A DNA stretch of 64,000 nt from Gordonia heveisoli (GTDB taxonomy: Bacteria > Actinomycetota > Actinomycetes > Mycobacteriales > Mycobacteriaceae): the NCBI RefSeq assembly GCF_030315745.1, contig NZ_JASXSH010000016.1:1-64000 (forward strand), written 5' to 3'. A program made the position numbers and the translations under genes. The notes beneath the pieces were generated by a model. It saw only the letters and a program-made list of their open reading frames with translations. It ran no database searches and was not told where the DNA came from. Positions 1 to 64,000 of the stretch are shown here, in pieces; positions within the stretch are counted from its first letter, which is position 1, and the number at the start of each line of letters is the position of its first letter.

Positions 1-48
1 CCACCGGTGTGAAACCGGTGGTTCTGTCCAAAAGTGGTGGTTTTGCCG
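1..48. repeat. Palindromic repeat family A, copy 1 (cut by window start)
   Basis: These 48 bases match 1020-1067 with two substitutions (position 9 and near position 44). They carry the right arm and centre of a long inverted repeat whose left arm lies outside the window. The copy ends three bases before the stop codon of the minus-strand nuclease-like gene at 51-977, so it is the 3' flank of that gene. It could act as a transcription terminator, a recombination or mobile palindromic element, or both. Confidence 0.85.
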
Positions 49-50
49 GA

Positions 51-977
51 TCACAGCACCCCGGCCGCACGCAGCCCCCTGAGCAGAACGGCTCGAAACC
101 GGCGCGGGTCCATCAGATCGGCCCACGTCCAGCGGATCACCATGTACCCCGCGGCGCGCAGACGATCCTCGCGTTCCTTCTCCTTGACCACCACCGCCGA
201 CGGCGGGTCGTCGCCGAAGATGCCGCTGTACTTGACCATTCCGTCGAACTCGCCGACGACACGATCGGCGAACAGGAAATCAACTCGGGCGATGAAGCGT
301 CCGGCCGCATCGTCGACGGCGACCTGCAGACGCGGGGCAGGAATGTCGGGCCATTCGGAGATCAATGCGCGGCTGAGGGATTCGCCGACACTCTCCGACC
401 GAGCATCGGCCAGCGGCAGCGCCGCACGCAGAATTTCGACGCCCTTGCGGCGCGCCGACCCGTGCAGGATCGATTCCAGTTCGTCGGCGCCGACCCCAGC
501 CCGCAACACGGCGTCGAGGATCACCAGAGCTTGACGATTGTCCCCGAGCCGCGCGACATCACCGGCGGTACGGGCGAGATCGGTGACCCAGAGTCCGTCG
601 ATGCAGGTGACCTCGTCGGGCCGCAGCACGCCGAAATGCCGAGCCACCCGCTTCGTTCGGCGGCTCTCGATCGGCATCGTGACGTGGACCCTGGACAGAT
701 CCGGGGACAGCATCGGCAGGCGGTGCACCACAGCCGCCGACGTATGGCTGATGACCCGGCCGGCGCTGGCCCGGCGCGCGGCGGCGACCACGGTCGACCG
801 GTGCAACTCCACCGCGTCGAGCGACTCCAGATCGGCGAAGTCCGCGAACGCCCCCGGCCACAACCTCGCGAGCTTCTCAGCCTTGACCAGGCGTTGCAAC
901 TGCTTGTCGGTGCCACGGCGGCCGACCACCTCGGATCGATAGATCGTCATGCCAGAAATGACGCACCGACCCGCCAC
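51..977 (-). CDS. AbiEi-type winged helix / DUF559-like nuclease-fold protein (orphan)
   Basis: The 308-aa product has an N-terminal segment resembling the winged-helix 'AbiEi antitoxin' domain common in actinobacteria. Its C-terminal part resembles the DUF559/Vsr-like PD-(D/E)XK fold: RVDFLFADRVVGEFDG supplies the Asp and Glu of the motif, followed by an E-x-x-R helix (KEREDRLRAAGY) and a VIRWTW strand. No cognate toxin is adjacent, so a type IV toxin-antitoxin role is not supported here. The GTG start at 977 is chosen because GGGGGA lies about seven bases upstream; the ATG at 950 has no ribosome-binding site. The gene is bracketed by two copies of palindromic repeat A. Function is unknown; such proteins are scattered and variable among related genomes. 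Confidence 0.7.
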   Translation of the reverse strand: MAGRCVISGMTIYRSEVVGRRGTDKQLQRLVKAEKLARLWPGAFADFADLESLDAVELHRSTVVAAARRASAGRVISHTSAAVVHRLPMLSPDLSRVHVTMPIESRRTKRVARHFGVLRPDEVTCIDGLWVTDLARTAGDVARLGDNRQALVILDAVLRAGVGADELESILHGSARRKGVEILRAALPLADARSESVGESLSRALISEWPDIPAPRLQVAVDDAAGRFIARVDFLFADRVVGEFDGMVKYSGIFGDDPPSAVVVKEKEREDRLRAAGYMVIRWTWADLMDPRRFRAVLLRGLRAAGVL

Positions 978-998
978 CCGGATCCCCCGTCAACCCAA

Positions 999-1067
999 AA
1001 CCACCACAAATGGACAGAACCACCGGTTTGAAACCGGTGGTTCTGTCCAAAAGTGGTGGTTCTGCCG
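999..1067. repeat. Palindromic repeat family A, complete copy
   Basis: Positions 999-1029 and 1031-1061 form inverted arms of 31 bases around a single central G. 28 of 31 pairs match, and the three mismatches cluster in an AAAT/TTTT patch. The inner 18 pairs are perfect (GGACAGAACCACCGGTTT and its complement). The right half, through 1067, is repeated at 1-48. The element lies 17 bases downstream of the rpmF stop codon (minus strand) and could form a very stable terminator hairpin. The near-identical copy behind the next gene shows it is a repeated element and not a private terminator. Confidence 0.9.
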
Positions 1068-1084
1068 TTGAGCAGAGACCCAGA

Positions 1085-1258
1085 TCAGCGACGATCGAGG
1101 TCGATGATGCCCGCGCGCGCGGCCTTGACGAGGCGACGCGGAATACGCTGCGACACGCCGTTCACTTTTTCTTCCTGGAGGGCGGGGTTGTCCGCCTTCC
1201 ACTGCGCACGACGGCTACGGGTGTTCGCCCGCGACATCCGACGCTTCGGTACAGCCAT
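1085..1258 (-). CDS. rpmF: 50S ribosomal protein bL32
   Basis: A 57-aa reading frame starts at the ATG at 1258 and ends at TGA 1085. It begins [20 protein letters not shown], the signature bL32 N-terminus, and ends with an [17 protein letters not shown]-type tail. It contains no cysteine, so it is the zinc-independent (C-minus) form, as in the mycobacterial Rv0979A protein. bL32 is a small basic protein of the large ribosomal subunit near the peptidyl-transferase centre. The repeat A palindrome follows its stop codon. Confidence 0.97.
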
Positions 1259-1431
1259 GGTTGAGCCCTTCTCCTACGGTGGTCTGTAGAGTGCGCCTGC
1301 AGCCACCAGGCGCGGCACACAACCATGCCAGACTACCCGGCGACGACCTCAAGCTCCAAAACGAGCCGCCTGAGTCACATTCGAGCAGGTCGGACGCCGA
1401 GCCGCCACCCACCGACCCTTACCCTCGACGG

Positions 1432-2367
1432 GTGTCAGGCGTCATCTCCGGGTTCACCGTCATATTCATCGTGGTGGGTATCGGCTATCTCCTCGGACGC
1501 CTGCGAGTACTCGGCGACCACGCCCACGAAGTGCTGTCGCGGCTGGTGTTCTTCGTCTGCACACCCGCCCTGCTCTTCTATTCGCTGGTGACTTCCGACC
1601 TGGCCGTCATCTTCTCCTCGACCCTGGTCATCGCCGGTGGCAGCGCCGTCATCATCGGCGTCGCATATCTGCTGATCGCCCGCTTGTGGCTGCGTCGCGA
1701 CGTCCCGGAACTGGTGATCGGCGCGTTGTCGTCGTCGTACGTCAACAGCGTCAACCTGGGGCTGCCGATCGCGATCTTCGTCCTCGACGACGCCACCTTC
1801 GTCGCGCCGCTACTGCTGTTCCAGATCCTCATCTATTCCCCGATGGCGCTGCTGGCGCTCGATCTCACCGCCCTAGACCGCAACTCGGGCCGATCGGTGC
1901 TGCGCGATGCCCTGATCACACCACTGACCAACCCGATCGTGCTCGGCGGTATCGCCGGTCTGGTCGTCTCGCTGATCGGCTGGCTACCGCCGAAGCCAGT
2001 CCTCGAACCACTCAAGATGCTGGGTAACGCGTCGGTGCCAGGTGCCCTGCTCGCCTTCGGCTTGTCACTGACCGGCGTCGCAGTGTTCAAGAAGGGCGAA
2101 AGCCCGCGCCGCGACATCGCGCTGGCCGCCGCCCTCAAGATGCTCGTGATGCCCCTGGTCGTCTACGCGATCGCCCGCTACGGCTTCGGCCAGACCGGCC
2201 ACGCACTCTTCGCGCAGGTCGTCATCGCCGCGCTACCCACCGCACAGAACGTGCTCGTCTACGCCACCCGATATCGGCGCGGGCAGATCCTCGCGCGGGA
2301 CACTGCACTCATCACCACCCTCGCCTCGATCCCGGCGATCATGGTCATCTCACTGCTGCTCGCCTGA
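1432..2367 (+). CDS. AEC (auxin efflux carrier) family transporter
   Basis: The 311-aa product is an integral membrane protein with about ten hydrophobic helices (starting GFTVIFIVVGIGYLLGRL) and the AEC-type N-x-x-N-x-G-L-P motif in YVNSVNLGLPIAIF. Members of this family export small organic acids; the substrate here cannot be read from sequence. The frame is open upstream to 1261, but that stretch is polar and low complexity, so the GTG at 1432 just before the first helix is preferred. It is transcribed away from rpmF. Its stop codon lies two bases from the convergent DUF1707 gene. Confidence 0.85.
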   Translation: MSGVISGFTVIFIVVGIGYLLGRLRVLGDHAHEVLSRLVFFVCTPALLFYSLVTSDLAVIFSSTLVIAGGSAVIIGVAYLLIARLWLRRDVPELVIGALSSSYVNSVNLGLPIAIFVLDDATFVAPLLLFQILIYSPMALLALDLTALDRNSGRSVLRDALITPLTNPIVLGGIAGLVVSLIGWLPPKPVLEPLKMLGNASVPGALLAFGLSLTGVAVFKKGESPRRDIALAAALKMLVMPLVVYAIARYGFGQTGHALFAQVVIAALPTAQNVLVYATRYRRGQILARDTALITTLASIPAIMVISLLLA

Positions 2368-2369
2368 CG

Positions 2370-3029
2370 TCACTTCGCGTCGCGGGGCTTCGGTTTGGCA
2401 TCCACCCCGCCCATCAGCGCCACCCCGACGACCCGCACCACCGGGGCACCCGGCCGTCCGACCTGTTCGCGCTGACGCGGGAAGCCGCCCATGATGCCCA
2501 CGCCGTCGATCTCCAACGTCACATCATCGGGCACGATGATGTCGATCCCACCCATCAGTGCAAAGCACCGGATCGTGAGCTCCGCGGCAGTGAACTCGAC
2601 CGAGCGCAGATCGATCTCGACCCCACCCATGACCGCGGTGGCAGTGAGGTGATCGCCGACCGCCGCGGTGGCACCGATGTCGGCCCCCGACAGCACCGCC
2701 ACACACTGGCGGGTGACACGCCGACCCGACGCCGGGTTGACCCCGGTCCGGCCGACCCCGGTATCGGGGGCCGGTGGCCACGACGGCAGCACGACGTCGA
2801 GCTGGGCGACCGGCAAATCGTCGACGAGCTCGTCGAGATCGCCGAAAGTCTTTGCCATCACCGCTTTTTCCGAGCGCTCGGAGAACTCCGACGGCGAAAG
2901 ACTGCCGTTGGTCATGGCCGCGGCCAGTATCGAGGCGACGAGTTCACGGTCGGCGTCGGCGGCCCGGAGACGAGCACGACGATCGTCGGGGACAGGGAGG
3001 TCGGCGGAGTTGGTCACATCTGCCGACAC
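2370..3029 (-). CDS. DUF1707 / LiaF-like C-terminal domain protein
   Basis: The 219-aa product begins with a DUF1707 (SHOCT-like) domain at about residues 15-70 (RLRAADADRELVASILAAAM, then SLSPSEFSERSEKA). The C-terminal half consists of repeated beta segments with ALMGG/VMGG/IMGG turns, as in the LiaF-type 'cell wall-active antibiotics response' domain. This architecture is common in mycobacteria and relatives and is thought to be membrane-associated or regulatory. The start is uncertain: GTG at 3029, or GTG at 3017, which sits eight bases after a TAGTGT -10-like element and could be leaderless. Confidence 0.75.
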   Translation of the reverse strand: MSADVTNSADLPVPDDRRARLRAADADRELVASILAAAMTNGSLSPSEFSERSEKAVMAKTFGDLDELVDDLPVAQLDVVLPSWPPAPDTGVGRTGVNPASGRRVTRQCVAVLSGADIGATAAVGDHLTATAVMGGVEIDLRSVEFTAAELTIRCFALMGGIDIIVPDDVTLEIDGVGIMGGFPRQREQVGRPGAPVVRVVGVALMGGVDAKPKPRDAK

Positions 3030-3104
3030 TAGTTCGTCGCCGCAGCACCGACTACCCCGAAATCCCCGATATTCGCCCCGATTTCTGGGCCTCGCCCACC
3101 CCGA

Positions 3105-3806
3105 TCAGCGGGCGGTGCGCCGCCCGAATACCAGCCACATGAGTAGCCCGACGACGATCAGCAGCATCCCGAATCCACCACCGAAGATGGCCAGCAGAAG
3201 TCCGACGACGCCCATCAGGATCTGACCCGACTTCAGCGCAGGCGCGGCGAAGGCCGGACCGTCGCACACGATCGTGTACGTGCCCGCCACCGGGAATCGC
3301 ACCACGTCGAAGGTGCGTAGCTGCCTGCCGTGGTAGCCGAAGCTGGTCTCCACGTTCGGTCCGGCCATCACCTGGCCGGGACCGCGGTAGGAACAGTGCG
3401 GATCCCGTGCGGCGTCGTCGAAGGTGAACATCTGCAACGAATCACCCGCCGCCACGACGTGCCGCGCCGTCGGATCGACGGGGAACAATTCGTCGACCTG
3501 CCCGGCGATCTTGCTGAACCCGATGATGGCCAGGGTCGCGCCGACGGCGACACAAACCACCAGCAGAGTCACCCCGATCCAGGTCATCCACTTACCCGCG
3601 TTGCGCAATCGGGTGCGATCACGCCGCTGCGGCGGCCCGGGCGGCGGATAGTGCCCCGGCGGCGACTGCGGCTCATACGAATACGGCTCATACGAATACG
3701 GCTGGGACGAATACGGATACGGCTGGGATGGGTACGGCTGGGCAGGCGCGGCCCCCGGGACCGCATCGGGCAGGCCGTCGCGATCGGATGCTCCCGGCGT
3801 GCTCAT
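3105..3806 (-). CDS. Proline/tyrosine-rich membrane protein with two transmembrane segments
   Basis: The 233-aa product has a cytosolic Pro/Tyr/Ser-rich N-terminus (repeated PYSYEP and SQPYPY units, residues about 20-60). A basic patch precedes helix one (MTWIGVTLLVVCVAVGATLA), then comes an extracellular domain of about 110 residues with two cysteines (DPHCSYRG, TIVCDGP), and helix two near the C-terminus. The ATG at 3806 has a good ribosome-binding site (GAGGAG). Proteins of this layout are frequent in Gordonia, Rhodococcus and Mycobacterium; no enzymatic motif is visible and the function is unknown. Confidence 0.7.
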   Translation of the reverse strand: MSTPGASDRDGLPDAVPGAAPAQPYPSQPYPYSSQPYSYEPYSYEPQSPPGHYPPPGPPQRRDRTRLRNAGKWMTWIGVTLLVVCVAVGATLAIIGFSKIAGQVDELFPVDPTARHVVAAGDSLQMFTFDDAARDPHCSYRGPGQVMAGPNVETSFGYHGRQLRTFDVVRFPVAGTYTIVCDGPAFAAPALKSGQILMGVVGLLLAIFGGGFGMLLIVVGLLMWLVFGRRTAR

Positions 3807-3948
3807 GACTCTCCTCGGCCGGCTCGTCGGCAATGTCTGGGTACGCCCCTGATTATGCCTGCGCGCACCGACATCGCAGCCGATCGCCGACATCGCGCCG
3901 CGAACCCTCACCACGACGCCGAGCCGACCGTCCGCCCGACGACGACGA

Positions 3949-3987
3949 GGGCGAAGGCGAAGGCGAAGGCGACAGCGACAGCGACGA
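3949..3987. repeat. Hexanucleotide repeat beside the VWA gene stop codon
   Basis: The sequence is a run of GCGAAG-like units passing into GACAGC units, directly 3' of the minus-strand stop codon at 3988-3990. Read in the VWA gene frame past the stop it would encode alternating Ser/Pro and Ser/Leu residues. It is a plausible slippage-prone tract in the 181-bp intergenic space. Confidence 0.7.
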
Positions 3988-5988
3988 CTAGCGACGTTGG
4001 CCGCGCCGCGCACGGAGATAGTCGCCGACGACGGCGGCGCCGAGCCCGTCGATATCGGGTGCGACGACCCGCCCGCCGATCCGGCGGGCGATCTGGTCCA
4101 TGAAGTGGGCCAGGCCCGGATCGTCGCCGAGCCGGAAGAACGTGACCTGCGCGCCGATGCGCGCCACATGGTCGAGTTCCCGGACGGTCAGCGCGATGGT
4201 CTGCGGATGCGGCGGATAGAAGAAGAACGGTTCGCCACTCGGGTCGAGGTGGGCGGTGGGCTCACCGTCGGTGACGACCAGCACCACCGGCTGTGCATTC
4301 GGGAATCGACGCAGATGACGCTGCGCCAGCAGTAGGGCGTGATGCAGGTTGGTGCCCTGCTCCATCCGCGGCTGCAGCCCGGTGAGTTCGGCGATATCGA
4401 TGGCCCGCGCATACCGGCCGAAGGCGATCAGATGTAGTTCGTCGGTGCGGAAGCGGGTGGAGATCAGGTGGTTGAGGGCGATCGCGGTCCGCTTCATCGG
4501 GGTCCAGCGGCCCTCCATCTCCATCGAGAACGAGGTGTCGACGAGCAGCACGACGGCGGCCTGCGTCCGGCTCTCGGTCTCGGCGATCTCGACATCGCGG
4601 ACGTCGATCCGCACCCCGTCGCGGGCCACTGCGGCCGCGGCCAACGACGGTTCAGCACTCTCGGAGACCGTGCGCAACACGGCATTCGACACCGTTCGGG
4701 TGACATCCCACGGGTCGGTGTCGCCGAACTCCCACTCCCGCGTCCCGCCGCTCGGCTCACCCAGCAGGCCGAGCCGCCGGGTCTGCCGGTTGCCGCTGCG
4801 GCCCGACAGTTGCTCGGCGATGTCCCGGAAGATCGACTGCCCCAACTGCCGCATCGCCTTGGGGCTCAACCGGAGTTGGCCGTCGGCGCTGCGATCGAAG
4901 AAGCCCTCTTCCGACAGCGCCCTCTCCAGCTCGGCCAGGGTGCGGGCATCGACTGCGGCCTGTTCGCCGAGTTGGCGGGCGAGCGCATCCAGATCGATGT
5001 CGTCCATCTGCGCACCCGCATACTGCTGTGACAGTTGTTCGGAGAGCTGGTCGAGTTCGGACAGATCCCGCAGCGCGGCCGCGCCGTCACCGAAACCCAT
5101 CGGCTGGTCGCCGGTGAACTCGCGGCCACCGTCCCAGTCGAGCCCCGGACGGGCCTGCCGCAACGACGAATCCATCTGCGCCAGTTTGGCCATCAGGTCC
5201 GGTGAACCAAAGGCACGATCGGCGAGAGCGTCGAGTTCGGCCCGCTGTGCATCGGTGAGCGAGTTGTAGAACTGTTGCGCCGCGGCCGAGCGCTGGGCGA
5301 GCGAATCGATGAGTTCCTCGGTGTTGCGCGGGTTGTCGCCGAAGAAGTCGCCGTGCTTGTCCATGAACTCGTCGAACTGTGCACTGGTGTCCTCGCCGCG
5401 GTTGTGTGCGTCGAGAAGCGCGTTGAGATCGGAGAGCATCTCCGAAACCCGTTGCCGGTCCTCGTCGGTCGCTCCCTCCAGGGTCTGCTTGATGCCGGCG
5501 AACCGCTGCTCGAGCAACTCTCGTCCGAGGAGATCTTCGATCTTGTCGTAGTCCGCACGGGCCGCCGGGCTGCGCCAATCGTATTCGGCAAGCTCTTCGA
5601 CCGCCTGCGCCGTCGACGCGGGTAGGTTGCCGATCTGCATCTCGGCGAAGCGCGCATCGTCGTCGAGATCGCGCGCGAGTTGCTTGCGCTCCTCGAGGAC
5701 CGCCCGATCCAGCAGTTCCCGGATCTCGGCGAAGGTCCCGTCCAGATTGCGCCTGTTGAGCAGTTCCTGCCTGCGCCGGTTGACCTCTTCCCGCAGCTTG
5801 TCCAGGCCACGCATGTTCTGGGTGCCCCGGCGCAGCAGTTCGCGTAGCGCACTCTGCGGCGACGCCCCGGCCATCACGTCGTCGCCGATCTCGGCCAGCG
5901 CCTCGGCGAGGTCGACGGGCGGCGCCAACGGATCGGGTCCGCCGGTGTAGCGCTGGTAGCGCGAGCGATGAAAGGTGTTGCGCGCCAT
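3988..5988 (-). CDS. VWA domain protein, partner of the MoxR-like ATPase (Rv0959-like)
   Basis: The 666-aa product has a long helical N-terminal region (residues about 1-450, acidic and arginine-rich, with coiled-coil character). Its C-terminal von Willebrand A domain has a complete MIDAS: DTSFS at about residue 484, a threonine in EQGTNLHHAL, and TDGEP. VWA/AAA+ pairs act in metal insertion or in remodelling of protein complexes. The gene lies 25 bp downstream of the AAA+ gene on the same strand, the arrangement of Rv0958-Rv0959. The ATG at 5988 (MARNTFHRSRYQRY) was chosen over an upstream ATG at 6123 that lies inside the AAA+ gene. Length matches the roughly 670-aa mycobacterial protein. 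The client is unknown. Confidence 0.88.
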   Translation of the reverse strand: MARNTFHRSRYQRYTGGPDPLAPPVDLAEALAEIGDDVMAGASPQSALRELLRRGTQNMRGLDKLREEVNRRRQELLNRRNLDGTFAEIRELLDRAVLEERKQLARDLDDDARFAEMQIGNLPASTAQAVEELAEYDWRSPAARADYDKIEDLLGRELLEQRFAGIKQTLEGATDEDRQRVSEMLSDLNALLDAHNRGEDTSAQFDEFMDKHGDFFGDNPRNTEELIDSLAQRSAAAQQFYNSLTDAQRAELDALADRAFGSPDLMAKLAQMDSSLRQARPGLDWDGGREFTGDQPMGFGDGAAALRDLSELDQLSEQLSQQYAGAQMDDIDLDALARQLGEQAAVDARTLAELERALSEEGFFDRSADGQLRLSPKAMRQLGQSIFRDIAEQLSGRSGNRQTRRLGLLGEPSGGTREWEFGDTDPWDVTRTVSNAVLRTVSESAEPSLAAAAVARDGVRIDVRDVEIAETESRTQAAVVLLVDTSFSMEMEGRWTPMKRTAIALNHLISTRFRTDELHLIAFGRYARAIDIAELTGLQPRMEQGTNLHHALLLAQRHLRRFPNAQPVVLVVTDGEPTAHLDPSGEPFFFYPPHPQTIALTVRELDHVARIGAQVTFFRLGDDPGLAHFMDQIARRIGGRVVAPDIDGLGAAVVGDYLRARRGQRR

Positions 5989-6013
5989 GTGTACGCCCCT
6001 ACTCCAACGGCAG

Positions 6014-7453
6014 TCAGCCGTAGATCGTCTGGCCTTCTTCGTCGGCCTCCTTGCCGATCCGGCGGGCGAGGAACAGTCCCTCCAACGCCAGTTCGACGGC
6101 ACTGGCCCGCTCACCGTCGACATCCGCTTCGAGGCGGGTCGAGATCTCTTCGATCACCTCGTCGGTGCCGGCCGGCAACGAACCCAGGAAGTCGGTCGCG
6201 GTGACCCGGTCCCCGGTGACGACCGGTTCGCCGTTCTCCAGCGCGTCCACCAGCGGAGCCATATCGATGCCGCCCAGGTGAGCGCGTACCGCGTCGGCCA
6301 CGGATTTGCGGAGCAGATGTTCGAGGATCTCCAACTCGCGCCCCTCCTCCCCCGACTCGAATTCGATCTTGCCGCGCAGCACCTCGATGACCGACTCGAG
6401 ATCGACGATCCGCGCCACCGGCACGTCCTCGCCGGTCACGGTCGCCCGGTGCAGGGCTGCCGCCGCGACGGTTTCGGCGCCGGCGATCGAGAACCGCGCG
6501 GAAACCCCCGACCGCTGATCGATCGAAGGATGGTCGCGCAGATAGCGGGTGAACCGCGCCAGGATCTCGGTGATGAATCCGGGCACCGTCGCGGTCAGGT
6601 CTGCCTCCTGCTCGATGACCGACACCTCGTCGTCGAGTTCCAGCGGGTAGTGGGTGCGGATCTCCGCCCCGAACCGATCCTTGAGCGGGGTGATGATGCG
6701 CCCGCGGTTGGTGTAGTCCTCCGGGTTGGCACTCGCCATGACGAGGACATCCAGCGGCAGACGCAGTGTGTAACCGCGGACCTGGATGTCGCGTTCCTCC
6801 ATCACGTTGAGCATCGACACCTGGATCCGTTCGGCCAGGTCGGGCAACTCGTTGATCGCCACGATCCCGCGATGCGCACGCGGGATGAGGCCGAAGTGGA
6901 TGGTCTCCGGGTCACCCAGGCTCCGTCCCTCCGCAACCTTCATCGGGTCGATGTCACCGACGAGGTCGGCCACCGAGGTGTCCGGGGTGGCCAGTTTCTC
7001 GCTGTACCGCTGGCTGCGGTGCCGCCACTCGATCGGCAGATCGTCGAGGAGGTTGGCTGCGCGCCGAATCGAGGCCGGGGTGATCGGCTCATAGGGATGT
7101 TCGCCGAGTTCGGAGCCGGCGATCACCGGGGTCCACTCGTCGAGCAGGCCGACCAGCGTGCGCAGGATGCGCGTCTTGCCCTGGCCGCGTTCGCCGAGCA
7201 TCACCACGTCATGGCCGGCGATCAGCGCACGTTCCAGCTGCGGGATGACCGTGCCCGAGAAGCCGACGATGCCCGGCCACGGGTCTGCGCCCGCCCGCAG
7301 TGCGGTCAGCAGGTTGTGTCGGATCTCGTCGCGCACGGTGCGCTGGATATGGCCACTCGCGCGCAGCTCACCCACGGTTCGCGGGGAGGGATGGCGGGTT
7401 TCGGTGGTCTGCGAGGCGGGGTTGTCGAAGTTCTCCTCTGGCACCTGCTCCAC
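6014..7453 (-). CDS. MoxR/ChlI-type AAA+ ATPase (Rv0958-like)
   Basis: The 479-aa product has Walker A GERGQGKT at residues 87-94, a Walker B-like strand (GIVAINELPDLAE), and sensor/arginine-finger segments typical of the magnesium chelatase subunit I/MoxR clade. It is followed by a helical C-terminal domain. It probably hydrolyses ATP to remodel a target together with the downstream VWA protein, as CobS/CobT or ChlI/ChlD do. There are no chlorophyll or aerobic cobaltochelatase genes nearby, so a chelatase role should not be assumed. The GTG start at 7453 is the first in frame. Confidence 0.9.
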   Translation of the reverse strand: MEQVPEENFDNPASQTTETRHPSPRTVGELRASGHIQRTVRDEIRHNLLTALRAGADPWPGIVGFSGTVIPQLERALIAGHDVVMLGERGQGKTRILRTLVGLLDEWTPVIAGSELGEHPYEPITPASIRRAANLLDDLPIEWRHRSQRYSEKLATPDTSVADLVGDIDPMKVAEGRSLGDPETIHFGLIPRAHRGIVAINELPDLAERIQVSMLNVMEERDIQVRGYTLRLPLDVLVMASANPEDYTNRGRIITPLKDRFGAEIRTHYPLELDDEVSVIEQEADLTATVPGFITEILARFTRYLRDHPSIDQRSGVSARFSIAGAETVAAAALHRATVTGEDVPVARIVDLESVIEVLRGKIEFESGEEGRELEILEHLLRKSVADAVRAHLGGIDMAPLVDALENGEPVVTGDRVTATDFLGSLPAGTDEVIEEISTRLEADVDGERASAVELALEGLFLARRIGKEADEEGQTIYG

Positions 7454-7527
7454 GCTACTCCGTCATCGGCAGGTTGCGGACCCGCCGATCACCCTTCGAG
7501 ACGTTCTTCGCGATCGCTCCGAACCAC

Positions 7528-8109
7528 TCAGGGAGCCGCAGCCCGCCAGTTCGGGTCCCGGCCGATGAATCCGACGAGCCGGGTCACCGGATCGGCGTCG
7601 GCGGCCACCGGCACCGCCGGTCCGTACTGGCCCGAGGATCGCAGCAGTTCCTCGATCCCGGCCATCCCGTCGGCCAGTTCGGCGGCGAAGCCGGGATCGA
7701 GATCGGCTCGACGACCGGCCGCCGCGGCCAGGTCCCAGGTGTGCATGAAGACGTCGGCGGTGTAAAACTGGTCGACCGCGTCGGCCAGAACGTGGGTACC
7801 GGCCATCGGATGGCGAAACGACGTCTGCGCGGCATCCCCGTCGAGCAGTGCCTGCACCGCATCGGTCTGCGCCCGCCAGGCCCGCAGCGGATCGTCGGCG
7901 ACCGGCGGCGATGCGGGCAGTGAGACACCACCGGCGGCGAGGAAGGCGGGAAACCAGTCGACGAGATGTCCGACGACGTCCCGCGCCACCCACCCGTCAA
8001 CCGGCGTCGGCGCATCCCAATCGGTCACGGCGCCAACCTGTTCGGCGAATCCCTCGGCCACCACCCGGTGACGACGGGCCGGGTTCAGGCCGGTCAGTCC
8101 GGGCGGCAT
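7528..8109 (-). CDS. TIGR03086-type metal-binding protein (DinB / maleylpyruvate isomerase-like fold)
   Basis: The 193-aa product matches the TIGR03086/MDMPI_N pattern: WVARDVVGHLVDW supplies the first metal-ligand histidine, and DVFMHTWDLAAA supplies the second histidine and a Trp-Asp pair. Members of this fold use a divalent metal and often mycothiol. It is the third gene of an operon and starts directly after the stop codon of the AHSA1-like gene (TAGATG), so expression is probably coupled. The substrate is unknown. Confidence 0.8.
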   Translation of the reverse strand: MPPGLTGLNPARRHRVVAEGFAEQVGAVTDWDAPTPVDGWVARDVVGHLVDWFPAFLAAGGVSLPASPPVADDPLRAWRAQTDAVQALLDGDAAQTSFRHPMAGTHVLADAVDQFYTADVFMHTWDLAAAAGRRADLDPGFAAELADGMAGIEELLRSSGQYGPAVPVAADADPVTRLVGFIGRDPNWRAAAP

Positions 8110-8604
8110 CTACAGTTCCCCGGCGCCGAGCAGGGTGTCGAGTTTGGCGTAGCCCTCGTTCACCCCGACCTCCATCCCCGACGCCAGCCAGCCGTCACGG
8201 GCCGCGAAGGAATCGCACAGGGATTGGGCTTGCAGGCGGGTGACGCCGTCACCGAGGTCCTCGAACCACAGCGTCTCCAGGGACACCGCATCCGGCATAC
8301 CGTCGAAGGTGAAGGTCTGCACGATCCGGTCCGCGGACACCGTGTGGAAGCAACCGTGGAATCCGTAAACCGCACCGTCATGGGTGGATTCGTACCGCCA
8401 GCTACCGAGGTCCCGGGCGTCCCAATGGATCACGCGACTGCTGATGGCGTCCGGTCCGACCCAGCGGACGAACAGCTCGGGATCGGTGTGCGCCTTCATC
8501 AATTGAGCGGGCGTGCCCTGGAAGTCGCGGGTGATCCGGATGATCGGCACCTCGGCGTCGGCCTCGATGACGGCCTCCGAATAGCGGGTCTGCGTTGCGC
8601 TCAT
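8110..8604 (-). CDS. SRPBCC (AHSA1-like) protein
   Basis: The 164-aa product of the START/Bet v1-like AHSA1 family carries ITRDFQGTPAQLMKAHTDPELFVRWVGP near the N-terminus, with the usual family residues, and FHTVSADRIVQTFTFDGMP in the middle. It overlaps the ArsR gene by four bases (ATGA). Pairing of an ArsR repressor with an AHSA1 protein is a very common bacterial arrangement; the ligand is normally not known. Confidence 0.87.
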   Translation of the reverse strand: MSATQTRYSEAVIEADAEVPIIRITRDFQGTPAQLMKAHTDPELFVRWVGPDAISSRVIHWDARDLGSWRYESTHDGAVYGFHGCFHTVSADRIVQTFTFDGMPDAVSLETLWFEDLGDGVTRLQAQSLCDSFAARDGWLASGMEVGVNEGYAKLDTLLGAGEL

Positions 8605-8984
8605 GACGCCCTTCCTTTCGTGTTCGAGTTGTCGCCGGCGACATCGTCGTCGGCCTCCGACTGCGGATTCATCTCTGCCAGCAGGTCATCCAGGCGCAGA
8701 TATCGCGCCTGCGCCCGCTTCTGATACCGCTCGATCCACGCAGTCATGAGGTCGAACACCTCGGCCTCCAGGTGGACCGGCCGAGTCTGGGCCGCGCGGG
8801 TACGAGTCACCAGCCCGGCATCGCCGAGCACCTTCAGGTGTTTGGACACGGCCTGGATGCTCACGTCGTACGGTTCGGCGAGTTCCCCCACCGTCGCGTC
8901 ACCGACCGCCAGCCGGGCGACGATGTCGCGCCGCGTGGGGTCCGCCAGCGCGGCGAACACCTTCGAGAGGCCGTCGTCGGTCAT
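8601..8984 (-). CDS. ArsR-family winged-helix repressor
   Basis: The 127-aa product has the typical ArsR helix-turn-helix: VFAALADPTRRDIVARLAVGD, then VSIQAVSKHLKVLGDAGLV. No metal-binding CxC motif is present, so it belongs to the non-metal (SdpR-like) group usually coupled to AHSA1 proteins. The ATG at 8984 is preferred because AGGAAGG precedes it; a TTG at 9002 would put the ribosome-binding site inside the gene. Two operator-like dyads lie immediately upstream (8999-9014 and 9045-9060), consistent with autorepression of the three-gene operon. Confidence 0.9.
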   Translation of the reverse strand: MTDDGLSKVFAALADPTRRDIVARLAVGDATVGELAEPYDVSIQAVSKHLKVLGDAGLVTRTRAAQTRPVHLEAEVFDLMTAWIERYQKRAQARYLRLDDLLAEMNPQSEADDDVAGDNSNTKGRAS

Positions 8985-8998
8985 CACATCCGCCTTCC

Positions 8999-9014
8999 TC
9001 AACCTTCCGGTTGA
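8999..9014. promoter_or_regulatory. Putative ArsR operator, proximal
   Basis: TCAACC-TTCC-GGTTGA is a perfect 6+6 dyad with a four-base spacer, located just upstream of the ArsR start codon. The same dyad recurs at 9045-9060. This pattern is typical of operators for AHSA1-linked ArsR regulators. Confidence 0.7.
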
Positions 9015-9044
9015 ATACGACGATCCTCGCCCCCGACGTCGTTG

Positions 9045-9060
9045 TCAACCCTTTGGTTGA
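9045..9060. promoter_or_regulatory. Putative ArsR operator, distal
   Basis: TCAACC-CTTT-GGTTGA has arms identical to the proximal dyad, 46 bp further upstream. Two sites about four and a half helical turns apart could bind two repressor dimers across the operon promoter. Confidence 0.7.
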
Positions 9061-9095
9061 ATTACCTGGTGTAGCGGTTCCCCGACCGACGAAAG

Positions 9096-9129
9096 CACGA
9101 CGCCACCGGCCGAGACCAGTGGCGTCGTG
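9096..9129 (-). terminator. Hairpin terminator after the sulfonate operon
   Basis: CACGACGCCAC (9096-9106) and GTGGCGTCGTG (9119-9129) form a perfect 11-bp stem with a 12-base loop, 31 bp downstream of the dioxygenase stop codon. On the minus strand the stem is followed by CTTTC, a weak U tract. It also insulates the sulfonate operon from the divergent control region of the ArsR operon. Confidence 0.6.
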
Positions 9130-9160
9130 AGGGTGCGGCAGCGTTCGTGCGATGCCCAGG

Positions 9161-10057
9161 TCAGGCCGGCCCGACCGGGACATCGCCGCGCAGCGTGATG
9201 CGGTGCATCACGCGCCGGTTGTCCCCGTAGTCGCGGTTGGCGTAATGCAGCGTGTTCCGGTTGTCCCACAGCACCAGATCGCCCGGCCGCCAGCGATGCC
9301 GCACAATATGTTCGGGCTTGGTCAGATGCGCGTAGAGCAGGTCGAGGATGCCGCGGCTCTCCGCCTCCGACACCCCCTCGATGTGGGAGGTGAAACCCGG
9401 GTTGACGAAGAGCGACCGCCTGCCGGTCTCCGGATGCACCCGCACCACCGGGTGGGTGACCGGCGCCAGTTCGGTGACCTCGCGTCCGTCCCAGCGGTTC
9501 CCCGATCCCCCGCGCCGATGTTTGAGGTAATAGCCGAACTCGCGGTTGCCGTCGTGCACCGCGGTGAGCCGGTCAGCCAGTTCCCGAACCGGTTGGGACA
9601 AGGAGTCGTAGGCCAGTACGGCGTCGGCCCAATTGGTGTCACCGCCGTTGCGCGGCAACACCACCGGACGCAGGATCGATCCCAGCGGCGGCCGCGCCAT
9701 GAAGGTGACATCGGTGTGCCAGACATCGGCGAATCCATTGTCGGCGCTGTCGAGTTCGTACACCTCGTCGGGGACGTCGCCACTGTCCCAGACCGGGTGT
9801 CCGGTGGTCAGTTCCCCGAGCCGCGCACCGAAGTCGATATGGGCGGCGTCATCGAGATGCTGATCGCGCAACACGATCACCTTGTAGTCGATCAACGCCC
9901 GGCGGATCGCCGCGACCTCGTCGTCAGAGGCCTGTGCGACCCGCAGACCCCGCAATTCGGCACCGAAGTGCGGGCCGAACTCCTCGACGTCGAGTTCAAC
10001 GCCGGAGCGCAGCACACCGGCCATCGGTGCGGCCGGAGTTGTTGTCGCGGTGGACAT
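9161..10057 (-). CDS. TauD/TfdA-family 2-oxoglutarate dioxygenase
   Basis: The 298-aa Fe(II)/2-oxoglutarate-dependent dioxygenase shows the HxD pair in DVWHTDVTF (H114, D116), a distal histidine at about 271 (WDNRNTLHYA), and a following arginine-rich segment for 2-oxoglutarate binding. The family oxidises the carbon next to the sulfonate group and releases sulfite. It is the last gene of an operon with an ABC transporter of the SsuABC/TauABC type, 38 bp downstream of the ATPase gene. The exact substrate (taurine, another alkanesulfonate or a sulfate ester) cannot be decided from sequence. Confidence 0.88.
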   Translation of the reverse strand: MSTATTTPAAPMAGVLRSGVELDVEEFGPHFGAELRGLRVAQASDDEVAAIRRALIDYKVIVLRDQHLDDAAHIDFGARLGELTTGHPVWDSGDVPDEVYELDSADNGFADVWHTDVTFMARPPLGSILRPVVLPRNGGDTNWADAVLAYDSLSQPVRELADRLTAVHDGNREFGYYLKHRRGGSGNRWDGREVTELAPVTHPVVRVHPETGRRSLFVNPGFTSHIEGVSEAESRGILDLLYAHLTKPEHIVRHRWRPGDLVLWDNRNTLHYANRDYGDNRRVMHRITLRGDVPVGPA

Positions 10058-10095
10058 GTGGTCACCTACCTTCTGATGGTCAGCCGCAGCGATGC

Positions 10096-10920
10096 TCAGT
10101 CCGCTGCGGCCTCTTTGACCGCGGCACCCACCTGGGCTCGCAGTTCGGCGAATTCGGTTGAGGCGCGCAGTTCGTCGGGGTCGACGCCCGACCGCGGGAG
10201 CGTGGAGCGGATGTCGAGGGCGATCCGGCCCGGTCGCCGACTCAGGACGATGATGCGTGATCCGAGAAAGGCAGCCTCCTCGGCACTGTGGGTCACGAAG
10301 ACATTGGTACGGCCGAGATCGCCACTGACCGCACGTACATCGTCCTGGAGCCGCTCACGGGTCAGCGCGTCCAGCGCGGCGAAGGGTTCGTCGAGCAGGA
10401 GCAGGGATGTCGGCGCGGCCAGCGCGCGCGCGATCGCCACGCGTTGTTGCTGGCCGCCGGAGATCTCCCAGATCCGCCGCCCGGACGTGCCGGTCAGGCC
10501 GACGCGTTCCAGGAGATCGTCGCGCCGTCCCGCCCGCTCGGCACGCGGCACGCCCGCGTACTTCAGCGCGAGTTCGACGTTGCCGCCGACGGTCCGCCAC
10601 GGAAACAGGCGCGGCTGCTGGAAGACGACCCCAGAACTCACCCCGGGTACCGGCGGCGCGCCGCCGACGAGCACCTCCCCCGTCGTCGGCGGTTCGAATC
10701 CGCCGATGAGTCGCAGGAGCGTCGACTTCCCGCAACCCGACGCCCCCACCAGGACAAGGAATTCCCCAGCCGGAGCCGTCAGGTCGATCGGTCCGACGGC
10801 GGTGATCTCCTCGGCACCGGCCCCGTAGCGACGGCTGACGTCACGCAGGACGATCGCCGCATCGTCACCGGCCGCCCCACCGGCGTCCGCCGGCGCCCGT
10901 TCAGGGCTGCGTAAGGACAC
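10096..10920 (-). CDS. ABC transporter ATPase, nitrate/sulfonate/taurine type
   Basis: The 274-aa ATPase has Walker A GASGCGKST (59-67), Q-loop VVFQQPRLFPW, signature ISGGQQQR (153-160) and Walker B LLLLDEPF (173-180). It is most like SsuB/TauB. The GTG start overlaps the 3' end of the receptor gene by 20 bases, consistent with one operon. It powers import through the upstream-encoded permease. Confidence 0.92.
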   Translation of the reverse strand: MSLRSPERAPADAGGAAGDDAAIVLRDVSRRYGAGAEEITAVGPIDLTAPAGEFLVLVGASGCGKSTLLRLIGGFEPPTTGEVLVGGAPPVPGVSSGVVFQQPRLFPWRTVGGNVELALKYAGVPRAERAGRRDDLLERVGLTGTSGRRIWEISGGQQQRVAIARALAAPTSLLLLDEPFAALDALTRERLQDDVRAVSGDLGRTNVFVTHSAEEAAFLGSRIIVLSRRPGRIALDIRSTLPRSGVDPDELRASTEFAELRAQVGAAVKEAAAD

Positions 10921-11983
10921 CGGGCAAACCCTTCGTGTAGATCGCCGACTGGAAAGCCGACAGCGGCGGGGCCGACGGGATCTGTTGCTGCTCGGCGAGG
11001 AACACCGCGGCGCTGTGGAGATTCTCGGCGACGTTGCCGACCTTGCCGTCGACGCCGAGCCAGGTCGGCGACGTCAGTTCGTCAATCGTGAGGTAGGTGC
11101 CCTGGCTTAGTTGGTTAGCCGCATCCTCTTCCGAGGTATTCAGCTGCGCCGCAACAGCCTTCGCCGCTGCCGCCGGATCGTCGTGGATCAGGGTCAGCGC
11201 CCGGGCCTGCACCTGGCGCCAGATGTCGACGACCTCGGGATGCTGACCGGCGAAGGCGGTGGACACGACACCGAGATCGAGGGTGGGTTTGCCCGCGGTG
11301 GACAACTGACGGCTGGTGATCAGCGTCTTGCCGTCCTTGCGCAGCTGATCGAGCGTCGGCAGCCAGGTGTAGACGGCGTCGACGTCGCCACGCTGCCAGG
11401 CGGCGAGCGACGCCTGCGGCTGCAGGTCGATGATGTCGACATCCTTGGCCGCCACCCCGGCCTGCGCCAGCGCCGCGAGCAGACTGTAGTGCGCGGTCGA
11501 GGCGAAGGCGGTGGCCACGCGCTTGCCGCGCAGACCCGCGACCGACTCGATCCCGGTTCCGTTGCGCGCCACCAGCGCCTCGTTGTCGCCTGCGACGTCG
11601 AGGACGAAGGCCACCTGGTACTTGATGTTCAGCGGGCCGGACAGGCCGCGCGCAACGGGACTCGAGCCCAGCGCTCCGAAGTCGACCTCACCCGCCACGA
11701 AGGCGGTGTTCACATCGGCACCGGAATCGAATTTGGTCCACTTGATGTTGTAGTCCGGCAGAGCCTGCTCGAGCCACCCGTTGTTCTTGACGATCAGGTC
11801 ACCACTCGGAAACGCCTGGTAGGCAAGACGGATCGTGGGTTTGGAGTCGTCCTGCCCGGAATGGTCCACCGAGCAGCCGGTCATCACGAGCACGAGCGCG
11901 ATCAGTCCGGCCACGACGCCGGTGGCGCCCCGGATCAGCCGCAACAGCGCACCGACCGGAACCCCGGATGTATTCGCCTTCAT
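10901..11983 (-). CDS. ABC transporter substrate-binding lipoprotein, SsuA/TauA-like
   Basis: The 360-aa product has a signal peptide with lipobox VMTGC (Cys at about residue 37) and is therefore a lipid-anchored receptor. The mature part follows the SsuA/TauA/NMT1 pattern (IRLAYQAFPSGDLIVKNNGW, KFDSGADVNTAFVAGEVDFG, LRGKRVATAFAS). The ATG at 11983 is preferred over a TTG one codon upstream. It lies between the permease and ATPase genes. Confidence 0.9.
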   Translation of the reverse strand: MKANTSGVPVGALLRLIRGATGVVAGLIALVLVMTGCSVDHSGQDDSKPTIRLAYQAFPSGDLIVKNNGWLEQALPDYNIKWTKFDSGADVNTAFVAGEVDFGALGSSPVARGLSGPLNIKYQVAFVLDVAGDNEALVARNGTGIESVAGLRGKRVATAFASTAHYSLLAALAQAGVAAKDVDIIDLQPQASLAAWQRGDVDAVYTWLPTLDQLRKDGKTLITSRQLSTAGKPTLDLGVVSTAFAGQHPEVVDIWRQVQARALTLIHDDPAAAAKAVAAQLNTSEEDAANQLSQGTYLTIDELTSPTWLGVDGKVGNVAENLHSAAVFLAEQQQIPSAPPLSAFQSAIYTKGLPGVLTQP

Positions 11984-11989
11984 CAATTC

Positions 11990-12856
11990 TCAGACCTTTC
12001 CTCGCCACGGCACCACACGATGCTCGATTACTCGCAGAACACCGTCGATGACCAGTCGGGAGAAGCCGATGAGGGCGATACCGACCAGGACGACGGGAGT
12101 GTTGTTGTAGTTGCTGGCATCTTTGACCACACCACCGATGCCGGGAATGCCGTTGAACAGTTCGGCGGCCACCACGGACGAATAGGCGATGCCAACCGAA
12201 AGCCTTATGCCGGTGAAAGTCTCGGGTAGAGCCGACGGGATGACCACGTCGGTGAGTACCTCGCGCCGGGAGGCGCCCAGCGCGCGAGCCGCCTCGGTCA
12301 GGGCAATCGGCGCGGCGCTCACCGCCGTCGTGGTCGCCACGGCAGCCGGCGGTAGCGCGGCGAGAGCCAGCAGAGTGACCTTCGGTGCCTCGTCGATGCC
12401 CAGCCAGATCACCAGCAGGAAGAAGTACGCCAGCGGCGGCAACGCCCGCAGGAAGGTGAGCCACGGCTCCAGAAGCCGTCGGAGCCAGCCGACCGTCCCC
12501 ATCGCCAGACCCAGTGCCACCCCGAGCACGACGCCGATCAGCACACCGGCGAAGACCCGGCGCAGCGTCATGTACAGGTGTTCCCACCAGAAGTAGTCGG
12601 CGTAGCCGCGCACACCGTTGTGCACCGTCGACATGTCGACGAAGGCATCCCACACCGCCCCGAGCCGGGGCACGAACAGTTCGTCCCAGATCCCGCTGAC
12701 CGCGGCGAGTTGCCACAGCACGAGGAAGCCGAGGAGCGACGCCAAGGGAAGGCCGATCTGCCCGGCCAGGCGTCGGGCCGTCGACCGGCGGGAAGCGGAT
12801 GTGCGCGTGGGCGCCTCACCGCTGCGCGCGGGTGTCGGGTCGGTAGTCAAGCTCAC
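11990..12856 (-). CDS. ABC transporter permease, SsuC/TauC-like
   Basis: The 288-aa product has six hydrophobic segments and the binding-protein-dependent permease EAA loop (LTEAARALGASRREVLTDVV). It starts with GTG at 12856. Its stop is six bases before the receptor start. The order permease, receptor, ATPase, dioxygenase differs from the TauABCD order of E. coli. The 77-bp gap upstream probably carries the operon promoter. Confidence 0.9.
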   Translation of the reverse strand: MSLTTDPTPARSGEAPTRTSASRRSTARRLAGQIGLPLASLLGFLVLWQLAAVSGIWDELFVPRLGAVWDAFVDMSTVHNGVRGYADYFWWEHLYMTLRRVFAGVLIGVVLGVALGLAMGTVGWLRRLLEPWLTFLRALPPLAYFFLLVIWLGIDEAPKVTLLALAALPPAAVATTTAVSAAPIALTEAARALGASRREVLTDVVIPSALPETFTGIRLSVGIAYSSVVAAELFNGIPGIGGVVKDASNYNNTPVVLVGIALIGFSRLVIDGVLRVIEHRVVPWRGKV

Positions 12857-12933
12857 CGCACAGATTTAGCCAGTATCGCGCCCGTACCGACAGACTTTGT
12901 CTCGCGACGATCGAAACCCGCCGCCCGCCGGAA

Positions 12934-13677
12934 TCACTTCAGGGCCAGCCACAACGCCAGCCCGAGCCCACCGATTCCCACCACGATGCGGAGAGGATCG
13001 GCGGGTAGTCGTTTCACCACCGGCGGTCCGCACCAGCCGCCGAGTAGACAGCCGAGTCCCATCGCCAGGGCCGCCCACCAGTGCACCGGACCGAAGATCA
13101 TGAAACCGATCGCGGCGACGACGTTGGCGATGCCCAGGAAGACCGACTTCGTCAGCGTTGCGCGCCACAGGGATTCGTTGGTGACCAAGAGCATCAGGGC
13201 CAGCACCATGATTCCGGCGCCTGCCCCGAAGTAGCCGCTGTACACCGAGATGACCAGCACCCCGACGATGAATGGTCCGGGCCGGTCGACATGACGGGTG
13301 GCCCAGGCACGCAGGAGCGGCTGGCCGAGCAGGGCGAGAGCGGCGATGGCGACGAGCACCGGCACGACGGCCTCGAAGCTCGACGCCGGTGAGATCAGCA
13401 GGATTGTCGCGCCGATCGCGCCACCGACGAGTGCGGCCACCGCCCCGACCGCCAACCGGCGACGATCACCGTCGAGCAGCACCCGCCCGGATTGTGCGGT
13501 ACTCCCGACGCCGACCGCGACGAGGGCCACCGTGTTGGTGACGTTCGCCGCGACCGGACCCAGGCCGACCGCGAGCAGCGCCGGGAAACTGACAATCGAG
13601 GCCATCCCGGTGATGTAGCCGATCAGTCCGGCGCCGTACCCGGCGACGAACAGCAAGCCGAGGTCGGCCGGGGTCAC
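12934..13677 (-). CDS. TSUP-family (TauE/SafE-like) membrane exporter
   Basis: The 247-aa membrane protein has the TSUP pattern of two related halves (GYGAGLIGYITGMASIVSFP at the N-terminus; VYSGYFGAGAGIMVLALML in the second half). TSUP proteins move sulfite, sulfoacetate or other sulfur anions. Its position directly upstream of a sulfonate uptake and desulfonation operon suggests disposal of excess sulfite. GTG start at 13677. Confidence 0.85.
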   Translation of the reverse strand: MTPADLGLLFVAGYGAGLIGYITGMASIVSFPALLAVGLGPVAANVTNTVALVAVGVGSTAQSGRVLLDGDRRRLAVGAVAALVGGAIGATILLISPASSFEAVVPVLVAIAALALLGQPLLRAWATRHVDRPGPFIVGVLVISVYSGYFGAGAGIMVLALMLLVTNESLWRATLTKSVFLGIANVVAAIGFMIFGPVHWWAALAMGLGCLLGGWCGPPVVKRLPADPLRIVVGIGGLGLALWLALK

Positions 13678-13722
13678 CGGCCGACCGCCGGTAGCCGCGG
13701 CCGGTGACCGGTGGCAGTCGAA

Positions 13723-15296
<1,574 letters not shown>

Positions 15297-15300
<4 letters not shown>

Positions 15301-15962
15301 GGAATACGGGCCTTTCGTCCGTCGATGACTACTCCTTGGGTGACGAGGGCCGTCACCACGTCGGCGAGCAACACACGCTCCACCGACTTGATTCGCTCAT
15401 GCAACCCGGCGACGTCGTCGTCGGGTTCCACTGCGACGACTTGTTGCGCCAGGATCGGTCCGGTGTCCACCCCGGCGTCGACGAGATGCACCGTCGAACC
15501 GGTCACCTTGACCCCGTAGGCCAGTGCGTCGTCCACCCCGTGCGCGCCGGGGAAGGCGGGCAGCAGCGCGGGATGGCTGTTCACGACCCGGCCACCGAAT
15601 CGGGACAGGAAAGCCGGACCGAGGATCTTCATGAAGCCGGCGGTCACCACCCACTCCGGGGCAATGGCGTCGACTGCGTCGGTCAGCGCCTGATCCCACG
15701 CGGCGCGGTCGGCGTGATCGCCCAACCGGCAGCGGATCAGCGGAATGTCGTTGGTGCGGGCGATCTCCTCGGCACGACACTCCCGGTCCACCACGATCGC
15801 GGCAACGGTGAACGGCGAGCCGGTACCGGTGGACCGCTCCAGCAGCGCCTCGAGCAGGGAACCAGTTCCCGACGCCATCACGACGATCGGGACACGGACG
15901 CCGGATACTCCGCCGGCAGGTACACCTGCGCGCGGCACGGTCGAATCCGGGTCGGTCGTCAC
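15297..15962 (-). CDS. purN: Phosphoribosylglycinamide formyltransferase
   Basis: The 221-aa GAR transformylase carries [16 protein letters not shown] at the N-terminus, [15 protein letters not shown] with the active-site histidine, and [16 protein letters not shown]. It uses 10-formyltetrahydrofolate to formylate GAR in purine synthesis. It starts with GTG at 15962 and overlaps purH. It lies 42 bp downstream of perM, which may be the first gene of the same transcript. Confidence 0.97.
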
Positions 15963-16004
15963 GGTTAGAGGGTAATCGCCCGGCCGGTCGCGGTTTGCGT
16001 CAGG

Positions 16005-17486
16005 TCAGGAGGAATGTTCGTCCTCGTAGTCGATACGCGGGCTCGGCTGATTTCGTCGGCCACGTTCGTCGGTGTCGAGATCGTCGGTGTCGAGATCGTC
16101 GGTGGCATCCGCGCCATCGGCGTCGTACTCATCTGGGTCGTACTCATCTGGGTCGTACTCGTAGTCGGCACCGTCGTCCGCGTCGTCGTCGGCATAGCCG
16201 TAGTCGTCGAGTTCGGCGTCGGTGACGATGACGTAGTCGTCGTCCCAGTCGGCGTCGTCATCCCAGGCGTCGTCGGCGGTCTCGCGGGCCGCCCGCGACG
16301 ACGGTGCGAAGGCGTAGATCAAGGTGCCGAGCAAGCCGACGACGACCACCCAGCCCAGGGTGTACACCGCCGTCGTGGACACCGCAATGCCGACCGTGCC
16401 GAATTCGCCGAGTTCACCACCCGCCATCGTGGTCAGCAGTGCCATCCCGGTCGCGGCCACCGCACCCGCGACCCCGATCGACCGGACCTGCGCCAGCAGG
16501 TCACGATTCCGGCTGCGCCACATCACGACCGCGGCCACCGCGACGGGCACCACAAAACCGAGCGCACCGATCCGCCCGGCTCCGGGGACGTCGGGCAGGA
16601 TCGCCAGCACCGGCAGCGGCGGGAGCGGCCCGCCCTGCACGGTGAACAGATCCATCGTCGCCATCCCGATGTGCGCGTCCGAACCGACGAGCATGGCGGC
16701 GGCACCGACGATCAGGTTAGGGATGTAGAGCACCGACAGCAGGGTCAGGCCGAGGTAGCCGTCGAAGTCGTTGCCGGTGGCGATGAGTTCGCCGATCTGT
16801 CCGTGTCGCATGATCACCCGCACCACGACCAGCAGGGTGGCCGCAGCGAGCAGGCCGACGATCGCCGCGCACCCGAGGACCACGCCGCGGGTGTCGGCAG
16901 GCAGCCACCGGCGCCCGGTCCGACGACGCATCGTCCACGCCACCCCGGCGAACGCGGCACCGAGATGAATTCCGGCGGTGTATCCGAAGGCGGTCAGCGC
17001 ATTCGGCGACTGGATCGGCAGCACCGTCGACCCGTCCATCACCACGGCCAGCGACATCGCGGTGATCAGCGTCGGGCCGGCCACCGCAGCACCGACGACC
17101 GGCAGCACGTCACCGGCCCCGGCCCCCGTCGAACGCGCCGCGCGGGCCGCCAGCCGAGCCGTCGCCACCGCCACGAGGAGGGTGGGCAGCAGGGGCAAGA
17201 CCCCGATGGTCACCCCGGTGATGGTGACCGGTACCTGATGGATCGCCAGCCAGCAGGACGCGACCGCGGTCCCCACCCCGGACAGTCCGCTGTCGGCCAT
17301 CAGCAGCACTGTCAGTACCACCACACTGCAGACGACCAGGGCCACGGCCGGAACCGCGAATGCCACCAGTACGAGCTGTCGGCCCGTCCCCTCCGGCGCC
17401 GACCGCTGGGCACGATGCGAACGCCGCAGCCTGCGCAGCTGCGACGCCAGGTTCTCGGTGGTCGGGGTTCCAGTGAAGGTGGGCAT
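16005..17486 (-). CDS. perM: PerM-like polytopic membrane protein (DUF6350)
   Basis: The 493-aa protein has about nine to ten transmembrane segments in residues 40-410 and a strongly acidic cytosolic tail. The tail contains tandem DPDEY and DDLDT units encoded by short DNA repeats around 16075-16160. Position directly before purN-purH and overall layout match M. tuberculosis Rv0955 (PerM), which is linked to cell division and persistence. The ATG at 17486 begins MPTFTGTPTTEN. The acidic repeated tail is the lineage-specific part. Confidence 0.85.
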   Translation of the reverse strand: MPTFTGTPTTENLASQLRRLRRSHRAQRSAPEGTGRQLVLVAFAVPAVALVVCSVVVLTVLLMADSGLSGVGTAVASCWLAIHQVPVTITGVTIGVLPLLPTLLVAVATARLAARAARSTGAGAGDVLPVVGAAVAGPTLITAMSLAVVMDGSTVLPIQSPNALTAFGYTAGIHLGAAFAGVAWTMRRRTGRRWLPADTRGVVLGCAAIVGLLAAATLLVVVRVIMRHGQIGELIATGNDFDGYLGLTLLSVLYIPNLIVGAAAMLVGSDAHIGMATMDLFTVQGGPLPPLPVLAILPDVPGAGRIGALGFVVPVAVAAVVMWRSRNRDLLAQVRSIGVAGAVAATGMALLTTMAGGELGEFGTVGIAVSTTAVYTLGWVVVVGLLGTLIYAFAPSSRAARETADDAWDDDADWDDDYVIVTDAELDDYGYADDDADDGADYEYDPDEYDPDEYDADGADATDDLDTDDLDTDERGRRNQPSPRIDYEDEHSS

Positions 17487-17572
17487 CGTCTACGAGCGTG
17501 GCACGCGGTGCGGCGTACCGGTCGGCGGCGCGCCGCCCACGACCGAGAATGCGCGCCCCACCACATGGCGAA

Positions 17573-17609
17573 CCCCCGGCAGCGCGTCGTCGAAACGCGA
17601 TGCCGGGGG
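17573..17609 (-). terminator. Hairpin between the DUF5336 gene and perM
   Basis: CCCCCGGCA (17573-17581) pairs perfectly with TGCCGGGGG (17601-17609), and an inner CGCG/CGCG pairing is possible. It lies 22 bp downstream of the DUF5336 stop codon. The trailing U tract is absent on the minus strand (only TT), so termination would be of the U-less actinobacterial type, or partial. Confidence 0.4.
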
Positions 17610-17630
17610 CGGTGTCAGTGCGGTGGGCGG

Positions 17631-18749
17631 TCAGTTGCCCTGCGGCGGTTCCGGGATCTTGTGCACGGTGGTCTTCGATTCCGAGTCGGCGACGGATGCC
17701 TCACCCGCCGATGCCGAAGCACCCCCGGCGTAGCCCGACGGTGCCGCGCCCGCCCCGGCGCTGCCGGAGGCACCTGCGGATTCACCGGCCGACGGATAGG
17801 AGGCCGCGGCTTGTCCGTAGGACGGCTGCCCGTAGGAGCCGTACGAACCCGGCGCATAGGACGGCGACGCGTAGGACCCGCCCGTGGACGCCTGAGCCTC
17901 GGTGGCCGACTCCCCGGCCGACGACGCCGACTCCTGCGGGGTGGCGGTTGCAGCCGAGTAACCACCGGCCTGCGACGAGCCGTACGCATCGCCATAACCG
18001 GAAGCCTGGCCGTAGCCGCCTGCCTGCACACCCGCTGCCGGGGCAGCTGCGGCGGCCGAGTACCCGACCTGCTGCGGCGTGGCGGCGGGCTGGGCGACAG
18101 CGGCGGTCGCCGGTGCGGCCGGCGCGACCTTCACCAGACCGGCATCGATGACCAGCCAGAAGACCGACAGCAGCGCGATCAGGATGCCCACGATGAGCAG
18201 GATGTAGGCACCGGCACCCAGGTCACCGTCGATCGTCGAGACCTGGAAGATCGTCAGGAAAGCACCGGTCACCGATGCGGCGACCGCGATCGGTGCGGGA
18301 CGGAAGTCGATGTTGGGTACCAACGACAGGAAGGCGAGCAGACCGGTGAAGACGAGCAGTGCCTGCGGGCCGACGAACTGGGCGTTCCAGACTTCGAGGT
18401 CGAGGCCGTCGACCACGGATCCGAAACCACCGAACAACGCCACCAGGCCGAGGACGCCGATGGCGGCCGAGACCACCAGCGGGGTGAAGGGCGGCAGACC
18501 CGCCGACGGCGTCGGCTGCGCGTAGCCGTACCCCTGCTGGCCGTACCCCTGCTGGCCGTAGCCCTGCTGCGGGTAGCCCTGCTGGTACCCCTGCTGCTGG
18601 TACCCCTGCTGGGCCGAACCGCCCTGGTTCGCATAGCCCTGCTGCCCCTGCTGCGGGTAGCTCTGGCCGTACTGTGCGCCGGTTGCCTGGCCGCTGGAAT
18701 CCTGGCCGGCATCCGGCTGCTGTCCATAGCCCCCGGATTGGTAGGTCAT
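17631..18749 (-). CDS. DUF5336 membrane protein with Gln/Gly/Tyr-rich repeats (Rv0954-like)
   Basis: The 372-aa product has an N-terminal QQGYGQQGY-type low-complexity repeat (residues about 1-75), four hydrophobic helices (residues about 80-210: FTPLVVSAAIGVLGLVALFG and three others), and an Ala/Ser/Tyr-rich C-terminal tail. This is the layout of the DUF5336 family, including M. tuberculosis Rv0954 ('34 kDa antigenic protein homologue'), which also lies beside perM. Low-complexity tails suggest an envelope or cell-division scaffold role; the function is not established. Confidence 0.85.
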   Translation of the reverse strand: MTYQSGGYGQQPDAGQDSSGQATGAQYGQSYPQQGQQGYANQGGSAQQGYQQQGYQQGYPQQGYGQQGYGQQGYGYAQPTPSAGLPPFTPLVVSAAIGVLGLVALFGGFGSVVDGLDLEVWNAQFVGPQALLVFTGLLAFLSLVPNIDFRPAPIAVAASVTGAFLTIFQVSTIDGDLGAGAYILLIVGILIALLSVFWLVIDAGLVKVAPAAPATAAVAQPAATPQQVGYSAAAAAPAAGVQAGGYGQASGYGDAYGSSQAGGYSAATATPQESASSAGESATEAQASTGGSYASPSYAPGSYGSYGQPSYGQAAASYPSAGESAGASGSAGAGAAPSGYAGGASASAGEASVADSESKTTVHKIPEPPQGN

Positions 18750-18939
18750 GTGAGTTCACTCCTGATCGGGTGTCGGTGACGCACCGTCGAGCGGAGGTGG
18801 AAACCCGCCCCGGTGCGGCGTGCACCGCAGCGACGGTCAGCACACCTGCGACCACGCTACCGCCGCACCGCGCGACGAGCGAAGGACACTCCGCAGTTGC
18901 CGTCGGCCAATCGGTATAGCCCCTGGTCGTGGCCCCAGG

Positions 18940-20940
18940 TCACCAGCGGTGGTCGCGCCCACGTGTGGCATACCAATCGACGAGCGCATAATCGTCGACC
19001 GACTTCGGGTCGATGTTCACCTCAGCGTGCCCGGCCAAGATCGCCGTGACGGGCACTTCCAGCTTCTTTCCGGTCCGCGTGTGCGGAATCCCCGGTGCCT
19101 CGATGACCTCGTCGGGAACGTGGCGGGGCGACAGTCGCTGACGCACGTCGGCCGCGATCCTGGTGCGCAGGTCGTCGTCGAGATGATGACCGGGCACCAG
19201 CGTGACGAACAGCGGCATCCAGTACTTGCCGTCCGGACCGTCAACACCCAGGACGAACGCCTCCGCGACCGCGTCGATCGCCTCGACGATCTCGTAGATG
19301 TCCGCCGACCCCATCCGGATGCCGTGCCGGTTGAGGGTCGCGTCACTGCGGCCGTGGATGACCAGCGAACCGCGATCGGTGACGGTCACCCAGTCGCCGT
19401 GCCGCCACACCGCGCGACCCGGGTCGACATCCCACACGTGTTCGAAATATGCTGCGCGATAGCGTGATCCATCCGCATCGTCCCAGAACGCGACCGGCAT
19501 CGACGGCATCGGCGCGGTGATGACCATCTCGCCGACGTCGCCGGTCAGCGACGTCGTATCCGACGCCCAGCTCTCCAGCGCCACACCGAGATAGCGCACC
19601 GACAGCTCACCGGCGACCACGGGTACGCCGACCGAACCGCCGGCGAAGGCAGTGACGACGTCGGTTCCGCCGCTGATCGACGAAATCGGAAGCCCCGCAG
19701 ACACATTCTCGTCAACCCAGGTGAACAGATCGGCGGCCAGCGACGACCCGGTACTGCCGAGCGCACGCAATGCGGACAGGTCATGGTCACGGCCGGGCAC
19801 CAGTCCGGCCTTGCGGGAGGACTGCAACTGGCCCGGGCTGGTGCCGAAGTAGGTGACGCCCTCATCGGCGAGGACCTGCCACAGCCGGTCGGCGTCGGGA
19901 TACAGCGGAGATCCGCTGTAGCAGACGATCTCGGCGCCGACGAGCAGTCCGGCCAGCTGATAGTTCCACATCATCCAGCTCAGCGCGGTCTGCCAGAAGA
20001 ACACATCGCCGGGCTGCAGGCAGGCGTGGAGACCGGCGGCCTTCAAATGTTCGACGAGGACACCGCCGTGACCATGCACAATGCCTTTGGGCCGTCCGGT
20101 GGTTCCCGAACTGAACAACACCCAGAGCGGATGGTCGAACGGAACCGGAATCGGCGCCGGCCCGGCGCCCTGCCCCTCGGGGGCACGGGCGGCCACCGCA
20201 TCCGAATAGGCGATCAACGGCGGCGCCGCCGTGGGGTCGGTGGCCGGCTCGTCGGCGCCCGGTGCGCCGACGACGATCCGCGCCCGTATCCCAGGCAGCA
20301 GAGTGGCGAGCGCAGCACTGTCGGCCCGCTTGTCCACCGCTGTGCCGTTGTAGCGGTAGCCGTCCGCGGTGATCAGCACCTTGGGTCGCAGTTGCGCCAG
20401 CCGACCGGCTGCACCCTCCGGGGCGTAGTCCTGACCACATCCCGACCAGATCGCCCCCAGGCTCGCGGCGCCCAGGAAGGCGATGACCGCCTCCGGAATG
20501 TCGGGGAGGTAGGCGGCCACCACGTCGCCCGCACCGACGCCACATCCGGCGAGGGTGTGCGCCATGGCGGCCACCAGCTCCGGTATTCGCGCCCAGGAGA
20601 TCTCGGTGCGCCGACCGTCCTCGTCGAGACCGACGATCGCGGGTCCGGGTTGGCCGGCATGCCGCAGCACCTGGTCGACATAGTTGAGCGCGATGCCAGG
20701 AAACCATCGGGCGCCGGGCATCTCGGTGCTCGCACACACCGCTTCGGGTCCGGCACCCAGCGGTTGTGTCGCAATGGCATCGAGATCGAAGAACTCCCAC
20801 ACCGCACGCCAGAAGGCGGCAGGCTCGTCGACCGACCACTGCCAGAGCTCCGGGTAGTCGTCGGTCGCCGGACCACCATGTGTCGCAACATGATCGGCGA
20901 AGGATCGGAATCGGGACGGTTCGCCGATGTGCGCCCCCAT
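18940..20940 (-). CDS. Acetoacetate-CoA ligase
   Basis: The 666-aa adenylate-forming enzyme of the acetoacetyl-CoA synthetase group has ATP loop LFSSGTTGRPKGIVHGHGG, the A8 region HGRSDATLNRHGIRMGSADIYE, and the C-terminal lysine in RTGKKLEVPVTAIL. The N-terminal RFRSFADHVATHGG and FWRAVWEFFDL segments are typical of this group. It converts acetoacetate, ATP and CoA to acetoacetyl-CoA. It is the last gene of the leucine-type operon and follows the acyl-CoA ligase by one base. The ATG at 20940 is preferred; another ATG at 20955 would overlap the upstream stop. In M. tuberculosis a CoA-transferase pair (scoAB) occupies the analogous cluster. Confidence 0.92.
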   Translation of the reverse strand: MGAHIGEPSRFRSFADHVATHGGPATDDYPELWQWSVDEPAAFWRAVWEFFDLDAIATQPLGAGPEAVCASTEMPGARWFPGIALNYVDQVLRHAGQPGPAIVGLDEDGRRTEISWARIPELVAAMAHTLAGCGVGAGDVVAAYLPDIPEAVIAFLGAASLGAIWSGCGQDYAPEGAAGRLAQLRPKVLITADGYRYNGTAVDKRADSAALATLLPGIRARIVVGAPGADEPATDPTAAPPLIAYSDAVAARAPEGQGAGPAPIPVPFDHPLWVLFSSGTTGRPKGIVHGHGGVLVEHLKAAGLHACLQPGDVFFWQTALSWMMWNYQLAGLLVGAEIVCYSGSPLYPDADRLWQVLADEGVTYFGTSPGQLQSSRKAGLVPGRDHDLSALRALGSTGSSLAADLFTWVDENVSAGLPISSISGGTDVVTAFAGGSVGVPVVAGELSVRYLGVALESWASDTTSLTGDVGEMVITAPMPSMPVAFWDDADGSRYRAAYFEHVWDVDPGRAVWRHGDWVTVTDRGSLVIHGRSDATLNRHGIRMGSADIYEIVEAIDAVAEAFVLGVDGPDGKYWMPLFVTLVPGHHLDDDLRTRIAADVRQRLSPRHVPDEVIEAPGIPHTRTGKKLEVPVTAILAGHAEVNIDPKSVDDYALVDWYATRGRDHRW

Positions 20941-20941
20941 C

Positions 20942-22582
20942 TCAGCGCATCCCATCCAGGATCGAGATCGCCTCGTCGCGCATCGCCACCTTGCGCACCT
21001 TTCCGGTCACCGTCATCGGGAACTCCTCCACCACATGGACATAGCGCGGAATCTTGTGCCGGGCGATCTTGCCCTGCGCGAACTCCTGCACGTCGTCGGC
21101 GGTGAGGGTTTGGCCGGGATCCCGCAGCCGCACCCAGGCCATCAGTTCCTCACCGTATTTCTCGTCCGGCACGCCGATCACCTGCGCGTCCAGAATCGCC
21201 GGGTGGGTGTAGAGGAATTCTTCGATCTCGCGCGGATAGATGTTCTCGCCGCCGCGGATGACCATATCCTTGATCCGGCCGGTGATCTGCACGTATCCGT
21301 TGTCGGCCATGGCGGCCAGATCACCCGTGTGCATCCAGCCGTCGGCGTCGATGGCCTCGGCGGTCTTGTCCGGCTGGTCCCAGTACCCGGTCATCACCGA
21401 ATAGCCGCGCGTACAGAATTCGCCGGTCTCGCCACGCCCGACGGTGTCGCCGCTGACCGGGTCGACGACCTTGATCTCCAGGTGCGGCCCCACCCGGCCG
21501 ACGGTGGCGACCCGTAATTCCAGCGGGTCGTCGACGCGGGTCTGGGTGGACACCGGCGACGTCTCGGTCATGCCGTAGCAGATGGAGACCTCCGCCATGT
21601 GCATCCGCTCGATGACCTGCCGCATGGTGTGTTCGGGGCAGGGCGATCCGGCCATGACCCCGGTTCGCAAGGAGGAGAGGTCGTAACCACCGGCGGCAGA
21701 ATCGGCTTCGTCGAGCAGGGCCAGCTCGGCGATGAACATCGTCGGCACCCCGTACAGGCTCGTACACCGATATTCCGAGACCGCCGCCAGCGTGGCCGCC
21801 GGGTCGAAGGCCGGCGCCGGAATCACCATCGCCGCACCGTGACTGGTGGCTGCCAGGTTGCCCATGACCATCCCGAAGCAGTGGTAGAAGGGCACCGGAA
21901 GGCAGATCCGGTCGGCGTTGGTGTAATTCAGCAACTCGCCCACCAGGTAGCCGTTGTTGCCGATGTTGCGGTGCGAGAGCGTTGCCCCCTTGGGGAATCC
22001 GGTGGTTCCCGAGGTGTATTGGATGTTGATCGGATCGTCCGGGTGCAACGATCTTCCGATCTCGTCCACCCCGGCGAGTTCGTCTGGGCCCGGATCGGCC
22101 AGCAGCGCATCCCATTCCGGGCTGTCGAACAGCACCACCGCCCCCAGCTGCGGGCAAGCGTCGCGGGCGGTGTCGAGCATCGCCGCATACGCCGAGTCCT
22201 TGAAGCTCGCCGCGGCGATGACTACCCCGATCCCCGCTTGGGTCAGTGCGTATTCGAGTTCGTTCTGCCGGTAGGCCGGGTTGAGGTTGACCAGAATGAT
22301 GCCGACCTCGGCGGTGGCGTACTGGGTCAGCACCCATTCGAACCGGTTCGGCGACCACAGGCCGACCCGGTCTCCCGGCGCCAGCCCCATGCGCAACAAC
22401 CCGGCTGCCAGCGCCCGCACCTCGCGATGGAATTCGGTGTAGGTCCACTGCCGCCGGATCGTGGCGTCGATGAGTGCGACGTCGTCGCCGTGAGCGGCCA
22501 CGGTCGCTGCCAGGGTGGCGCCGATCGTCGTGGTCAGCAGCGCCGGGAAATCCTCGCCCTTACTGAATGCCGGTTCGCTCAT
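20942..22582 (-). CDS. Acyl-CoA ligase, FadD35-like
   Basis: The 546-aa adenylate-forming ligase has P-loop [61 protein letters not shown], and C-terminal [13 protein letters not shown] with the catalytic lysine. It belongs to the short/medium-chain acyl-CoA synthetase group that includes M. tuberculosis FadD35, which sits in the homologous cluster. It is separated from the CitE-like gene by 71 bp, the largest gap in the operon, so an internal promoter is possible. The substrate is unproven; a branched or dicarboxylic short acyl group fits the context. Confidence 0.88.
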
Positions 22583-22653
22583 CGTTGAACTCCGCTTTCT
22601 CCCAGTTGGTTACGGGTCGGACTGTCGGCTACCGGGCTCGTATGGCGAGTCGA

Positions 22654-23535
22654 TCAGGCGTCGTCGGCGGGTGCCGGTGCGGTCGGGGTGACGCGCGCCA
22701 GAACGACCTCCGCCTGCCGGAGGACCGGGCCGTCGATCATCTTCCCGTCCACACTGAACACACCGGTGCCGGCTTGCGCGGCGGCATCGAGAAGACGACG
22801 CGCCCACGCCACCTCCTCGTCGGAGGGCCGGTACCCGTCCCGGATGTGTTCGACGTGAGATGGATGAATACACGCGGTCGCCGTGTATCCCAGCGCCACC
22901 GCGTCGCGGACCTCGGCTTTCAGCCCGGAGATGTCGGGGATGTCGAGGTGCACCGAGTCGACGGCGAACTTCCCGTGCGCGGCGGCGGCGATCCGGGTCA
23001 GCGACCGCACCCACCTGGCCACGTCGCGGTACTGCCCCGGACGATCCTCGTCGGGACCGAATCGGCTCGACTTGCCACCCAACCCGGCAACCAGATCCTC
23101 GGCACCCCACATCAACCCGATGCAGTTCACGGCGGCGGCGATCTCGTGGGCCCGGGTGGCGCCGAGCGGGGTCTCGATGAGCGCCACGGTCTGCAGTGCG
23201 GTGTCGATGATGGACTGCGGGTCCTCGGCCTTCGCCTGCATGACCACCCGGTAGTTAGTCTCGGCGATCGCGGCGAGATCACGCCGGTAGTCGCCGGTGC
23301 CGGCCGGGTTGATGCGCACGATGACCCGATCCGGATCGATCGGGTTGGCGATCAGCGATTCGCGGGCGGCGGCCCGCGATTCCGGTGCGACCGCGTCCTC
23401 GAGGTCGAGGATCACCACATCGGATCGTTCCAGGGCCTTCTGGTAGCGCTCGGGGCGGTCGGCCGGACAGAACAGCAATGCCGGTCCCGGCGGCATCCAG
23501 GCGTTGGTGAACTGCGGTTTGTCGGGATTCATCAT
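22654..23535 (-). CDS. CitE-like beta-hydroxyacyl-CoA lyase (HpcH/HpaI family, Rv2498c-like)
   Basis: The 293-aa product has the CitE/HpcH barrel signatures PALLFCPADRPERYQKAL, SDVVILDLEDAVAPESR with the metal-ligand Asp/Glu pair, and LMWGAEDLVAGLGG. The M. tuberculosis homologue Rv2498c is reported to cleave 3-hydroxy-3-methylglutaryl-CoA and citramalyl-CoA, linking leucine and itaconate breakdown. The start is placed at the ATG at 23535, which overlaps the upstream stop (TGATG); a second ATG follows at once. It is translationally coupled to the MaoC gene. Confidence 0.88.
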   Translation of the reverse strand: MMNPDKPQFTNAWMPPGPALLFCPADRPERYQKALERSDVVILDLEDAVAPESRAAARESLIANPIDPDRVIVRINPAGTGDYRRDLAAIAETNYRVVMQAKAEDPQSIIDTALQTVALIETPLGATRAHEIAAAVNCIGLMWGAEDLVAGLGGKSSRFGPDEDRPGQYRDVARWVRSLTRIAAAAHGKFAVDSVHLDIPDISGLKAEVRDAVALGYTATACIHPSHVEHIRDGYRPSDEEVAWARRLLDAAAQAGTGVFSVDGKMIDGPVLRQAEVVLARVTPTAPAPADDA

Positions 23536-24026
23536 CACTCCACTGGCTTCTTGCGCACCAGCGTGGCCCGCGCTGCCCGAGCGACGACCTCGCCGTGCTG
23601 GTTCCGTCCGATGTGGGTCAAGTTGACCACGCCCTCCCCCGGCCGCGACCTCGACTCACGCTTTCCGGTGCATTCGGTCTCGGCGTACAGGGTGTCACCG
23701 GCGAACAGCGGTGCCGGGAAGGCCACCTCGGAGAAGCCGAGATTGGCGACCAGCGTCCCCTGGGTCAGTTGCGACACCGACAATCCGACGATCGTCGACA
23801 GGGTGAACATCGAGTTGATGAGGCGCTGCCCGCCGAAGCCGGGCTGCTGGGACGACCACGCCGCGTCGAGGTGCAGTGCCTGCGTGTTCATCGTCAACGT
23901 GGTGAACAGGACGTTGTCGGCCTCGGTCACGGTGCGGCCGGGACGATGCTCGTAGATCGTGCCCTCGGCGAACTCCTCGAACCACAGTCCTCGTTGGACG
24001 ACACGCACCGGCTCGCCGGTGCTCAT
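23535..24026 (-). CDS. MaoC-like hot-dog hydratase (Rv2499c-like)
   Basis: The 163-aa hot-dog fold protein carries TLTMNTQALHLDAAW where the R-specific hydratase motif is expected. The catalytic histidine is kept, but the usual aspartate of the S-G-D-x-N-P motif is replaced by asparagine. GGQRLINSMFTLSTIVGLSV and FAGDTLYAETE are further family segments. The homologue next to the CitE-like lyase in mycobacteria is thought to hydrate itaconyl/mesaconyl-type CoA esters. It overlaps the dehydrogenase gene by four bases (ATGA). Confidence 0.85.
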   Translation of the reverse strand: MSTGEPVRVVQRGLWFEEFAEGTIYEHRPGRTVTEADNVLFTTLTMNTQALHLDAAWSSQQPGFGGQRLINSMFTLSTIVGLSVSQLTQGTLVANLGFSEVAFPAPLFAGDTLYAETECTGKRESRSRPGEGVVNLTHIGRNQHGEVVARAARATLVRKKPVE

Positions 24027-25168
24027 GCGAACCCCAGCGACCGTGCGATCAGCATCAGCTGGACCTCGGTGGTGCCCTCGCCGATCTCCAGGATCTTCGA
24101 GTCGCGATAGTGGCGGGCCACCGGATACTCGTTCATGAAGCCGTATCCACCGTGGATCTGGGTGGCCGTGCGCGCGTTGTCCATCGCGGCCTCGCTCGCG
24201 ACCAGCTTCGCGATCGCCGCCTCCTTCTTGAACGGTTTGCCCGCCAGCATTCTCGCCGCCGCGTCGTAGTAGGCGGTACGAGCCACGTGGGCGCGCGCCT
24301 CCATACGGGCGATGGCGAACGACACCGACTGGTACTCGCCGATCGCCTTGCCGAAGGACTTCCGCTCGGAGGCATACTTCACGCTCTCGTCGACGCAGCC
24401 CTGTGCGGCGCCGGTGGCCAGCGCCGCGATCGCGATCCGGCCCTCGTCGAGGATCGACAGGAAGTTGGCATAGCCGCGGCCGCGGTCGCCGAGCAGGTTC
24501 TCCTTCGGCACGCGCGCGCCGTCGAAACTCAGCGGATGGGTGTCCGAGGCGTTCCAGCCGACCTTGTTGTAGGCCGGTTCGGCGGTGAAACCGGTTGTGC
24601 CCGACGGAACCACGATGGTGGATATCTCCTTCTTGCCGCCGTCGCCGCGACCGGTCACCGCGGTGACGGTGACCAGCGAGGTGATGTCGGTGCCGGAGTT
24701 GGTGATGAATTGCTTGCTGCCGTTGATCACCCAGGTGTCGCCGTCGTCGGTGGCGGTGGTCGCGGTCGCGCCCGCATCCGATCCGGCACCCGGTTCGGTG
24801 AGACCGAACCCGGCGAGGGCGCGTCCGGCGGTCAGGTCGGGCAGCCAGCGCTGCTTCTGCTCCTCGGTGCCGAAGCGGTAGATCGGCATGGCACCGAGGC
24901 TCACCCCGGCCTCCAGCGTGATCGCCACCGACTGGTCGACCTTGCCGAGTTCTTCCAGCGCGAGAGCGAGGGTGAAATAGTCGCCACCCATGCCGCCGTA
25001 TTCCTCCGGGAACGGTAGGCCGAACAAGCCCATCGCCCCCATCTGCTTGACGACCTCGTAGGGAAAGCTGTGCTCGGCATCGTGTTTCGCCGCCACCGGG
25101 GCGACCACCGACTGCGCGAAATCGCGCACGGTGGCGATCAGGTCGTGGTGGTCCTGCGTCAGTTCCAT
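24023..25168 (-). CDS. Acyl-CoA dehydrogenase, FadE19-like
   Basis: The 381-aa flavoenzyme has AGFGLTEPGAGSDAG, NGSKQFITNSG and TQIHGGYGFMNEYPVARHYRD. The C-terminal KILEIGEGTTEVQ keeps a glutamate before GT, the base position of straight- and short-branched-chain dehydrogenases. Classical isovaleryl-CoA dehydrogenases usually have Ala or Gly there. In context it should oxidise isovaleryl-CoA or another branched short acyl-CoA to the enoyl-CoA for the carboxylase. Its ATG overlaps the upstream stop (TGATG). Confidence 0.9.
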   Translation of the reverse strand: MELTQDHHDLIATVRDFAQSVVAPVAAKHDAEHSFPYEVVKQMGAMGLFGLPFPEEYGGMGGDYFTLALALEELGKVDQSVAITLEAGVSLGAMPIYRFGTEEQKQRWLPDLTAGRALAGFGLTEPGAGSDAGATATTATDDGDTWVINGSKQFITNSGTDITSLVTVTAVTGRGDGGKKEISTIVVPSGTTGFTAEPAYNKVGWNASDTHPLSFDGARVPKENLLGDRGRGYANFLSILDEGRIAIAALATGAAQGCVDESVKYASERKSFGKAIGEYQSVSFAIARMEARAHVARTAYYDAAARMLAGKPFKKEAAIAKLVASEAAMDNARTATQIHGGYGFMNEYPVARHYRDSKILEIGEGTTEVQLMLIARSLGFA

Positions 25169-27237
25169 CAGTTCTCCTCTTGCACGTGGGCCAGGGCCTG
25201 ACCGGCCGATACCCGATCGCCGACCCGCACCGCGACCGACACCACCCCGGCCAGCGGCGCGCTCAGCGAATGCTCCATCTTCATCGCCTCGACGACGACC
25301 ACCGGACTACCCGCGGCGATCTGCTGGCCGTCGGCGGCGGGCACGGCGACCACGGTGCCCGGCATCGGCGCGACGATCTCACCGGCATTCTCGTCGGCCG
25401 CCTCGTCGAGTCGCGGCCGGGCCAGTTCGAGCTGCCAGGTGCCATGCGGTCCGGCGACCCACCAGTTGTCGCCGACCCTGGCCGACGACCAGGACTGACT
25501 GACGCCGTCGACGATGAGCCGCGCGGTGCGGTCACCGGACTGTCGCACCGGACGATACGCGATGTCGGCACTCCACCCCGGTGCGCGATCGCCGTGCGTC
25601 GGGTCGACCTCGCGCTCGACCCTGGCACGGCCGGTGATGGTGTGCTCGTCGGCATGTTCGACATCGATACCGACCGTGTAATGCGTTCCGTTACTGACGA
25701 ATCGGCTCACCACCGGCACACGGCCACCGACCCGCCAGCCGACCGCCGACTGCCAGACGTCGCCACGGTCGCGGGTTCCCACCCGGTCCAGCGCGGCGAG
25801 CACCAGCGATTCGGGCACCGGCGGTCCGACCGCGTAGTCGACGACCAGCCGATCCAGCAGCGCGGTGTCCAGGTCGGCGGCGACCACCGCAGGTTGGGCC
25901 AGCACATGGCGACAGAAGTCGATGTTGGTGACGACACCGAGTACCCGGGTATGGGCAAGCGCCTGATCGAGCCGTTCCAGCGCCTCCGCCCGATCGGAAC
26001 CGTGGGCGATCACCTTCGCCAGCATCGGGTCGTAGTCGCTGCCGACGACCAGTCCCGGCAGCATGGCCGAGTCGACACGAATCCCGTTGCCCGCGGTTAC
26101 ATCCGGATGGACCAGCACCTCGATGCGGCCACCGGTCGGCAGGAATCCGTTGGCCGGGTCCTCGGCGTAGACCCGCGCCTCGATGGCATGACCGGTCAGG
26201 ACGATGTCGTCCTGGGTCAGCGACAACCGTTCACCGCGTGCTACGCGGATCTGCTGCTCCACCAGGTCGACGCCGGTCACCATCTCGGTCACCGGGTGCT
26301 CGACCTGCAGCCGGGTGTTCATCTCCATGAAGAAGAACTCGTCGGGGCGATGGGCGGAGACGATGAACTCCACCGTTCCCGCACCGGTGTAGCCGACGCT
26401 GCGCGCGGCATCGCAGGCCGCAGTACCGATGCGGGCACGGGTCGCCGCGTCGAGCAGCGCCGACGGCGCCTCCTCGATGACCTTCTGGTGCCGTCGTTGC
26501 AGAGAACATTCGCGCTCACCGAGGTGGACGACGTTCCCGTGGTCGTCGGCCAGGATCTGGACCTCGATATGGCGCGGCGTGTCCACGAAATGTTCGAGGA
26601 ACAGCGCGTCGTCACCGAAGGCCGAACTCGCTTCCCGCCGGGCGCGGGCCAGGGCATCGGCGAGGTCGTCGGGATCCTCCACCCGATGCATACCCTTGCC
26701 GCCACCGCCCGCACTCGGCTTGATGAGTACCGGGAACCCGATCTCGGGTGCGGCGGCGATCAGGTCGTCGTCGGTGAGGCCGGGTCTCGACAGTCCCGGG
26801 ACCACCGGCACATCGCGTTCGGTGACCGCGGCACGTGCGGTGATCTTGTCGCCCATGGTGGCGATGGCCTGCGCGGGGGGTCCGATGAAGACGATGTCCG
26901 CGTCGGCGAGTGCGGAGGCGAATTTCTGGTTCTCGGAGAGGAATCCATATCCGGGATGGACGGCGTCGGCACCGGTCTGCACGGCCGCCCGCACCACCGC
27001 GTCGATGTCGAGGTAGCTCTGGGTGGCGGCGGCCGGGCCGATCCGCACCGCGACGTCGGCCTCCCGGACGTGCCGTGCCGTGCTGTCGGCGTCGGAATAC
27101 ACCGCGATCGAGCGGATACCGAGGCGTCGGAGGGTGTCGATCACCCGGCAGGCGATCTCGCCTCGGTTGGCGATCAGCACACTGCGGATCGGCCGGGCGA
27201 CCTGGGTAACCGTCTGGGAGGCAAGGGTTTCGGTCAT
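25168..27237 (-). CDS. Acyl-CoA carboxylase alpha subunit (biotin carboxylase + BCCP, AccA1-like)
   Basis: The 689-aa product has a biotin carboxylase domain ([23 protein letters not shown]-grasp [30 protein letters not shown]) followed by a BT-like linker. The C-terminal biotinyl domain carries EAMKMEH, with the biotin lysine at about residue 653. Together with the upstream beta subunit it would carboxylate 3-methylcrotonyl-CoA; the M. tuberculosis AccA1-AccD1 pair has this activity. The ATG at 27237 lies four bases after the beta-subunit stop. Confidence 0.92.
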
Positions 27238-27241
27238 ATCG

Positions 27242-28819
27242 TCACATCCGGAAGACGCCGTAGCGCGGGTCGGTGAGCGGTGCATGGCGGCAGGTCTGCA
27301 GGGCCAGACCCAGGATCGTGCGGGTGTCGGCGGGGTCGATGATGCCGTCGTCCCACAGCCGGGCCGTCGAGTAGTAGGCGTCGGATTGCCGTTCGAACTG
27401 CGCACGAATCGGTTCCTTGAATGCCCCCTCGTCGTCGGTCGACCACTCCTGCCCAGACCTTTCGATCTGGTTGCGGCGCACGGTGGCCAACGTGTCGGCC
27501 GCCTGCGGCCCACCCATCACCGAGATCCGGGCGTTGGGCCACATCCACAGGAAGCGAGGCGAATAGGCGCGTCCGCACATGGAGTAGTTGCCCGCACCGA
27601 ACGACCCGCCGATCATCACGGTCAGCTTGGGAACGCGGGCACAGGCCACGGCGTTGACCATCTTCGCGCCGTTCTTGGCGATGCCGCCCTCCTCGTAGGC
27701 ACGCCCGACCATGAATCCGGTGATGTTCTGCAAGAACACCAGCGGGATGCGGCGCTGGTCGCACAGCTCGATGAAGTGTGCCCCCTTGAGCGCGGATTCA
27801 CTGAACAGCACACCGTTGTTCGCGACGATGCCGACCGGATGGCCGTGGATCCGCGCGAAAGCGGTGACCAGGGTGGTTCCGTAGTTCTCCTTGAACTCGG
27901 TGTATTCGCCGCCGTCGCTGATGATCTCGATGACCGATCGCACATCGTAGGGGGTCCGCGGATCGGTGGGGACGACGTCGTAGATGTCGGTCTGCGCCCG
28001 GAGCGGGTCTCGGGCGGGCACCGTCTCCCACTGCGCCGGATCGCGCGGCCCGAGGGTCGCGACGATATCGCGAACCTTCGCCAGCGCCTGCTGGTCGTTG
28101 TCGACGAGATGGTCGGTGACGCCGGAGACCGACGAATGCATCGCGCCGCCACCGAGCTCCTCCGCGGTGACATCCTCCCCGGTCGCCGCCTTCACCAGCG
28201 GCGGTCCCGCCAGGAAGATGGTGCCCTGGTTGCGCACGATGACAGTTTCGTCGCTCATCGCCGGCACGTAGGCACCGCCTGCCGTGGAGGAGCCCAGCAC
28301 CGCCGAGATCTGCGGGATACCGGCGGCACTCATGGTCGCCTGGTTGAAGAAGATCCGTCCGAAGTGGTCGCGGTCGGGGAAGACCTCATCCTGCGCGAGC
28401 AGCATCGCTCCCCCGGAATCCACCAGGTAGATACACGGCAGCCGGTTGTCGGCGGCGATCTCCTGCGCACGCAGGTGCTTCTTCACCGTGATCGGGTAAT
28501 AGGTGCCTCCGGAGACGGTCGCGTCGTTGGCGACGATCATGCATTCGCGGCCGGCCACCTGCCCGACCCCGGCCACGACACCGGCCGCCGGCGCCTTGCC
28601 GTCGTACATCTCATAGGCCGCGAGCGGGGCCACCTCGAGGAACGGGGATCCGACGTCGAGCAGGCCGTCGACGCGTTCGCGTGGCAGGAGTTTTCCGCGG
28701 GCCGCGTGGCGTTCGCGTGCCTTGACACCCCCACCGATGGCAGCCTCCCCCAGCCGCCGCCGCAAGGTCGCGACGTTGTCCTCGTGCACCGCACGGAATC
28801 CGTTGAGGGTACCGGTCAC
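27242..28819 (-). CDS. Acyl-CoA carboxylase beta subunit (methylcrotonyl-CoA type, AccD1-like)
   Basis: The 525-aa carboxyltransferase has N-terminal [19 protein letters not shown], crotonase-like oxyanion segments ([36 protein letters not shown]), and [15 protein letters not shown]. The [10 protein letters not shown] segment is characteristic of methylcrotonyl-CoA carboxylase beta subunits. It is the first gene of the seven-gene operon. The GTG start at 28819 is preceded by GAGAGG, with a 22-bp operator-like dyad 21 bp further up. Confidence 0.92.
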
Positions 28820-28840
28820 CGTCGACCTCTCGTCCGAGTC

Positions 28841-28862
28841 TCAGTTAGTGTCCATTAACTGA
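28841..28862. promoter_or_regulatory. TetR-type operator dyad between the leucine operon and the ferredoxin oxidoreductase gene
   Basis: A 22-bp imperfect palindrome starts TCAGTTA and ends TAACTGA; 18 of 22 positions are symmetric. It lies 21 bp upstream of the carboxylase beta-subunit GTG and 238 bp upstream of the divergent gene. TetR-family regulators of branched-chain and fatty acyl-CoA catabolism bind dyads of this length and position. It overlaps the likely -10 region of the leucine operon. Confidence 0.65.
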
Positions 28863-29100
28863 AATGTGAGACTACACCAGCCGCCCGCCGATGTCATCGA
28901 CATCACACCTACGGCCACGAATCGGCCGTCAGCCCCCGGTCACGCCACACCCAGCCGGAACGATCGACGTGACGCGGATCACCTTTGTCTCGTACTGTGG
29001 AGGCGAGTCCCCCGTACCCCTGGGGTCTCCCACACCGACGTCGCCCGACTGCCGCCACCCCTGGCCGTCGCCGACCGACACAAGAAGGCCAGGTAACCCC

Positions 29101-32100
29101 ATGACCCTCGCAGACGACCGCGCCCACCGACTCGGTAGCGCACATCCCGATTCCGACCGTCCCGCCGTGACCCCACCGGCGGTGAACGTCACCGAAACCG
29201 ACTTCTCCCTCGACGACCGCTACACGCGCGAATCGGGAACCATCTATCTCACCGGCATTCAGGCGCTGGTGCGCATGGTCCGCGACCGCGCGCTCGTCGA
29301 CCGCAGGCAGAATCTGCGCACCGCCTCCTACATCTCCGGCTACGAGGGTTCACCCCTGGCCGGCTACGACCTTGAGATCGCCCGCCGACGCGACTACCTG
29401 ACCCCGGTCGACGTCATGCACCGGCCGGGCCTGAACGAGGAGATCGCAGCCACCTCGGTGATGGGATCGCAGATGGCCGCCCAGGTCGCCGACCTCGGCC
29501 CGGACGCACAGGGGCATCCGCGCGACGGCATCGTCGGCTACTGGTACGGCAAGGCCCCGGGCCTCGACCGCGCGACCGACGCGCTGCGCCACGCGAACCT
29601 GATCGGCACCCACCCCAACGGCGGGGCGGTGGCCATCGTCGGCGACGACCCCGGTGCCAAGAGTTCGACGGTGCCCTGCGCGTCGGAGATGGCACTGGCC
29701 GACCTGTACGTACCCGTCCTCTACCCGGCCGACCCGCAGGACATCCTCGACTTCGGTGTCCACGCCGCGGTGATGAGCCGTGTCAGTGGATTGTGGACGT
29801 CGTTGAAGATCGCCGCCCACGTCGCCGACGGCGCGGCCACCGCGGTCGTCGACCCGCACCGGGTGCTACCGGTCTACGGAGATCTCGGCACCAGCCCGCA
29901 TGTACCCAGCGGCCGGCTGCTCGGCGCCAGCCTGATGGAACTCGAACAGAATCAGCTGACCATCCGCACCCCGCGCGCTCTCACCTATGCACGACTCAAC
30001 GGCCTCAACCGCATCGTCGCCTCCTCCCCCGACGACCGGATCGGCCTCGTCGCGGCCGGGAAGACCTACCTCGATCTTCGAGAGTCGTTGCGCCTGATGG
30101 GCATCACCGATGACGATCTCGCGCGGCTGGGCATCCGGATTCTGAAACTCGGCATGGTCTACCCGCTCGACACCGAGATCGTGGAGCGGTTCATCTCCGA
30201 CACCGCCACCGGACATCTCGACGAGGTGATCGTGATCGAGGAGAAGCGCGACTTCATCGAGACGATGATGCGCGACGTCCTCTATCGGCACCCGCGAGCA
30301 CCGCGGATCGTCGGCAAGGCCAACGAGGACGGTTCGACGCTGTTCTCCCGCTTCGGCGAACTCGACGTCGACGCGGTGTGCCGCGGCCTAGCCGCACGAC
30401 TCGCGCGAGCCCATCACATCGATGCCGCACAGGACTGGCTGGACCGCAAGGCCGCGATCCGCACCCGCATCGAACTCCCGCTGGCGGTGCGCACCCCGTA
30501 CTTCTGTTCGGGCTGCCCGCACAACAGCTCGACGAAGGTGGCCGACAACACGCTGGTCGGCGCCGGAATCGGTTGTCACGCCATGGTGCTGTTGATGGAT
30601 CCGCGTCAGGTCGGTGACGTCGCGGGGATCACCCAGATGGGCGGCGAGGGTGCCCAGTGGCTGGGGATGGCACCCTTCGTGACCGCCGGACATTTCGTTC
30701 AGAACGTCGGCGACGGCACCTTCATGCACTCGGGTTCCCTCGCCTTGCGCGCGGCGGTTGCCTCCGGGGAGAACATCACCTACAAACTCCTCTACAACGG
30801 CACCGTCGCGATGACCGGCGGGCAAGATGCGGTCGGCGCCATGGATCTGGGCCGGCTGGTCGCCCTGCTGAAGGCCGAAGGGGTGGCCCGCATCGTGATC
30901 ACCTCCGACGACGCCGCACGGACCCGGGCTGTCGCCGGCCGGGGCGTCGAGGTCCGCGCCCGCGACGACATGCTGTCGGTACAAACCGAACTCGCCGCGG
31001 TACCGGGCGTCACGGTGCTCATCCACGATCAGCACTGTGCGGCCGAGAAGCGGCGTAAGCGCAAGCGCGGCACCATGTCCACTCCCGACAAGCGGGTCAT
31101 GATCAACGAGCGGATCTGTGAGGGCTGCGGCGATTGCGGGACCAAGTCGAACTGTCTGTCGGTACACCCCGTGGACACCGAGTTCGGGCGCAAGACCCGG
31201 ATCGACCAGAGTTCCTGCAACCTCGACTTCTCCTGTCTCGCCGGGGATTGCCCGTCCTTCGTGACGGTGGTCCCGGGCAGCCCGGCGCGCGGGCACCGCG
31301 TCGCCGACATCGGGGCCGAGGACATCGCGGCGCCACATGTGCCCGCCATCGACGGTTCGTTCGCGATCCGGGTCACCGGGATCGGCGGCACCGGGGTGGT
31401 CACGGTGTCGCAGGTACTCGCCACCGCGGCCGTTCTCGACGGCCACGCCGCGCGCACCGTCGACATGACCGGGCTGGCGCAGAAGGGTGGCGCGGTCGTC
31501 GCCGACATCAAGCTCACCGCTACCCCCGTCGAGCAGGCCGCGAAGATCAGCACCGGCGGGTGCGACCTGTATCTCGCCTGTGACAGCCTCGTCGGCACCG
31601 ATCCGACGCAACTCAAAGTCACCGATGCCAGGCGAACGACCGCGGTGGTCAGTACCACCCAAATCCCCACCGGCGCCATGGTCATCGACACCGCAGTCGG
31701 CTTCCCCAGCGCGGCCACCATCCACGATGCGATCGACTCGCGGGTCTCCCGCTCGGTCTATCTGGACCCCGGCATGCTCGCCACCGCGCTCTTCGGTGAC
31801 GAGCAGTACGCCAACATGATGATGATCGGGGCGGCGTGCCAATCCGGTGCGCTGGCCATCTCCCCCGACGCCGTCGAACGGGCGATCTCACTCAACGGGG
31901 TGGCTGTCGAGCTGAATACGCAGGCCTTCCGCCGGGGCCGACAGGTGGTCGCCGACCCGCACGCGGTGACCGAGGCCCTGCCCGGCGCCGACCGCGCCGC
32001 CGAGACCCCGGTCAGCACTACCGCGCGGGCTGCGGTGGCCACCCTCGGGGCGCTCGACACCGAACTGGCGCACACCGTCGGACGACGCTACGACGAACTG

Positions 32101-32679
32101 ACCGCCTACTCCTCCGAAACCTATGCGCGCGACTATCTCTCGGTGATCGCGCGGGTGCAGGAGGCCGGTGAGCGTGACCTGACCGACGTCATCGCCCGGA
32201 ATCTGTACAAGTTGATGGCCTACAAGGACGAGTACGAGGTCGCGCGACTGTCCGCCGACCCAGGGTTCGCCGCGGACATCGCCGCCTCCTACGGCGCCGA
32301 CGCGCAGGTGTCCATCCGGCTGCACCCGCCGATGCTGCGCGCACTGGGCAAGAAGGAGAAGACGTCGCTGGGGGCGTGGTCGCAGCGACCGATGCGCGCC
32401 CTGGCCGGAATGCGCAAGCTGCGTGGCACCCGCTGGGACCCGTTCGGACACACCGAGGTCCGTCGTACCGAGCGCGCGCTGGTCGTCGAGTATCGCGCAC
32501 TCGTCGACGATCTGCTCGCCGCTCTCGCCGACGGCCGGGTGACCACCGCCCAGATGCCGACCGTAGTCGCACTCGCCGGACTGCCGGATATGGTGCGCGG
32601 CTACGAATCGGTGAAGATGGGCAATGTCGAGCGCTACCGCACCGAACTGACCCGGCTCCGCGGCGAACTCGGCATCTAG
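29101..32679 (+). CDS. Indolepyruvate:ferredoxin oxidoreductase-type fused protein (2-oxoacid oxidoreductase)
   Basis: The 1192-aa single-chain enzyme has an N-terminal IorA-like region (GIQALVRMVRDR, SYISGYEGSPLAGYDLE, then a ThDP-domain part with FCSGCPHNSSTK and GDGTFMHSG). A cysteine-rich iron-sulfur segment follows (CEGCGDCGTKSNC, CNLDFSCLAGDCPSF). The C-terminal IorB/gamma-like region has IRVTGIGGTGVVTVSQVLA and MTGLAQKGGAVV. Such enzymes oxidatively decarboxylate aryl or branched 2-oxoacids to acyl-CoA using ferredoxin. The ATG at 29101 is used; the open frame reaches 28891, but that part is not conserved-looking. It is divergent from the leucine operon. Its stop overlaps the stop of the convergent methyltransferase gene (CTAG). 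Confidence 0.9.
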   Translation: MTLADDRAHRLGSAHPDSDRPAVTPPAVNVTETDFSLDDRYTRESGTIYLTGIQALVRMVRDRALVDRRQNLRTASYISGYEGSPLAGYDLEIARRRDYLTPVDVMHRPGLNEEIAATSVMGSQMAAQVADLGPDAQGHPRDGIVGYWYGKAPGLDRATDALRHANLIGTHPNGGAVAIVGDDPGAKSSTVPCASEMALADLYVPVLYPADPQDILDFGVHAAVMSRVSGLWTSLKIAAHVADGAATAVVDPHRVLPVYGDLGTSPHVPSGRLLGASLMELEQNQLTIRTPRALTYARLNGLNRIVASSPDDRIGLVAAGKTYLDLRESLRLMGITDDDLARLGIRILKLGMVYPLDTEIVERFISDTATGHLDEVIVIEEKRDFIETMMRDVLYRHPRAPRIVGKANEDGSTLFSRFGELDVDAVCRGLAARLARAHHIDAAQDWLDRKAAIRTRIELPLAVRTPYFCSGCPHNSSTKVADNTLVGAGIGCHAMVLLMDPRQVGDVAGITQMGGEGAQWLGMAPFVTAGHFVQNVGDGTFMHSGSLALRAAVASGENITYKLLYNGTVAMTGGQDAVGAMDLGRLVALLKAEGVARIVITSDDAARTRAVAGRGVEVRARDDMLSVQTELAAVPGVTVLIHDQHCAAEKRRKRKRGTMSTPDKRVMINERICEGCGDCGTKSNCLSVHPVDTEFGRKTRIDQSSCNLDFSCLAGDCPSFVTVVPGSPARGHRVADIGAEDIAAPHVPAIDGSFAIRVTGIGGTGVVTVSQVLATAAVLDGHAARTVDMTGLAQKGGAVVADIKLTATPVEQAAKISTGGCDLYLACDSLVGTDPTQLKVTDARRTTAVVSTTQIPTGAMVIDTAVGFPSAATIHDAIDSRVSRSVYLDPGMLATALFGDEQYANMMMIGAACQSGALAISPDAVERAISLNGVAVELNTQAFRRGRQVVADPHAVTEALPGADRAAETPVSTTARAAVATLGALDTELAHTVGRRYDELTAYSSETYARDYLSVIARVQEAGERDLTDVIARNLYKLMAYKDEYEVARLSADPGFAADIAASYGADAQVSIRLHPPMLRALGKKEKTSLGAWSQRPMRALAGMRKLRGTRWDPFGHTEVRRTERALVVEYRALVDDLLAALADGRVTTAQMPTVVALAGLPDMVRGYESVKMGNVERYRTELTRLRGELGI

Positions 32680-33482
32680 GGAGCGTGCCCAGCGTCGGCG
32701 CCTTCAGCGCGTCGTAGCCGGGCGACGACGGTCGTCTGATCGTCGTCGAGCGAGTCGGCGAGATATCCGCTGGTATCCAGCAGCGGGTACTGCGACCGGT
32801 TCATCTCGATCAGCAGGGTGCCGCCGGGCCGCAGCCAGAACCGGGCCTCGCGGACGAGCGCGCGGATCGGGTCCAGACCGTCGGGACCGCCCAGCAGGGC
32901 GTGGTGCGGTTCGTGATCACGGGCCTCCCGCGGCAGCTGGTCGAGCGCATCGTCGGGGACATAGGGCGGCACTGCGGCGATCACATCGATGCGACCCCGC
33001 AGTTCGGCATCGACACCCGACAGCACCGCGCTCTCGTGAACGCCGGCATCCGGCCCGAGGTTCGCCCGCGCCCAGATCAGCGCGACGGGATCGTCGTCGC
33101 AGGCGTGCACCCGGGCGTCGGGTATCTGGTCTCGCACCGATGCGGCGATCGGAGCCGCCCCGCAGAACGCCTCCAGCACGATCGGCGCGTGGCGTCCGCC
33201 TGCCGCCGCGATCGCGGCGCGGGCCAGCGACAGCGACCGCTGCCGGGGCACGAAAACGCCCGGGCCGACCCGCAACCGCAGATCCCCGAAGTCGACCCAC
33301 CCGACGATGTGTTCCAGCGGATCACCGTCGAGTCGGCGCGCCACCCGCTCGGTGAGGTCGTCGGGACCGGTGGCCGCCTCCCGAAGCAGACTGGCCTCCT
33401 CCACCGCGAAAACGCTGCCCGACGCAACAAGCGCGCGAACCAACGGATCGGCATCCGTCGGTTTGCGCGCTTGCGGCGACAT
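32676..33482 (-). CDS. PrmC/HemK-related methyltransferase with altered NPPY motif
   Basis: The 268-aa product has a PrmC-like layout: N-terminal helical domain, VFVPRQRSLSLARAAI linker, SAM motif I region VLEAFCGAAPIAASV, acidic CDDDP, and IDVIAAVPPYVPDDA in the catalytic position. The Asn of the canonical NPPY motif, which binds the target glutamine amide, is Val at about residue 171, so this is not ordinary PrmC. It resembles the 'putative N5-glutamine methyltransferase' subgroup of actinobacteria. It lies eight bases after the second DUF5336 gene. Confidence 0.75.
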   Translation of the reverse strand: MSPQARKPTDADPLVRALVASGSVFAVEEASLLREAATGPDDLTERVARRLDGDPLEHIVGWVDFGDLRLRVGPGVFVPRQRSLSLARAAIAAAGGRHAPIVLEAFCGAAPIAASVRDQIPDARVHACDDDPVALIWARANLGPDAGVHESAVLSGVDAELRGRIDVIAAVPPYVPDDALDQLPREARDHEPHHALLGGPDGLDPIRALVREARFWLRPGGTLLIEMNRSQYPLLDTSGYLADSLDDDQTTVVARLRRAEGADAGHAP

Positions 33483-33490
33483 CGGGTCGA

Positions 33491-34393
33491 TCAGAGCTGA
33501 CCTGCGGTCGGCGCCACCGGGGCCGACGCAGAAGCCGGCTCGTCGTCGGGGGCCAGACCGAACATCGCGGCCGACCCGAACAGCAGGGCGACCTGGAGGA
33601 ACCCGAAGATCAGCGCGACGATCGCCCCGGCACCGAGGTCGACGACGACCGGCAGCACCAACGCGGCCGCCAGCAGCGCCAGCCAGGCAGCCCCCGCGAT
33701 CACTGCCAGGAACGGGATCGCCTTGCGGTACTTTGGGATCAACGCCAGCGCCGTGGCCAGCGCGACCGCACCCAGGAGGATGATGAACTTGCCCGGGTTG
33801 AGGAAGACCTCGTAGGAGAAGAACGCAGGCAGGCCGGTATCACCGTCGGCGAGCTTCTGGCTCCAGTCCTCGGCCTCCTCCTCGACCCCGGAGGCGACGG
33901 TCACCCAGCTGACAAAGCCCATGAAGTAGGTGATGATGCCGGCCACGATCGACGCCGCGGCCAACAACACCGGCGGACTCGGCTTGGGTCCGGCCGCCGC
34001 GGGCGGTGCACCCCAGAACTGCGCATTCGGATCATGGGGGTTGGGGGCATAGGCATTCGGGGGGTAGGCGTTCGGATCGCCGACACCCGCGATCGGGGTG
34101 AAGCCCGGTGCCGGCGCACCCCACTGCGGTTGAGCGGCAAAGGATCCGCTCGTCGGCGGGCCGGCGAAGGCACCGGAATCCTGCGCGCCGAACCCACTCT
34201 GCCCCGGATGGGCGCCGGGTGCAGCAGTCGACGTCCCGAGAATGGTCGTCGGATGCTCGCCCGTACCGGCGACACCACCCGGAGTCGGCCCGCCCGGGTT
34301 CACCGGCGTCGTACCCGGCAGGTCCGGTGACGGTACGGTCGACGGGTTCTGCCCCGACACATCGGCAGATTGGCTGGGTTCGCCTGGATTCAC
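33491..34393 (-). CDS. Second DUF5336-like four-helix membrane protein
   Basis: The 300-aa product has an N-terminal Pro/Gly/Ser/Asn-rich disordered region (residues about 1-140, with repeated PNAYPPNAYAPNP-type units) and four hydrophobic helices in residues 150-285. A short acidic/Ala-rich tail follows. It resembles the DUF5336 protein at 17631-18749 in architecture, although the low-complexity region differs. The GTG at 34393 is chosen because GAAGGAG lies seven bases upstream; an ATG at 34447 lacks such a site. The function is unknown. Confidence 0.72.
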   Translation of the reverse strand: MNPGEPSQSADVSGQNPSTVPSPDLPGTTPVNPGGPTPGGVAGTGEHPTTILGTSTAAPGAHPGQSGFGAQDSGAFAGPPTSGSFAAQPQWGAPAPGFTPIAGVGDPNAYPPNAYAPNPHDPNAQFWGAPPAAAGPKPSPPVLLAAASIVAGIITYFMGFVSWVTVASGVEEEAEDWSQKLADGDTGLPAFFSYEVFLNPGKFIILLGAVALATALALIPKYRKAIPFLAVIAGAAWLALLAAALVLPVVVDLGAGAIVALIFGFLQVALLFGSAAMFGLAPDDEPASASAPVAPTAGQL

Positions 34394-34573
34394 GTTGTTC
34401 TCCTTCGCCGCCACCGGGCGGGCCAGTACGTACGCACGATTGCGCACATCATCCGATGACCTTAAGGGTTGGACAAGTCGGACACCTAGACCTGACGCGG
34501 TTTTCCTCCGACCACACGACGTCCGCCGGGGGCGGGACGGTCGACCAGGAGTGGTCGAATCAGGACGGTCGAG

Positions 34574-35260
34574 TCAGGATGGGGGGACCGCAACCGTGGG
34601 GGCCGGACCGAGTAGCGCCGACGTCGCCATCTCGGTCAGCAACGGACGCAACCTCTGCTCGGGGAATGCGGGCAGCCGCGGTGACGAGTTGAGCAGCCCG
34701 AAGGTGGCATGGACACGCACGCGCGCCTCGTCGGCGTCGGCCGGGGCATCGGTTCGTCGGGCACGGCACGCGAGCACCACGTCGACCCATTGTTCGACGT
34801 AGCGTCGCTGCAGCGACCGCACCCGATGATTGGCGTCCGGGGTGAGCGAGGACAGGTCGCGGTCCTGCACCGCGATCAGATCCGGCCGGGTGACCAGGAC
34901 GTCGATGTGGAACCGGATCAGGTCACGCAGGGTCTGGGCCGGCGACACCCCTGCGGCGACGACCTGCGCCCCGCCGTCGTGCAGCCGCTGGCTGATGTCG
35001 ATGAGCATCTCGTCGAGCAGATCCGACTTCGACGAGAAATGCCGGTACATCGCCGGCCCGCTGATCCCGACCGCTCGGCCGATGTCTTCGAGCCGGACCG
35101 CGTTGAATCCGCGCGCGGCCATCTGCTGGGCGGCCGCGGTCAGCAGTTCGGTGCGGCGTGCGGCCTTGGCCTGGTCGCGCCGCGTCGGCGCGCGCCGGCC
35201 GTCGCCCGCGTCGGACGATCCGGCGACCGGATCGTCGGGGTCCGGACCGTCGAGCGTCAC
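34574..35260 (-). CDS. TetR-family repressor (candidate regulator of the leucine operon)
   Basis: The 228-aa product has an N-terminal TetR helix-turn-helix at about residues 35-80 (ELLTAAAQQMAARGFNAVRL, then GRAVGISGPAMYRHFSSKS). The ligand domain includes DLIRFHIDVLVTRPDLIAVQ and RRYVEQWVDVVLACR. It is similar in type to the regulator next to the homologous M. tuberculosis cluster (Rv2506). It follows the nitroreductase gene by four bases. It is the only TetR gene in the window and therefore the first candidate for the dyads at 28841-28862 and 35953-35974. Confidence 0.88.
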   Translation of the reverse strand: MTLDGPDPDDPVAGSSDAGDGRRAPTRRDQAKAARRTELLTAAAQQMAARGFNAVRLEDIGRAVGISGPAMYRHFSSKSDLLDEMLIDISQRLHDGGAQVVAAGVSPAQTLRDLIRFHIDVLVTRPDLIAVQDRDLSSLTPDANHRVRSLQRRYVEQWVDVVLACRARRTDAPADADEARVRVHATFGLLNSSPRLPAFPEQRLRPLLTEMATSALLGPAPTVAVPPS

Positions 35261-35264
35261 CGGA

Positions 35265-35885
35265 TCACCAGCCGTCTATATGCAGAATGTCGTCCAGCGA
35301 TTTCCGTCCGGCCGGGCGAAAGTCGGTGCCCTTGGTATAGGCCACCGGCAGCAGCACTCCCTGATGGACGTTGTCCGGAATGCCCAGGAGTTCGGCGATC
35401 TCCTTCTCGTACACCAGATGCAAAGTGGTGTACGAGGTTCCGAGCCCTCGCGCTCGCAGGGCCAATGCCAGACTCCACGCCGCGGGAAGCAGCGAGCCCC
35501 AGAACCCGGCCTGATTCCCCCGCGGAAGTTCGGTTCCGGCGGCCAGCGCTCCGATCACCAGGACCGGCACCTCACCCATGGTGTCGGCGAGGTACTGCGC
35601 ACTCGACGCCACCCGTGCGGCCGTGTCGTCGGCGGCGGGGCGGCCCCCGTAGTACTTGGCGAAGGATTTCGCGTAGTAGTCGCCGACCTGGCGTTTGAGT
35701 TCGGGATCGGTGAGGACGATCCAATGCCAGCCCTGATTGTTGCCGCCACTGGGCGCCTGCAACGCGACCTCGAGCGCCTCGGTGACGATCTCCAGCGGGA
35801 CCGGGCGGTCGTAGTCGAGTCGTTTGCGAACCGATCGTGTGGTGGTCAGCAGCTGGTCAGGATCCAGCGGCAACAGTTCGGTCAT
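35265..35885 (-). CDS. Nitroreductase-family flavoprotein
   Basis: The 206-aa FMN-dependent nitroreductase fold has TTRSVRKRLDYDRPVP with the FMN-contacting S-V-R-K segment, APSGGNNQGWHWIVLTD, and a C-terminal VAYTKGTDFRPAGRKSLDDI. Substrates of the family are nitroaromatics, quinones or enones; none can be assigned. The ATG at 35885 has AAGGA upstream. It is the first gene of a two-gene operon with the TetR gene, driven by a recognisable promoter at 35933-35960. Confidence 0.88.
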   Translation of the reverse strand: MTELLPLDPDQLLTTTRSVRKRLDYDRPVPLEIVTEALEVALQAPSGGNNQGWHWIVLTDPELKRQVGDYYAKSFAKYYGGRPAADDTAARVASSAQYLADTMGEVPVLVIGALAAGTELPRGNQAGFWGSLLPAAWSLALALRARGLGTSYTTLHLVYEKEIAELLGIPDNVHQGVLLPVAYTKGTDFRPAGRKSLDDILHIDGW

Positions 35886-35932
35886 CGATACGTCCTTCTG
35901 TCAGGGTGGCCCGAAGTGTGCGATCAAGGCCG

Positions 35933-35974
35933 ACACTATCAACGCGACCTCTTCAGTGAATCAGGATTCACTGA
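35933..35974 (-). promoter_or_regulatory. Nitroreductase-TetR promoter with overlapping perfect dyad
   Basis: On the minus strand, TTCACT (35955-35960) and TAGTGT (35933-35938) are spaced by 16 bases and fit -35/-10 elements. The -35 element is embedded in a perfect 9+4+9 dyad at 35953-35974, with arms TCAGTGAAT / ATTCACTGA. The dyad also covers the last codons of the upstream NUDIX gene. Its outer TCAGT half-site matches that of the 28841-28862 dyad, and both are 22 bp long. Confidence 0.6.
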
Positions 35975-36383
35975 GATGTGGGTCGTCGTCGACGACGCCG
36001 ACCTCGGCGAGAAAGTCGAGTAACCCCGACGTCAGCCGCATCGCGGGCAGGTCGTTCGGCGAGAACCAGCGGGCCCGGACCGCGTCGTCACCGGCCCGCA
36101 ACTCCCCCGATCGCACGCTGGCACGGAAGTCGTGCACCACGAACACCCGACCATCGGCGGCCGAGATCTCGAAGGCCGAGATCTCCGCGCCGACGTCGAC
36201 GACGAGCCCGGTCTCCTCGGCGACCTCCCGGGCCGCCGCCGCCACCAGTTCCTCGCCGGGCTGGACCTTGCCGCCGGGCAGACTCCAGTGCCCGGCCTGC
36301 GGAGGATTGCGGCGCAGCACCAACAGGATCCGGCCCGCGTCGTCGGTGATGACCGAACCGACGGCGACGATCCGCGTCGTCAT
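35961..36383 (-). CDS. NUDIX hydrolase
   Basis: The 140-aa product has a complete Nudix box, GGKVQPGEELVAAAAREVAE-ETG (about residues 37-59), and a MutT-like N-terminus (IVAVGSVITDDAGRILLVLR). It hydrolyses a nucleoside diphosphate derivative of unknown identity. Its ATG overlaps the upstream carboxyltransferase stop by four bases (ATGA), so the two are co-translated. Confidence 0.9.
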   Translation of the reverse strand: MTTRIVAVGSVITDDAGRILLVLRRNPPQAGHWSLPGGKVQPGEELVAAAAREVAEETGLVVDVGAEISAFEISAADGRVFVVHDFRASVRSGELRAGDDAVRARWFSPNDLPAMRLTSGLLDFLAEVGVVDDDPHLSES

Positions 36384-37858
36384 CGGTGAACCCCGTTCGG
36401 TACGCGCGTTCTCCCCGCTCGGTCGGGCCGGGCGATCTCGCCAAGCATCTCTGCCACCCGCGCGGGCAACCCCGCGACCATGTCGTCGGCCGCGACCACC
36501 ACGTCGACGATCCCCGCGTCGGCGAGATCGACGGCGGCGATCCCCTGCTGCTCGGCCACTTCCGCGGCGCGGTCGGTGGTGCGGTGCACGATCAGACTGG
36601 CACCTTCGGGCGGCAGCGGCGACAGCCATGCATCACTCACCGCGATGCGGCGGTCGGCGGGGAACAGCGCCAACGCGGCGCCGCCACCGCCCTGACCCAG
36701 CAGCACCGACACCGTCGGCACCGGCACGTCGATGAGTTCGGCCATGCAGCAAGCAATCTCGGCAGCCAGGCCACCTTCCTCGGCGGCGACCGACAGTTCC
36801 GCACCGGGCGTGTCGACGAGGGTGACGATCGGCAGATGTAACGACCGCGCCATCGCGATCGCCCGACGCGCCCGCACCAATGCGGCCGGCCCGATCAGCT
36901 CACCGGCAGCCTGCGCCCGCCGATCCTGACCGATCACCACCGCCACCCGATCACCGAACCGACTCAGCCCCAAGCGAATCGGACCGCTCTCGCTGATCCA
37001 CACCCCGCCCGCGGCCGTCAGGAACTCCTCCACCCCGGCGCGCGATCCGGCGCGGGTCGCGAGCACCGACTCCCATACCGGCGGCCGATCTTCCGGCGCG
37101 GTCGAGGCGGCCGGACCGCCGACCGCAGGCAGTGCCCACGGTGCCACGCTGCCGACGACGGGCGGACCGGCATCGGCGAGCAGTCCCAGCACCGACCCCA
37201 GTCGCGTACGCAAGTCAGAAGCGTCGAGCACCCCGTCTAGCACATACACCCTGGTCAGGTTCTCCGCCGTCTGCACCCCGTCTGGAAACTGATCACCGTA
37301 CAGTCCCGCATAGACCCGCGGACCCAGAAAGCCCACCAGCGCACCGGGTTCGGCCCAGCACAGATGACCCAGCGAACCCCACGACGCGAAGACCCCACCG
37401 GTGGTCGGGTGCCGGAGATAGACCAGATACGGCAGTCCGGCCGACCGATGCTCGACGACGGCGCCGGTGATCGCGGCCATCTGCAGGAAGGCCGCGGTGC
37501 CCTCCTGCATCCGGGTGCCGCCCGAGGCGGGCAGCGCCAGCACCGGATGACGTGCAGCGGTGGCACGTCGCAGCGCCGCCACCACACGCGCACCGGCCGC
37601 GGCCCCGATCGACCCACCGAGAAAAGCGAATTCACTGACGATCAGCACGACCGGCACACCGTCGATCCGTCCGAGACCGGTGATTACCGACTCGTCGATG
37701 CCTGCGCGTTCACGGGCCCGCCGCAGGTCGTCGGCATAGCCGGCGTCGACGACGCCGGGGTCGGGAAGCCCAACTTCGGCGTCCCAGGATTCCCACGATC
37801 CGGCATCGATGATCAGGTCACGCACATCCACCGCGGTGGATCGTCTGCCGTCAGCCAC
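36380..37858 (-). CDS. Fused beta/alpha acetyl-CoA carboxylase carboxyltransferase, AccD3-like
   Basis: The 492-aa product has two tandem crotonase-like halves. The first has VLIVSEFAFLGGSIGAAAGA and ALPASGGTRMQEGTAAFLQMA. The second has LHLPIVTLVDTPGAELSVAAEEGG and VSVLLGQGGGGAALALFP. This single-chain AccD+AccA arrangement and length match M. tuberculosis AccD3 (about 495 aa). Its acyl-CoA substrate is not established. No biotin carboxylase gene is adjacent, so it would have to use an alpha subunit encoded elsewhere. GTG start at 37858. Confidence 0.85.
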   Translation of the reverse strand: MADGRRSTAVDVRDLIIDAGSWESWDAEVGLPDPGVVDAGYADDLRRARERAGIDESVITGLGRIDGVPVVLIVSEFAFLGGSIGAAAGARVVAALRRATAARHPVLALPASGGTRMQEGTAAFLQMAAITGAVVEHRSAGLPYLVYLRHPTTGGVFASWGSLGHLCWAEPGALVGFLGPRVYAGLYGDQFPDGVQTAENLTRVYVLDGVLDASDLRTRLGSVLGLLADAGPPVVGSVAPWALPAVGGPAASTAPEDRPPVWESVLATRAGSRAGVEEFLTAAGGVWISESGPIRLGLSRFGDRVAVVIGQDRRAQAAGELIGPAALVRARRAIAMARSLHLPIVTLVDTPGAELSVAAEEGGLAAEIACCMAELIDVPVPTVSVLLGQGGGGAALALFPADRRIAVSDAWLSPLPPEGASLIVHRTTDRAAEVAEQQGIAAVDLADAGIVDVVVAADDMVAGLPARVAEMLGEIARPDRAGRTRVPNGVHR

Positions 37859-37897
37859 CCACCCAAACTAGTCCGCGCGAACCCGCTGTGGTGCGAC

Positions 37898-38359
37898 TCA
37901 ACCCTCGCTGGCCGTCTTGAGCCGGGCCAGCCCCTTCTCGAAGTCCTTGCCGAGTAGGCGGTCGAAGAGCCCGAACGGCGCAGTCACCCGGCTGAACAAC
38001 GAATGGGGACCCGTCATCGTCCACTCGACCTCGGTCGATCCGTCGTTCTCGGACAGCGTGAAACTGCTGGTACTGGTGGATTTCATCGGCTTCTCGAAGA
38101 CGACGTCGACGTCGACGCGGGTGGGTGTCTGCACCGCGACGATCTCGATCGTCCCCTTGCCAGCCTTGCGGTTACCCGACCACGCATACTTCGCGCCGAC
38201 CCCGGCGTCTGCCCCGGAGTAGGTGCGCTCGAGGTCGGGGTCGAGGCCCTCCCACGGCGACCAGTCGCGCCACCGGTGCAGATCGGCGATCCGGGCGTGA
38301 ATCTCGGTGGCGGGCGCGGAGATCGTCGTGGTGCGGGTGATGGCGTAGGTCGCGGACAT
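37898..38359 (-). CDS. SRPBCC family protein
   Basis: The 153-aa START/Bet v1-like protein carries TISAPATEIHARIADLHRWRDWSPW at the N-terminus, a pattern of polyketide cyclase-like SRPBCC proteins, then alternating beta strands and a long C-terminal helix (LLGKDFEKGLARLKT). The ATG at 38359 has an excellent ribosome-binding site (GAGGAG). The function is unknown; it stands alone between the AccD3-like and RDD genes. Confidence 0.82.
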   Translation of the reverse strand: MSATYAITRTTTISAPATEIHARIADLHRWRDWSPWEGLDPDLERTYSGADAGVGAKYAWSGNRKAGKGTIEIVAVQTPTRVDVDVVFEKPMKSTSTSSFTLSENDGSTEVEWTMTGPHSLFSRVTAPFGLFDRLLGKDFEKGLARLKTASEG

Positions 38360-38418
38360 CGGAACTCCTCGGCGGATGGGAATGGACATTGTTTCATCGG
38401 CGACGGCCCGTCACCGGG

Positions 38419-38928
38419 TCAACGCGAATAGATGACCCGGGTACGCAGGATGAGGTCGGCGACCGACCGACGACGTGAATCGACGACCACCCAGGCCAGT
38501 CCGACCGCGAAGAAGGTGCACAGCAGGGCCCGTAGCAGGGCGACGCCCGGACGGAGCCGATTGCCTTTGCGGTTGACGACACGCAGACCCATGGTCACCG
38601 AGCCGATGGTGCGACCGGACACCGCCCAACACCCGCCGAGATAGATCACCGAGGTGGCCAGAAAGCCGGTCGCGGTGAAGATGATCTGGATATGCGGAAA
38701 ACTGAAGTCGCGCACGCTCAGCAGGAGTTGGGCGAGCACCAGCCCGAGGTATCCGGCGCCGAGGATCGCCACCACCACCAACAGGTCGATGAACGACCCG
38801 ATTCCGCGGCTGACGATGCCGGCATTCTTGTCGCGGTCGTGGACCCCGTGTGTCGAATCCTCATGTGGCGCATGATGAGCGGCCGGACTGGCGGCGTCAG
38901 GGGCAGTTCCGGGGACCAATTCACTCAT
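38419..38928 (-). CDS. RDD-family membrane protein
   Basis: The 169-aa product has IVSRGIGSFIDLLVVVAI at the start of the RDD domain (Arg and Asp present), a second helix, and the conserved SGRTIGSVTMGLRVVNRKGN loop. SVADLILRTRVIY lies at the C-terminus. RDD proteins are small multi-pass proteins of mostly unknown role, some acting as ion antiporters. The ATG at 38928 lies inside the last codons of the upstream hypothetical gene (8-base overlap). Confidence 0.82.
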   Translation of the reverse strand: MSELVPGTAPDAASPAAHHAPHEDSTHGVHDRDKNAGIVSRGIGSFIDLLVVVAILGAGYLGLVLAQLLLSVRDFSFPHIQIIFTATGFLATSVIYLGGCWAVSGRTIGSVTMGLRVVNRKGNRLRPGVALLRALLCTFFAVGLAWVVVDSRRRSVADLILRTRVIYSR

Positions 38929-39472
38929 CGTCGGACGCCTTCCGCTTACGTCGCAGCAACCGATCGACCGCATTGGCGACGACATCGTCGGCCCGCTCGC
39001 TGGTACCCCGCACATCGGTCATCACATCTGCGGTGACCGTGCTGCTGGCGTCCCGGATGATGCCGGTCAGGTCGACCCCGGCGATGATCTCGTCGGCCAG
39101 CCCGATCAGGTCGACACGGCCGAGGATCGCATCGATGTCGACCCGAGCGACGAGGGCATCGAGGTCCATCGATCCCAGGACCGCATCGATCAGGCGCTCC
39201 AGATCGACGTTCTGCACGACCAGATCGGTGAGATCGACCTCGGTGGTGAGGATGTCGACAATCTCCCGCACCACCGCCCCGACAACGGCCCGCACACGGG
39301 TGATCAACGCGGTGCGTGCGGTGTCGATCGCGTCGTGAGTGGCCGACCGCGCCGACCCGATGAAGCCGCCGACGAACGGAAGCGTCTGCGCGACATCGGC
39401 GATCGACGAGACGATCAGCTGTGGGACGGCCAGCACGGAATCGCTTCCGTCACGCGCCGCGGCGTTGTTCAC
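38921..39472 (-). CDS. Hypothetical protein with repeated VDL/VDIDA heptad-like segments
   Basis: The 183-aa product has no recognised domain. The middle region repeats a V-D-L/I-D-x-L/I pattern (TEVDLTDLV, NVDLERLI, SMDLDALV, VDIDAILGRVDLIGLA), which suggests amphipathic or solenoid-like helices. The C-terminus is basic (VDRLLRRKRKASDDE). The GTG at 39472 is chosen because GATAAT lies six bases upstream and no Shine-Dalgarno sequence is present, so leaderless translation is likely. It probably forms an operon with the RDD gene. Confidence 0.6.
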   Translation of the reverse strand: MNNAAARDGSDSVLAVPQLIVSSIADVAQTLPFVGGFIGSARSATHDAIDTARTALITRVRAVVGAVVREIVDILTTEVDLTDLVVQNVDLERLIDAVLGSMDLDALVARVDIDAILGRVDLIGLADEIIAGVDLTGIIRDASSTVTADVMTDVRGTSERADDVVANAVDRLLRRKRKASDDE

Positions 39473-39478
39473 CTGGGG

Positions 39479-39484
39479 ATTATC
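39479..39484 (-). promoter_or_regulatory. -10 element for probable leaderless transcript
   Basis: GATAAT on the minus strand ends six bases before the GTG at 39472. This spacing places the transcription start at or next to the start codon, as in mycobacterial leaderless genes. Confidence 0.45.
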
Positions 39485-39510
39485 GCACGGTGACGCGTCG
39501 GCGAATACGC

Positions 39511-39553
39511 AAAACTCCCGCCCGCACACCTGAAATCGGCGTGCGGACGGGAG
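39511..39553 (-). terminator. Intrinsic terminator of the sucCD operon
   Basis: Arms at 39515-39527 and 39541-39553 form a 13-bp stem with one mismatch and a 13-base loop. On the minus strand the stem is followed directly by TTTTG. It lies 20 bp after the sucD stop codon. It is the clearest rho-independent terminator in the window. Confidence 0.85.
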
Positions 39554-39572
39554 TCCGGTGAAGCGGTGAGAC

Positions 39573-40475
39573 CTACAGGGCCTCGTACAGCTCCCGGGCG
39601 AGCTTGGCGGTCTCGCTCGGCGTCTTGCCGACCTTCACGCCCGCAGCCTCGAGGGCTTCCTTCTTGGCCTGCGCGGTGCCCGAGCTGCCGGACACGATCG
39701 CACCGGCGTGACCCATCGTCTTGCCCTCCGGCGCGGTGAAGCCCGCGACGTAGCCGACGACCGGCTTGGTGACGTTGGCCTTGATGTAATCGGCGGCACG
39801 TTCCTCGGCGTCGCCACCGATCTCACCGATCATCACGATCAGCTTGGTCTCGGGGTCCTTCTCGAAGGCCTCGATGGCGTCGATGTGCGTGGTGCCGATG
39901 ACCGGGTCGCCGCCGATACCGATGGCGGTCGAGAAGCCGAGGTCACGCAGTTCGTACATCATCTGGTAGGTCAAGGTGCCCGACTTCGAGACGAGACCGA
40001 TCGGGCCCTTGCCGGTGATGTTGTTCGGCGTGATGCCGACCAGCGCCTCACCCGGCGTGATGATGCCCGGGCAGTTCGGCCCGATGATGCGGGTCTTCTC
40101 ACCCTTCTCCACGTTGTAGGCCCATGCGTAGGCGGAGTCCTGCACCGGGATGCCCTCGGTGATGACCACGAGCAGCGGGATCTCCGCGTCGATGGCCTCG
40201 ATGATGGCGTCCTTGGAGAAGGCCGGCGGCACGAAGGCGATCGAGGTGTCGGCCCCGGTCTCCTTGATGGCCTCTTCGACCGAACCGAAGACGGGCAGTT
40301 CGACGGCGTTGCCGTCGGCGTCCACATGCGACACGGTGGTGCCGGCCTTGCGGGCGTTGACGCCACCGACGACGTTGGTGCCCGCCTTCAGCATCAGCGC
40401 GGTGTGCTTGGTGCCCTCGCCGCCGGTGATGCCCTGGACGATGACCTTGTTGCTCTTGTTCAGAAAGATCGACAT
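39573..40475 (-). CDS. sucD: Succinyl-CoA ligase (ADP-forming) alpha subunit
   Basis: The 300-aa product has N-terminal [20 protein letters not shown] (CoA-binding Rossmann), [36 protein letters not shown], and the phosphohistidine in [12 protein letters not shown]. It works with SucC in the TCA cycle, making ATP or GTP from succinyl-CoA. It lies 13 bp downstream of sucC and is followed by a terminator, so the operon ends here. Confidence 0.98.
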
Positions 40476-40488
40476 GTTTTCGCGGCTC

Positions 40489-41652
40489 CTACTTGTTCGC
40501 CAGCTCAGCGGCCTTGTCGGCGCCTGCGTCCATGGTGTCGGCCAGGGTCACCAACGGGTGGTTGGCGTCGGCCAGAATCTTGCGTCCCTCTTCGACGTTG
40601 TTTCCGTCCAGGCGGACGACGAGGGGCTTGTTCGCCTCGGCACCCAGCTTGTCCAGCGCGCCCACGATGCCGTTCGCAACCGCGTCACACGCGGTGATGC
40701 CGCCGAAGACGTTGACGAATACGCTCTTGACCTGCGAGTCGCCCAGGATGACGTCCAGACCCGCTGCCATCACGTCAGCCGACGCGCCGCCACCGATGTC
40801 GAGGAAGTTGGCCGGCTTGACCCCGCCGTGGTTCTCACCGGCGTAGGCGACGACGTCGAGGGTCGACATGACCAGTCCGGCACCGTTACCGATGACACCG
40901 ACCGAACCGTCGAGCTTGACGTAGTTGAGGTCGTTCTCCTTGGCCTTGAGCTCGAGGGGATCGGTCGCATCCTTGTCCTCGAACGCCTCGTGCCCGGGCT
41001 GCCGGAAGTCGGCGTTGGCATCGAGGGTCACCTTGCCGTCGAGGGCGAGGATCTGATCGTCGGGGGTACGGACGAGGGGGTTGACCTCAACCAGGAGTGC
41101 GTCTTCCTTGATGAAGACCTCCCACAACTTCTGGATCGTGACGGCCGCGGCGTCGAGAACCTCGGCGGGCAGCTTGCCTGCCGCGGCGATCTCGCGAGCG
41201 AACGCGAGGTCGACACCCTTGACGGCGTCGACGGGGATCTTGGCCAGTGCGTCAGGGTTCTCTTCGGCGGTGACCTCGATCTCGACGCCACCCTCGACCG
41301 AGCACATGGCCAGGTAAGTGCGGTTGGTGCGGTCGAGCAGGAAGGAGATGTAGTACTCCTCAGCGATGTCACTCGCCTCTGCGACCAGCAGCTTCTTGAC
41401 AACATGGCCCTTGATGTCGAGGCCGAGGATTGCTTCGGCGTTCGCCACAGCAGCATCGACGTCGGCGGAGTACTTCACACCGCCTGCCTTGCCACGGCCG
41501 CCGACCTTGACCTGCGCCTTGACCATCACGGGCTTGCCGATTTCTTCGGCGATTTCACGTGCGCCGGCAACCGTGTCGGTAACACGTCCTGCCGAGGTCG
41601 GCACCTCATGCTTGGCGAAGAGTTCCTTCGCCTGGTATTCGAAGAGATCCAT
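40489..41652 (-). CDS. sucC: Succinyl-CoA ligase (ADP-forming) beta subunit
   Basis: The 387-aa ATP-grasp subunit begins [20 protein letters not shown] and has [39 protein letters not shown], and [14 protein letters not shown]. It binds ATP and succinate. It is the first gene of the sucCD operon. The 418-bp region upstream separates it from the divergent M23 peptidase gene, the order found in M. tuberculosis Rv0950c-Rv0952. Confidence 0.98.
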
Positions 41653-42070
41653 TCAGCTCACCATCTCGTAGGTTTTGCCCGCGGAGGTGTATTACCGCAG
41701 TGGTGTAACGCGGGCCATATCGGACTCTAAACCTGACCGACATGACTTCCGTGACCGCATCCTCCGCTTGTGCGACAGATCACTCGCTCGGTCGGTGAAA
41801 CGGGGGTGGGTGCCGACGTGCCCACCGCCGCATGGTGAACTACCTTGACACCATTCGACCTCGTAGGACACGAATCCAGAGCGGCAAACCGGCTCTTTTC
41901 TATCCTGCAGGTCGTCGGGGGTGATTGTGACCCAACTCACAGAGGCGCACCCAATGACGCGCGAACGTTGGACTTGTCGCAATCATTTCGTTACCGTCGG
42001 CAAGCAGGTCGATGATCACGAAAGGATCACGGAGCACACTCCGGAGGTCCTTCGCAGGGGAAGAGATGAG
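41653..42070. promoter_or_regulatory. Divergent control region between sucC and the M23 peptidase gene
   Basis: No gene with typical codon bias is visible in these 418 bases. A canonical TTGACA stands at 41845-41850, but the nearest -10-like hexamer on the plus strand, TAGGAC at 41864, is only 13 bases away. A small GGTGGG/CCCACC hairpin lies near 41805-41826. The peptidase frame is open from 41921 upward, but third-position GC is low there, so it is treated as leader. No riboswitch pattern was recognised. Confidence 0.4.
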
Positions 42071-43171
42071 GTGGACGATTTGGCGGGATCTGGTGCGCCA
42101 CGCGGATCGGCCAGCCCGCGATCGGGTGGCTACCCGGTTCGCTCGGGAAACACACTGATCCGCGACGATCTCGCCGCCGAAGAGATGACCACGATCATCC
42201 CGGTCGACGACACCGACATCGACACCCACACCTGGACTCCCTCGACCTGGGACGGTTACTACCGACCCAGCCACGCCGAGATCACCCAAGACATCCTGAT
42301 CCCGGAACACGAGTTCGATGAATTTCTGCACGACGAGCCCTTCGAGGTCGACGGTGCACGTCTGGACAGCTTCGACGAGCACGAACGGGGCAGCGTCGAG
42401 TCCGACGAACTCCCCTTCCGCTCCAACCCTGACGGTCAGCGCGCCAAGCGCGGCGGCAAGCACCGCATCAGCGCCCCGCCCACCGCTCTGCGTGGTGGAC
42501 GCGCAGCGCTCTTCGCGATGGCGGCCGGGGCCACCGTCGCCGCCATCACCACCGGCAACAGCACCGGTGACACCGCCAACGGCCCGGTCAACGCCGCCAC
42601 GGTCACCGACACCGGCGCCACCGTCGATCTTGGTCCGGGCGTCGCCAGCTCGGCCACCACGCCGGATATGGATGTCTACAGCGCGCAGCTGAAGGTCGGC
42701 GCCGCGCTGCATGACGCCGCGGACCGCGCGGAAGCGGCCGCCCGCCGACCGTTGTTCATGTCGCCGATCAACTTCGGCGCCGGGGGATGCTCGTTCACCT
42801 CGACATATGCCAACCGTTGGGGCTCCCTGCACGGCGGCATCGATCTGGCCTGCCCGCTGGGCACCCCGATCCACGCGGCCACCGACGGCGTCGTCATCGC
42901 CGCCGAACCGGCGTCGGGTTACGGCCACTGGGTGCAGATCCAGGCCGCAGACGGCACCGTGACCATGTACGGCCACATGTCCTCGTCGGGTGTCCTGGTC
43001 CGCGCCGGACAACACGTCACCGCCGGCGATGTGATCGCACTTGTCGGCAGCGAAGGCTTCTCCACCGGACCGCACCTGCATTTCGAGGTGTGGAAGAACG
43101 GTCACACCAAGATCGATCCGGCCCCCTGGCTCGCTTCCAAGGGCATCCGCCTGCCCAATTACTCCGGCTGA
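42071..43171 (+). CDS. M23 (LytM-type) metallopeptidase, membrane-anchored
   Basis: The 366-aa product has an acidic N-terminal cytosolic part, one hydrophobic segment (ALFAMAAGATVAAITTG), and a C-terminal M23 domain. All zinc ligands are present: SLHGGIDLACPLGTPIHA (His, Asp), TMYGHM, and TGPHLHFEVWKN (HxH). It should cut peptidoglycan cross-links or activate cell separation. It corresponds to M. tuberculosis Rv0950c in position. The start is uncertain: GTG 42071 has AGGGGA nine bases upstream; alternatives are ATG 41954 (AGAGG upstream) and ATG 42185, which would give about the mycobacterial length. Confidence 0.85.
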   Translation: MDDLAGSGAPRGSASPRSGGYPVRSGNTLIRDDLAAEEMTTIIPVDDTDIDTHTWTPSTWDGYYRPSHAEITQDILIPEHEFDEFLHDEPFEVDGARLDSFDEHERGSVESDELPFRSNPDGQRAKRGGKHRISAPPTALRGGRAALFAMAAGATVAAITTGNSTGDTANGPVNAATVTDTGATVDLGPGVASSATTPDMDVYSAQLKVGAALHDAADRAEAAARRPLFMSPINFGAGGCSFTSTYANRWGSLHGGIDLACPLGTPIHAATDGVVIAAEPASGYGHWVQIQAADGTVTMYGHMSSSGVLVRAGQHVTAGDVIALVGSEGFSTGPHLHFEVWKNGHTKIDPAPWLASKGIRLPNYSG

Positions 43172-43174
43172 ACC

Positions 43175-43227
43175 GCCCGCGAGGAACGACCCCACATAGC
43201 CGGCCGAGTGGCCCGCGAGGAACGACC
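43175..43227. repeat. 17-bp direct repeat after the M23 gene
   Basis: GCCCGCGAGGAACGACC occurs at 43175-43191 and exactly again at 43211-43227 (period 36), in the 82-bp space between the convergent M23 and helicase genes. No function is apparent. Confidence 0.8.
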
Positions 43228-43253
43228 GCGCGTATCGACGCCCCCCGACCAGC

Positions 43254-45743
43254 TCACAGCTTGTCGCCGGGGATCCCACCGGCCGTCAGCAGCGTGACAC
43301 GTCCGGCGTTGCCGCCGTAGTCGATGGTGATCCGCTCGGTGGCACCGCTTCCCTCCTTGGCGACCACCTTGCCCATCCCGTACTTGGGGTGGTTGTGCCG
43401 ATCCCCGACGTCGTAGCTGACGTACTTGTTGCGGCTGCGCACCGGATCCGGTGAATACGAAGACCGACCTCGACTGCCACCGGAGAATCCTCCGTCGCGT
43501 CCGAAGACACCCCCGCCCGACCCTCCGAAGCCACTCGCGGATCGGCGCGGCTCGGTCCGCCGCCACTCGAGTAGGTGCTGCGGGATCTCTTGTAGGAAGC
43601 GCGATTCCGGATTCGACACCGGCTGGCCCCAGGAGGCACGCATCACCGCGCGGGTCAGGTACAGGCGCTGCTTGGCCCGGGTGATGCCGACGTAGGCGAG
43701 GCGGCGTTCCTCGCTCAGCTCGGCCGGATCGCCCAGCGCGCGCAGATGCGGGAAATGCCCGTCCTCCCAGCCGGTGACGAAGACGACCGGGAACTCCAGA
43801 CCCTTGGCGGTGTGCAGGGTCATCATGGTGACCACGCCGTCACCCTCGTCGGGCACCTGGTCCGCATCCGCCACCAACGACACCCGCTCCAGGAAGGCGG
43901 CAAGGGATCCCGGTTCGGGTTCGCCCTCGGTGTCACGGCCGAGTTCCGCAGCCTCATCCGCGTCGGGTTCAGCCTCCGCCGCAGCCGCTGCATCGGCACT
44001 GAATTCCCTTGCCACCGCGACGAGTTCGTTGATGTTGTCCAGCCGCGCACCATCCTGCGGGTCGTTCGACGCCTCCAGTTCGGATCGATACCCGGTGCGT
44101 TCGACGATGGCGTCGACCAGTTCGCCGATGTCGGCTCCCTCGGTGGCCGCATCGATGAAGGCCACCGATTCGTCACCGGGCTCGGCTTCGGAGAAGGCGG
44201 CCAGGTAGTCGGTGCGCAGCCCCTCGATGAGGTCGACGAACCCGCCGATCTGTTTGACCGCACGGGTGTTGAGCAGCGCCACCTTCCCGTCGGCCGCGTC
44301 GATCAGCGCCTCGTAGAAGCTGCGACCGGTGTTCTCGGCGTGGACCGCGACACACGCCTCGGCGCGGTCACCGATGCCGCGTCGCGGCGTGTTCAGGATG
44401 CGTCGCAGGCTGACCGAATCGTCCGGGTTGGCCACGACCCGCAGGTAGGCGACGATGTCGCGAACCTCTTTGCGCTCGTAGAAGCGTGTCCCACCGACCA
44501 CCTTGTAGGGGATGCCGTGGCGAACGAAAACCTCTTCGAGCGCCCGGGATCCGGTATTGGTGCGGTAGAAGACCGCGACGTCGGCGTAACTGTGACTACT
44601 GGAACCACCGATGGAGTAATCGGTGAGCGACTCGATCTCCTTGGCGATGAACTGCGCCTCGTCGCGGTCCGAGTCCGCCACGTACCCGACGATCAGCTCA
44701 CCATCGCCGGAGTCGGTCCACAGGCGCTTCTCGCGGCGACCGGAGTTGCGTGCGATCACCGCGTTGGCGGCCGACAGAATCGTCTGGGTCGATCGGTAAT
44801 TCTGTTCCAGCAGAATCGTTTCCGCATTCGGGAAGTCGCGTTCGAACTCCTCGATGTTGCGAATGGTTGCGCCGCGGAAGGCGTAGATCGACTGGTCGGC
44901 GTCACCCACCACACACAGTTCGGACGGTTCCAGCCCCGAGGCGGTGGGACGCTCGCCCACCAATTCCCGAATCAGCACGTACTGGGCGTGGTTGGTGTCC
45001 TGATACTCGTCGACCAGTACATGCCGGAACCGGCGCCGGTAGTACTCGGCGACCTCGGGATGACGCTGCAGCAGTGCGACCGTCTCCCCGATCAGATCGT
45101 CGAAGTCGAAGGCGTTCGCGGTCCGAAGGCGTCGCTGATACTCGGCGTAGATGGACGCGATCGTCTGCGCCGACGGCTCGTCCTCGGCGGCGGCGGCCTT
45201 CGCCTCGTCGGGTCCGACGAGTTCGTTCTTGAAATTCGAGATCGCCACCGCGACACCGCGCGGCGCGAATTTCTTCGGATCCAGGTCGAGATCGCGGATG
45301 ACCATCCCCAGCAGACGTTTGGAATCGTCGGAGTCGTAGATGGAGAAGTTCGAGTTCATATCCCCCAACAGCGCCGACTGTGCCCGCAGGATGCGCACGC
45401 ACGTCGAGTGGAAGGTGGAGACCCACATGTAGGCCGCTCGCGGTCCGACCAGGTCGATGACCCGCTCACGCATCTCGGCGGCCGCCTTGTTGGTGAAGGT
45501 GATGGCCAGCACCTGCCCCGGCGTCACGTCACGCGCCGCGAGCAGGTACGCGATCCGGCGGGTGAGCACCGCAGTCTTACCCGACCCGGCGCCCGCGACG
45601 ATCAGCAGCGGCACACCGCTGTGCAGCACCGCGGCCCGCTGCTGCGGATTGAGCCCGTCAATCAAACGTCCGACTGCGTCGTCGGAGGTTGTGGCGGCGG
45701 CCGGGCGGCGGGTGGCGGGAGAGGCAGAATCAGTGCTTGTCAT
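43254..45743 (-). CDS. pcrA: UvrD/PcrA-type superfamily 1A DNA helicase
   Basis: The 829-aa 3'-5' helicase has motif I LLIVAGAGSGKTAVL, ITFTNKAAAEMRERV (Ia), VDEYQDTNHAQYVLI (II), VGDADQSIYAFRGA (III), LEQNYRSTQTIL (IV), and VTMMTLHTAKGLEFPVVF (V). The last 60 residues form the Tudor-like PcrA/UvrD1 tail (YDVGDRHNHPKYGMGKVV), preceded by a Gly/Ser/Arg-rich linker. It acts in nucleotide excision repair and RNA polymerase backtracking. It is the orthologue by position and architecture of M. tuberculosis UvrD1 (Rv0949). A shorter N-terminus is possible. Confidence 0.96.
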   Translation of the reverse strand: MTSTDSASPATRRPAAATTSDDAVGRLIDGLNPQQRAAVLHSGVPLLIVAGAGSGKTAVLTRRIAYLLAARDVTPGQVLAITFTNKAAAEMRERVIDLVGPRAAYMWVSTFHSTCVRILRAQSALLGDMNSNFSIYDSDDSKRLLGMVIRDLDLDPKKFAPRGVAVAISNFKNELVGPDEAKAAAAEDEPSAQTIASIYAEYQRRLRTANAFDFDDLIGETVALLQRHPEVAEYYRRRFRHVLVDEYQDTNHAQYVLIRELVGERPTASGLEPSELCVVGDADQSIYAFRGATIRNIEEFERDFPNAETILLEQNYRSTQTILSAANAVIARNSGRREKRLWTDSGDGELIVGYVADSDRDEAQFIAKEIESLTDYSIGGSSSHSYADVAVFYRTNTGSRALEEVFVRHGIPYKVVGGTRFYERKEVRDIVAYLRVVANPDDSVSLRRILNTPRRGIGDRAEACVAVHAENTGRSFYEALIDAADGKVALLNTRAVKQIGGFVDLIEGLRTDYLAAFSEAEPGDESVAFIDAATEGADIGELVDAIVERTGYRSELEASNDPQDGARLDNINELVAVAREFSADAAAAAEAEPDADEAAELGRDTEGEPEPGSLAAFLERVSLVADADQVPDEGDGVVTMMTLHTAKGLEFPVVFVTGWEDGHFPHLRALGDPAELSEERRLAYVGITRAKQRLYLTRAVMRASWGQPVSNPESRFLQEIPQHLLEWRRTEPRRSASGFGGSGGGVFGRDGGFSGGSRGRSSYSPDPVRSRNKYVSYDVGDRHNHPKYGMGKVVAKEGSGATERITIDYGGNAGRVTLLTAGGIPGDKL

Positions 45744-45918
45744 CGGTATTTCAGGCTACCCGGCGACCCCGACATCGCTGTAGCGAGCCATCCCCGACCT
45801 CGGACTCGGGCACGGCGACGAGACGATGCTCTCGAATCGTCGGGTCTGCCGGTTAGGATGTGCTTCGCAGATCCGGCATTTCCTTGCACCCGGTGTTTGT
45901 CCAGATGGAGGACCGTCG

Positions 45919-47520
45919 ATGAAGAGCAAGTCCAAGGTTCCGGCCGCGATCGTCCTGGCGGTCGGGGTCGTCGCCGCGGTGGTCGCGGTGATCGTGGCCC
46001 TGATCCCGATGGGCAAGTCCGGGGCGGCCGAACCGACGGCCGCCTTCCGCGCCCAGGCGAGCCTCGACGAGGTGATGTTCAAGCTCTTGAACGCCCCCGC
46101 GGTGAAGTACACCGGCAAATTCGATTACCAGACCGGTCAGGGGACGAGCGGCGCCGTCGAGTTCACCGATCTGACCGCGACCGCCTCCAACAGCGTGCAG
46201 GGCACCGTCCGGATCGCCGGACAGCAAGGTGAGTACCGGCAGCTTGGCAACGTCGAATATCTCAGCGCGCCGGTCGCACTGTGGAATTCGCTGCTCAGCG
46301 ATAACCAGAGGAACTCCCTGGACACCACCCCCCTCAACAACAAGTGGGCCAGCCCGACCTATACCTCGTTGCCGTCGATCGGGGTGCAGCTGTCGTCGAA
46401 CAATGTCGCGGGCAACGTCCTGAACACCGAACGCTCCCTGCCCGCCGACCAGCAGCCCGAGTTGCCCGCGTCGCTGGAGTTGCCCGCCCCCAACAAGGGT
46501 CTTCCCGACGCCCGATTCTGGCCGACGTCCGATCCCCCGGTCACCTTCGTCGGCGACAACGTCGTCCGCGTCGGCGACGCCGAGGTCACCTTCAACCCGG
46601 AGACCAAGGACGTCACCCACATCAAGAACAAGTACAAGTGGTTCTCCTACACGATCACGCTCGACACCGACGTCACGCTCCTCAAGTCGGAACAGGCGAA
46701 GACCCTCTTCGCCAACCAGGAGGCGATCCTCAACGACCTCGTCAGCGTTCCCGCTCCCGGACTCGTCCCCAGCGGCGGCGTGAACAGCGCGGTGCGTCTG
46801 AACGCGGCAGGCTGCGACGGGCTGCGCTGCACGTGGAACGTGACCGCCAACGGCGCACAGACCGCCACCGGCTCGTCGACGGCGGGACATTTCAACTTCG
46901 GTCTCACCGCCACCTACACCCTCAACGGCCGTCCGATCCCCGGAACCTGCAACCTCGTCCTGCGTGCCGACTTCGGCACTGTCGCACGCAACCGATGTGT
47001 CGTCAGCGTTCCCGGCGCAGGCACGGTCCGCATCATGCCGACCAACACCTATCTCGGTTTCCTCGACCAGTCCGCCGAGGAACTGCGCAAGTACCTCACC
47101 GAAACCGAGGAACGGACCAATTCGCGCAACGAGTTCGTCCGCACCGGTTACAAGAAACTCGACGCCGCGCTGTACGGGTCGATCAACGTGAATGTCCTGC
47201 CCAGCTTCATCGCCATCGACAAGGGCGGCTACCTCTTCGACGGCGTCAGCCCACGTGGATCGCTCACCATCACCTTCGCCAACGGCTACGCCTCGCATGT
47301 CACCGGTGGCCGCTTCGACCCCAACTGGCCGGGCACCGACACCCTCAAACGCCAACTCGGCGAACAGGTCAAGGCGGCGAACGGAACCAAGGTGATCTAC
47401 TTCGCCGCCGAACGTGACACCGCCACCGCGCTGCAGGCCATGGTGCGCGATGTCTACCCCTCGACCGAAGAGGACAAGTCACCGGTCCTGGTCGGCTACC
47501 AGCCGCCCTCGGCGAGCTGA
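45919..47520 (+). CDS. Secreted or membrane-anchored protein of unknown function
   Basis: The 533-aa product has a single N-terminal hydrophobic segment (residues about 8-30) that can act as signal anchor, then a long extracytoplasmic part. Two close cysteine pairs (AAGCDGLRCTW; GTCNLVLRADFG to NRCVV) suggest disulfides. No catalytic motif is recognised. The ATG at 45919 has GGAGG seven bases upstream; a TAGGAT -10-like element lies at 45854-45859. It is divergent from pcrA and convergent with the GT-C-like gene. Confidence 0.7.
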   Translation: MKSKSKVPAAIVLAVGVVAAVVAVIVALIPMGKSGAAEPTAAFRAQASLDEVMFKLLNAPAVKYTGKFDYQTGQGTSGAVEFTDLTATASNSVQGTVRIAGQQGEYRQLGNVEYLSAPVALWNSLLSDNQRNSLDTTPLNNKWASPTYTSLPSIGVQLSSNNVAGNVLNTERSLPADQQPELPASLELPAPNKGLPDARFWPTSDPPVTFVGDNVVRVGDAEVTFNPETKDVTHIKNKYKWFSYTITLDTDVTLLKSEQAKTLFANQEAILNDLVSVPAPGLVPSGGVNSAVRLNAAGCDGLRCTWNVTANGAQTATGSSTAGHFNFGLTATYTLNGRPIPGTCNLVLRADFGTVARNRCVVSVPGAGTVRIMPTNTYLGFLDQSAEELRKYLTETEERTNSRNEFVRTGYKKLDAALYGSINVNVLPSFIAIDKGGYLFDGVSPRGSLTITFANGYASHVTGGRFDPNWPGTDTLKRQLGEQVKAANGTKVIYFAAERDTATALQAMVRDVYPSTEEDKSPVLVGYQPPSAS

Positions 47521-47541
47521 TCCATTCGCCAGCGGTCCGTT

Positions 47542-49446
47542 TCAGTTGCCGAACAGACCAGCCTGCACCACTTCGCCGACCCGACCCTGACCGGTGTGCA
47601 TCGCGAGTCCGGGAGTGATCGGGGCCAGGTTGAGGTGGCGCCCCTGGCCACCGAGCTGGACGTAGACCATATGGAGTCCCGCCCGGACCGGGACGCTGAG
47701 CGCGGCACCGCCGTCGAACCACATCCGCATTCGGCCATCCCGGTCGGCGCAATAGCTGAGCGCGATCGTCCACGGCCACCGGATCAGCGGCCCATCCAGC
47801 GAAAGCCGTGCGGGACCGGTCAGTTCGGGCCGATTACATGCTCCCGAACCCGCCGCGATGGTGCGTGCCGCGGTCACCGCCCCGGGAACCAGCCGCCCCG
47901 CGGTGTCCAGTACCCGCAGTTGATCTGTGACCACACCGAAGTCGGGCCGCGCACGCACCCGGCCGAAGGTCCGGCTGATCTGGTTGTACGGATAGGCGAT
48001 GGGTAGCAACACCTCCAGTGGCAGAGCCTGATCGAACATCGCGTGGCTGGTGTCCTCGGCGAGCGCAGCGGTCGCGGTATCGAGATAATCGCCGGTGGGG
48101 TTGTCTCGCCATGCCCGCCCGAAGGCGCTCAACGACACCGTCGACGACACGATCAGGGCACCCACCACAACCACACCCACCACAACCGGGCGCGTCCGCG
48201 CGGCCTGCCGCACATCCGTCGGAGGATCGGTGTCGTCAGCGGCCCCGAACGCGGCGTCGGTGCGCCCGGTCGGGGACCCGTCACCAGCCCCGGTCCGTCC
48301 CGGCGCGGCCAGCACCAGTGCGATCGCGATCGTCACCACCAGCGCCGTATCGGGCAGATAGCGCATGGTCTGCGCCAGTTCCAGGGCGGTATTGCCGCTG
48401 GAGCGGTTCCACATCACCGGCACCTGCGCCAGCACCACATACGCCCCCAGCAGCCCGATCACCCACCCGGCTCCCTGGCGTCGGATCACCGCCCAGGCGG
48501 CCGCACCGGCGACGACGAGCCAGCCTGCGATCACCATCCACGTCGGTGCGATACCCATCGGCGGACTCGGATTCCAGCGGTCCCACTGCCACGGACCACC
48601 GACCACCGACGGGACGACGGCGTCGTTGACCGACCGCCACATCAGCTGCGCGGTCTGCGACGCGGAGTGGATGCCGGCTGTCGCACCGGATACCGACAGG
48701 AAAAGCACCGCCCAGATCGCGGCGAGCACGGCGAGCGCGGCCCACAGTGGCCGGGCCGACACCACCGCGGTGGCCAGCGGACTGATCCGATGGCGCACCC
48801 GCACCGGTACCCCGTCCGGGGCGTCGGATCCGCTGCTGAAACGCACCGCGAGCGTCGCCGCCGCCAACGCCACCGGCGCGATGTAGAGCGACTTCTCGAA
48901 GAAGGTCAACGCGATCAGGAAGATGATCGCCGACCGGACCGCGATCACGCGCAGGCGTCGAGGATCCCGGGTGCGACAGGCCAGGACCGCATCGCCGACG
49001 ATCCAGGCCATCGCGGCCTGCATCGGCAGCGTGTTCAGCCCCGACGACCACCACACGAATGCCGGCATCGTCATCGGGTTGAACAGGTAGAAGGCGAAGA
49101 CGAGCAACGCACCCGCCTCCGCGCGGGGCGCCAGAATACGGATCATCCGCCACACCGCCAGCGACGCGACCACCTGCCCGGCGATCAACGTCGCCGCTGG
49201 TAGCGCCCAGTTCAGCGGAGCGAGGATCGTTGTCACTCCGGCGGCGAGGAAGGCGGCAGGCATGAAGTGGCCGTCATGACTGTGCCCGAGGAAGTCCCAC
49301 GACAACAGCCCGAACTCCGACGACCGGCCGATGAGAATGAGATCGTCCCAGTAGAAGCTGCCGGTGACCACCAGCCAGCCACGCATCGCCAGCGCCCCAA
49401 CCATCAGCATCAGCGCGATCGCCGACACCCTCCGACTCTTGAGCAT
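47542..49446 (-). CDS. Polytopic membrane protein, GT-C glycosyltransferase-like
   Basis: The 634-aa protein has about ten to twelve transmembrane helices and a C-terminal extracytoplasmic domain of roughly 170 residues. The first loop contains FYWDDLILIGR, with an Asp-Asp pair at residues 34-35. An acidic motif in the first periplasmic loop is the hallmark of GT-C enzymes that use polyprenyl-phosphate sugars. No exact family could be named, so a glycosyltransferase role in envelope synthesis is an inference. It is convergent with the secreted-protein gene (21 bp apart). Confidence 0.6.
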   Translation of the reverse strand: MLKSRRVSAIALMLMVGALAMRGWLVVTGSFYWDDLILIGRSSEFGLLSWDFLGHSHDGHFMPAAFLAAGVTTILAPLNWALPAATLIAGQVVASLAVWRMIRILAPRAEAGALLVFAFYLFNPMTMPAFVWWSSGLNTLPMQAAMAWIVGDAVLACRTRDPRRLRVIAVRSAIIFLIALTFFEKSLYIAPVALAAATLAVRFSSGSDAPDGVPVRVRHRISPLATAVVSARPLWAALAVLAAIWAVLFLSVSGATAGIHSASQTAQLMWRSVNDAVVPSVVGGPWQWDRWNPSPPMGIAPTWMVIAGWLVVAGAAAWAVIRRQGAGWVIGLLGAYVVLAQVPVMWNRSSGNTALELAQTMRYLPDTALVVTIAIALVLAAPGRTGAGDGSPTGRTDAAFGAADDTDPPTDVRQAARTRPVVVGVVVVGALIVSSTVSLSAFGRAWRDNPTGDYLDTATAALAEDTSHAMFDQALPLEVLLPIAYPYNQISRTFGRVRARPDFGVVTDQLRVLDTAGRLVPGAVTAARTIAAGSGACNRPELTGPARLSLDGPLIRWPWTIALSYCADRDGRMRMWFDGGAALSVPVRAGLHMVYVQLGGQGRHLNLAPITPGLAMHTGQGRVGEVVQAGLFGN

Positions 49447-49520
49447 GAGTCCATCCTCCCCGGGCGCACACGAGCCGGGTACATCCGGTCACGTCAGCCG
49501 GGCGTGGCAAGATCAGCACC

Positions 49521-49886
49521 GTGACCGACGACAGCCCAACCAGCCGCGGCGACGACGACGAGCCCCAAAAGTCAGCCCCCGCGCCCTTCGATCAGACGAT
49601 CGACTTGGCGCACTACCAGCTGTCCTCCCAGGTCGACGCGCTGCCCGACGACATCGATGAACTGCGTCGCGAGATCGATCGCCTGGACGCGATCATCCTC
49701 GGCGCGGTCAAGCGACGGTCGGCGGTGTCGAAGAAGATCGGCGCCGCGCGGATGGCGTCGGGCGGCACCCGGCTCGTGCACAGCCGCGAGGTCAAGGTCC
49801 TCGAACGTTTCGCCGACCTCGGACAAGAGGGCCACACCCTGGCGATGCTGCTGCTGCGGCTGGGACGCGGTCCGCTCGGCCGGTAG
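49521..49886 (+). CDS. Chorismate mutase, AroQ-delta type (Rv0948c-like)
   Basis: The 121-aa helical enzyme has ELRREIDRLDAIILGAVKRR, KKIGAARMASGGTRLVHSRE with the catalytic arginine, and the C-terminal RLGRGPLGR. This is the actinobacterial intracellular chorismate mutase, whose C-terminus is activated by binding DAHP synthase. It converts chorismate to prephenate for Phe/Tyr synthesis. The acidic N-terminal extension is not conserved-looking. The GTG start is at 49521, and position before pgi matches M. tuberculosis. Confidence 0.95.
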   Translation: MTDDSPTSRGDDDEPQKSAPAPFDQTIDLAHYQLSSQVDALPDDIDELRREIDRLDAIILGAVKRRSAVSKKIGAARMASGGTRLVHSREVKVLERFADLGQEGHTLAMLLLRLGRGPLGR

Positions 49887-49966
49887 CGCCGGCCACAGCA
49901 CCGCACCCGGCGTATCGGACATCACAGCGTCGCACGGTTCGGGCTCAGCACATAGGGTGGTGAGTC

Positions 49967-51664
49967 ATGAGCAGCGATGTGGCGGGCGGCGAGTTCACGG
50001 CGAGCGATCACGAGGACATCACCGCCACGCAATCCTGGCAGGCGCTGGCTGCGCACCAGCCGCATGTGTACGCGATGCATCTGCGCGAGGTCTTTGCTGT
50101 CGACCCCGCCCGCGGGCATGAGCTGACCGTCGACGTCGGCGACCTACACATCGACTATTCCAAACATCGGGTGCTGCGCGAGACCCTGGAGTTGCTGGCC
50201 AGCCTGGCCCGCGAGGTCGGACTCGAGGACCGCCGCGACGACATGTTCGCCGGCGCGCACATCAACACCACGGAGAACCGGGCCGTACTGCACACCGCCT
50301 TGCGGCTACCGGCCGATGCGACGCTCGTCGTCGACGGTCAGGATGTGGTCGCCGACGTACACGCCGTGCTGACCGCGATGGGCACCTTCACCGATCGGTT
50401 GCGCAGCGGAGAATGGAAGGGCCACACCGGGAAAGCGATCACCGACGTCGTCAACATCGGCATCGGCGGTTCCGATCTCGGCCCGGTCATGGTCTACGAG
50501 GCACTGCGCCACTACGCCGACGGCGGCATCCGCTGTCACTTCGTGTCCAACGTCGACCCGGCCGACCTGGTCGCCACCCTCGCCGACCTCGATGCCGAGA
50601 CAACACTGTTCATCATCGCGTCCAAGACCTTCACCACACTGGAGACCCTGACGAATGCGAGCGCTGCCCGCACCTGGCTGTTGCGGGCGCTCGGCGCAGA
50701 CGCCGAAGCCGTGGCGAAACATTTTGTGGCAGTGAGCACCAACGCCGACGAGGTCTCGGCCTTCGGGATCGACACCACCAACATGTTCGGATTCTGGGAC
50801 TGGGTCGGGGGACGCTACTCCGTCGACTCGGCTATCGGGTTGTCGGTGATGGCCGCGATCGGCAAGGAACGCTTCGCCGAATTCCTCGACGGATTCCGGA
50901 TCGTCGACGAACATTTCCGCACCCAGCCACTGGAGCGCAATGCGCCGGTGATCCTCGGCCTGATCGGTCTCTGGTACTCCAACTTCTGGGATGCGGCCAC
51001 CCGCGCGGTACTTCCGTACGCCAACGACATGGGACGTTTCGCCGCTTACCTCCAGCAGCTCACGATGGAGTCGAACGGCAAGTCCGTCACCCAATCCGGC
51101 CATCACGTCACCACCGACACCGGCGAGGTGTTCTGGGGCGAACCGGGCACCAACGGACAGCACGCCTTCTACCAGTTGCTGCATCAGGGCACGCGGATGA
51201 TCCCGGCCGATTTCATCGGATTCGCCGAATCGACCGACGATCTGCCCACCGGAGCGGACGGGTCGGGTTCGATGCAGGATCTGCTGATGAGCAATTTCTT
51301 CGCGCAGACCAAGGTGCTCGCCTTCGGCAAGACGGCCGACGAGATCGCCGCCGAGGGCGTGCCGCCGAATGTGGTGGCGCACAAGGTGATGCCCGGAAAT
51401 CGTCCGACCACCTCGATCCTCGCCCCCAAACTGACCCCGTCGGTACTCGGCCAGCTCATCGCACTCTACGAACACCAGGTCTTCGTCGAAGGCATGATCT
51501 GGGGTATCAATCCGTTCGATCAGTGGGGTGTCGAACTCGGCAAGACGCAGGCGAAGGAACTGCTCGGCGTCATCACCGATGCCGCGGCACCGTCGGCCGC
51601 CGACGACTCATCCACCGACGACCTGGTCCGCTGGTACCGCACGCACCGCGGCCGGGCGATCTAA
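49967..51664 (+). CDS. pgi: Glucose-6-phosphate isomerase
   Basis: The 565-aa product has the PGI signatures [64 protein letters not shown] and [15 protein letters not shown]. It interconverts glucose 6-phosphate and fructose 6-phosphate. The ATG at 49967 begins [10 protein letters not shown]. It is transcribed in the same direction as the chorismate mutase gene, 80 bp away. Confidence 0.98.
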
Positions 51665-51669
51665 GGATA

Positions 51670-52209
51670 TTATGTAGTGCCCCAGCGACTTTCGTCGAAT
51701 ACCTCGTCGGGAACCGCATCGCCGGGTTGCACACCCAGTTCGGCCATCCGTCCCATCAGCGCGGCCCCAACCGCGATGAACGTCAGCAGATCCTGCGTCT
51801 GCACCGAGCGCTCCGCCGCGTCACCGCCGAGGAACTCGTAGGTGGCCGGCGGCACACAGGAACCCATGTCGATGGCGCGGGTCCCGGTGGCCTCCCGCCA
51901 CGCGTCGAAGCTCTCCACGTCGACGGCTTCGGCGATGGTTCCGTTACGGACCGCGACCAGCACCTCGTCGAAGGTGGCCAATTCCCCCGAACTGCCGCTG
52001 GACGCGTCGAACCCGAAGACGACGTCATCGGCGAACTCCTCGTCGTCGGCGAGGGTGAAATACACGATCCCGCGCCAGTCCGAGCCGAGCGCCACCACGT
52101 CGGTCCGGCCGAAAACGTCGTCGAGAAGGTCGGCAACCTCCGCGCCACGCCGGTCGGAGAACAGCTGAAACGCACCGTTGGCCACCACTTGCCCCTGCTT
52201 GGTCGTCAC
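51670..52209 (-). CDS. DUF1851-like / Tdi1-type immunity-fold protein
   Basis: The 179-aa acidic product has DWRGIVYFTLADDEEFADDVVFGFDASSGSSGELATF, DVESFDAWREATG and a C-terminal VFDESRWGTT, resembling DUF1851 (T6SS immunity Tdi1 C-terminal) or SMI1-like proteins. Such proteins are often immunity or stress-associated, but no toxin gene is next to it. The GTG at 52209 (AAGG upstream) is chosen; the frame is open further upstream, but that part is antisense to the lipoprotein gene. Its stop is five bases from that of pgi. Confidence 0.6.
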   Translation of the reverse strand: MTTKQGQVVANGAFQLFSDRRGAEVADLLDDVFGRTDVVALGSDWRGIVYFTLADDEEFADDVVFGFDASSGSSGELATFDEVLVAVRNGTIAEAVDVESFDAWREATGTRAIDMGSCVPPATYEFLGGDAAERSVQTQDLLTFIAVGAALMGRMAELGVQPGDAVPDEVFDESRWGTT

Positions 52210-52215
52210 ATCGGT

Positions 52216-52221
52216 TACCTT
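52216..52221 (+). promoter_or_regulatory. -10 element for probable leaderless lipoprotein transcript
   Basis: TACCTT (TAnnnT) ends seven bases before the GTG at 52229, and no ribosome-binding site separates them. This fits a leaderless transcript beginning at the start codon. The element also lies only seven bases from the start of the divergent gene. Confidence 0.5.
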
Positions 52222-52228
52222 ACGCAGG

Positions 52229-52885
52229 GTGAGATGCGATCGTTGGTTCCGCCGGGCCGCCATCCTGTCCGCATGCGCCGGACTGGCCGTCACACTCGGG
52301 GCATGTTCATCCGCCGACGATCCGGACGGCACCACTGCCAGACATGATCCGACGCCGGTACCGATGTCGGCGTCGGTGACCGTCGCCCCTGGTGCGCATC
52401 CACGCACCGACCCGGGTACGACGCTCGACTTCGGCGAGACGGCAACCCTTCCGGCCCAGGCCTTCACCGCCGGCGGCGCGCTCGCCCAGTTCACCGTCAC
52501 CGGGATCACCCCGGCCCGCGATGTCCCCGACACCGTCACCCACGGTGGTGAACCGTATTTCGTCTACGTGACCGTGACCTCGCTGGCAAGCCATGCGTCG
52601 CCGGGTCCCGGCGTGGTCGGATTGGCGGGTTCCGCCGACGGCCGGGCACCCGCCCTGACCATCTCGCCGACGGTCGGGGTGCCCGGCTGTACGGCCACCA
52701 CCCCACCGGCGACGATGCGGCGCGGCGAGTCGTATGCGACCTGCCTACTGGCGATCGCCGAGACCGGCCAGGATCTACCGCAGGTCATTTACTGGGCCGA
52801 CACCACCGGTGACGACGCGCTCGACTATCAGCGGGCGCCGGTCGTCTGGCGTGCGCCGACTCCACCAGCGCCCCCGACCTCGTAG
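52229..52885 (+). CDS. Putative lipoprotein
   Basis: The 218-aa product has a basic N-terminus (RCDRWFRR), a hydrophobic core and a lipobox (TLGAC, Cys at about residue 26), followed by a Ser/Asp/Thr-rich linker. The beta-rich domain resembles DUF4352-like extracellular domains (FTVTGITPARDVPDTVTHGG, PYFVYVTVTSLASHA), with two further cysteines. It should be lipid-anchored on the outer face of the cytoplasmic membrane. The function is unknown. Confidence 0.72.
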   Translation: MRCDRWFRRAAILSACAGLAVTLGACSSADDPDGTTARHDPTPVPMSASVTVAPGAHPRTDPGTTLDFGETATLPAQAFTAGGALAQFTVTGITPARDVPDTVTHGGEPYFVYVTVTSLASHASPGPGVVGLAGSADGRAPALTISPTVGVPGCTATTPPATMRRGESYATCLLAIAETGQDLPQVIYWADTTGDDALDYQRAPVVWRAPTPPAPPTS

Positions 52886-52911
52886 CCCACCCCGACCCGA
52901 CCGCCACCCCA

Positions 52912-53016
52912 CCCGAAACTAGGGGACGAACATTCCTCCCCCACTTTCGCGTTCATCCCCCAACTACAACTAGCCGAACAACCCACACCTAGGGGACGAA
53001 CTCGTCCCCTACTTTC
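52912..53016. repeat. 105-bp intergenic repeat family B, copy 1
   Basis: It begins with CCCGAAACTAGGGGACGAAC and ends with CGTCCCCTACTTTC. It is repeated at 53030-53134 with one substitution (CGCGTT versus CACGTT). It contains a 10-bp inverted repeat (52990-52999 with 53002-53011, arms TAGGGGACGA / TCGTCCCCTA, two-base loop) and a degenerate version of the same dyad near its start. No coding signal is seen. Confidence 0.9.
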
Positions 53017-53029
53017 AGGACCCACCCCG

Positions 53030-53134
53030 CCCGAAACTAGGGGACGAACATTCCTCCCCCACTTTCACGTTCATCCCCCAACTACAACTAGCCGAACAAC
53101 CCACACCTAGGGGACGAACTCGTCCCCTACTTTC
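53030..53134. repeat. 105-bp intergenic repeat family B, copy 2
   Basis: This is the second copy of the 105-bp unit (period 118 bp). Its near-perfect dyad is at 53108-53117 / 53120-53129. It ends ten bases before the stop codon of the SDR gene (minus strand), so its hairpin could terminate SDR transcription. The two copies fill the space between the lipoprotein and SDR genes. Confidence 0.9.
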
Positions 53135-53144
53135 GGCCGGGGGG

Positions 53145-53888
53145 CTAGGTGAGGCGCCGGGAGATCGCCGGCGGGAGGTGACGTAAGGCCGCCGCGATCG
53201 GCAACCAAGGCCAGGCGGGCACCGGCGCCCACGACTTCTCCGCCTCGATCGCCTTGACCATCGCGTCCACCCCGACGTCGGTCCCGGCCATCAGCGAAGT
53301 CTTCACCCCACGATTGATGTCGGTCTCGATGTAGCCGGGCAGGATCACCGACACGGTGATCGGTGACTTCGCGAACTCGGTCTGCAACCCTTCCCCGAGC
53401 GCCGACAGACCTGCCTTCGACGCTGAATACGCGGCCTGTGCCTTCGGCAGCCCCCGGATCGAACTCATCGAGCTGATCAGCACCAGGTGACCGGAGTTCT
53501 GCTCGCGGAAGATCTCCAGCGCGGCCTCGATCTGCGCGAGCGCACCGATCAGGTTGGTTTGGATGGTCTCGATGTTGGCGTGTGCCTTACCAGTTCCCAG
53601 CGGGGCTCCCTTGCCCAGGCCCGCGTTGACGATGACGCGGTCGAGACCGCCCAGCTCGTCGCGGAGCCTGCCGAAGGCGACCGGGACGGCGTCGGTGTCG
53701 GTGACGTCGAGTGCGGCGAGGGCGACCTGTGCAGCCGACGGACGCAGTTCGGCGGCCAGTTCCTCCAGACGTTCGACGCGCCGCGCGGCCAGCGCCAGGG
53801 AACGACCCTGCGCGGCGAACCGGCGGGCCATCCCCTCGCCCAGTCCGGAGCTGGCACCGGTGATCAGGATCTTGTCTCGCGTCCGCAT
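53145..53888 (-). CDS. Short-chain dehydrogenase/reductase (Rv0945-like)
   Basis: The 247-aa SDR has cofactor motif ITGASSGLGEGMARRF, VNAGLGKGAP, catalytic serine in LVLISSMSSI, YSASKAG with Tyr and Lys, and PGYIETDINRG. A C-terminal hydrophobic WPWLPIAAALRHLPP may touch the membrane. It sits between pgi and the Fpg gene block as Rv0945 does, but here the four-gene ThDP operon is inserted upstream. The substrate is unknown. Confidence 0.9.
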   Translation of the reverse strand: MRTRDKILITGASSGLGEGMARRFAAQGRSLALAARRVERLEELAAELRPSAAQVALAALDVTDTDAVPVAFGRLRDELGGLDRVIVNAGLGKGAPLGTGKAHANIETIQTNLIGALAQIEAALEIFREQNSGHLVLISSMSSIRGLPKAQAAYSASKAGLSALGEGLQTEFAKSPITVSVILPGYIETDINRGVKTSLMAGTDVGVDAMVKAIEAEKSWAPVPAWPWLPIAAALRHLPPAISRRLT

Positions 53889-53921
53889 GGCGGACAGCCT
53901 ACTGGGCCGCGAATCGGCCCG

Positions 53922-54977
53922 TCACGCCGTCCAAGCCGTCAGTCGGAGTGCGTCGATGAGGGTGTCGGTCGACTCGGCGTCGCCGACGGTGAGCCGCAGC
54001 CCGTACTTCCCGCATCGCTTGCCGATCACCCCGACGCTGGCCAGCAGTCGCCCGACCTGCAGGCCGTCGTCGCCGGGTAGGAACACGAAGTTGCCCTGCC
54101 CGGGCAGCGGCGGCGATCCGATCTCGGTCAGTCGTCGTGCCAATCGATCACGTTCGGCGCGAATCGCTTTGACGCGTTCATCCAATTCCGCGCGGGCGGC
54201 CAGAGCCACCGGGACCGCGGCGGTGGCCGCGGGGGCGATCCCGAACGGGATCTCCCAGGTCCGCAGTGCCGCCGCGATCACCGGGTCGGCGATCGCGTAG
54301 CCCACGCGCAACGCCGCCAGGCCGTAGGCCTTCGAGAATGTGCGTATCGCGATCAGATTCCGATGGCGGCGCAACAGTGCCACCACGTCGATCGGATCGT
54401 CGCAGAACTCCCGGTACGCCTCGTCGAAGAGCACCGGCACGCTCGGCGGCACGTCGTCGAGGAAGTCCCGCAGCTCGACGTCGGCGATCACCGCCCCGGT
54501 CGGATTGTGCGGCGAACACAGGACCACCGCCGCGGTATCCGGCCCGACGGACCGTGCGAGCCCGTCGAGATCGACGCCCCCGGCGGGGGTGAGTGCGACC
54601 TCAGCCACTCCCATCCGCAGCATCCCGGCCAGGATCGGATAACCGTCGAAGGTCGGGATCGCAGTCGCCAGCTCTGGAACCTCGACGCCGCGGGCGCGCG
54701 CACGCCGCCGTGCCTCGGACAGAATCATCCCGGCTACGCCGGTCGCACCGGCCCCGATGCTCAGCCAGTGCGCCGGCAACCCGAGATGTGCGGCGATCAT
54801 CTCGCGCAGCCGATCCGGCAGGAAGTCGGGGTAGCGGTTGACCCGGCTGATGTCGCTTGCCAGTGCGTCCTCGACCGCGGGCAGCGGCCCGAACGGGGAT
54901 TCGTTGAGATCCAACCGGATCCGGCGATCGCGGGTTCGGGAAGGGGTGACCGCTTGCGGCGGGACCAGCAACGTCAT
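53922..54977 (-). CDS. PLP-dependent aminotransferase, class I/II (HisC/CobC-like)
   Basis: The 351-aa fold-type I PLP enzyme has RLDLNESPFGPLPAVEDAL, LCSPHNPTGAVI, FDEAYREF (Asp185, Tyr188), TFSKAYGLAALRVGYA with the Schiff-base lysine at residue 216, and C-terminal GLRLTVGDAE with the carboxylate-binding arginine. It resembles histidinol-phosphate aminotransferases and threonine-phosphate decarboxylases. There is no histidine or cobalamin operon around it. It is the last gene of a four-gene operon, and its ATG overlaps the KAS III-like stop (ATGA). It would aminate or decarboxylate the operon's product. Confidence 0.87.
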   Translation of the reverse strand: MTLLVPPQAVTPSRTRDRRIRLDLNESPFGPLPAVEDALASDISRVNRYPDFLPDRLREMIAAHLGLPAHWLSIGAGATGVAGMILSEARRRARARGVEVPELATAIPTFDGYPILAGMLRMGVAEVALTPAGGVDLDGLARSVGPDTAAVVLCSPHNPTGAVIADVELRDFLDDVPPSVPVLFDEAYREFCDDPIDVVALLRRHRNLIAIRTFSKAYGLAALRVGYAIADPVIAAALRTWEIPFGIAPAATAAVPVALAARAELDERVKAIRAERDRLARRLTEIGSPPLPGQGNFVFLPGDDGLQVGRLLASVGVIGKRCGKYGLRLTVGDAESTDTLIDALRLTAWTA

Positions 54978-56000
54978 CGGCCCATCCATCTGATCGCGGC
55001 CGCACCCGCGAAATCTCCGGCGTGGGCGAAGGCCGCGGTCATCACCACATCGCCGGGGGCGATCCGCCAGTCCTCGATCGCCGCGTCCAGGGTGACCGGG
55101 ATGCCGACACCGAACAGGTTTCCGCATTCGTCGAAGGTGTCCGGATGACGTTCGGCGGGCAGTTCCAGCGCTTCGCGCCAGTTGCGCAGGAAGATCCGGT
55201 TGGGCTGGTTGGTGATCAGCCAGTCCAGATCGGGTGGGGCAATCCCCACCTCGTCGGCCACCTCGATCGCCGTCTCCGGGACCATCCGGTTCCCACGGGC
55301 GAGAACCTTGATGATCTTGGCGTCGGTGAATCCGATGTGGATCTGCCCCGAACCCGCCTCCCAGTACTTGCGGTCGGGTTCGGCGGCGGCCACCACTGTC
55401 GCCCGAGTACTGACCGTAGGAGTGGCAGCGTGAGCCCAGAACGGGGCTACCCCTGGACATGTCGGCGGTCACCACGGCCATGGCCGCACCATCTCCGGGT
55501 ATCGCGGCCTGCGGCTTGCCCCGAACCCGACTCTGGGTGAACACCTGCGACGCACTGTTCTGCGCCAGTGCGATGATCGCCCGGCGACCGGCTCCGCCGT
55601 GTATCAGCGCGGCAGCCAGCTCGATCATGTACACGAAAGCCGCACACCCGCCGTTGTGGACGTCGAGCACCACATTCGGGCGTAGACCGAGGCGATGGGC
55701 GAGTTCACCACCGCATCCGCGCACCGGGACCTCCGGCAATTGACTGTGCGTGAGCACGATGTCGGCGGAGTCGAGGAAGTCGTCGCCGTGCCTGCTCTGC
55801 AACCTGCGCGCCGCGGCGAGCATCATGTCCGCCGACGTTTCTCCCTCGGCGGCATGGTGACGGAATGCGGGCGGGGCGAACATCGGGTTGCCGCTCAGCC
55901 GATCGTCCTCCGCGAACTCGGCGAAATATGATGCGGGGACCCGTTTTTCCGGTAGATATCCGGCGACGTCGAGTAGTGCGACAGGTGCGACGCCGATCAT
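54974..56000 (-). pseudogene. KAS III (FabH)-like ketosynthase, interrupted by a one-base frameshift
   Basis: The ATG at 56000 opens 201 codons containing DVHNGGCAAFVYMIE (active-site Cys119), PGDGAAMAVV and SPVLGSRCHSYGQYSGD. The reading frame then leaves the family pattern. The remaining 140 residues (MVAAAEPDRKYWEAGSGQ, NQPNRIFLRNW, CGNLFGVGIPVTLD) continue in another frame from 55396. Removing one G from GACAGTGGTGG (55390-55400) joins the two into a 341-aa protein of normal family length. The canonical His of HQAN is Asn (NQPN), so catalysis is altered even if the gene is intact. The start overlaps the upstream stop (ATGA). It could be a recent pseudogene, a sequencing error or programmed frameshifting. 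Confidence 0.85.
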
Positions 56001-56662
56001 CGGCTCATCCATTCTGGTGTCAGGGGCAGGCCGTGGGAGTGCCGGTACTCGGCGATCGCGGTGATGTTGTCGAGTTCGATCTGGTGGCCGATGTTGAACA
56101 TCCCCCAGTGGTCGCCGACCCACTCCTCGCGTGCGGGTGGGGCGAGTTCGGGAAAGGGGTTCTCGTCGTAGAACGGGTGACGGCAGTTGTTCCACAGCAC
56201 CACCGATCCCGGCTTGTTCAACACGATCTGCGCGTCGACGACCCGCATCAGATAGATCATCCAGAGGTGTTGGCCCTGATCCCACGCACAGTGATAGTCG
56301 ACGGTCATCACATGCGGATCGCATTCGGTGCGAACATAGATTTCGGTGTCCTCGCCGAGGCGGTCGTACGCGTGCCACAGGCCGGGTTCGTCGGTGGTCG
56401 TGAAATCGCGCAATCCGTATGTCCACTCGCTCAGGGCGCGGGTATCGGCCAGCCATTCGTACAACGGACGCGGTGGTGCGTCGACGTAGCCCTGGACCGG
56501 ACAGAAGTCGCCGTAGATCGCGTCATGCGGATAGACGGATCGGATCCGTTCGGCGACAATCGGTTCCGCCACCGGTCTGGGGTGGGTCTCGATCCTGGTC
56601 AGCCCGGGTAGCGTGGCCGCGTCGTCGCCGAGGTCGTTCAGCATGGGATAGACGGTGGTCAT
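55997..56662 (-). CDS. SRPBCC/polyketide cyclase-like protein
   Basis: The 221-aa product contains YEWLADTRALSEWTYGLRDF, a pattern of the START/SRPBCC ligand-binding fold, then RTECDPHVMTVDYHCAWDQG and a Trp/His-rich C-terminal half (VVLWNNCRHPFYDENPFPEL; WGMFNIGHQIELDN). It probably binds the pathway intermediate or directs cyclisation. No exact family is recognised, and the C-terminal half is unusual. It lies four bases after the ThDP enzyme gene. Confidence 0.6.
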   Translation of the reverse strand: MTTVYPMLNDLGDDAATLPGLTRIETHPRPVAEPIVAERIRSVYPHDAIYGDFCPVQGYVDAPPRPLYEWLADTRALSEWTYGLRDFTTTDEPGLWHAYDRLGEDTEIYVRTECDPHVMTVDYHCAWDQGQHLWMIYLMRVVDAQIVLNKPGSVVLWNNCRHPFYDENPFPELAPPAREEWVGDHWGMFNIGHQIELDNITAIAEYRHSHGLPLTPEWMSR

Positions 56663-56666
56663 CAGG

Positions 56667-58442
56667 TCACCTCTCGTTGAGAAACGGTGCGAATGGGGGG
56701 ATCTCGTCGGGATCGACGTCGATGACGAGACAGTTGGGGCCGTCGGCGGTCAGCAGATCCGCACTCGCGGCCCGCAGTAGCAGCGGATCGTGACTGGTGC
56801 GAACGTCCAGGCCGGGGAACATGGCCGCGAGGCCGGGTGCGAAATCGGTGTGCCCGAAACGGTTCAGGCTCGGGGTGCCAGGGAAGAACTGCTTCTCCCG
56901 CGTGATGCACATACCGTGCGCATCGTTGTTCAGGATCACCAGCGTCACCGGCGCGGAGTACTCGATCGCGGTGTGGATCTCCATGCCGTGCATGAAGAAT
57001 GCGCCGTCGCCGGCGATCACGACGGTGCGTCGTGGCTGTCGCCGATGGGCGACGCTGGCCGAGATGGCATATCCGACCCCGGCGGCGATGGCGTATCCCA
57101 TCCCGCCCATCCCGAGCGCGACGGTGAAACGTCCAGGACCGAACGGCAAGTGATGGGTGGCGGCGGCGCCGGCGTTGCCCGCGTCGGCGAAGACCGCACA
57201 TCCCGGCGGCATCGACGCACCGACGATCTCGATCGCCCGACGCAGCGACAGTCGGGTACCGGTGTCGTGGCTCGGTACGGCCAAGGAGGTGCGGACGGCT
57301 GCCGGTCGACGCCCTGGTTCCAGACCGGAGTCACGCAACGCCTCCGACAACCGGTGCAGCGCGGCAGGCAGATCCGGGCATTCGATCGACGACGACCCCT
57401 CCCCGCCGGTGCCCTCGGGTGGACGCGGGGCCGCCCGGCCGAGATGGACGACCGGCCGCTCGGCGAGCAGGTCGTCGAGGCCGAACCGGTCGGTCACCGA
57501 CATCCGGCACCCGATCGACAGGACCACGTCGGCCTCGGCAATCGCCCGCCGCGCCGACGGATGTCCCATCACGCCGGTCACACCGGCACAGGACCGGACG
57601 TCCCCGACCGCATCCCGGCCACCGGGGGACGCCACCGTTTGTGCACCGAGTTGGGCTGCCAGTAGGTCGATCTCGTTGCCGAGACGTCCGACGGAAGCCT
57701 CCTCGCCGACCCACACACAGATGGTCCGCCCTCTTCCACGCAGTCGGGCGAGTTCGGCGGCCAGCGCCCCGATCTCCCGGTCCGGGAAGGGTTCCGGTGT
57801 CGTCATCCACTCGTGCGCAGCCGCGCCGATGACCGCATCGGACGCCTGGACATCGCGCGGGATCGCCAGTGCTGCCGGATATCCCGAAGCCAGTGTGGCT
57901 GCCGCCCTGCACATCGCAGCATCGACCTCGCGCGCGTCACGGATGATCTCGCAGGACCCGACCACCCCCGACAGGGTGGTGAGGAAATCGATGGTGTCCG
58001 GCGGCGTGAGCATGTCCTGGAAGGCACCCGCACCGGTCAGCGCGCACGGCGGCATCCCGATCAGCGCGAGCACCGGGACCCGGCTGTCGTAGGACTCGGC
58101 CAGCGCCGGCAGCACATTCATCGCACCGCCACCCGACGTGGTGATCACCGCACCATATCCGCCGGTGATCCGGGCGGTGCCGTCGGCCATGGCACCGGCG
58201 GCGAATTCGTGTTTGGCCACCACCGGGGCCATCCCCGGCGCTCGGACCGCGGCGTCGTAGATGTGCTCGATGTTTGCGCCGTGGACCCCGAAGATGACCG
58301 GGATGTCGAGCCCGCGGAGGAGGTCGACCAGGTGGTCGGCCACCGACCGGGTGGTGTCCGCCTCGGCAACACCCCGTCGGGGTACGTCCCGCGTGGGGGC
58401 ACGCTGCCGTCTGACGCTCTGGTGGGAGGCAATCGCTGTCAT
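56667..58442 (-). CDS. ThDP-dependent enzyme, acetolactate synthase / benzoylformate decarboxylase superfamily
   Basis: The 591-aa three-domain enzyme has an N-terminal PYR domain with catalytic Glu79 (VAKHEFAAGAMADG), a central domain with VLSIGCRMSVTDRF, and a C-terminal PP domain. The PP domain has the ThDP motif GDGAFFMHGMEIHTA (GDG at 478-480) through VTLVILNN (about 505-506). It would decarboxylate a 2-keto acid or join an acyl unit by carboligation. It is not the housekeeping acetolactate synthase, since no ilvN or ilvC is nearby. It is the first gene of the four-gene operon. The ATG at 58442 is preferred over 58463. Confidence 0.88.
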   Translation of the reverse strand: MTAIASHQSVRRQRAPTRDVPRRGVAEADTTRSVADHLVDLLRGLDIPVIFGVHGANIEHIYDAAVRAPGMAPVVAKHEFAAGAMADGTARITGGYGAVITTSGGGAMNVLPALAESYDSRVPVLALIGMPPCALTGAGAFQDMLTPPDTIDFLTTLSGVVGSCEIIRDAREVDAAMCRAAATLASGYPAALAIPRDVQASDAVIGAAAHEWMTTPEPFPDREIGALAAELARLRGRGRTICVWVGEEASVGRLGNEIDLLAAQLGAQTVASPGGRDAVGDVRSCAGVTGVMGHPSARRAIAEADVVLSIGCRMSVTDRFGLDDLLAERPVVHLGRAAPRPPEGTGGEGSSSIECPDLPAALHRLSEALRDSGLEPGRRPAAVRTSLAVPSHDTGTRLSLRRAIEIVGASMPPGCAVFADAGNAGAAATHHLPFGPGRFTVALGMGGMGYAIAAGVGYAISASVAHRRQPRRTVVIAGDGAFFMHGMEIHTAIEYSAPVTLVILNNDAHGMCITREKQFFPGTPSLNRFGHTDFAPGLAAMFPGLDVRTSHDPLLLRAASADLLTADGPNCLVIDVDPDEIPPFAPFLNER

Positions 58443-58465
58443 GTGCCCACAGTGCGCCCACACAC

Positions 58466-58482
58466 CTGAAGGTTCACTGAAG
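58466..58482. promoter_or_regulatory. Phased direct repeat upstream of the ThDP operon
   Basis: CTGAAG occurs at 58466-58471 and 58477-58482, exactly 11 bp apart, 24 bp upstream of the ThDP enzyme start and about 100 bp upstream of the histidine kinase gene. OmpR-type response regulators bind 11-bp-phased direct repeats, and one is encoded nearby. Confidence 0.35.
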
Positions 58483-58584
58483 CGGCCATTCGCCCAGGCT
58501 CTTTCGGCTCCTCGATGATCGGCTTACGATGACCCCAGGGGTGTCACAACCGTCTTCGGTCGGTGATGCCACGCGAGGAGTCAC

Positions 58585-60093
58585 ATGAGCGGATCATCGT
58601 CCGGCGCTTCGGCGTCGCGGTCGGCGGGATTCCGAAAGCTGTTCCGCCGCAACCAGGGTGTGCGCGCGCGATCGACGATCGTGGGTACCGTCCTGCTCAC
58701 GGTGGCGCTGGCGATCGGCGCGGCGGTGATGCTGGTCATGCTCGATCGCACCAACAACCGCACCATGTACAACGCGACCAACTACCACGCGTACGAGCTG
58801 GCCGAGATGATCCGCAGCGGCGGCGTCGCCTCCATTCCGGCCAACGAACTCGTCGCCGGCAGTGGCGGCGCGGACATGATTCAGGTGGTCGACGCGCACG
58901 GCCGGATCGTCGCGGCCTCACCCAACGCGCCCGCCGTCCCCCTCTCCGACGCGAACCCGGCGGGCGGTGGGGCATCCTCGATCTCCGGGCCGATGGTTCC
59001 CGGCGACGACACCACCTATTGCGGCACCGTCGTCACCGCGGTGTTCGGGGATCAGCAGTATCGCGTGATCGCCGTCATCTCCGCCGAACCCTTTCGTCAG
59101 TCGCTGCTCAATACGGCCATCATCCTGGCCATCGAATTGCCGATCCTGATCGGCCTCGCGGCCATCGCCATCTACTATTTCGCCGGTCGCGCGATGCGCC
59201 CGGTCGGGCGAATCACCTCCCAGGTCAACGCGATCACCTCGTCGGATCTCTCCCGCCGGGTCCCGGTACCCACCACCGACGACGAGATCACCCGGCTGGC
59301 GACGACGATGAACGAGATGCTCGACCGCCTCGACCGCGGTCGGCATGCGCAGCTGCGGTTCATCGGCGACGCCTCCCACGAGATGCGCAGTCCGCTCACC
59401 ACGATCGTCGGGATGCTCGATCTCGCCGACTGCACGGACTCGGCCATCGACCTCGACACCGTCCGCACGATCCTGCTGCCCGAGGCGCAGCGGATGCAGA
59501 AGATGGTCGAAGACCTGCTACTGCTCGCACGTGCCGACGAGTCCGGCCTCGGTCTGACGATCCGCGACGTGGATCTCGACGATCTGGTCACCGCGGAGGT
59601 CCGGCGGATCCGATCGCTCGGCCTGGCGACGGTCACCGCGACGATCATGCCGATCCGCGTGTCGGGTGACCCGGAGAAGTTGGGCCGCGCCCTGCGCAAC
59701 CTCACCGAGAACGCCATCGCGCACGCCTCGACGACGGTCGGTGTGCACATGTCGGTCGACCCCGAAGGCGGGCTGGCCCGCATCTCCGTCGCCGACGACG
59801 GCCCCGGAATCCCGCTCGCGTCCCGAACCGCCGTCTTCGAGCGATTCACCCGGCTCCGCCCCGATCGTCGTACCGCCGACGGTTGCGGGCTGGGACTCTC
59901 GATCGTGCACGAGATCGTTCGCGCACACGGTGGCACGGTCGAGGTCGTCGGTCCGTCGCCCGGATTCACCCACGGTGCCACCTTCGTCATCACCCTCGAC
60001 GTGCCCGACGCACCGTCCGATGAATCGACCGACACATCCACGGCGGGGCGCCCGGCCTCCGAGAGTTCGACTCAGATGGCGCGCAGGCGATAG
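58585..60093 (+). CDS. Sensor histidine kinase
   Basis: The 502-aa product has TM1 at about residues 31-54, an extracytoplasmic sensor of about 120 residues, and TM2 at about 177-200. HAMP follows (RPVGRITSQVNAITSSDL), then HisKA (RFIGDASHEMRSPLTTIVG, His265) and HATPase_c (NLTENAIAHA, DDGPGIP, GCGLGLSIVHEIV). The ATG at 58585 has GAGGAG upstream. TACGAT at about 58525 may be its -10. Unusually it converges on its probable partner response regulator, with their 3' ends overlapping by 22 bases. Confidence 0.93.
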   Translation: MSGSSSGASASRSAGFRKLFRRNQGVRARSTIVGTVLLTVALAIGAAVMLVMLDRTNNRTMYNATNYHAYELAEMIRSGGVASIPANELVAGSGGADMIQVVDAHGRIVAASPNAPAVPLSDANPAGGGASSISGPMVPGDDTTYCGTVVTAVFGDQQYRVIAVISAEPFRQSLLNTAIILAIELPILIGLAAIAIYYFAGRAMRPVGRITSQVNAITSSDLSRRVPVPTTDDEITRLATTMNEMLDRLDRGRHAQLRFIGDASHEMRSPLTTIVGMLDLADCTDSAIDLDTVRTILLPEAQRMQKMVEDLLLLARADESGLGLTIRDVDLDDLVTAEVRRIRSLGLATVTATIMPIRVSGDPEKLGRALRNLTENAIAHASTTVGVHMSVDPEGGLARISVADDGPGIPLASRTAVFERFTRLRPDRRTADGCGLGLSIVHEIVRAHGGTVEVVGPSPGFTHGATFVITLDVPDAPSDESTDTSTAGRPASESSTQMARRR

Positions 60094-60743
60094 CCCGCAC
60101 CACGCACGGTCTCGATGGACCGGACCCCGAACGGTGCGTCGATCCGCTTGCGCAGATAGCCGACATACACCTCGACGATGTTGGGGTCGCCCTCGAAGTT
60201 CTGATCCCACACCGAATGCAGGATCTCAGTCTTGGAGACCACCGTGTCGTGGTTACGGATCAGAAACTCAAGGACTGCGAATTCCCTTGGGGTCAGCTCG
60301 ATCTGGCGGCCGTCTCGGGTGACGGTGTGATTGGCCGGGTCGACGACCAGTCCACCGGCGACCAACTGCGCAGGCCGCTCCGGCGCACCGCGTCGCAACA
60401 GTGCACGCAGCCGCGCCATCAGCACGACCACGGAGAAGGGTTTGACGAGGTAGTCGTCGGCGCCACAATCGAGGGCCTCCGCCTGATCGTATTCGCCGTC
60501 CTTGGCGGTCAGCATCAGCACCGGGGTCCAGATCTCGCGGGAGCGCATCTCGTCGAGCACCCGATAGCCGTTGAGCCGGGGCAACATGATGTCGAGGACG
60601 ATGACGTCGAACTCACCCTCCGTGGCCCGCCACAACCCGTCGACCCCGTTGTCGGACAACGTGACCGCCCAACCGTCGGCGGTCAGTGCCCGACGCACGG
60701 TCTCGGCGACCCGCGGGTCGTCGTCGACGACGAGTGCGTGCAC
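60072..60743 (-). CDS. OmpR/PhoB-family response regulator
   Basis: The 223-aa product has a receiver domain with VDDDP (acidic triad), phospho-acceptor Asp51 in VIVLDIMLPRLNGY and LVKPF (Lys101). A winged-helix DNA-binding domain (ELTPREFAVLEFLIRNHDTV; NIVEVYVGYLRKRID; VRGAGYRL) follows. It is the probable partner of the histidine kinase at 58585-60093, which converges on it. It does not resemble MprA closely. It lies nine bases downstream of the Fpg/Nei gene on the same strand and may be co-transcribed with it. Confidence 0.95.
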   Translation of the reverse strand: MHALVVDDDPRVAETVRRALTADGWAVTLSDNGVDGLWRATEGEFDVIVLDIMLPRLNGYRVLDEMRSREIWTPVLMLTAKDGEYDQAEALDCGADDYLVKPFSVVVLMARLRALLRRGAPERPAQLVAGGLVVDPANHTVTRDGRQIELTPREFAVLEFLIRNHDTVVSKTEILHSVWDQNFEGDPNIVEVYVGYLRKRIDAPFGVRSIETVRGAGYRLRAI

Positions 60744-60752
60744 GCGATCACC

Positions 60753-61640
60753 TCATTTCAGCAACCGGGACATCCGTCGATCTGCCAGGACCTTTCCGCC
60801 GGTCTGGCAGGTCGGGCAGTACTGGAAGGACCGGTCGGTGAAGGACACCTCGCGGACGGTATCCCCGCAGACCGGACACGGCAGCCCGGTGCGGGCATGG
60901 ACGCGCAGACCGGTGCGCTTCTCCGATTTCAGGCGCGCCACCTCCTGACCGTCGAGACGCGCGATGGCGTCACCGAGCACGGCGCGGATCGCGTCGTGCA
61001 GGGTTGCCACCTGCTCGGCGGACAGCGACTTCGCGGTCGCGAACGGCGACAGTCGCGCGACGTGCAGGATCTCGTCCGAGTAGGCGTTACCGATGCCTCC
61101 CATGATGCGCTGATCGGTCAGGACGTTCTTGATCCGACCTGCGTGTCCGGCCAGGATCGTCGCGAAGGCGGCTTCGTCGAGGGCGAGGACGTCGGGGCCC
61201 AGGGTCGCCACCCGATCGATCTCGGCCAGGTCGCGCACCACCCACACCGCGAGCCGCTCCTGCGTGCCCGCCTCGGTGACATCGAAGCCCTCGCCGGGCA
61301 GCCCGCAGTGCACCCGCAACGCGATCGGCGACCGACCGCCCGGACGCAACGGCTTCGGGGACAGGTCCTCACTCCAGCGCAGCCAGCCCGCCCGGGACAG
61401 GTGGATGACGACCGAAATCGTCGGATCGTCGGCGGACTCCGATCCGGGCACGGTGTGGATGACCAGGTATTTTCCGACGCGTCCCACGGATTCGATGATC
61501 CGGCCGGGCAGCGCGGTGACGGGCGGATCAGCGGTCTTGAGCACCGACAACGATGCGACGTCGACCCGCCGGATCGGGAGTCCGGCTGCTCGTCCGTCGA
61601 CATAGTCGGCGATGGCAGTCACCTCGGGAAGCTCGGGCAT
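60753..61640 (-). CDS. Fpg/Nei-family DNA glycosylase/AP lyase (Rv0944-like)
   Basis: The 295-aa product begins MPELPEV, so the catalytic Pro and Glu follow processing of Met. It carries GRVGKYLVIHT, GIGNAYSDEILHVARLSP (helix-two-turn-helix region), and a C4 zinc finger (CPVCGDTV, then YCPTC). It removes oxidised bases in base excision repair. The upstream open frame reaches 61751, but only the ATG at 61640 gives the required N-terminus. The product is of normal length, unlike the short mycobacterial Rv0944. Confidence 0.93.
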   Translation of the reverse strand: MPELPEVTAIADYVDGRAAGLPIRRVDVASLSVLKTADPPVTALPGRIIESVGRVGKYLVIHTVPGSESADDPTISVVIHLSRAGWLRWSEDLSPKPLRPGGRSPIALRVHCGLPGEGFDVTEAGTQERLAVWVVRDLAEIDRVATLGPDVLALDEAAFATILAGHAGRIKNVLTDQRIMGGIGNAYSDEILHVARLSPFATAKSLSAEQVATLHDAIRAVLGDAIARLDGQEVARLKSEKRTGLRVHARTGLPCPVCGDTVREVSFTDRSFQYCPTCQTGGKVLADRRMSRLLK

Positions 61641-61665
61641 GACTCCAGTGTGCTCTAGTAAGGGG

Positions 61666-62406
61666 ATGAACTCCCGCCTTTCCGACGCCGAGCTGGCCGC
61701 GCGGATCGCCGAGGGGGCCGGGCAGATCCTGCTCGGGGTCCGGCACGGCAACCTGATCGACGGGCGACTGCTCGGCGACGTCGGCGATCAGATGGCGCAG
61801 GCCTGGATCGGCACGGTGCTCGCCCGGCATCGCCCCCATGACGCGGTGCTCTCCGAAGAGGCGGCCGACGTTGGCAATCGGGCGAGCGCCGATCGTGTCT
61901 GGATCATCGACCCGCTCGACGGCACAAGGGAATTCGCATCGGGCACCGACGACTGGGCGGTGCACGTCGCGCTCACCGAGAACGGGACGGTGACCGAGGC
62001 CGCGGTCTCGTTGCCGGCCACCGGCGAGGTATTCCGCGCCGACAGTGTCGACGCACCGACCGGACCGCTGACGCACCGGCTGGCGACCTCGCGCTGGGGC
62101 GGCTCGTATGAGACGAGTTGGGTCGCCACCCGCCTGCATCTGAACATGGTGGCGATCGGCTCGGCCGGGGCCAAGGCGATGGCGGTGGTCCGCGGCGACG
62201 CCGATGCCTATGTGCACGCGGGTGGCCAGTACGAATGGGACAACGCGGCCCCGGTCGGGGTCGCGCTCGCCGCGGGCCTGCATTGCAGCAGGCTCGACGG
62301 CGCCGAGATCATCTACAACCAGCCACACCCCTACATGCCCGACTTCGTCATCTGCCGACCGGAGATTCGCGACGAGATGCTGGCCGCACTGGCCCAGATC
62401 TGGTGA
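61666..62406 (+). CDS. Inositol monophosphatase-family phosphatase (CysQ-like)
   Basis: The 246-aa product has the metal-binding signatures LSEEAADVGNR (first Glu), WIIDPLDGTREF, and a C-terminal YEWDNAAPVGVALAAG. This pattern and length fit the CysQ/3'(2'),5'-bisphosphate nucleotidase or IMPase group. The ATG at 61666 is preceded immediately by AAGGGG, too close for an ideal ribosome-binding site, so a leaderless or short-leader mRNA is possible. It is divergent from the Fpg gene (25 bp apart). Confidence 0.85.
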   Translation: MNSRLSDAELAARIAEGAGQILLGVRHGNLIDGRLLGDVGDQMAQAWIGTVLARHRPHDAVLSEEAADVGNRASADRVWIIDPLDGTREFASGTDDWAVHVALTENGTVTEAAVSLPATGEVFRADSVDAPTGPLTHRLATSRWGGSYETSWVATRLHLNMVAIGSAGAKAMAVVRGDADAYVHAGGQYEWDNAAPVGVALAAGLHCSRLDGAEIIYNQPHPYMPDFVICRPEIRDEMLAALAQIW

Positions 62407-62455
62407 CCGACACCGCGATTGCGTAGCCGCACGTCACGGAGACCGCGGCGTCGGC

Positions 62456-63217
62456 CTACGAATTCGAGGGTTTACGGAGCAGGTAGATGTCCATGATCCA
62501 GCCGATGCGGGCGCGCGCCTCGGCGCGCACGGCGGCGATCTCGTCGGCGACGTCGCCGACCCGACCGCTGATCAGCACCTGATCGTCGGTGCCCAGGTAG
62601 GCGCCCCACCAGATGTGATCGTCGGCGTCGGCGGTCTGCCGAAAAGCCAACTCGCCGTCGAGCATCACCATCTGATTGGAGTCGGCGCCTGCCGGGGTAT
62701 CCGCCAACCGGCGGCCGGTGGTGATGTGGATGGGCTCACCGATCCGATTGGCAGTGATCGCGTGAGCGGCGGTCAGGGCACTGGCACTGGTGACACCCGG
62801 GATCACCTCGACGTCGAGGTCCAGGCCGGGGCGTCGTGCCAGATCGTCGACGATCCGCAGTGTCGAGTCGTACAGGGCCGGGTCACCCCACACCAGAAAG
62901 GCGGCGACCCCGCCATCGGTGAGCGAGTCGGTGAGTGCGGCGGCGATGAGTTCGGCCCGCGCCTCGTGCCAGCGGCGGACCTCGGCGTCATAGTCGGCCG
63001 GATGACGATCGCGAGGCGGATCGACGAGTTCGATGACGTTGCGCCCGGGTGCGTACCGGTCGACGATGTCGCGGCGCGCCTGCCGCAGATCGTCTTTCGC
63101 CGTGCCCTTGTCGAGCACCACGAAGGCGTCGACGTCGGCCATCGCGTCAATCGCCTCCAGCGTGATCTGACGCGGCCCACCGGGACCGATGCCGATGACC
63201 CGCACCGTGATCCGCAT
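62456..63217 (-). CDS. cobF: Precorrin-6A synthase (deacetylating)
   Basis: The 253-aa SAM-dependent methyltransferase of the tetrapyrrole methylase fold has VIGIGPGGPRQITLEAIDAM, FLVWGDPALYDSTLRIV, and VIPGVTSASALTAAHAI. CobF methylates C-1 and extrudes the acetyl group at that carbon in the aerobic cobalamin pathway. It stands apart from other cob genes here, as it often does in actinobacteria. ATG start at 63217. Confidence 0.93.
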   Translation of the reverse strand: MRITVRVIGIGPGGPRQITLEAIDAMADVDAFVVLDKGTAKDDLRQARRDIVDRYAPGRNVIELVDPPRDRHPADYDAEVRRWHEARAELIAAALTDSLTDGGVAAFLVWGDPALYDSTLRIVDDLARRPGLDLDVEVIPGVTSASALTAAHAITANRIGEPIHITTGRRLADTPAGADSNQMVMLDGELAFRQTADADDHIWWGAYLGTDDQVLISGRVGDVADEIAAVRAEARARIGWIMDIYLLRKPSNS

Positions 63218-63221
63218 CCGG

Positions 63222-64000
63222 CTACACCTTGACCTTGGGCAGTCCGTGCTTACGCGCGGTCATGTCCAGGATGAACTGACGAGGCAGCAGACGGCGCAAC
63301 GCGAAGACGACTGCAGCGTTGTTTCCCCTGGCATAGAAGGGCTTCGGGTGTACGGCAAGGGCCGCTTCGACGATCTGATCGGCCATCGAATCGGCACTGA
63401 TCCCAGCCTGCTCGTTGCGGCCGGTGGCGGCGGCGACGGTCTCGTACTCCGCCCGATACGGCGACTGGTCGCCGATGTGGATGCTGCGCCGGTCGCCGAT
63501 ACCTGTCGCGATCGTGCCGGGCTCGACGCTGATCATCCGAATACCGTAGGGGGCCAGTTCACGTCGGGATGCGAGGGCGAATGCCTTGAGGGCCGACTTG
63601 GTCGCCGCATAGTTGGACCGGAAGGCGACCGGAAAACTCGACAGCATCGAGCCGACCATGATGATGGTGCCGCGCCGGCGCTCACGCATACCGGGCAACA
63701 CCGCCTTGGTGATCGCGACCGGACCGAAGACATTCACCCGAAACAGGTTCTCGATCGCCTCCATCGAGGTGTCCTCGAGTGCACCAGCCTGGGATTCACC
63801 GGCATTGTTGACCAGAATGTCGACGGCACCGACCTGCTCGGCACATGCCGACGCCGATGCGTAGTCGGCGTTGTCCAGTCTGACGTAGGTCACGCCAGGC
63901 ACGGGCGCGCGGAGGGCGTCGGGATTGCGGCTGGTGCCGAACACCCGATGCCCGCGGTCGACGAAACGGCGCGCGACCTCGGCACCGATACCGCTGCCGG
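63222..64000 (-). CDS. Short-chain dehydrogenase/reductase, 5' end beyond the window
   Basis: The frame is open to the last base of the window, so the start codon is missing. The upstream bases translate to a GSGIGAEVARRF cofactor motif. VDILVNNAGESQAG, IIMVGSMLSS, YAATKSALKAFALASRREL and VEPGTIATGI complete the classical SDR pattern. The C-terminus (FALRRLLPRQFILDMTARKHG) is typical of SDRs with a membrane-associated tail. It lies four bases from cobF on the same strand, so the two may be co-transcribed. Confidence 0.9.
   Translation of the reverse strand, partial: GSGIGAEVARRFVDRGHRVFGTSRNPDALRAPVPGVTYVRLDNADYASASACAEQVGAVDILVNNAGESQAGALEDTSMEAIENLFRVNVFGPVAITKAVLPGMRERRRGTIIMVGSMLSSFPVAFRSNYAATKSALKAFALASRRELAPYGIRMISVEPGTIATGIGDRRSIHIGDQSPYRAEYETVAAATGRNEQAGISADSMADQIVEAALAVHPKPFYARGNNAAVVFALRRLLPRQFILDMTARKHGLPKVKV

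Follow-up and report, generated by a model that had tools for sequence, protein, structure and literature searches.

A separate lineage of predicted carbazole-core cassettes in Gordonia and related genera, with a probably inactive copy in Gordonia heveisoli

Four closely packed genes in a 64,000-nucleotide stretch of Gordonia heveisoli DNA (the window) raise the question of which pathway they encode, whether such a set has been described before and whether this copy still works. An earlier note had placed a ThDP enzyme, an SRPBCC protein, a KAS III-like enzyme and an aminotransferase here, joined by one 4-bp gap and two ATGA overlaps. The positions and junctions were confirmed, the domains agree, and the gene layout bears out the single transcription unit proposed there. 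The features of the locus are listed below; the KAS III region as a whole spans 54974–56000 on the reverse strand.

56667–58442, reverse strand: ThDP-dependent carboligase related to NzsH/CqsB3 and predicted to act as an alpha-hydroxy-beta-keto acid synthase (Pfam TPP_enzyme N, M and C)
55997–56662, reverse strand: SRPBCC (Bet v1-like) cyclase of the CqsB2 carbazole synthase family
55395–56000, reverse strand: N-terminal half of the KAS III-like enzyme, carrying the catalytic Cys (ACP_syn_III; 75% identity to the intact KAS of locus L037)
54974–55396, reverse strand: KAS III-like enzyme, C-terminal half in a different frame (ACP_syn_III_C; 86% identity to L037; Asn at the His column)
55393–55410, reverse strand: approximate site at which the KAS III gene changes frame; the frames differ on either side
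53922–54977, reverse strand: HisC-like fold-type I aminotransferase (Aminotran_1_2), predicted to convert Trp to indole-3-pyruvate
58466–58481, reverse strand: TTCAG-N6-TTCAG direct repeat, predicted response-regulator site
58449–58454, reverse strand: possible, weak −10 element 10 nt past the TTCAG repeat, in a partly conserved GCANNGTTG block (anchored comparison of 16 loci)
58585–60093, forward strand: sensor histidine kinase, transcribed away from the operon (HAMP, HisKA, HATPase_c)
60072–60743, reverse strand: response regulator of the OmpR family, convergent with the kinase (Response_reg, Trans_reg_C; 3′ ends overlapping by 22 nt)

Housekeeping acetolactate synthase, FabH and HisC were rejected as identities of the enzymes because the NCBIfam scores lay far under the cut-offs (acolac_lg, 153.6 versus 538; PRK09352 with the N-terminal KAS piece, 48.7 versus 249; hisC, 206.5 versus 276.6). 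Neither Pfam nor NCBIfam had a model matching the SRPBCC protein at E ≤ 0.001, and the protein's only PDB match at E ≤ 1 was CqsB2 (6ipv, E 3e-42). In the carquinostatin (CqsB1, B2, B3, B7) and neocarazostatin (NzsJ, I, H, D) pathways of Streptomyces, a ThDP enzyme, an SRPBCC cyclase, a KAS III and a HisC-like aminotransferase form the carbazole core. The window encodes these same activities together, so the set is not the undescribed one that it had first been taken for. The comparison was made through CqsB2 and through loci of the cqs/nzs layout (Embleya among them), not through the named clusters. The window ThDP enzyme is 33–34% identical by BLAST (204–219 bits) to those of five cqs/nzs-like loci, 33–38% over all comparisons made with this type, and has the GANIE and NN..H.MC blocks in common with them, and the cyclase is 36–39% identical to the cyclases of this type. 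CqsB2 residues Y144, Y172, H206 and E209 are retained in the window cyclase as Y137, Y165, H193 and E196, while E105 is replaced by D100. Four of these five residues of the proposed mechanism were identical in all 122 family members read, the fifth being Asp or Glu. Over 72 conserved columns of the family, the cyclases of more distant loci showed up to 12 deviations.

Several features set the window operon apart from the characterised type. The genes follow the order ThDP enzyme, cyclase, KAS, aminotransferase, whereas KAS, cyclase, ThDP enzyme is the order in the five loci of the cqs/nzs layout (L032 and L230–L233). The KAS has Cys-Asn-Asn instead of Cys-His-Asn, and the cyclase has Asp in place of Glu105 of CqsB2. 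The altered catalytic His of the KAS had been noticed before, and Asn indeed stands at this column, as it does in every readable KAS of the window lineage (115 rows, window included). The KAS Asn and the cyclase Asp changes agreed in 117 of 117 loci where both were read. Since the KAS His and the cyclase Glu105 are both replaced, the chemistry may differ from that of cqs/nzs. An own ACP, a classical KAS III and a prenyltransferase were absent from the neighbours of the window operon. All three are present in L230 and L231, prenyltransferase-like and KAS III genes were found in L032, and none of the three was seen among the neighbours of L232 and L233. Judged by gene order and residues, the window operon is a separate lineage of predicted carbazole-core cassettes.

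The lineage is widespread. In 75 of 87 loci, window included, the four genes share one strand and one place, so the co-occurrence proposed earlier is real and the refuting condition set in the earlier note, a lack of co-occurrence, does not apply. The same order was repeated in dozens of loci of Streptomyces, Nocardia, Mycobacterium and Gordonia, which is beyond chance. Cyclase relatives from the contig scan were the best 80 of 484; three contigs were taken twice (L037/L234, L073/L241 and L087/L214), and the counts of gene order, promoter or repeat, KAS Asn, cyclase residues, aminotransferase absence and −10 element are inflated by at most 3. Genes were called by a simple custom caller, which placed some starts wrongly. 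A cyclase match was found in 164 of 248 Mycobacterium-type and 122 of 148 Nocardia genomes at E ≤ 1e-20, and in 34 of 59 Gordonia and 15 of 16 Tsukamurella genomes at E ≤ 0.001, the Tsukamurella label being assigned from neighbours shared with G191 and the Mycobacterium label from gene order and tree position. Among 50,697 phage records none matched the cyclase, and carriage by phages was rejected. The proposal that the operon is an accessory block between Fpg and SDR was right in substance, except that the block comprises six genes, kinase and response regulator included, not four. In all 13 genomes examined among the 25 Gordonia genomes that lack a cyclase match, Fpg and SDR lie on one strand, 0.9–3.8 kb apart from start to start, with no operon, kinase or regulator between them; the gap hardly leaves space for another gene in 4 of the 13 and holds other DNA in 9.

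By analogy with the characterised pathway, where the aminotransferase acts first and indole-3-pyruvate is the substrate of NzsH and CqsB3, the aminotransferase would convert tryptophan to indole-3-pyruvate. The ThDP enzyme would then make the beta-keto acid; a keto acid and an acyl thioester, named in the earlier note, are likely substrates. The Cys of the KAS III-like enzyme would be loaded with an acyl group from primary fatty-acid metabolism, which would be condensed with the beta-keto acid under loss of CO2, and the CqsB2-like cyclase would close and aromatise the new ring on the indole. As the operon brings no ACP, classical KAS III or prenyltransferase of its own, the tail would come from the ordinary acyl chains of the cell. 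Acyloin-forming ThDP carboligation on indole-3-pyruvate, as predicted here, is also described for ScyA of scytonemin and the sattazolin enzymes, and the available part of PMC9822442 names no CqsB2-type cyclase for them.

The product first suggested, an aminated acyloin or amino ketone with the aminotransferase acting last, would accord with the presence of that enzyme in most operons (the 75 loci with all four genes). We regard it as highly improbable, because the characterised pathway begins with the aminotransferase; besides, 24 of 124 loci, all five from Tsukamurella included, had no aminotransferase within six genes, so that this enzyme is not indispensable. In another scheme, the Cys-Asn-Asn KAS would esterify the acyloin without decarboxylative condensation, giving an indole-acyloin ester, and the cyclase would act on another substrate. 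The loss of the catalytic His from all 115 readable KAS rows would suit such a reaction, and CqsB1 and NzsJ did give indole-containing esters, which a review attributes to spontaneous rearrangement. Yet the active-site residues of CqsB2 are kept in the cyclase, which adjoins the KAS in nearly all loci, and a free beta-keto acid nucleophile sheds CO2 easily, so Asn may be enough. The ester scheme thus has a slight chance at best, and ring closure to a carbazole remains the preferred reading.

The nature of the predicted carbazole is suggested by Tsukamurella. The antioxidant lipocarbazoles have Tsukamurella pseudospumae Acta 1857 as their published source (PMC7466098, available part), and the accessible portions of the lipocarbazole literature name no gene cluster. 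Each of the 15 Tsukamurella-type genomes with a cyclase match has it at a single place (split into two adjoining pieces in G712), and over the main stretch these cyclases are 68–72% identical to that of the window, the level of the window lineage, versus 36–39% for cqs/nzs. The lineage is linked to lipocarbazoles by genus, not by strain. A lipid-tailed carbazole fits a window-type operon without its own ACP, and a gene annotated as TrpB-like in L031 recurs at most three genes downstream in all five Tsukamurella loci seen in full. These observations bear on a further alternative, in which another aryl-pyruvate, phenylpyruvate or 4-hydroxyphenylpyruvate, would lead to a naphthol- or benzenoid-type alkyl lipid. 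The aryl group is not fixed by the aminotransferase, whose sole PDB match at E ≤ 1e-30 is 4r2n, "Putative phenylalanine aminotransferase" (E 7e-42), and ScyA, another ThDP enzyme, takes 4-hydroxyphenylpyruvate as a donor (PMC9822442, available part). We nevertheless consider this alternative rather unlikely, given the use of indole-3-pyruvate by NzsH and CqsB3, the far stronger nucleophilicity of indole than of benzene in ring closure (established chemistry), and the Tsukamurella lipocarbazoles with the TrpB-like gene near the operon.

Upstream of the carbazole-type operons in Mycobacterium and Nocardia, a SigL-type promoter was found in 47 of 51 loci that have sigL/rslA within six genes, versus 5 of 604 other genes. 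The neighbouring genes, read from one Nocardia sequence each, had SigL (6dv9, E 2e-62) and RslA (3hug_B, E 1e-16) as the nearest solved structures. We take TGAACC to be the SigL −35; a search by those letters yielded none but unrelated papers among the matches listed. The printed SigL −10 is CGTGTCAG, TGN(C/A)AG. The −10 of the operon promoters was CGTAT in 32 of 47 (mostly so in Nocardia), CGTGT in 9 and otherwise in 6, thus in most of them the most specific position of the published −10 is changed; the nine share the P-sigL-like CGTGT of the Mycobacterium SigL-RslA system. A strict genome-wide promoter pattern gave 10 matches in 6 of 8 genomes, the operon promoter being among them in 4 of 8. 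RslA of the Mycobacterium pair is a Zn-binding, redox-sensitive protein (PMC2877774, available part), and the operon was not found as a SigL target in the accessible parts of the SigL/RslA literature. By its position and MarR domain, the MarR gene 3′ of the mycobacterial operon is a putative Rv0737 ortholog. As rv0737 is published as lying immediately downstream of sigL-rslA in M. tuberculosis, this species would have no operon at the site. SigL control of the window copy was rejected: the direct repeat does contain TGAACC, but the letters after it are CGC instead of CGT.

In the window, the kinase/regulator pair stands beside the operon, and no SigL-type promoter lies upstream of the ThDP gene. 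The operon in Gordonia is mostly accompanied by this two-component system and the TTCAG direct repeat. TTCAG-N6-TTCAG had one match in the window with 0.00 expected, and the repeat was present upstream of the ThDP gene in 15 of 17 kinase-linked loci (two being the same contig) versus 0 of 192 other genes there. All 24 close relatives of the kinase in Gordonia shared a contig with the cyclase and lay no more than 3 kb from it, by a cut-off (E ≤ 9e-41) chosen after the list was seen; 23 genomes reach E ≤ 1.4e-45, and the 24th (G654, 9e-41, 38%) also has its kinase next to its cyclase. Just past the cut-off come G676 with a second kinase (2.6e-40), which does not adjoin a cyclase, and G693 (1.7e-35), a genome without cyclase. 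Of the 34 Gordonia genomes in which the cyclase was matched, ten lack a close relative of the kinase. Expression would thus be tied to stress in two ways: in many Mycobacterium and Nocardia through the SigL-type promoter next to sigL-rslA, and in many Gordonia and Williamsia through the adjacent OmpR-type system acting via the TTCAG repeat.

Whether the window copy works depends on its KAS III gene. The region, the Cys and the altered His were as first described, but the gene is split: the reading frame shifts near 55395, leaving the N- and C-terminal halves in separate frames. The break was hidden because the first frame, having no stop, continues into the aminotransferase frame (an 844-aa ORF). 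Among 61 genomes, 37 of them Gordonia, this KAS was detected at E ≤ 1e-60 in 22, the window copy as two pieces and the other Gordonia copies as 26 unbroken, single-frame genes in 21 genomes, on which ground a programmed frameshift was rejected. Outside Gordonia, the sole other locus with KAS halves in differing frames was the Rhodococcus plasmid L035. Unless sequencing or assembly introduced the frameshift by error into an otherwise functional operon, this copy is therefore probably inactive. The genome is a 65-contig draft, and both KAS pieces look constrained: they differ from L037 mainly at third codon positions (0.48 and 0.46, versus just 0.08–0.20 at positions 1 and 2), with a single conserved column truly changed. 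On the other hand, the window cyclase deviates at 5 of the 72 conserved columns, versus 0–3 in 18 other Gordonia/Williamsia loci, and broken copies of the same unit occur in other Gordonia genomes (G074, G653, G655 and the second copy of G667). An error of this kind is possible, though we think it unlikely. The window by itself teaches something more modest: a long open frame can mask the broken gene of a probably inactive accessory operon.

Considering these results, we think it fairly probable, as far as sequence comparison can tell, that the operon belongs to a separate lineage of carbazole-core cassettes, most likely with a lipid-tailed, lipocarbazole-like product and stress-tied expression, and that the window copy is probably inactive. 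A wider proposal is put forward only tentatively: most Mycobacterium and Nocardia species may possess a SigL/RslA-controlled, oxidation-induced pathway to lipid-tailed carbazoles that serve as membrane antioxidants. Running this pathway may have been the original job of SigL-RslA, M. tuberculosis having retained the switch but not the pathway, and the paired KAS Asn and cyclase Asp may be part of the machinery for mono-oxygenated carbazoles, which a 2020 review called unidentified. If the carbazole assignment is right, a cassette known from a handful of Streptomyces would rank with the more frequent specialised-metabolite operons in Mycobacterium, Nocardia, Tsukamurella and Gordonia, testable candidate genes would be at hand for the lipocarbazoles and for the mono-oxygenated carbazole machinery, and the redox-sensitive SigL-RslA switch would gain a concrete output.

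The four genes lie at 53922–58442 on the minus strand with junctions formed by one 4-bp gap and two ATGA overlaps, and the arrangement read earlier from the sequence was confirmed by the gene layout together with the Pfam matches of the ThDP enzyme, the KAS III-like enzyme and the aminotransferase:

56667–58442, minus strand, ThDP enzyme (Pfam ThDP domains)
55997–56662, minus strand, SRPBCC protein, the cyclase (nearest solved structure CqsB2)
54974–56000, minus strand, KAS III-like gene, broken (Pfam KAS III domains)
53922–54977, minus strand, HisC-like aminotransferase (Pfam aminotransferase domain)

Just past the SDR gene that flanks the operon site, two 113-nt copies (52904–53134, 98% identical, start-to-start spacing 118 nt) each contain the palindrome-like GGGGACGAACTCGTCCCC.

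No Pfam or NCBIfam model matched the SRPBCC protein at E ≤ 0.001, and its sole relative among the PDB chains (E ≤ 1) was CqsB2 (E 3e-42). According to the review PMC7466098, CqsB2 is the carbazole synthase of carquinostatin biosynthesis, which, like its counterpart NzsI, closes ring A; the aminotransferase CqsB7 yields indole-3-pyruvate, the ThDP enzyme CqsB3/NzsH joins this to pyruvate, and 3-hydroxybutyryl-ACP is then condensed with the resulting compound by the KAS III-like CqsB1/NzsJ. The same four activities, including a “histidinol-phosphate transaminase” and an “SRPBCC family protein”, are found in the chlocarbazomycin cluster, as excerpted from PMC10100901. Because both contain these four, the gene set was already known and equals the carbazole core, whereas the earlier note knew of no described system with exactly these genes. 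Residues Y144, Y172, H206 and E209 of the CqsB2 mechanism correspond to Y137, Y165, H193 and E196 of the window cyclase and are identical in 122/122 members read, while the fifth, E105, is D100 in the window. Carbazole-type chemistry is likely for the window-type operon.

The E105 position is Glu in six cyclases (L032, L230–L233 and L250) and Asp in 116. The catalytic His of KAS is retained in L032, L230–L233 and a classical KAS III and is replaced by Asn in 115 rows, namely the C-terminal piece of the window and 114 others, so the altered His reported previously holds; the Cys and a second Asn are conserved wherever readable. Where both proteins could be read, Asp was paired with Asn in 112 cases and Glu with His in five, with no mixed pair; L035 (Asp, gap in KAS) and L250 (no adjoining KAS) fall outside this count. 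The Asn/Asp pair may have a role in the two enzymes. L032 and L230–L233 have the order KAS, cyclase, ThDP. In L230 and L231 these genes are accompanied by an aminotransferase, a squalene/phytoene-synthase-like protein, a small carrier protein and a KAS III of the classical kind, as in the carquinostatin/neocarazostatin (cqs/nzs) layout. In contrast, the window type shows the compact order ThDP, cyclase, KAS, aminotransferase and lacks the synthase-like protein, the classical KAS III and the carrier protein. In a cyclase tree of 68 rows built by a quick method, L032 and L230–L233 stood apart from all others and the window grouped among Gordonia, although L250 (Glu, long branch) fell among the Asp rows as an exception to the clean split. 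Locus L059 is assigned to Acidobacteriaceae, but its operon and the accompanying kinase and regulator genes are of the Gordonia/Tsukamurella kind, and the contig was probably misbinned.

All four genes occurred together in 75/87 loci, which substantiates the co-occurrence expected for them in other genomes. The aminotransferase alone was missing in 9/87 (four from Tsukamurella, one at a contig end) and was not within six genes in 24/124 loci; as three contigs were taken twice, this total is inflated by up to three, and so are the residue and promoter counts. Counted by cyclase matches and not by whole operons, at E ≤ 0.001 the family was present in 33/298 genomes of the order and 28/394 of the class (overlapping sets), 34/59 Gordonia (broken copies and the window included), 15/16 Tsukamurella-type genomes and 25/295 Streptomyces, and at E ≤ 1e-20 in 164/248 genomes of the Mycobacterium-type genus and 122/148 Nocardia. 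The GTDB genome scan gave 484 relatives, the best 80 of which were named. Six plasmid records matched the cyclase, and no match was found in the phage records searched. Two one-contig, 3.3-Mb Mycobacterium-type genomes (G1060, G1095) gave only weak, remnant-like matches (E 1.2e-25 and 5e-24).

The KAS III gene, taken as intact before, turned out to be broken in the window: its N-terminal half, which holds the catalytic Cys, is read in another frame than its C-terminal half, with the junction near 55395. The N-terminal frame stays open into the aminotransferase frame, giving an 844-aa ORF, which is probably why the break had been missed. Among 61 genomes (37 of them Gordonia) compared at E ≤ 1e-60, 22 carried this KAS; 26 unbroken copies were found in 21 genomes, the gene was split only in the window, and no second copy was detected in the window's genome at this threshold. 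Outside Gordonia, the KAS halves of L035, a Rhodococcus oxybenzonivorans plasmid, are likewise in different frames. The frame change either marks the onset of decay of the window's pathway or stems from faulty assembly. The window cyclase deviates at 5/72 conserved columns, against 0–3 in 18 other Gordonia/Williamsia loci and up to 12 in distant ones; nothing unusual was seen in the ThDP enzyme (2/102), the aminotransferase (0/56) or the KAS pieces (2/82, one of which only reflects where a piece was artificially begun). Broken copies also occur elsewhere in Gordonia: a stop interrupts the cyclase in G074, as it does the second of the copies in G667, G655 has three pieces, and G653 retains a remnant along with a two-piece kinase.

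In place of sigL-rslA, the window carries a regulator of the OmpR type and a histidine kinase whose gene is divergent from the operon. Close relatives of this kinase (E ≤ 9e-41, a cut-off chosen afterwards) were present in 24/59 Gordonia, and each of these 24 genomes has a cyclase match no more than 3 kb away on that contig; among the 25 Gordonia without cyclase the best kinase match was at paralogue level (E 1.7e-35), and ten genomes had the cyclase without a close kinase relative. In 13/13 operon-free Gordonia examined (of the 25), the flanking Fpg and SDR genes were 0.9–3.8 kb apart (start to start), and no kinase, regulator or operon gene was detected in the 10–12 kb around them (E ≤ 1e-15). 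The proposed accessory insertion is therefore supported, but as a block of six genes, regulator-kinase-ThDP-cyclase-KAS-aminotransferase, instead of four. The kinase and regulator genes lie tail to tail on opposite strands with a 22-nt overlap (60072–60093), and their ends overlap in 13/17 kinase-linked loci by our own gene calls. TTCAG-N6-TTCAG is spaced like known binding sites of OmpR-family regulators. It was found upstream of ThDP in 15/17 kinase-linked loci versus 0/192 other genes there, the misses being L046, where one base differs, and the decayed locus L236, and in the window it is placed as follows:

58466–58481, minus strand, TTCAG-N6-TTCAG (expected 0.00 times; its end lies 23 nt upstream of the start codon)

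Near many Mycobacterium and Nocardia operons lie genes whose nearest solved structures, judged from one Nocardia sequence each, are SigL (6dv9, E 2e-62) and RslA (3hug_B, E 1e-16). One or both were within six genes in 51/124 loci (41 Nocardia, 10 mycobacterial), and in 11 loci (ten mycobacterial) the pair immediately preceded the operon in the same orientation. TGAACC-N15-17-CGT preceded ThDP in 47/51 of these loci (misses L033, L069, L098, L246); it also stood before 9/51 ThDP genes of loci lacking both sigL/rslA and the kinase (eight Nocardia, one mycobacterial) and before 14/46 sigL genes, compared with 5/604 other genes of sigL loci and 0/645 and 1/192 in the remaining two locus groups. 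The strict pattern ending in CGTGTCA gave 10 matches in 6/8 whole genomes (reversed control, 1), one match being the operon promoter in G007, G034, G123 and G142. In the accessible part of PMC6372665, the P-sigL scaffold starts CGTGTCAG and the −10 consensus is TGN(C/A)AG. The 47 promoters have CGTAT in 32 cases, CGTGT in nine and other sequences in six; thus, most differ from the consensus at the most specific −10 position. RslA binds Zn and upon oxidation forms a disulfide and holds SigL more loosely (PMC2877774, in excerpt). The operon may be under redox control. In five mycobacterial loci the operon lies between rslA and a MarR-family gene, three of them behind secY-adk-map; the excerpt of PMC13002591 places the MarR gene rv0737 immediately downstream of sigL-rslA in M. 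tuberculosis.

Other neighbours were also observed. Divergent from the operon in Nocardia are an EXLDI protein, in 42 loci, and, in 45–47, an ABC exporter pair, which could move the operon product (examples of these genes: L058 6663–7178, L056 5496–6464, L114 4812–5585). In ten Streptomyces loci (L216–L225, e.g., L219 5938–6933) the gene ahead of the operon encodes a DJ-1/PfpI-AraC regulator, which adds a third type to the regulators found beside it. Genes adjoining the plasmid copies L034 and L036 are annotated as hemerythrin-domain, with relatives of the L034 gene by L240 and L228, possibly a sign that oxygen or NO is sensed.

The Tsukamurella-type cyclase belongs to the window-type lineage and occupies one place per genome (two adjoining pieces in G712), with 68–72% identity to the window's over the main stretch. 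In the five loci seen in full (L031, L074, L089, L096, L242), a gene annotated TrpB-like in L031 (PALP domain) always lies within three genes downstream; in four of them the gene directly before ThDP is flavodoxin-like by a weak Pfam match (27.8 vs 27 bits). Among the open papers searched, which include few from subscription journals, none linked genes for making carbazoles with Mycobacterium, Nocardia, Gordonia, Tsukamurella or SigL, judging by titles and excerpts. Antioxidant lipocarbazoles have been described from Tsukamurella pseudospumae. Genus and gene content suggest a lipocarbazole-like product. On balance, we favour, with some reserve, a stress-regulated, lipocarbazole-like carbazole-core cassette of a separate lineage, whose window copy is probably inactive. 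The kind of system is known and the lineage is new. According to PMC7466098, the enzymes that make mono-oxygenated carbazoles have yet to be identified, and lipocarbazoles belong to the 3-oxygenated group; the window-type lineage is a candidate for this machinery.
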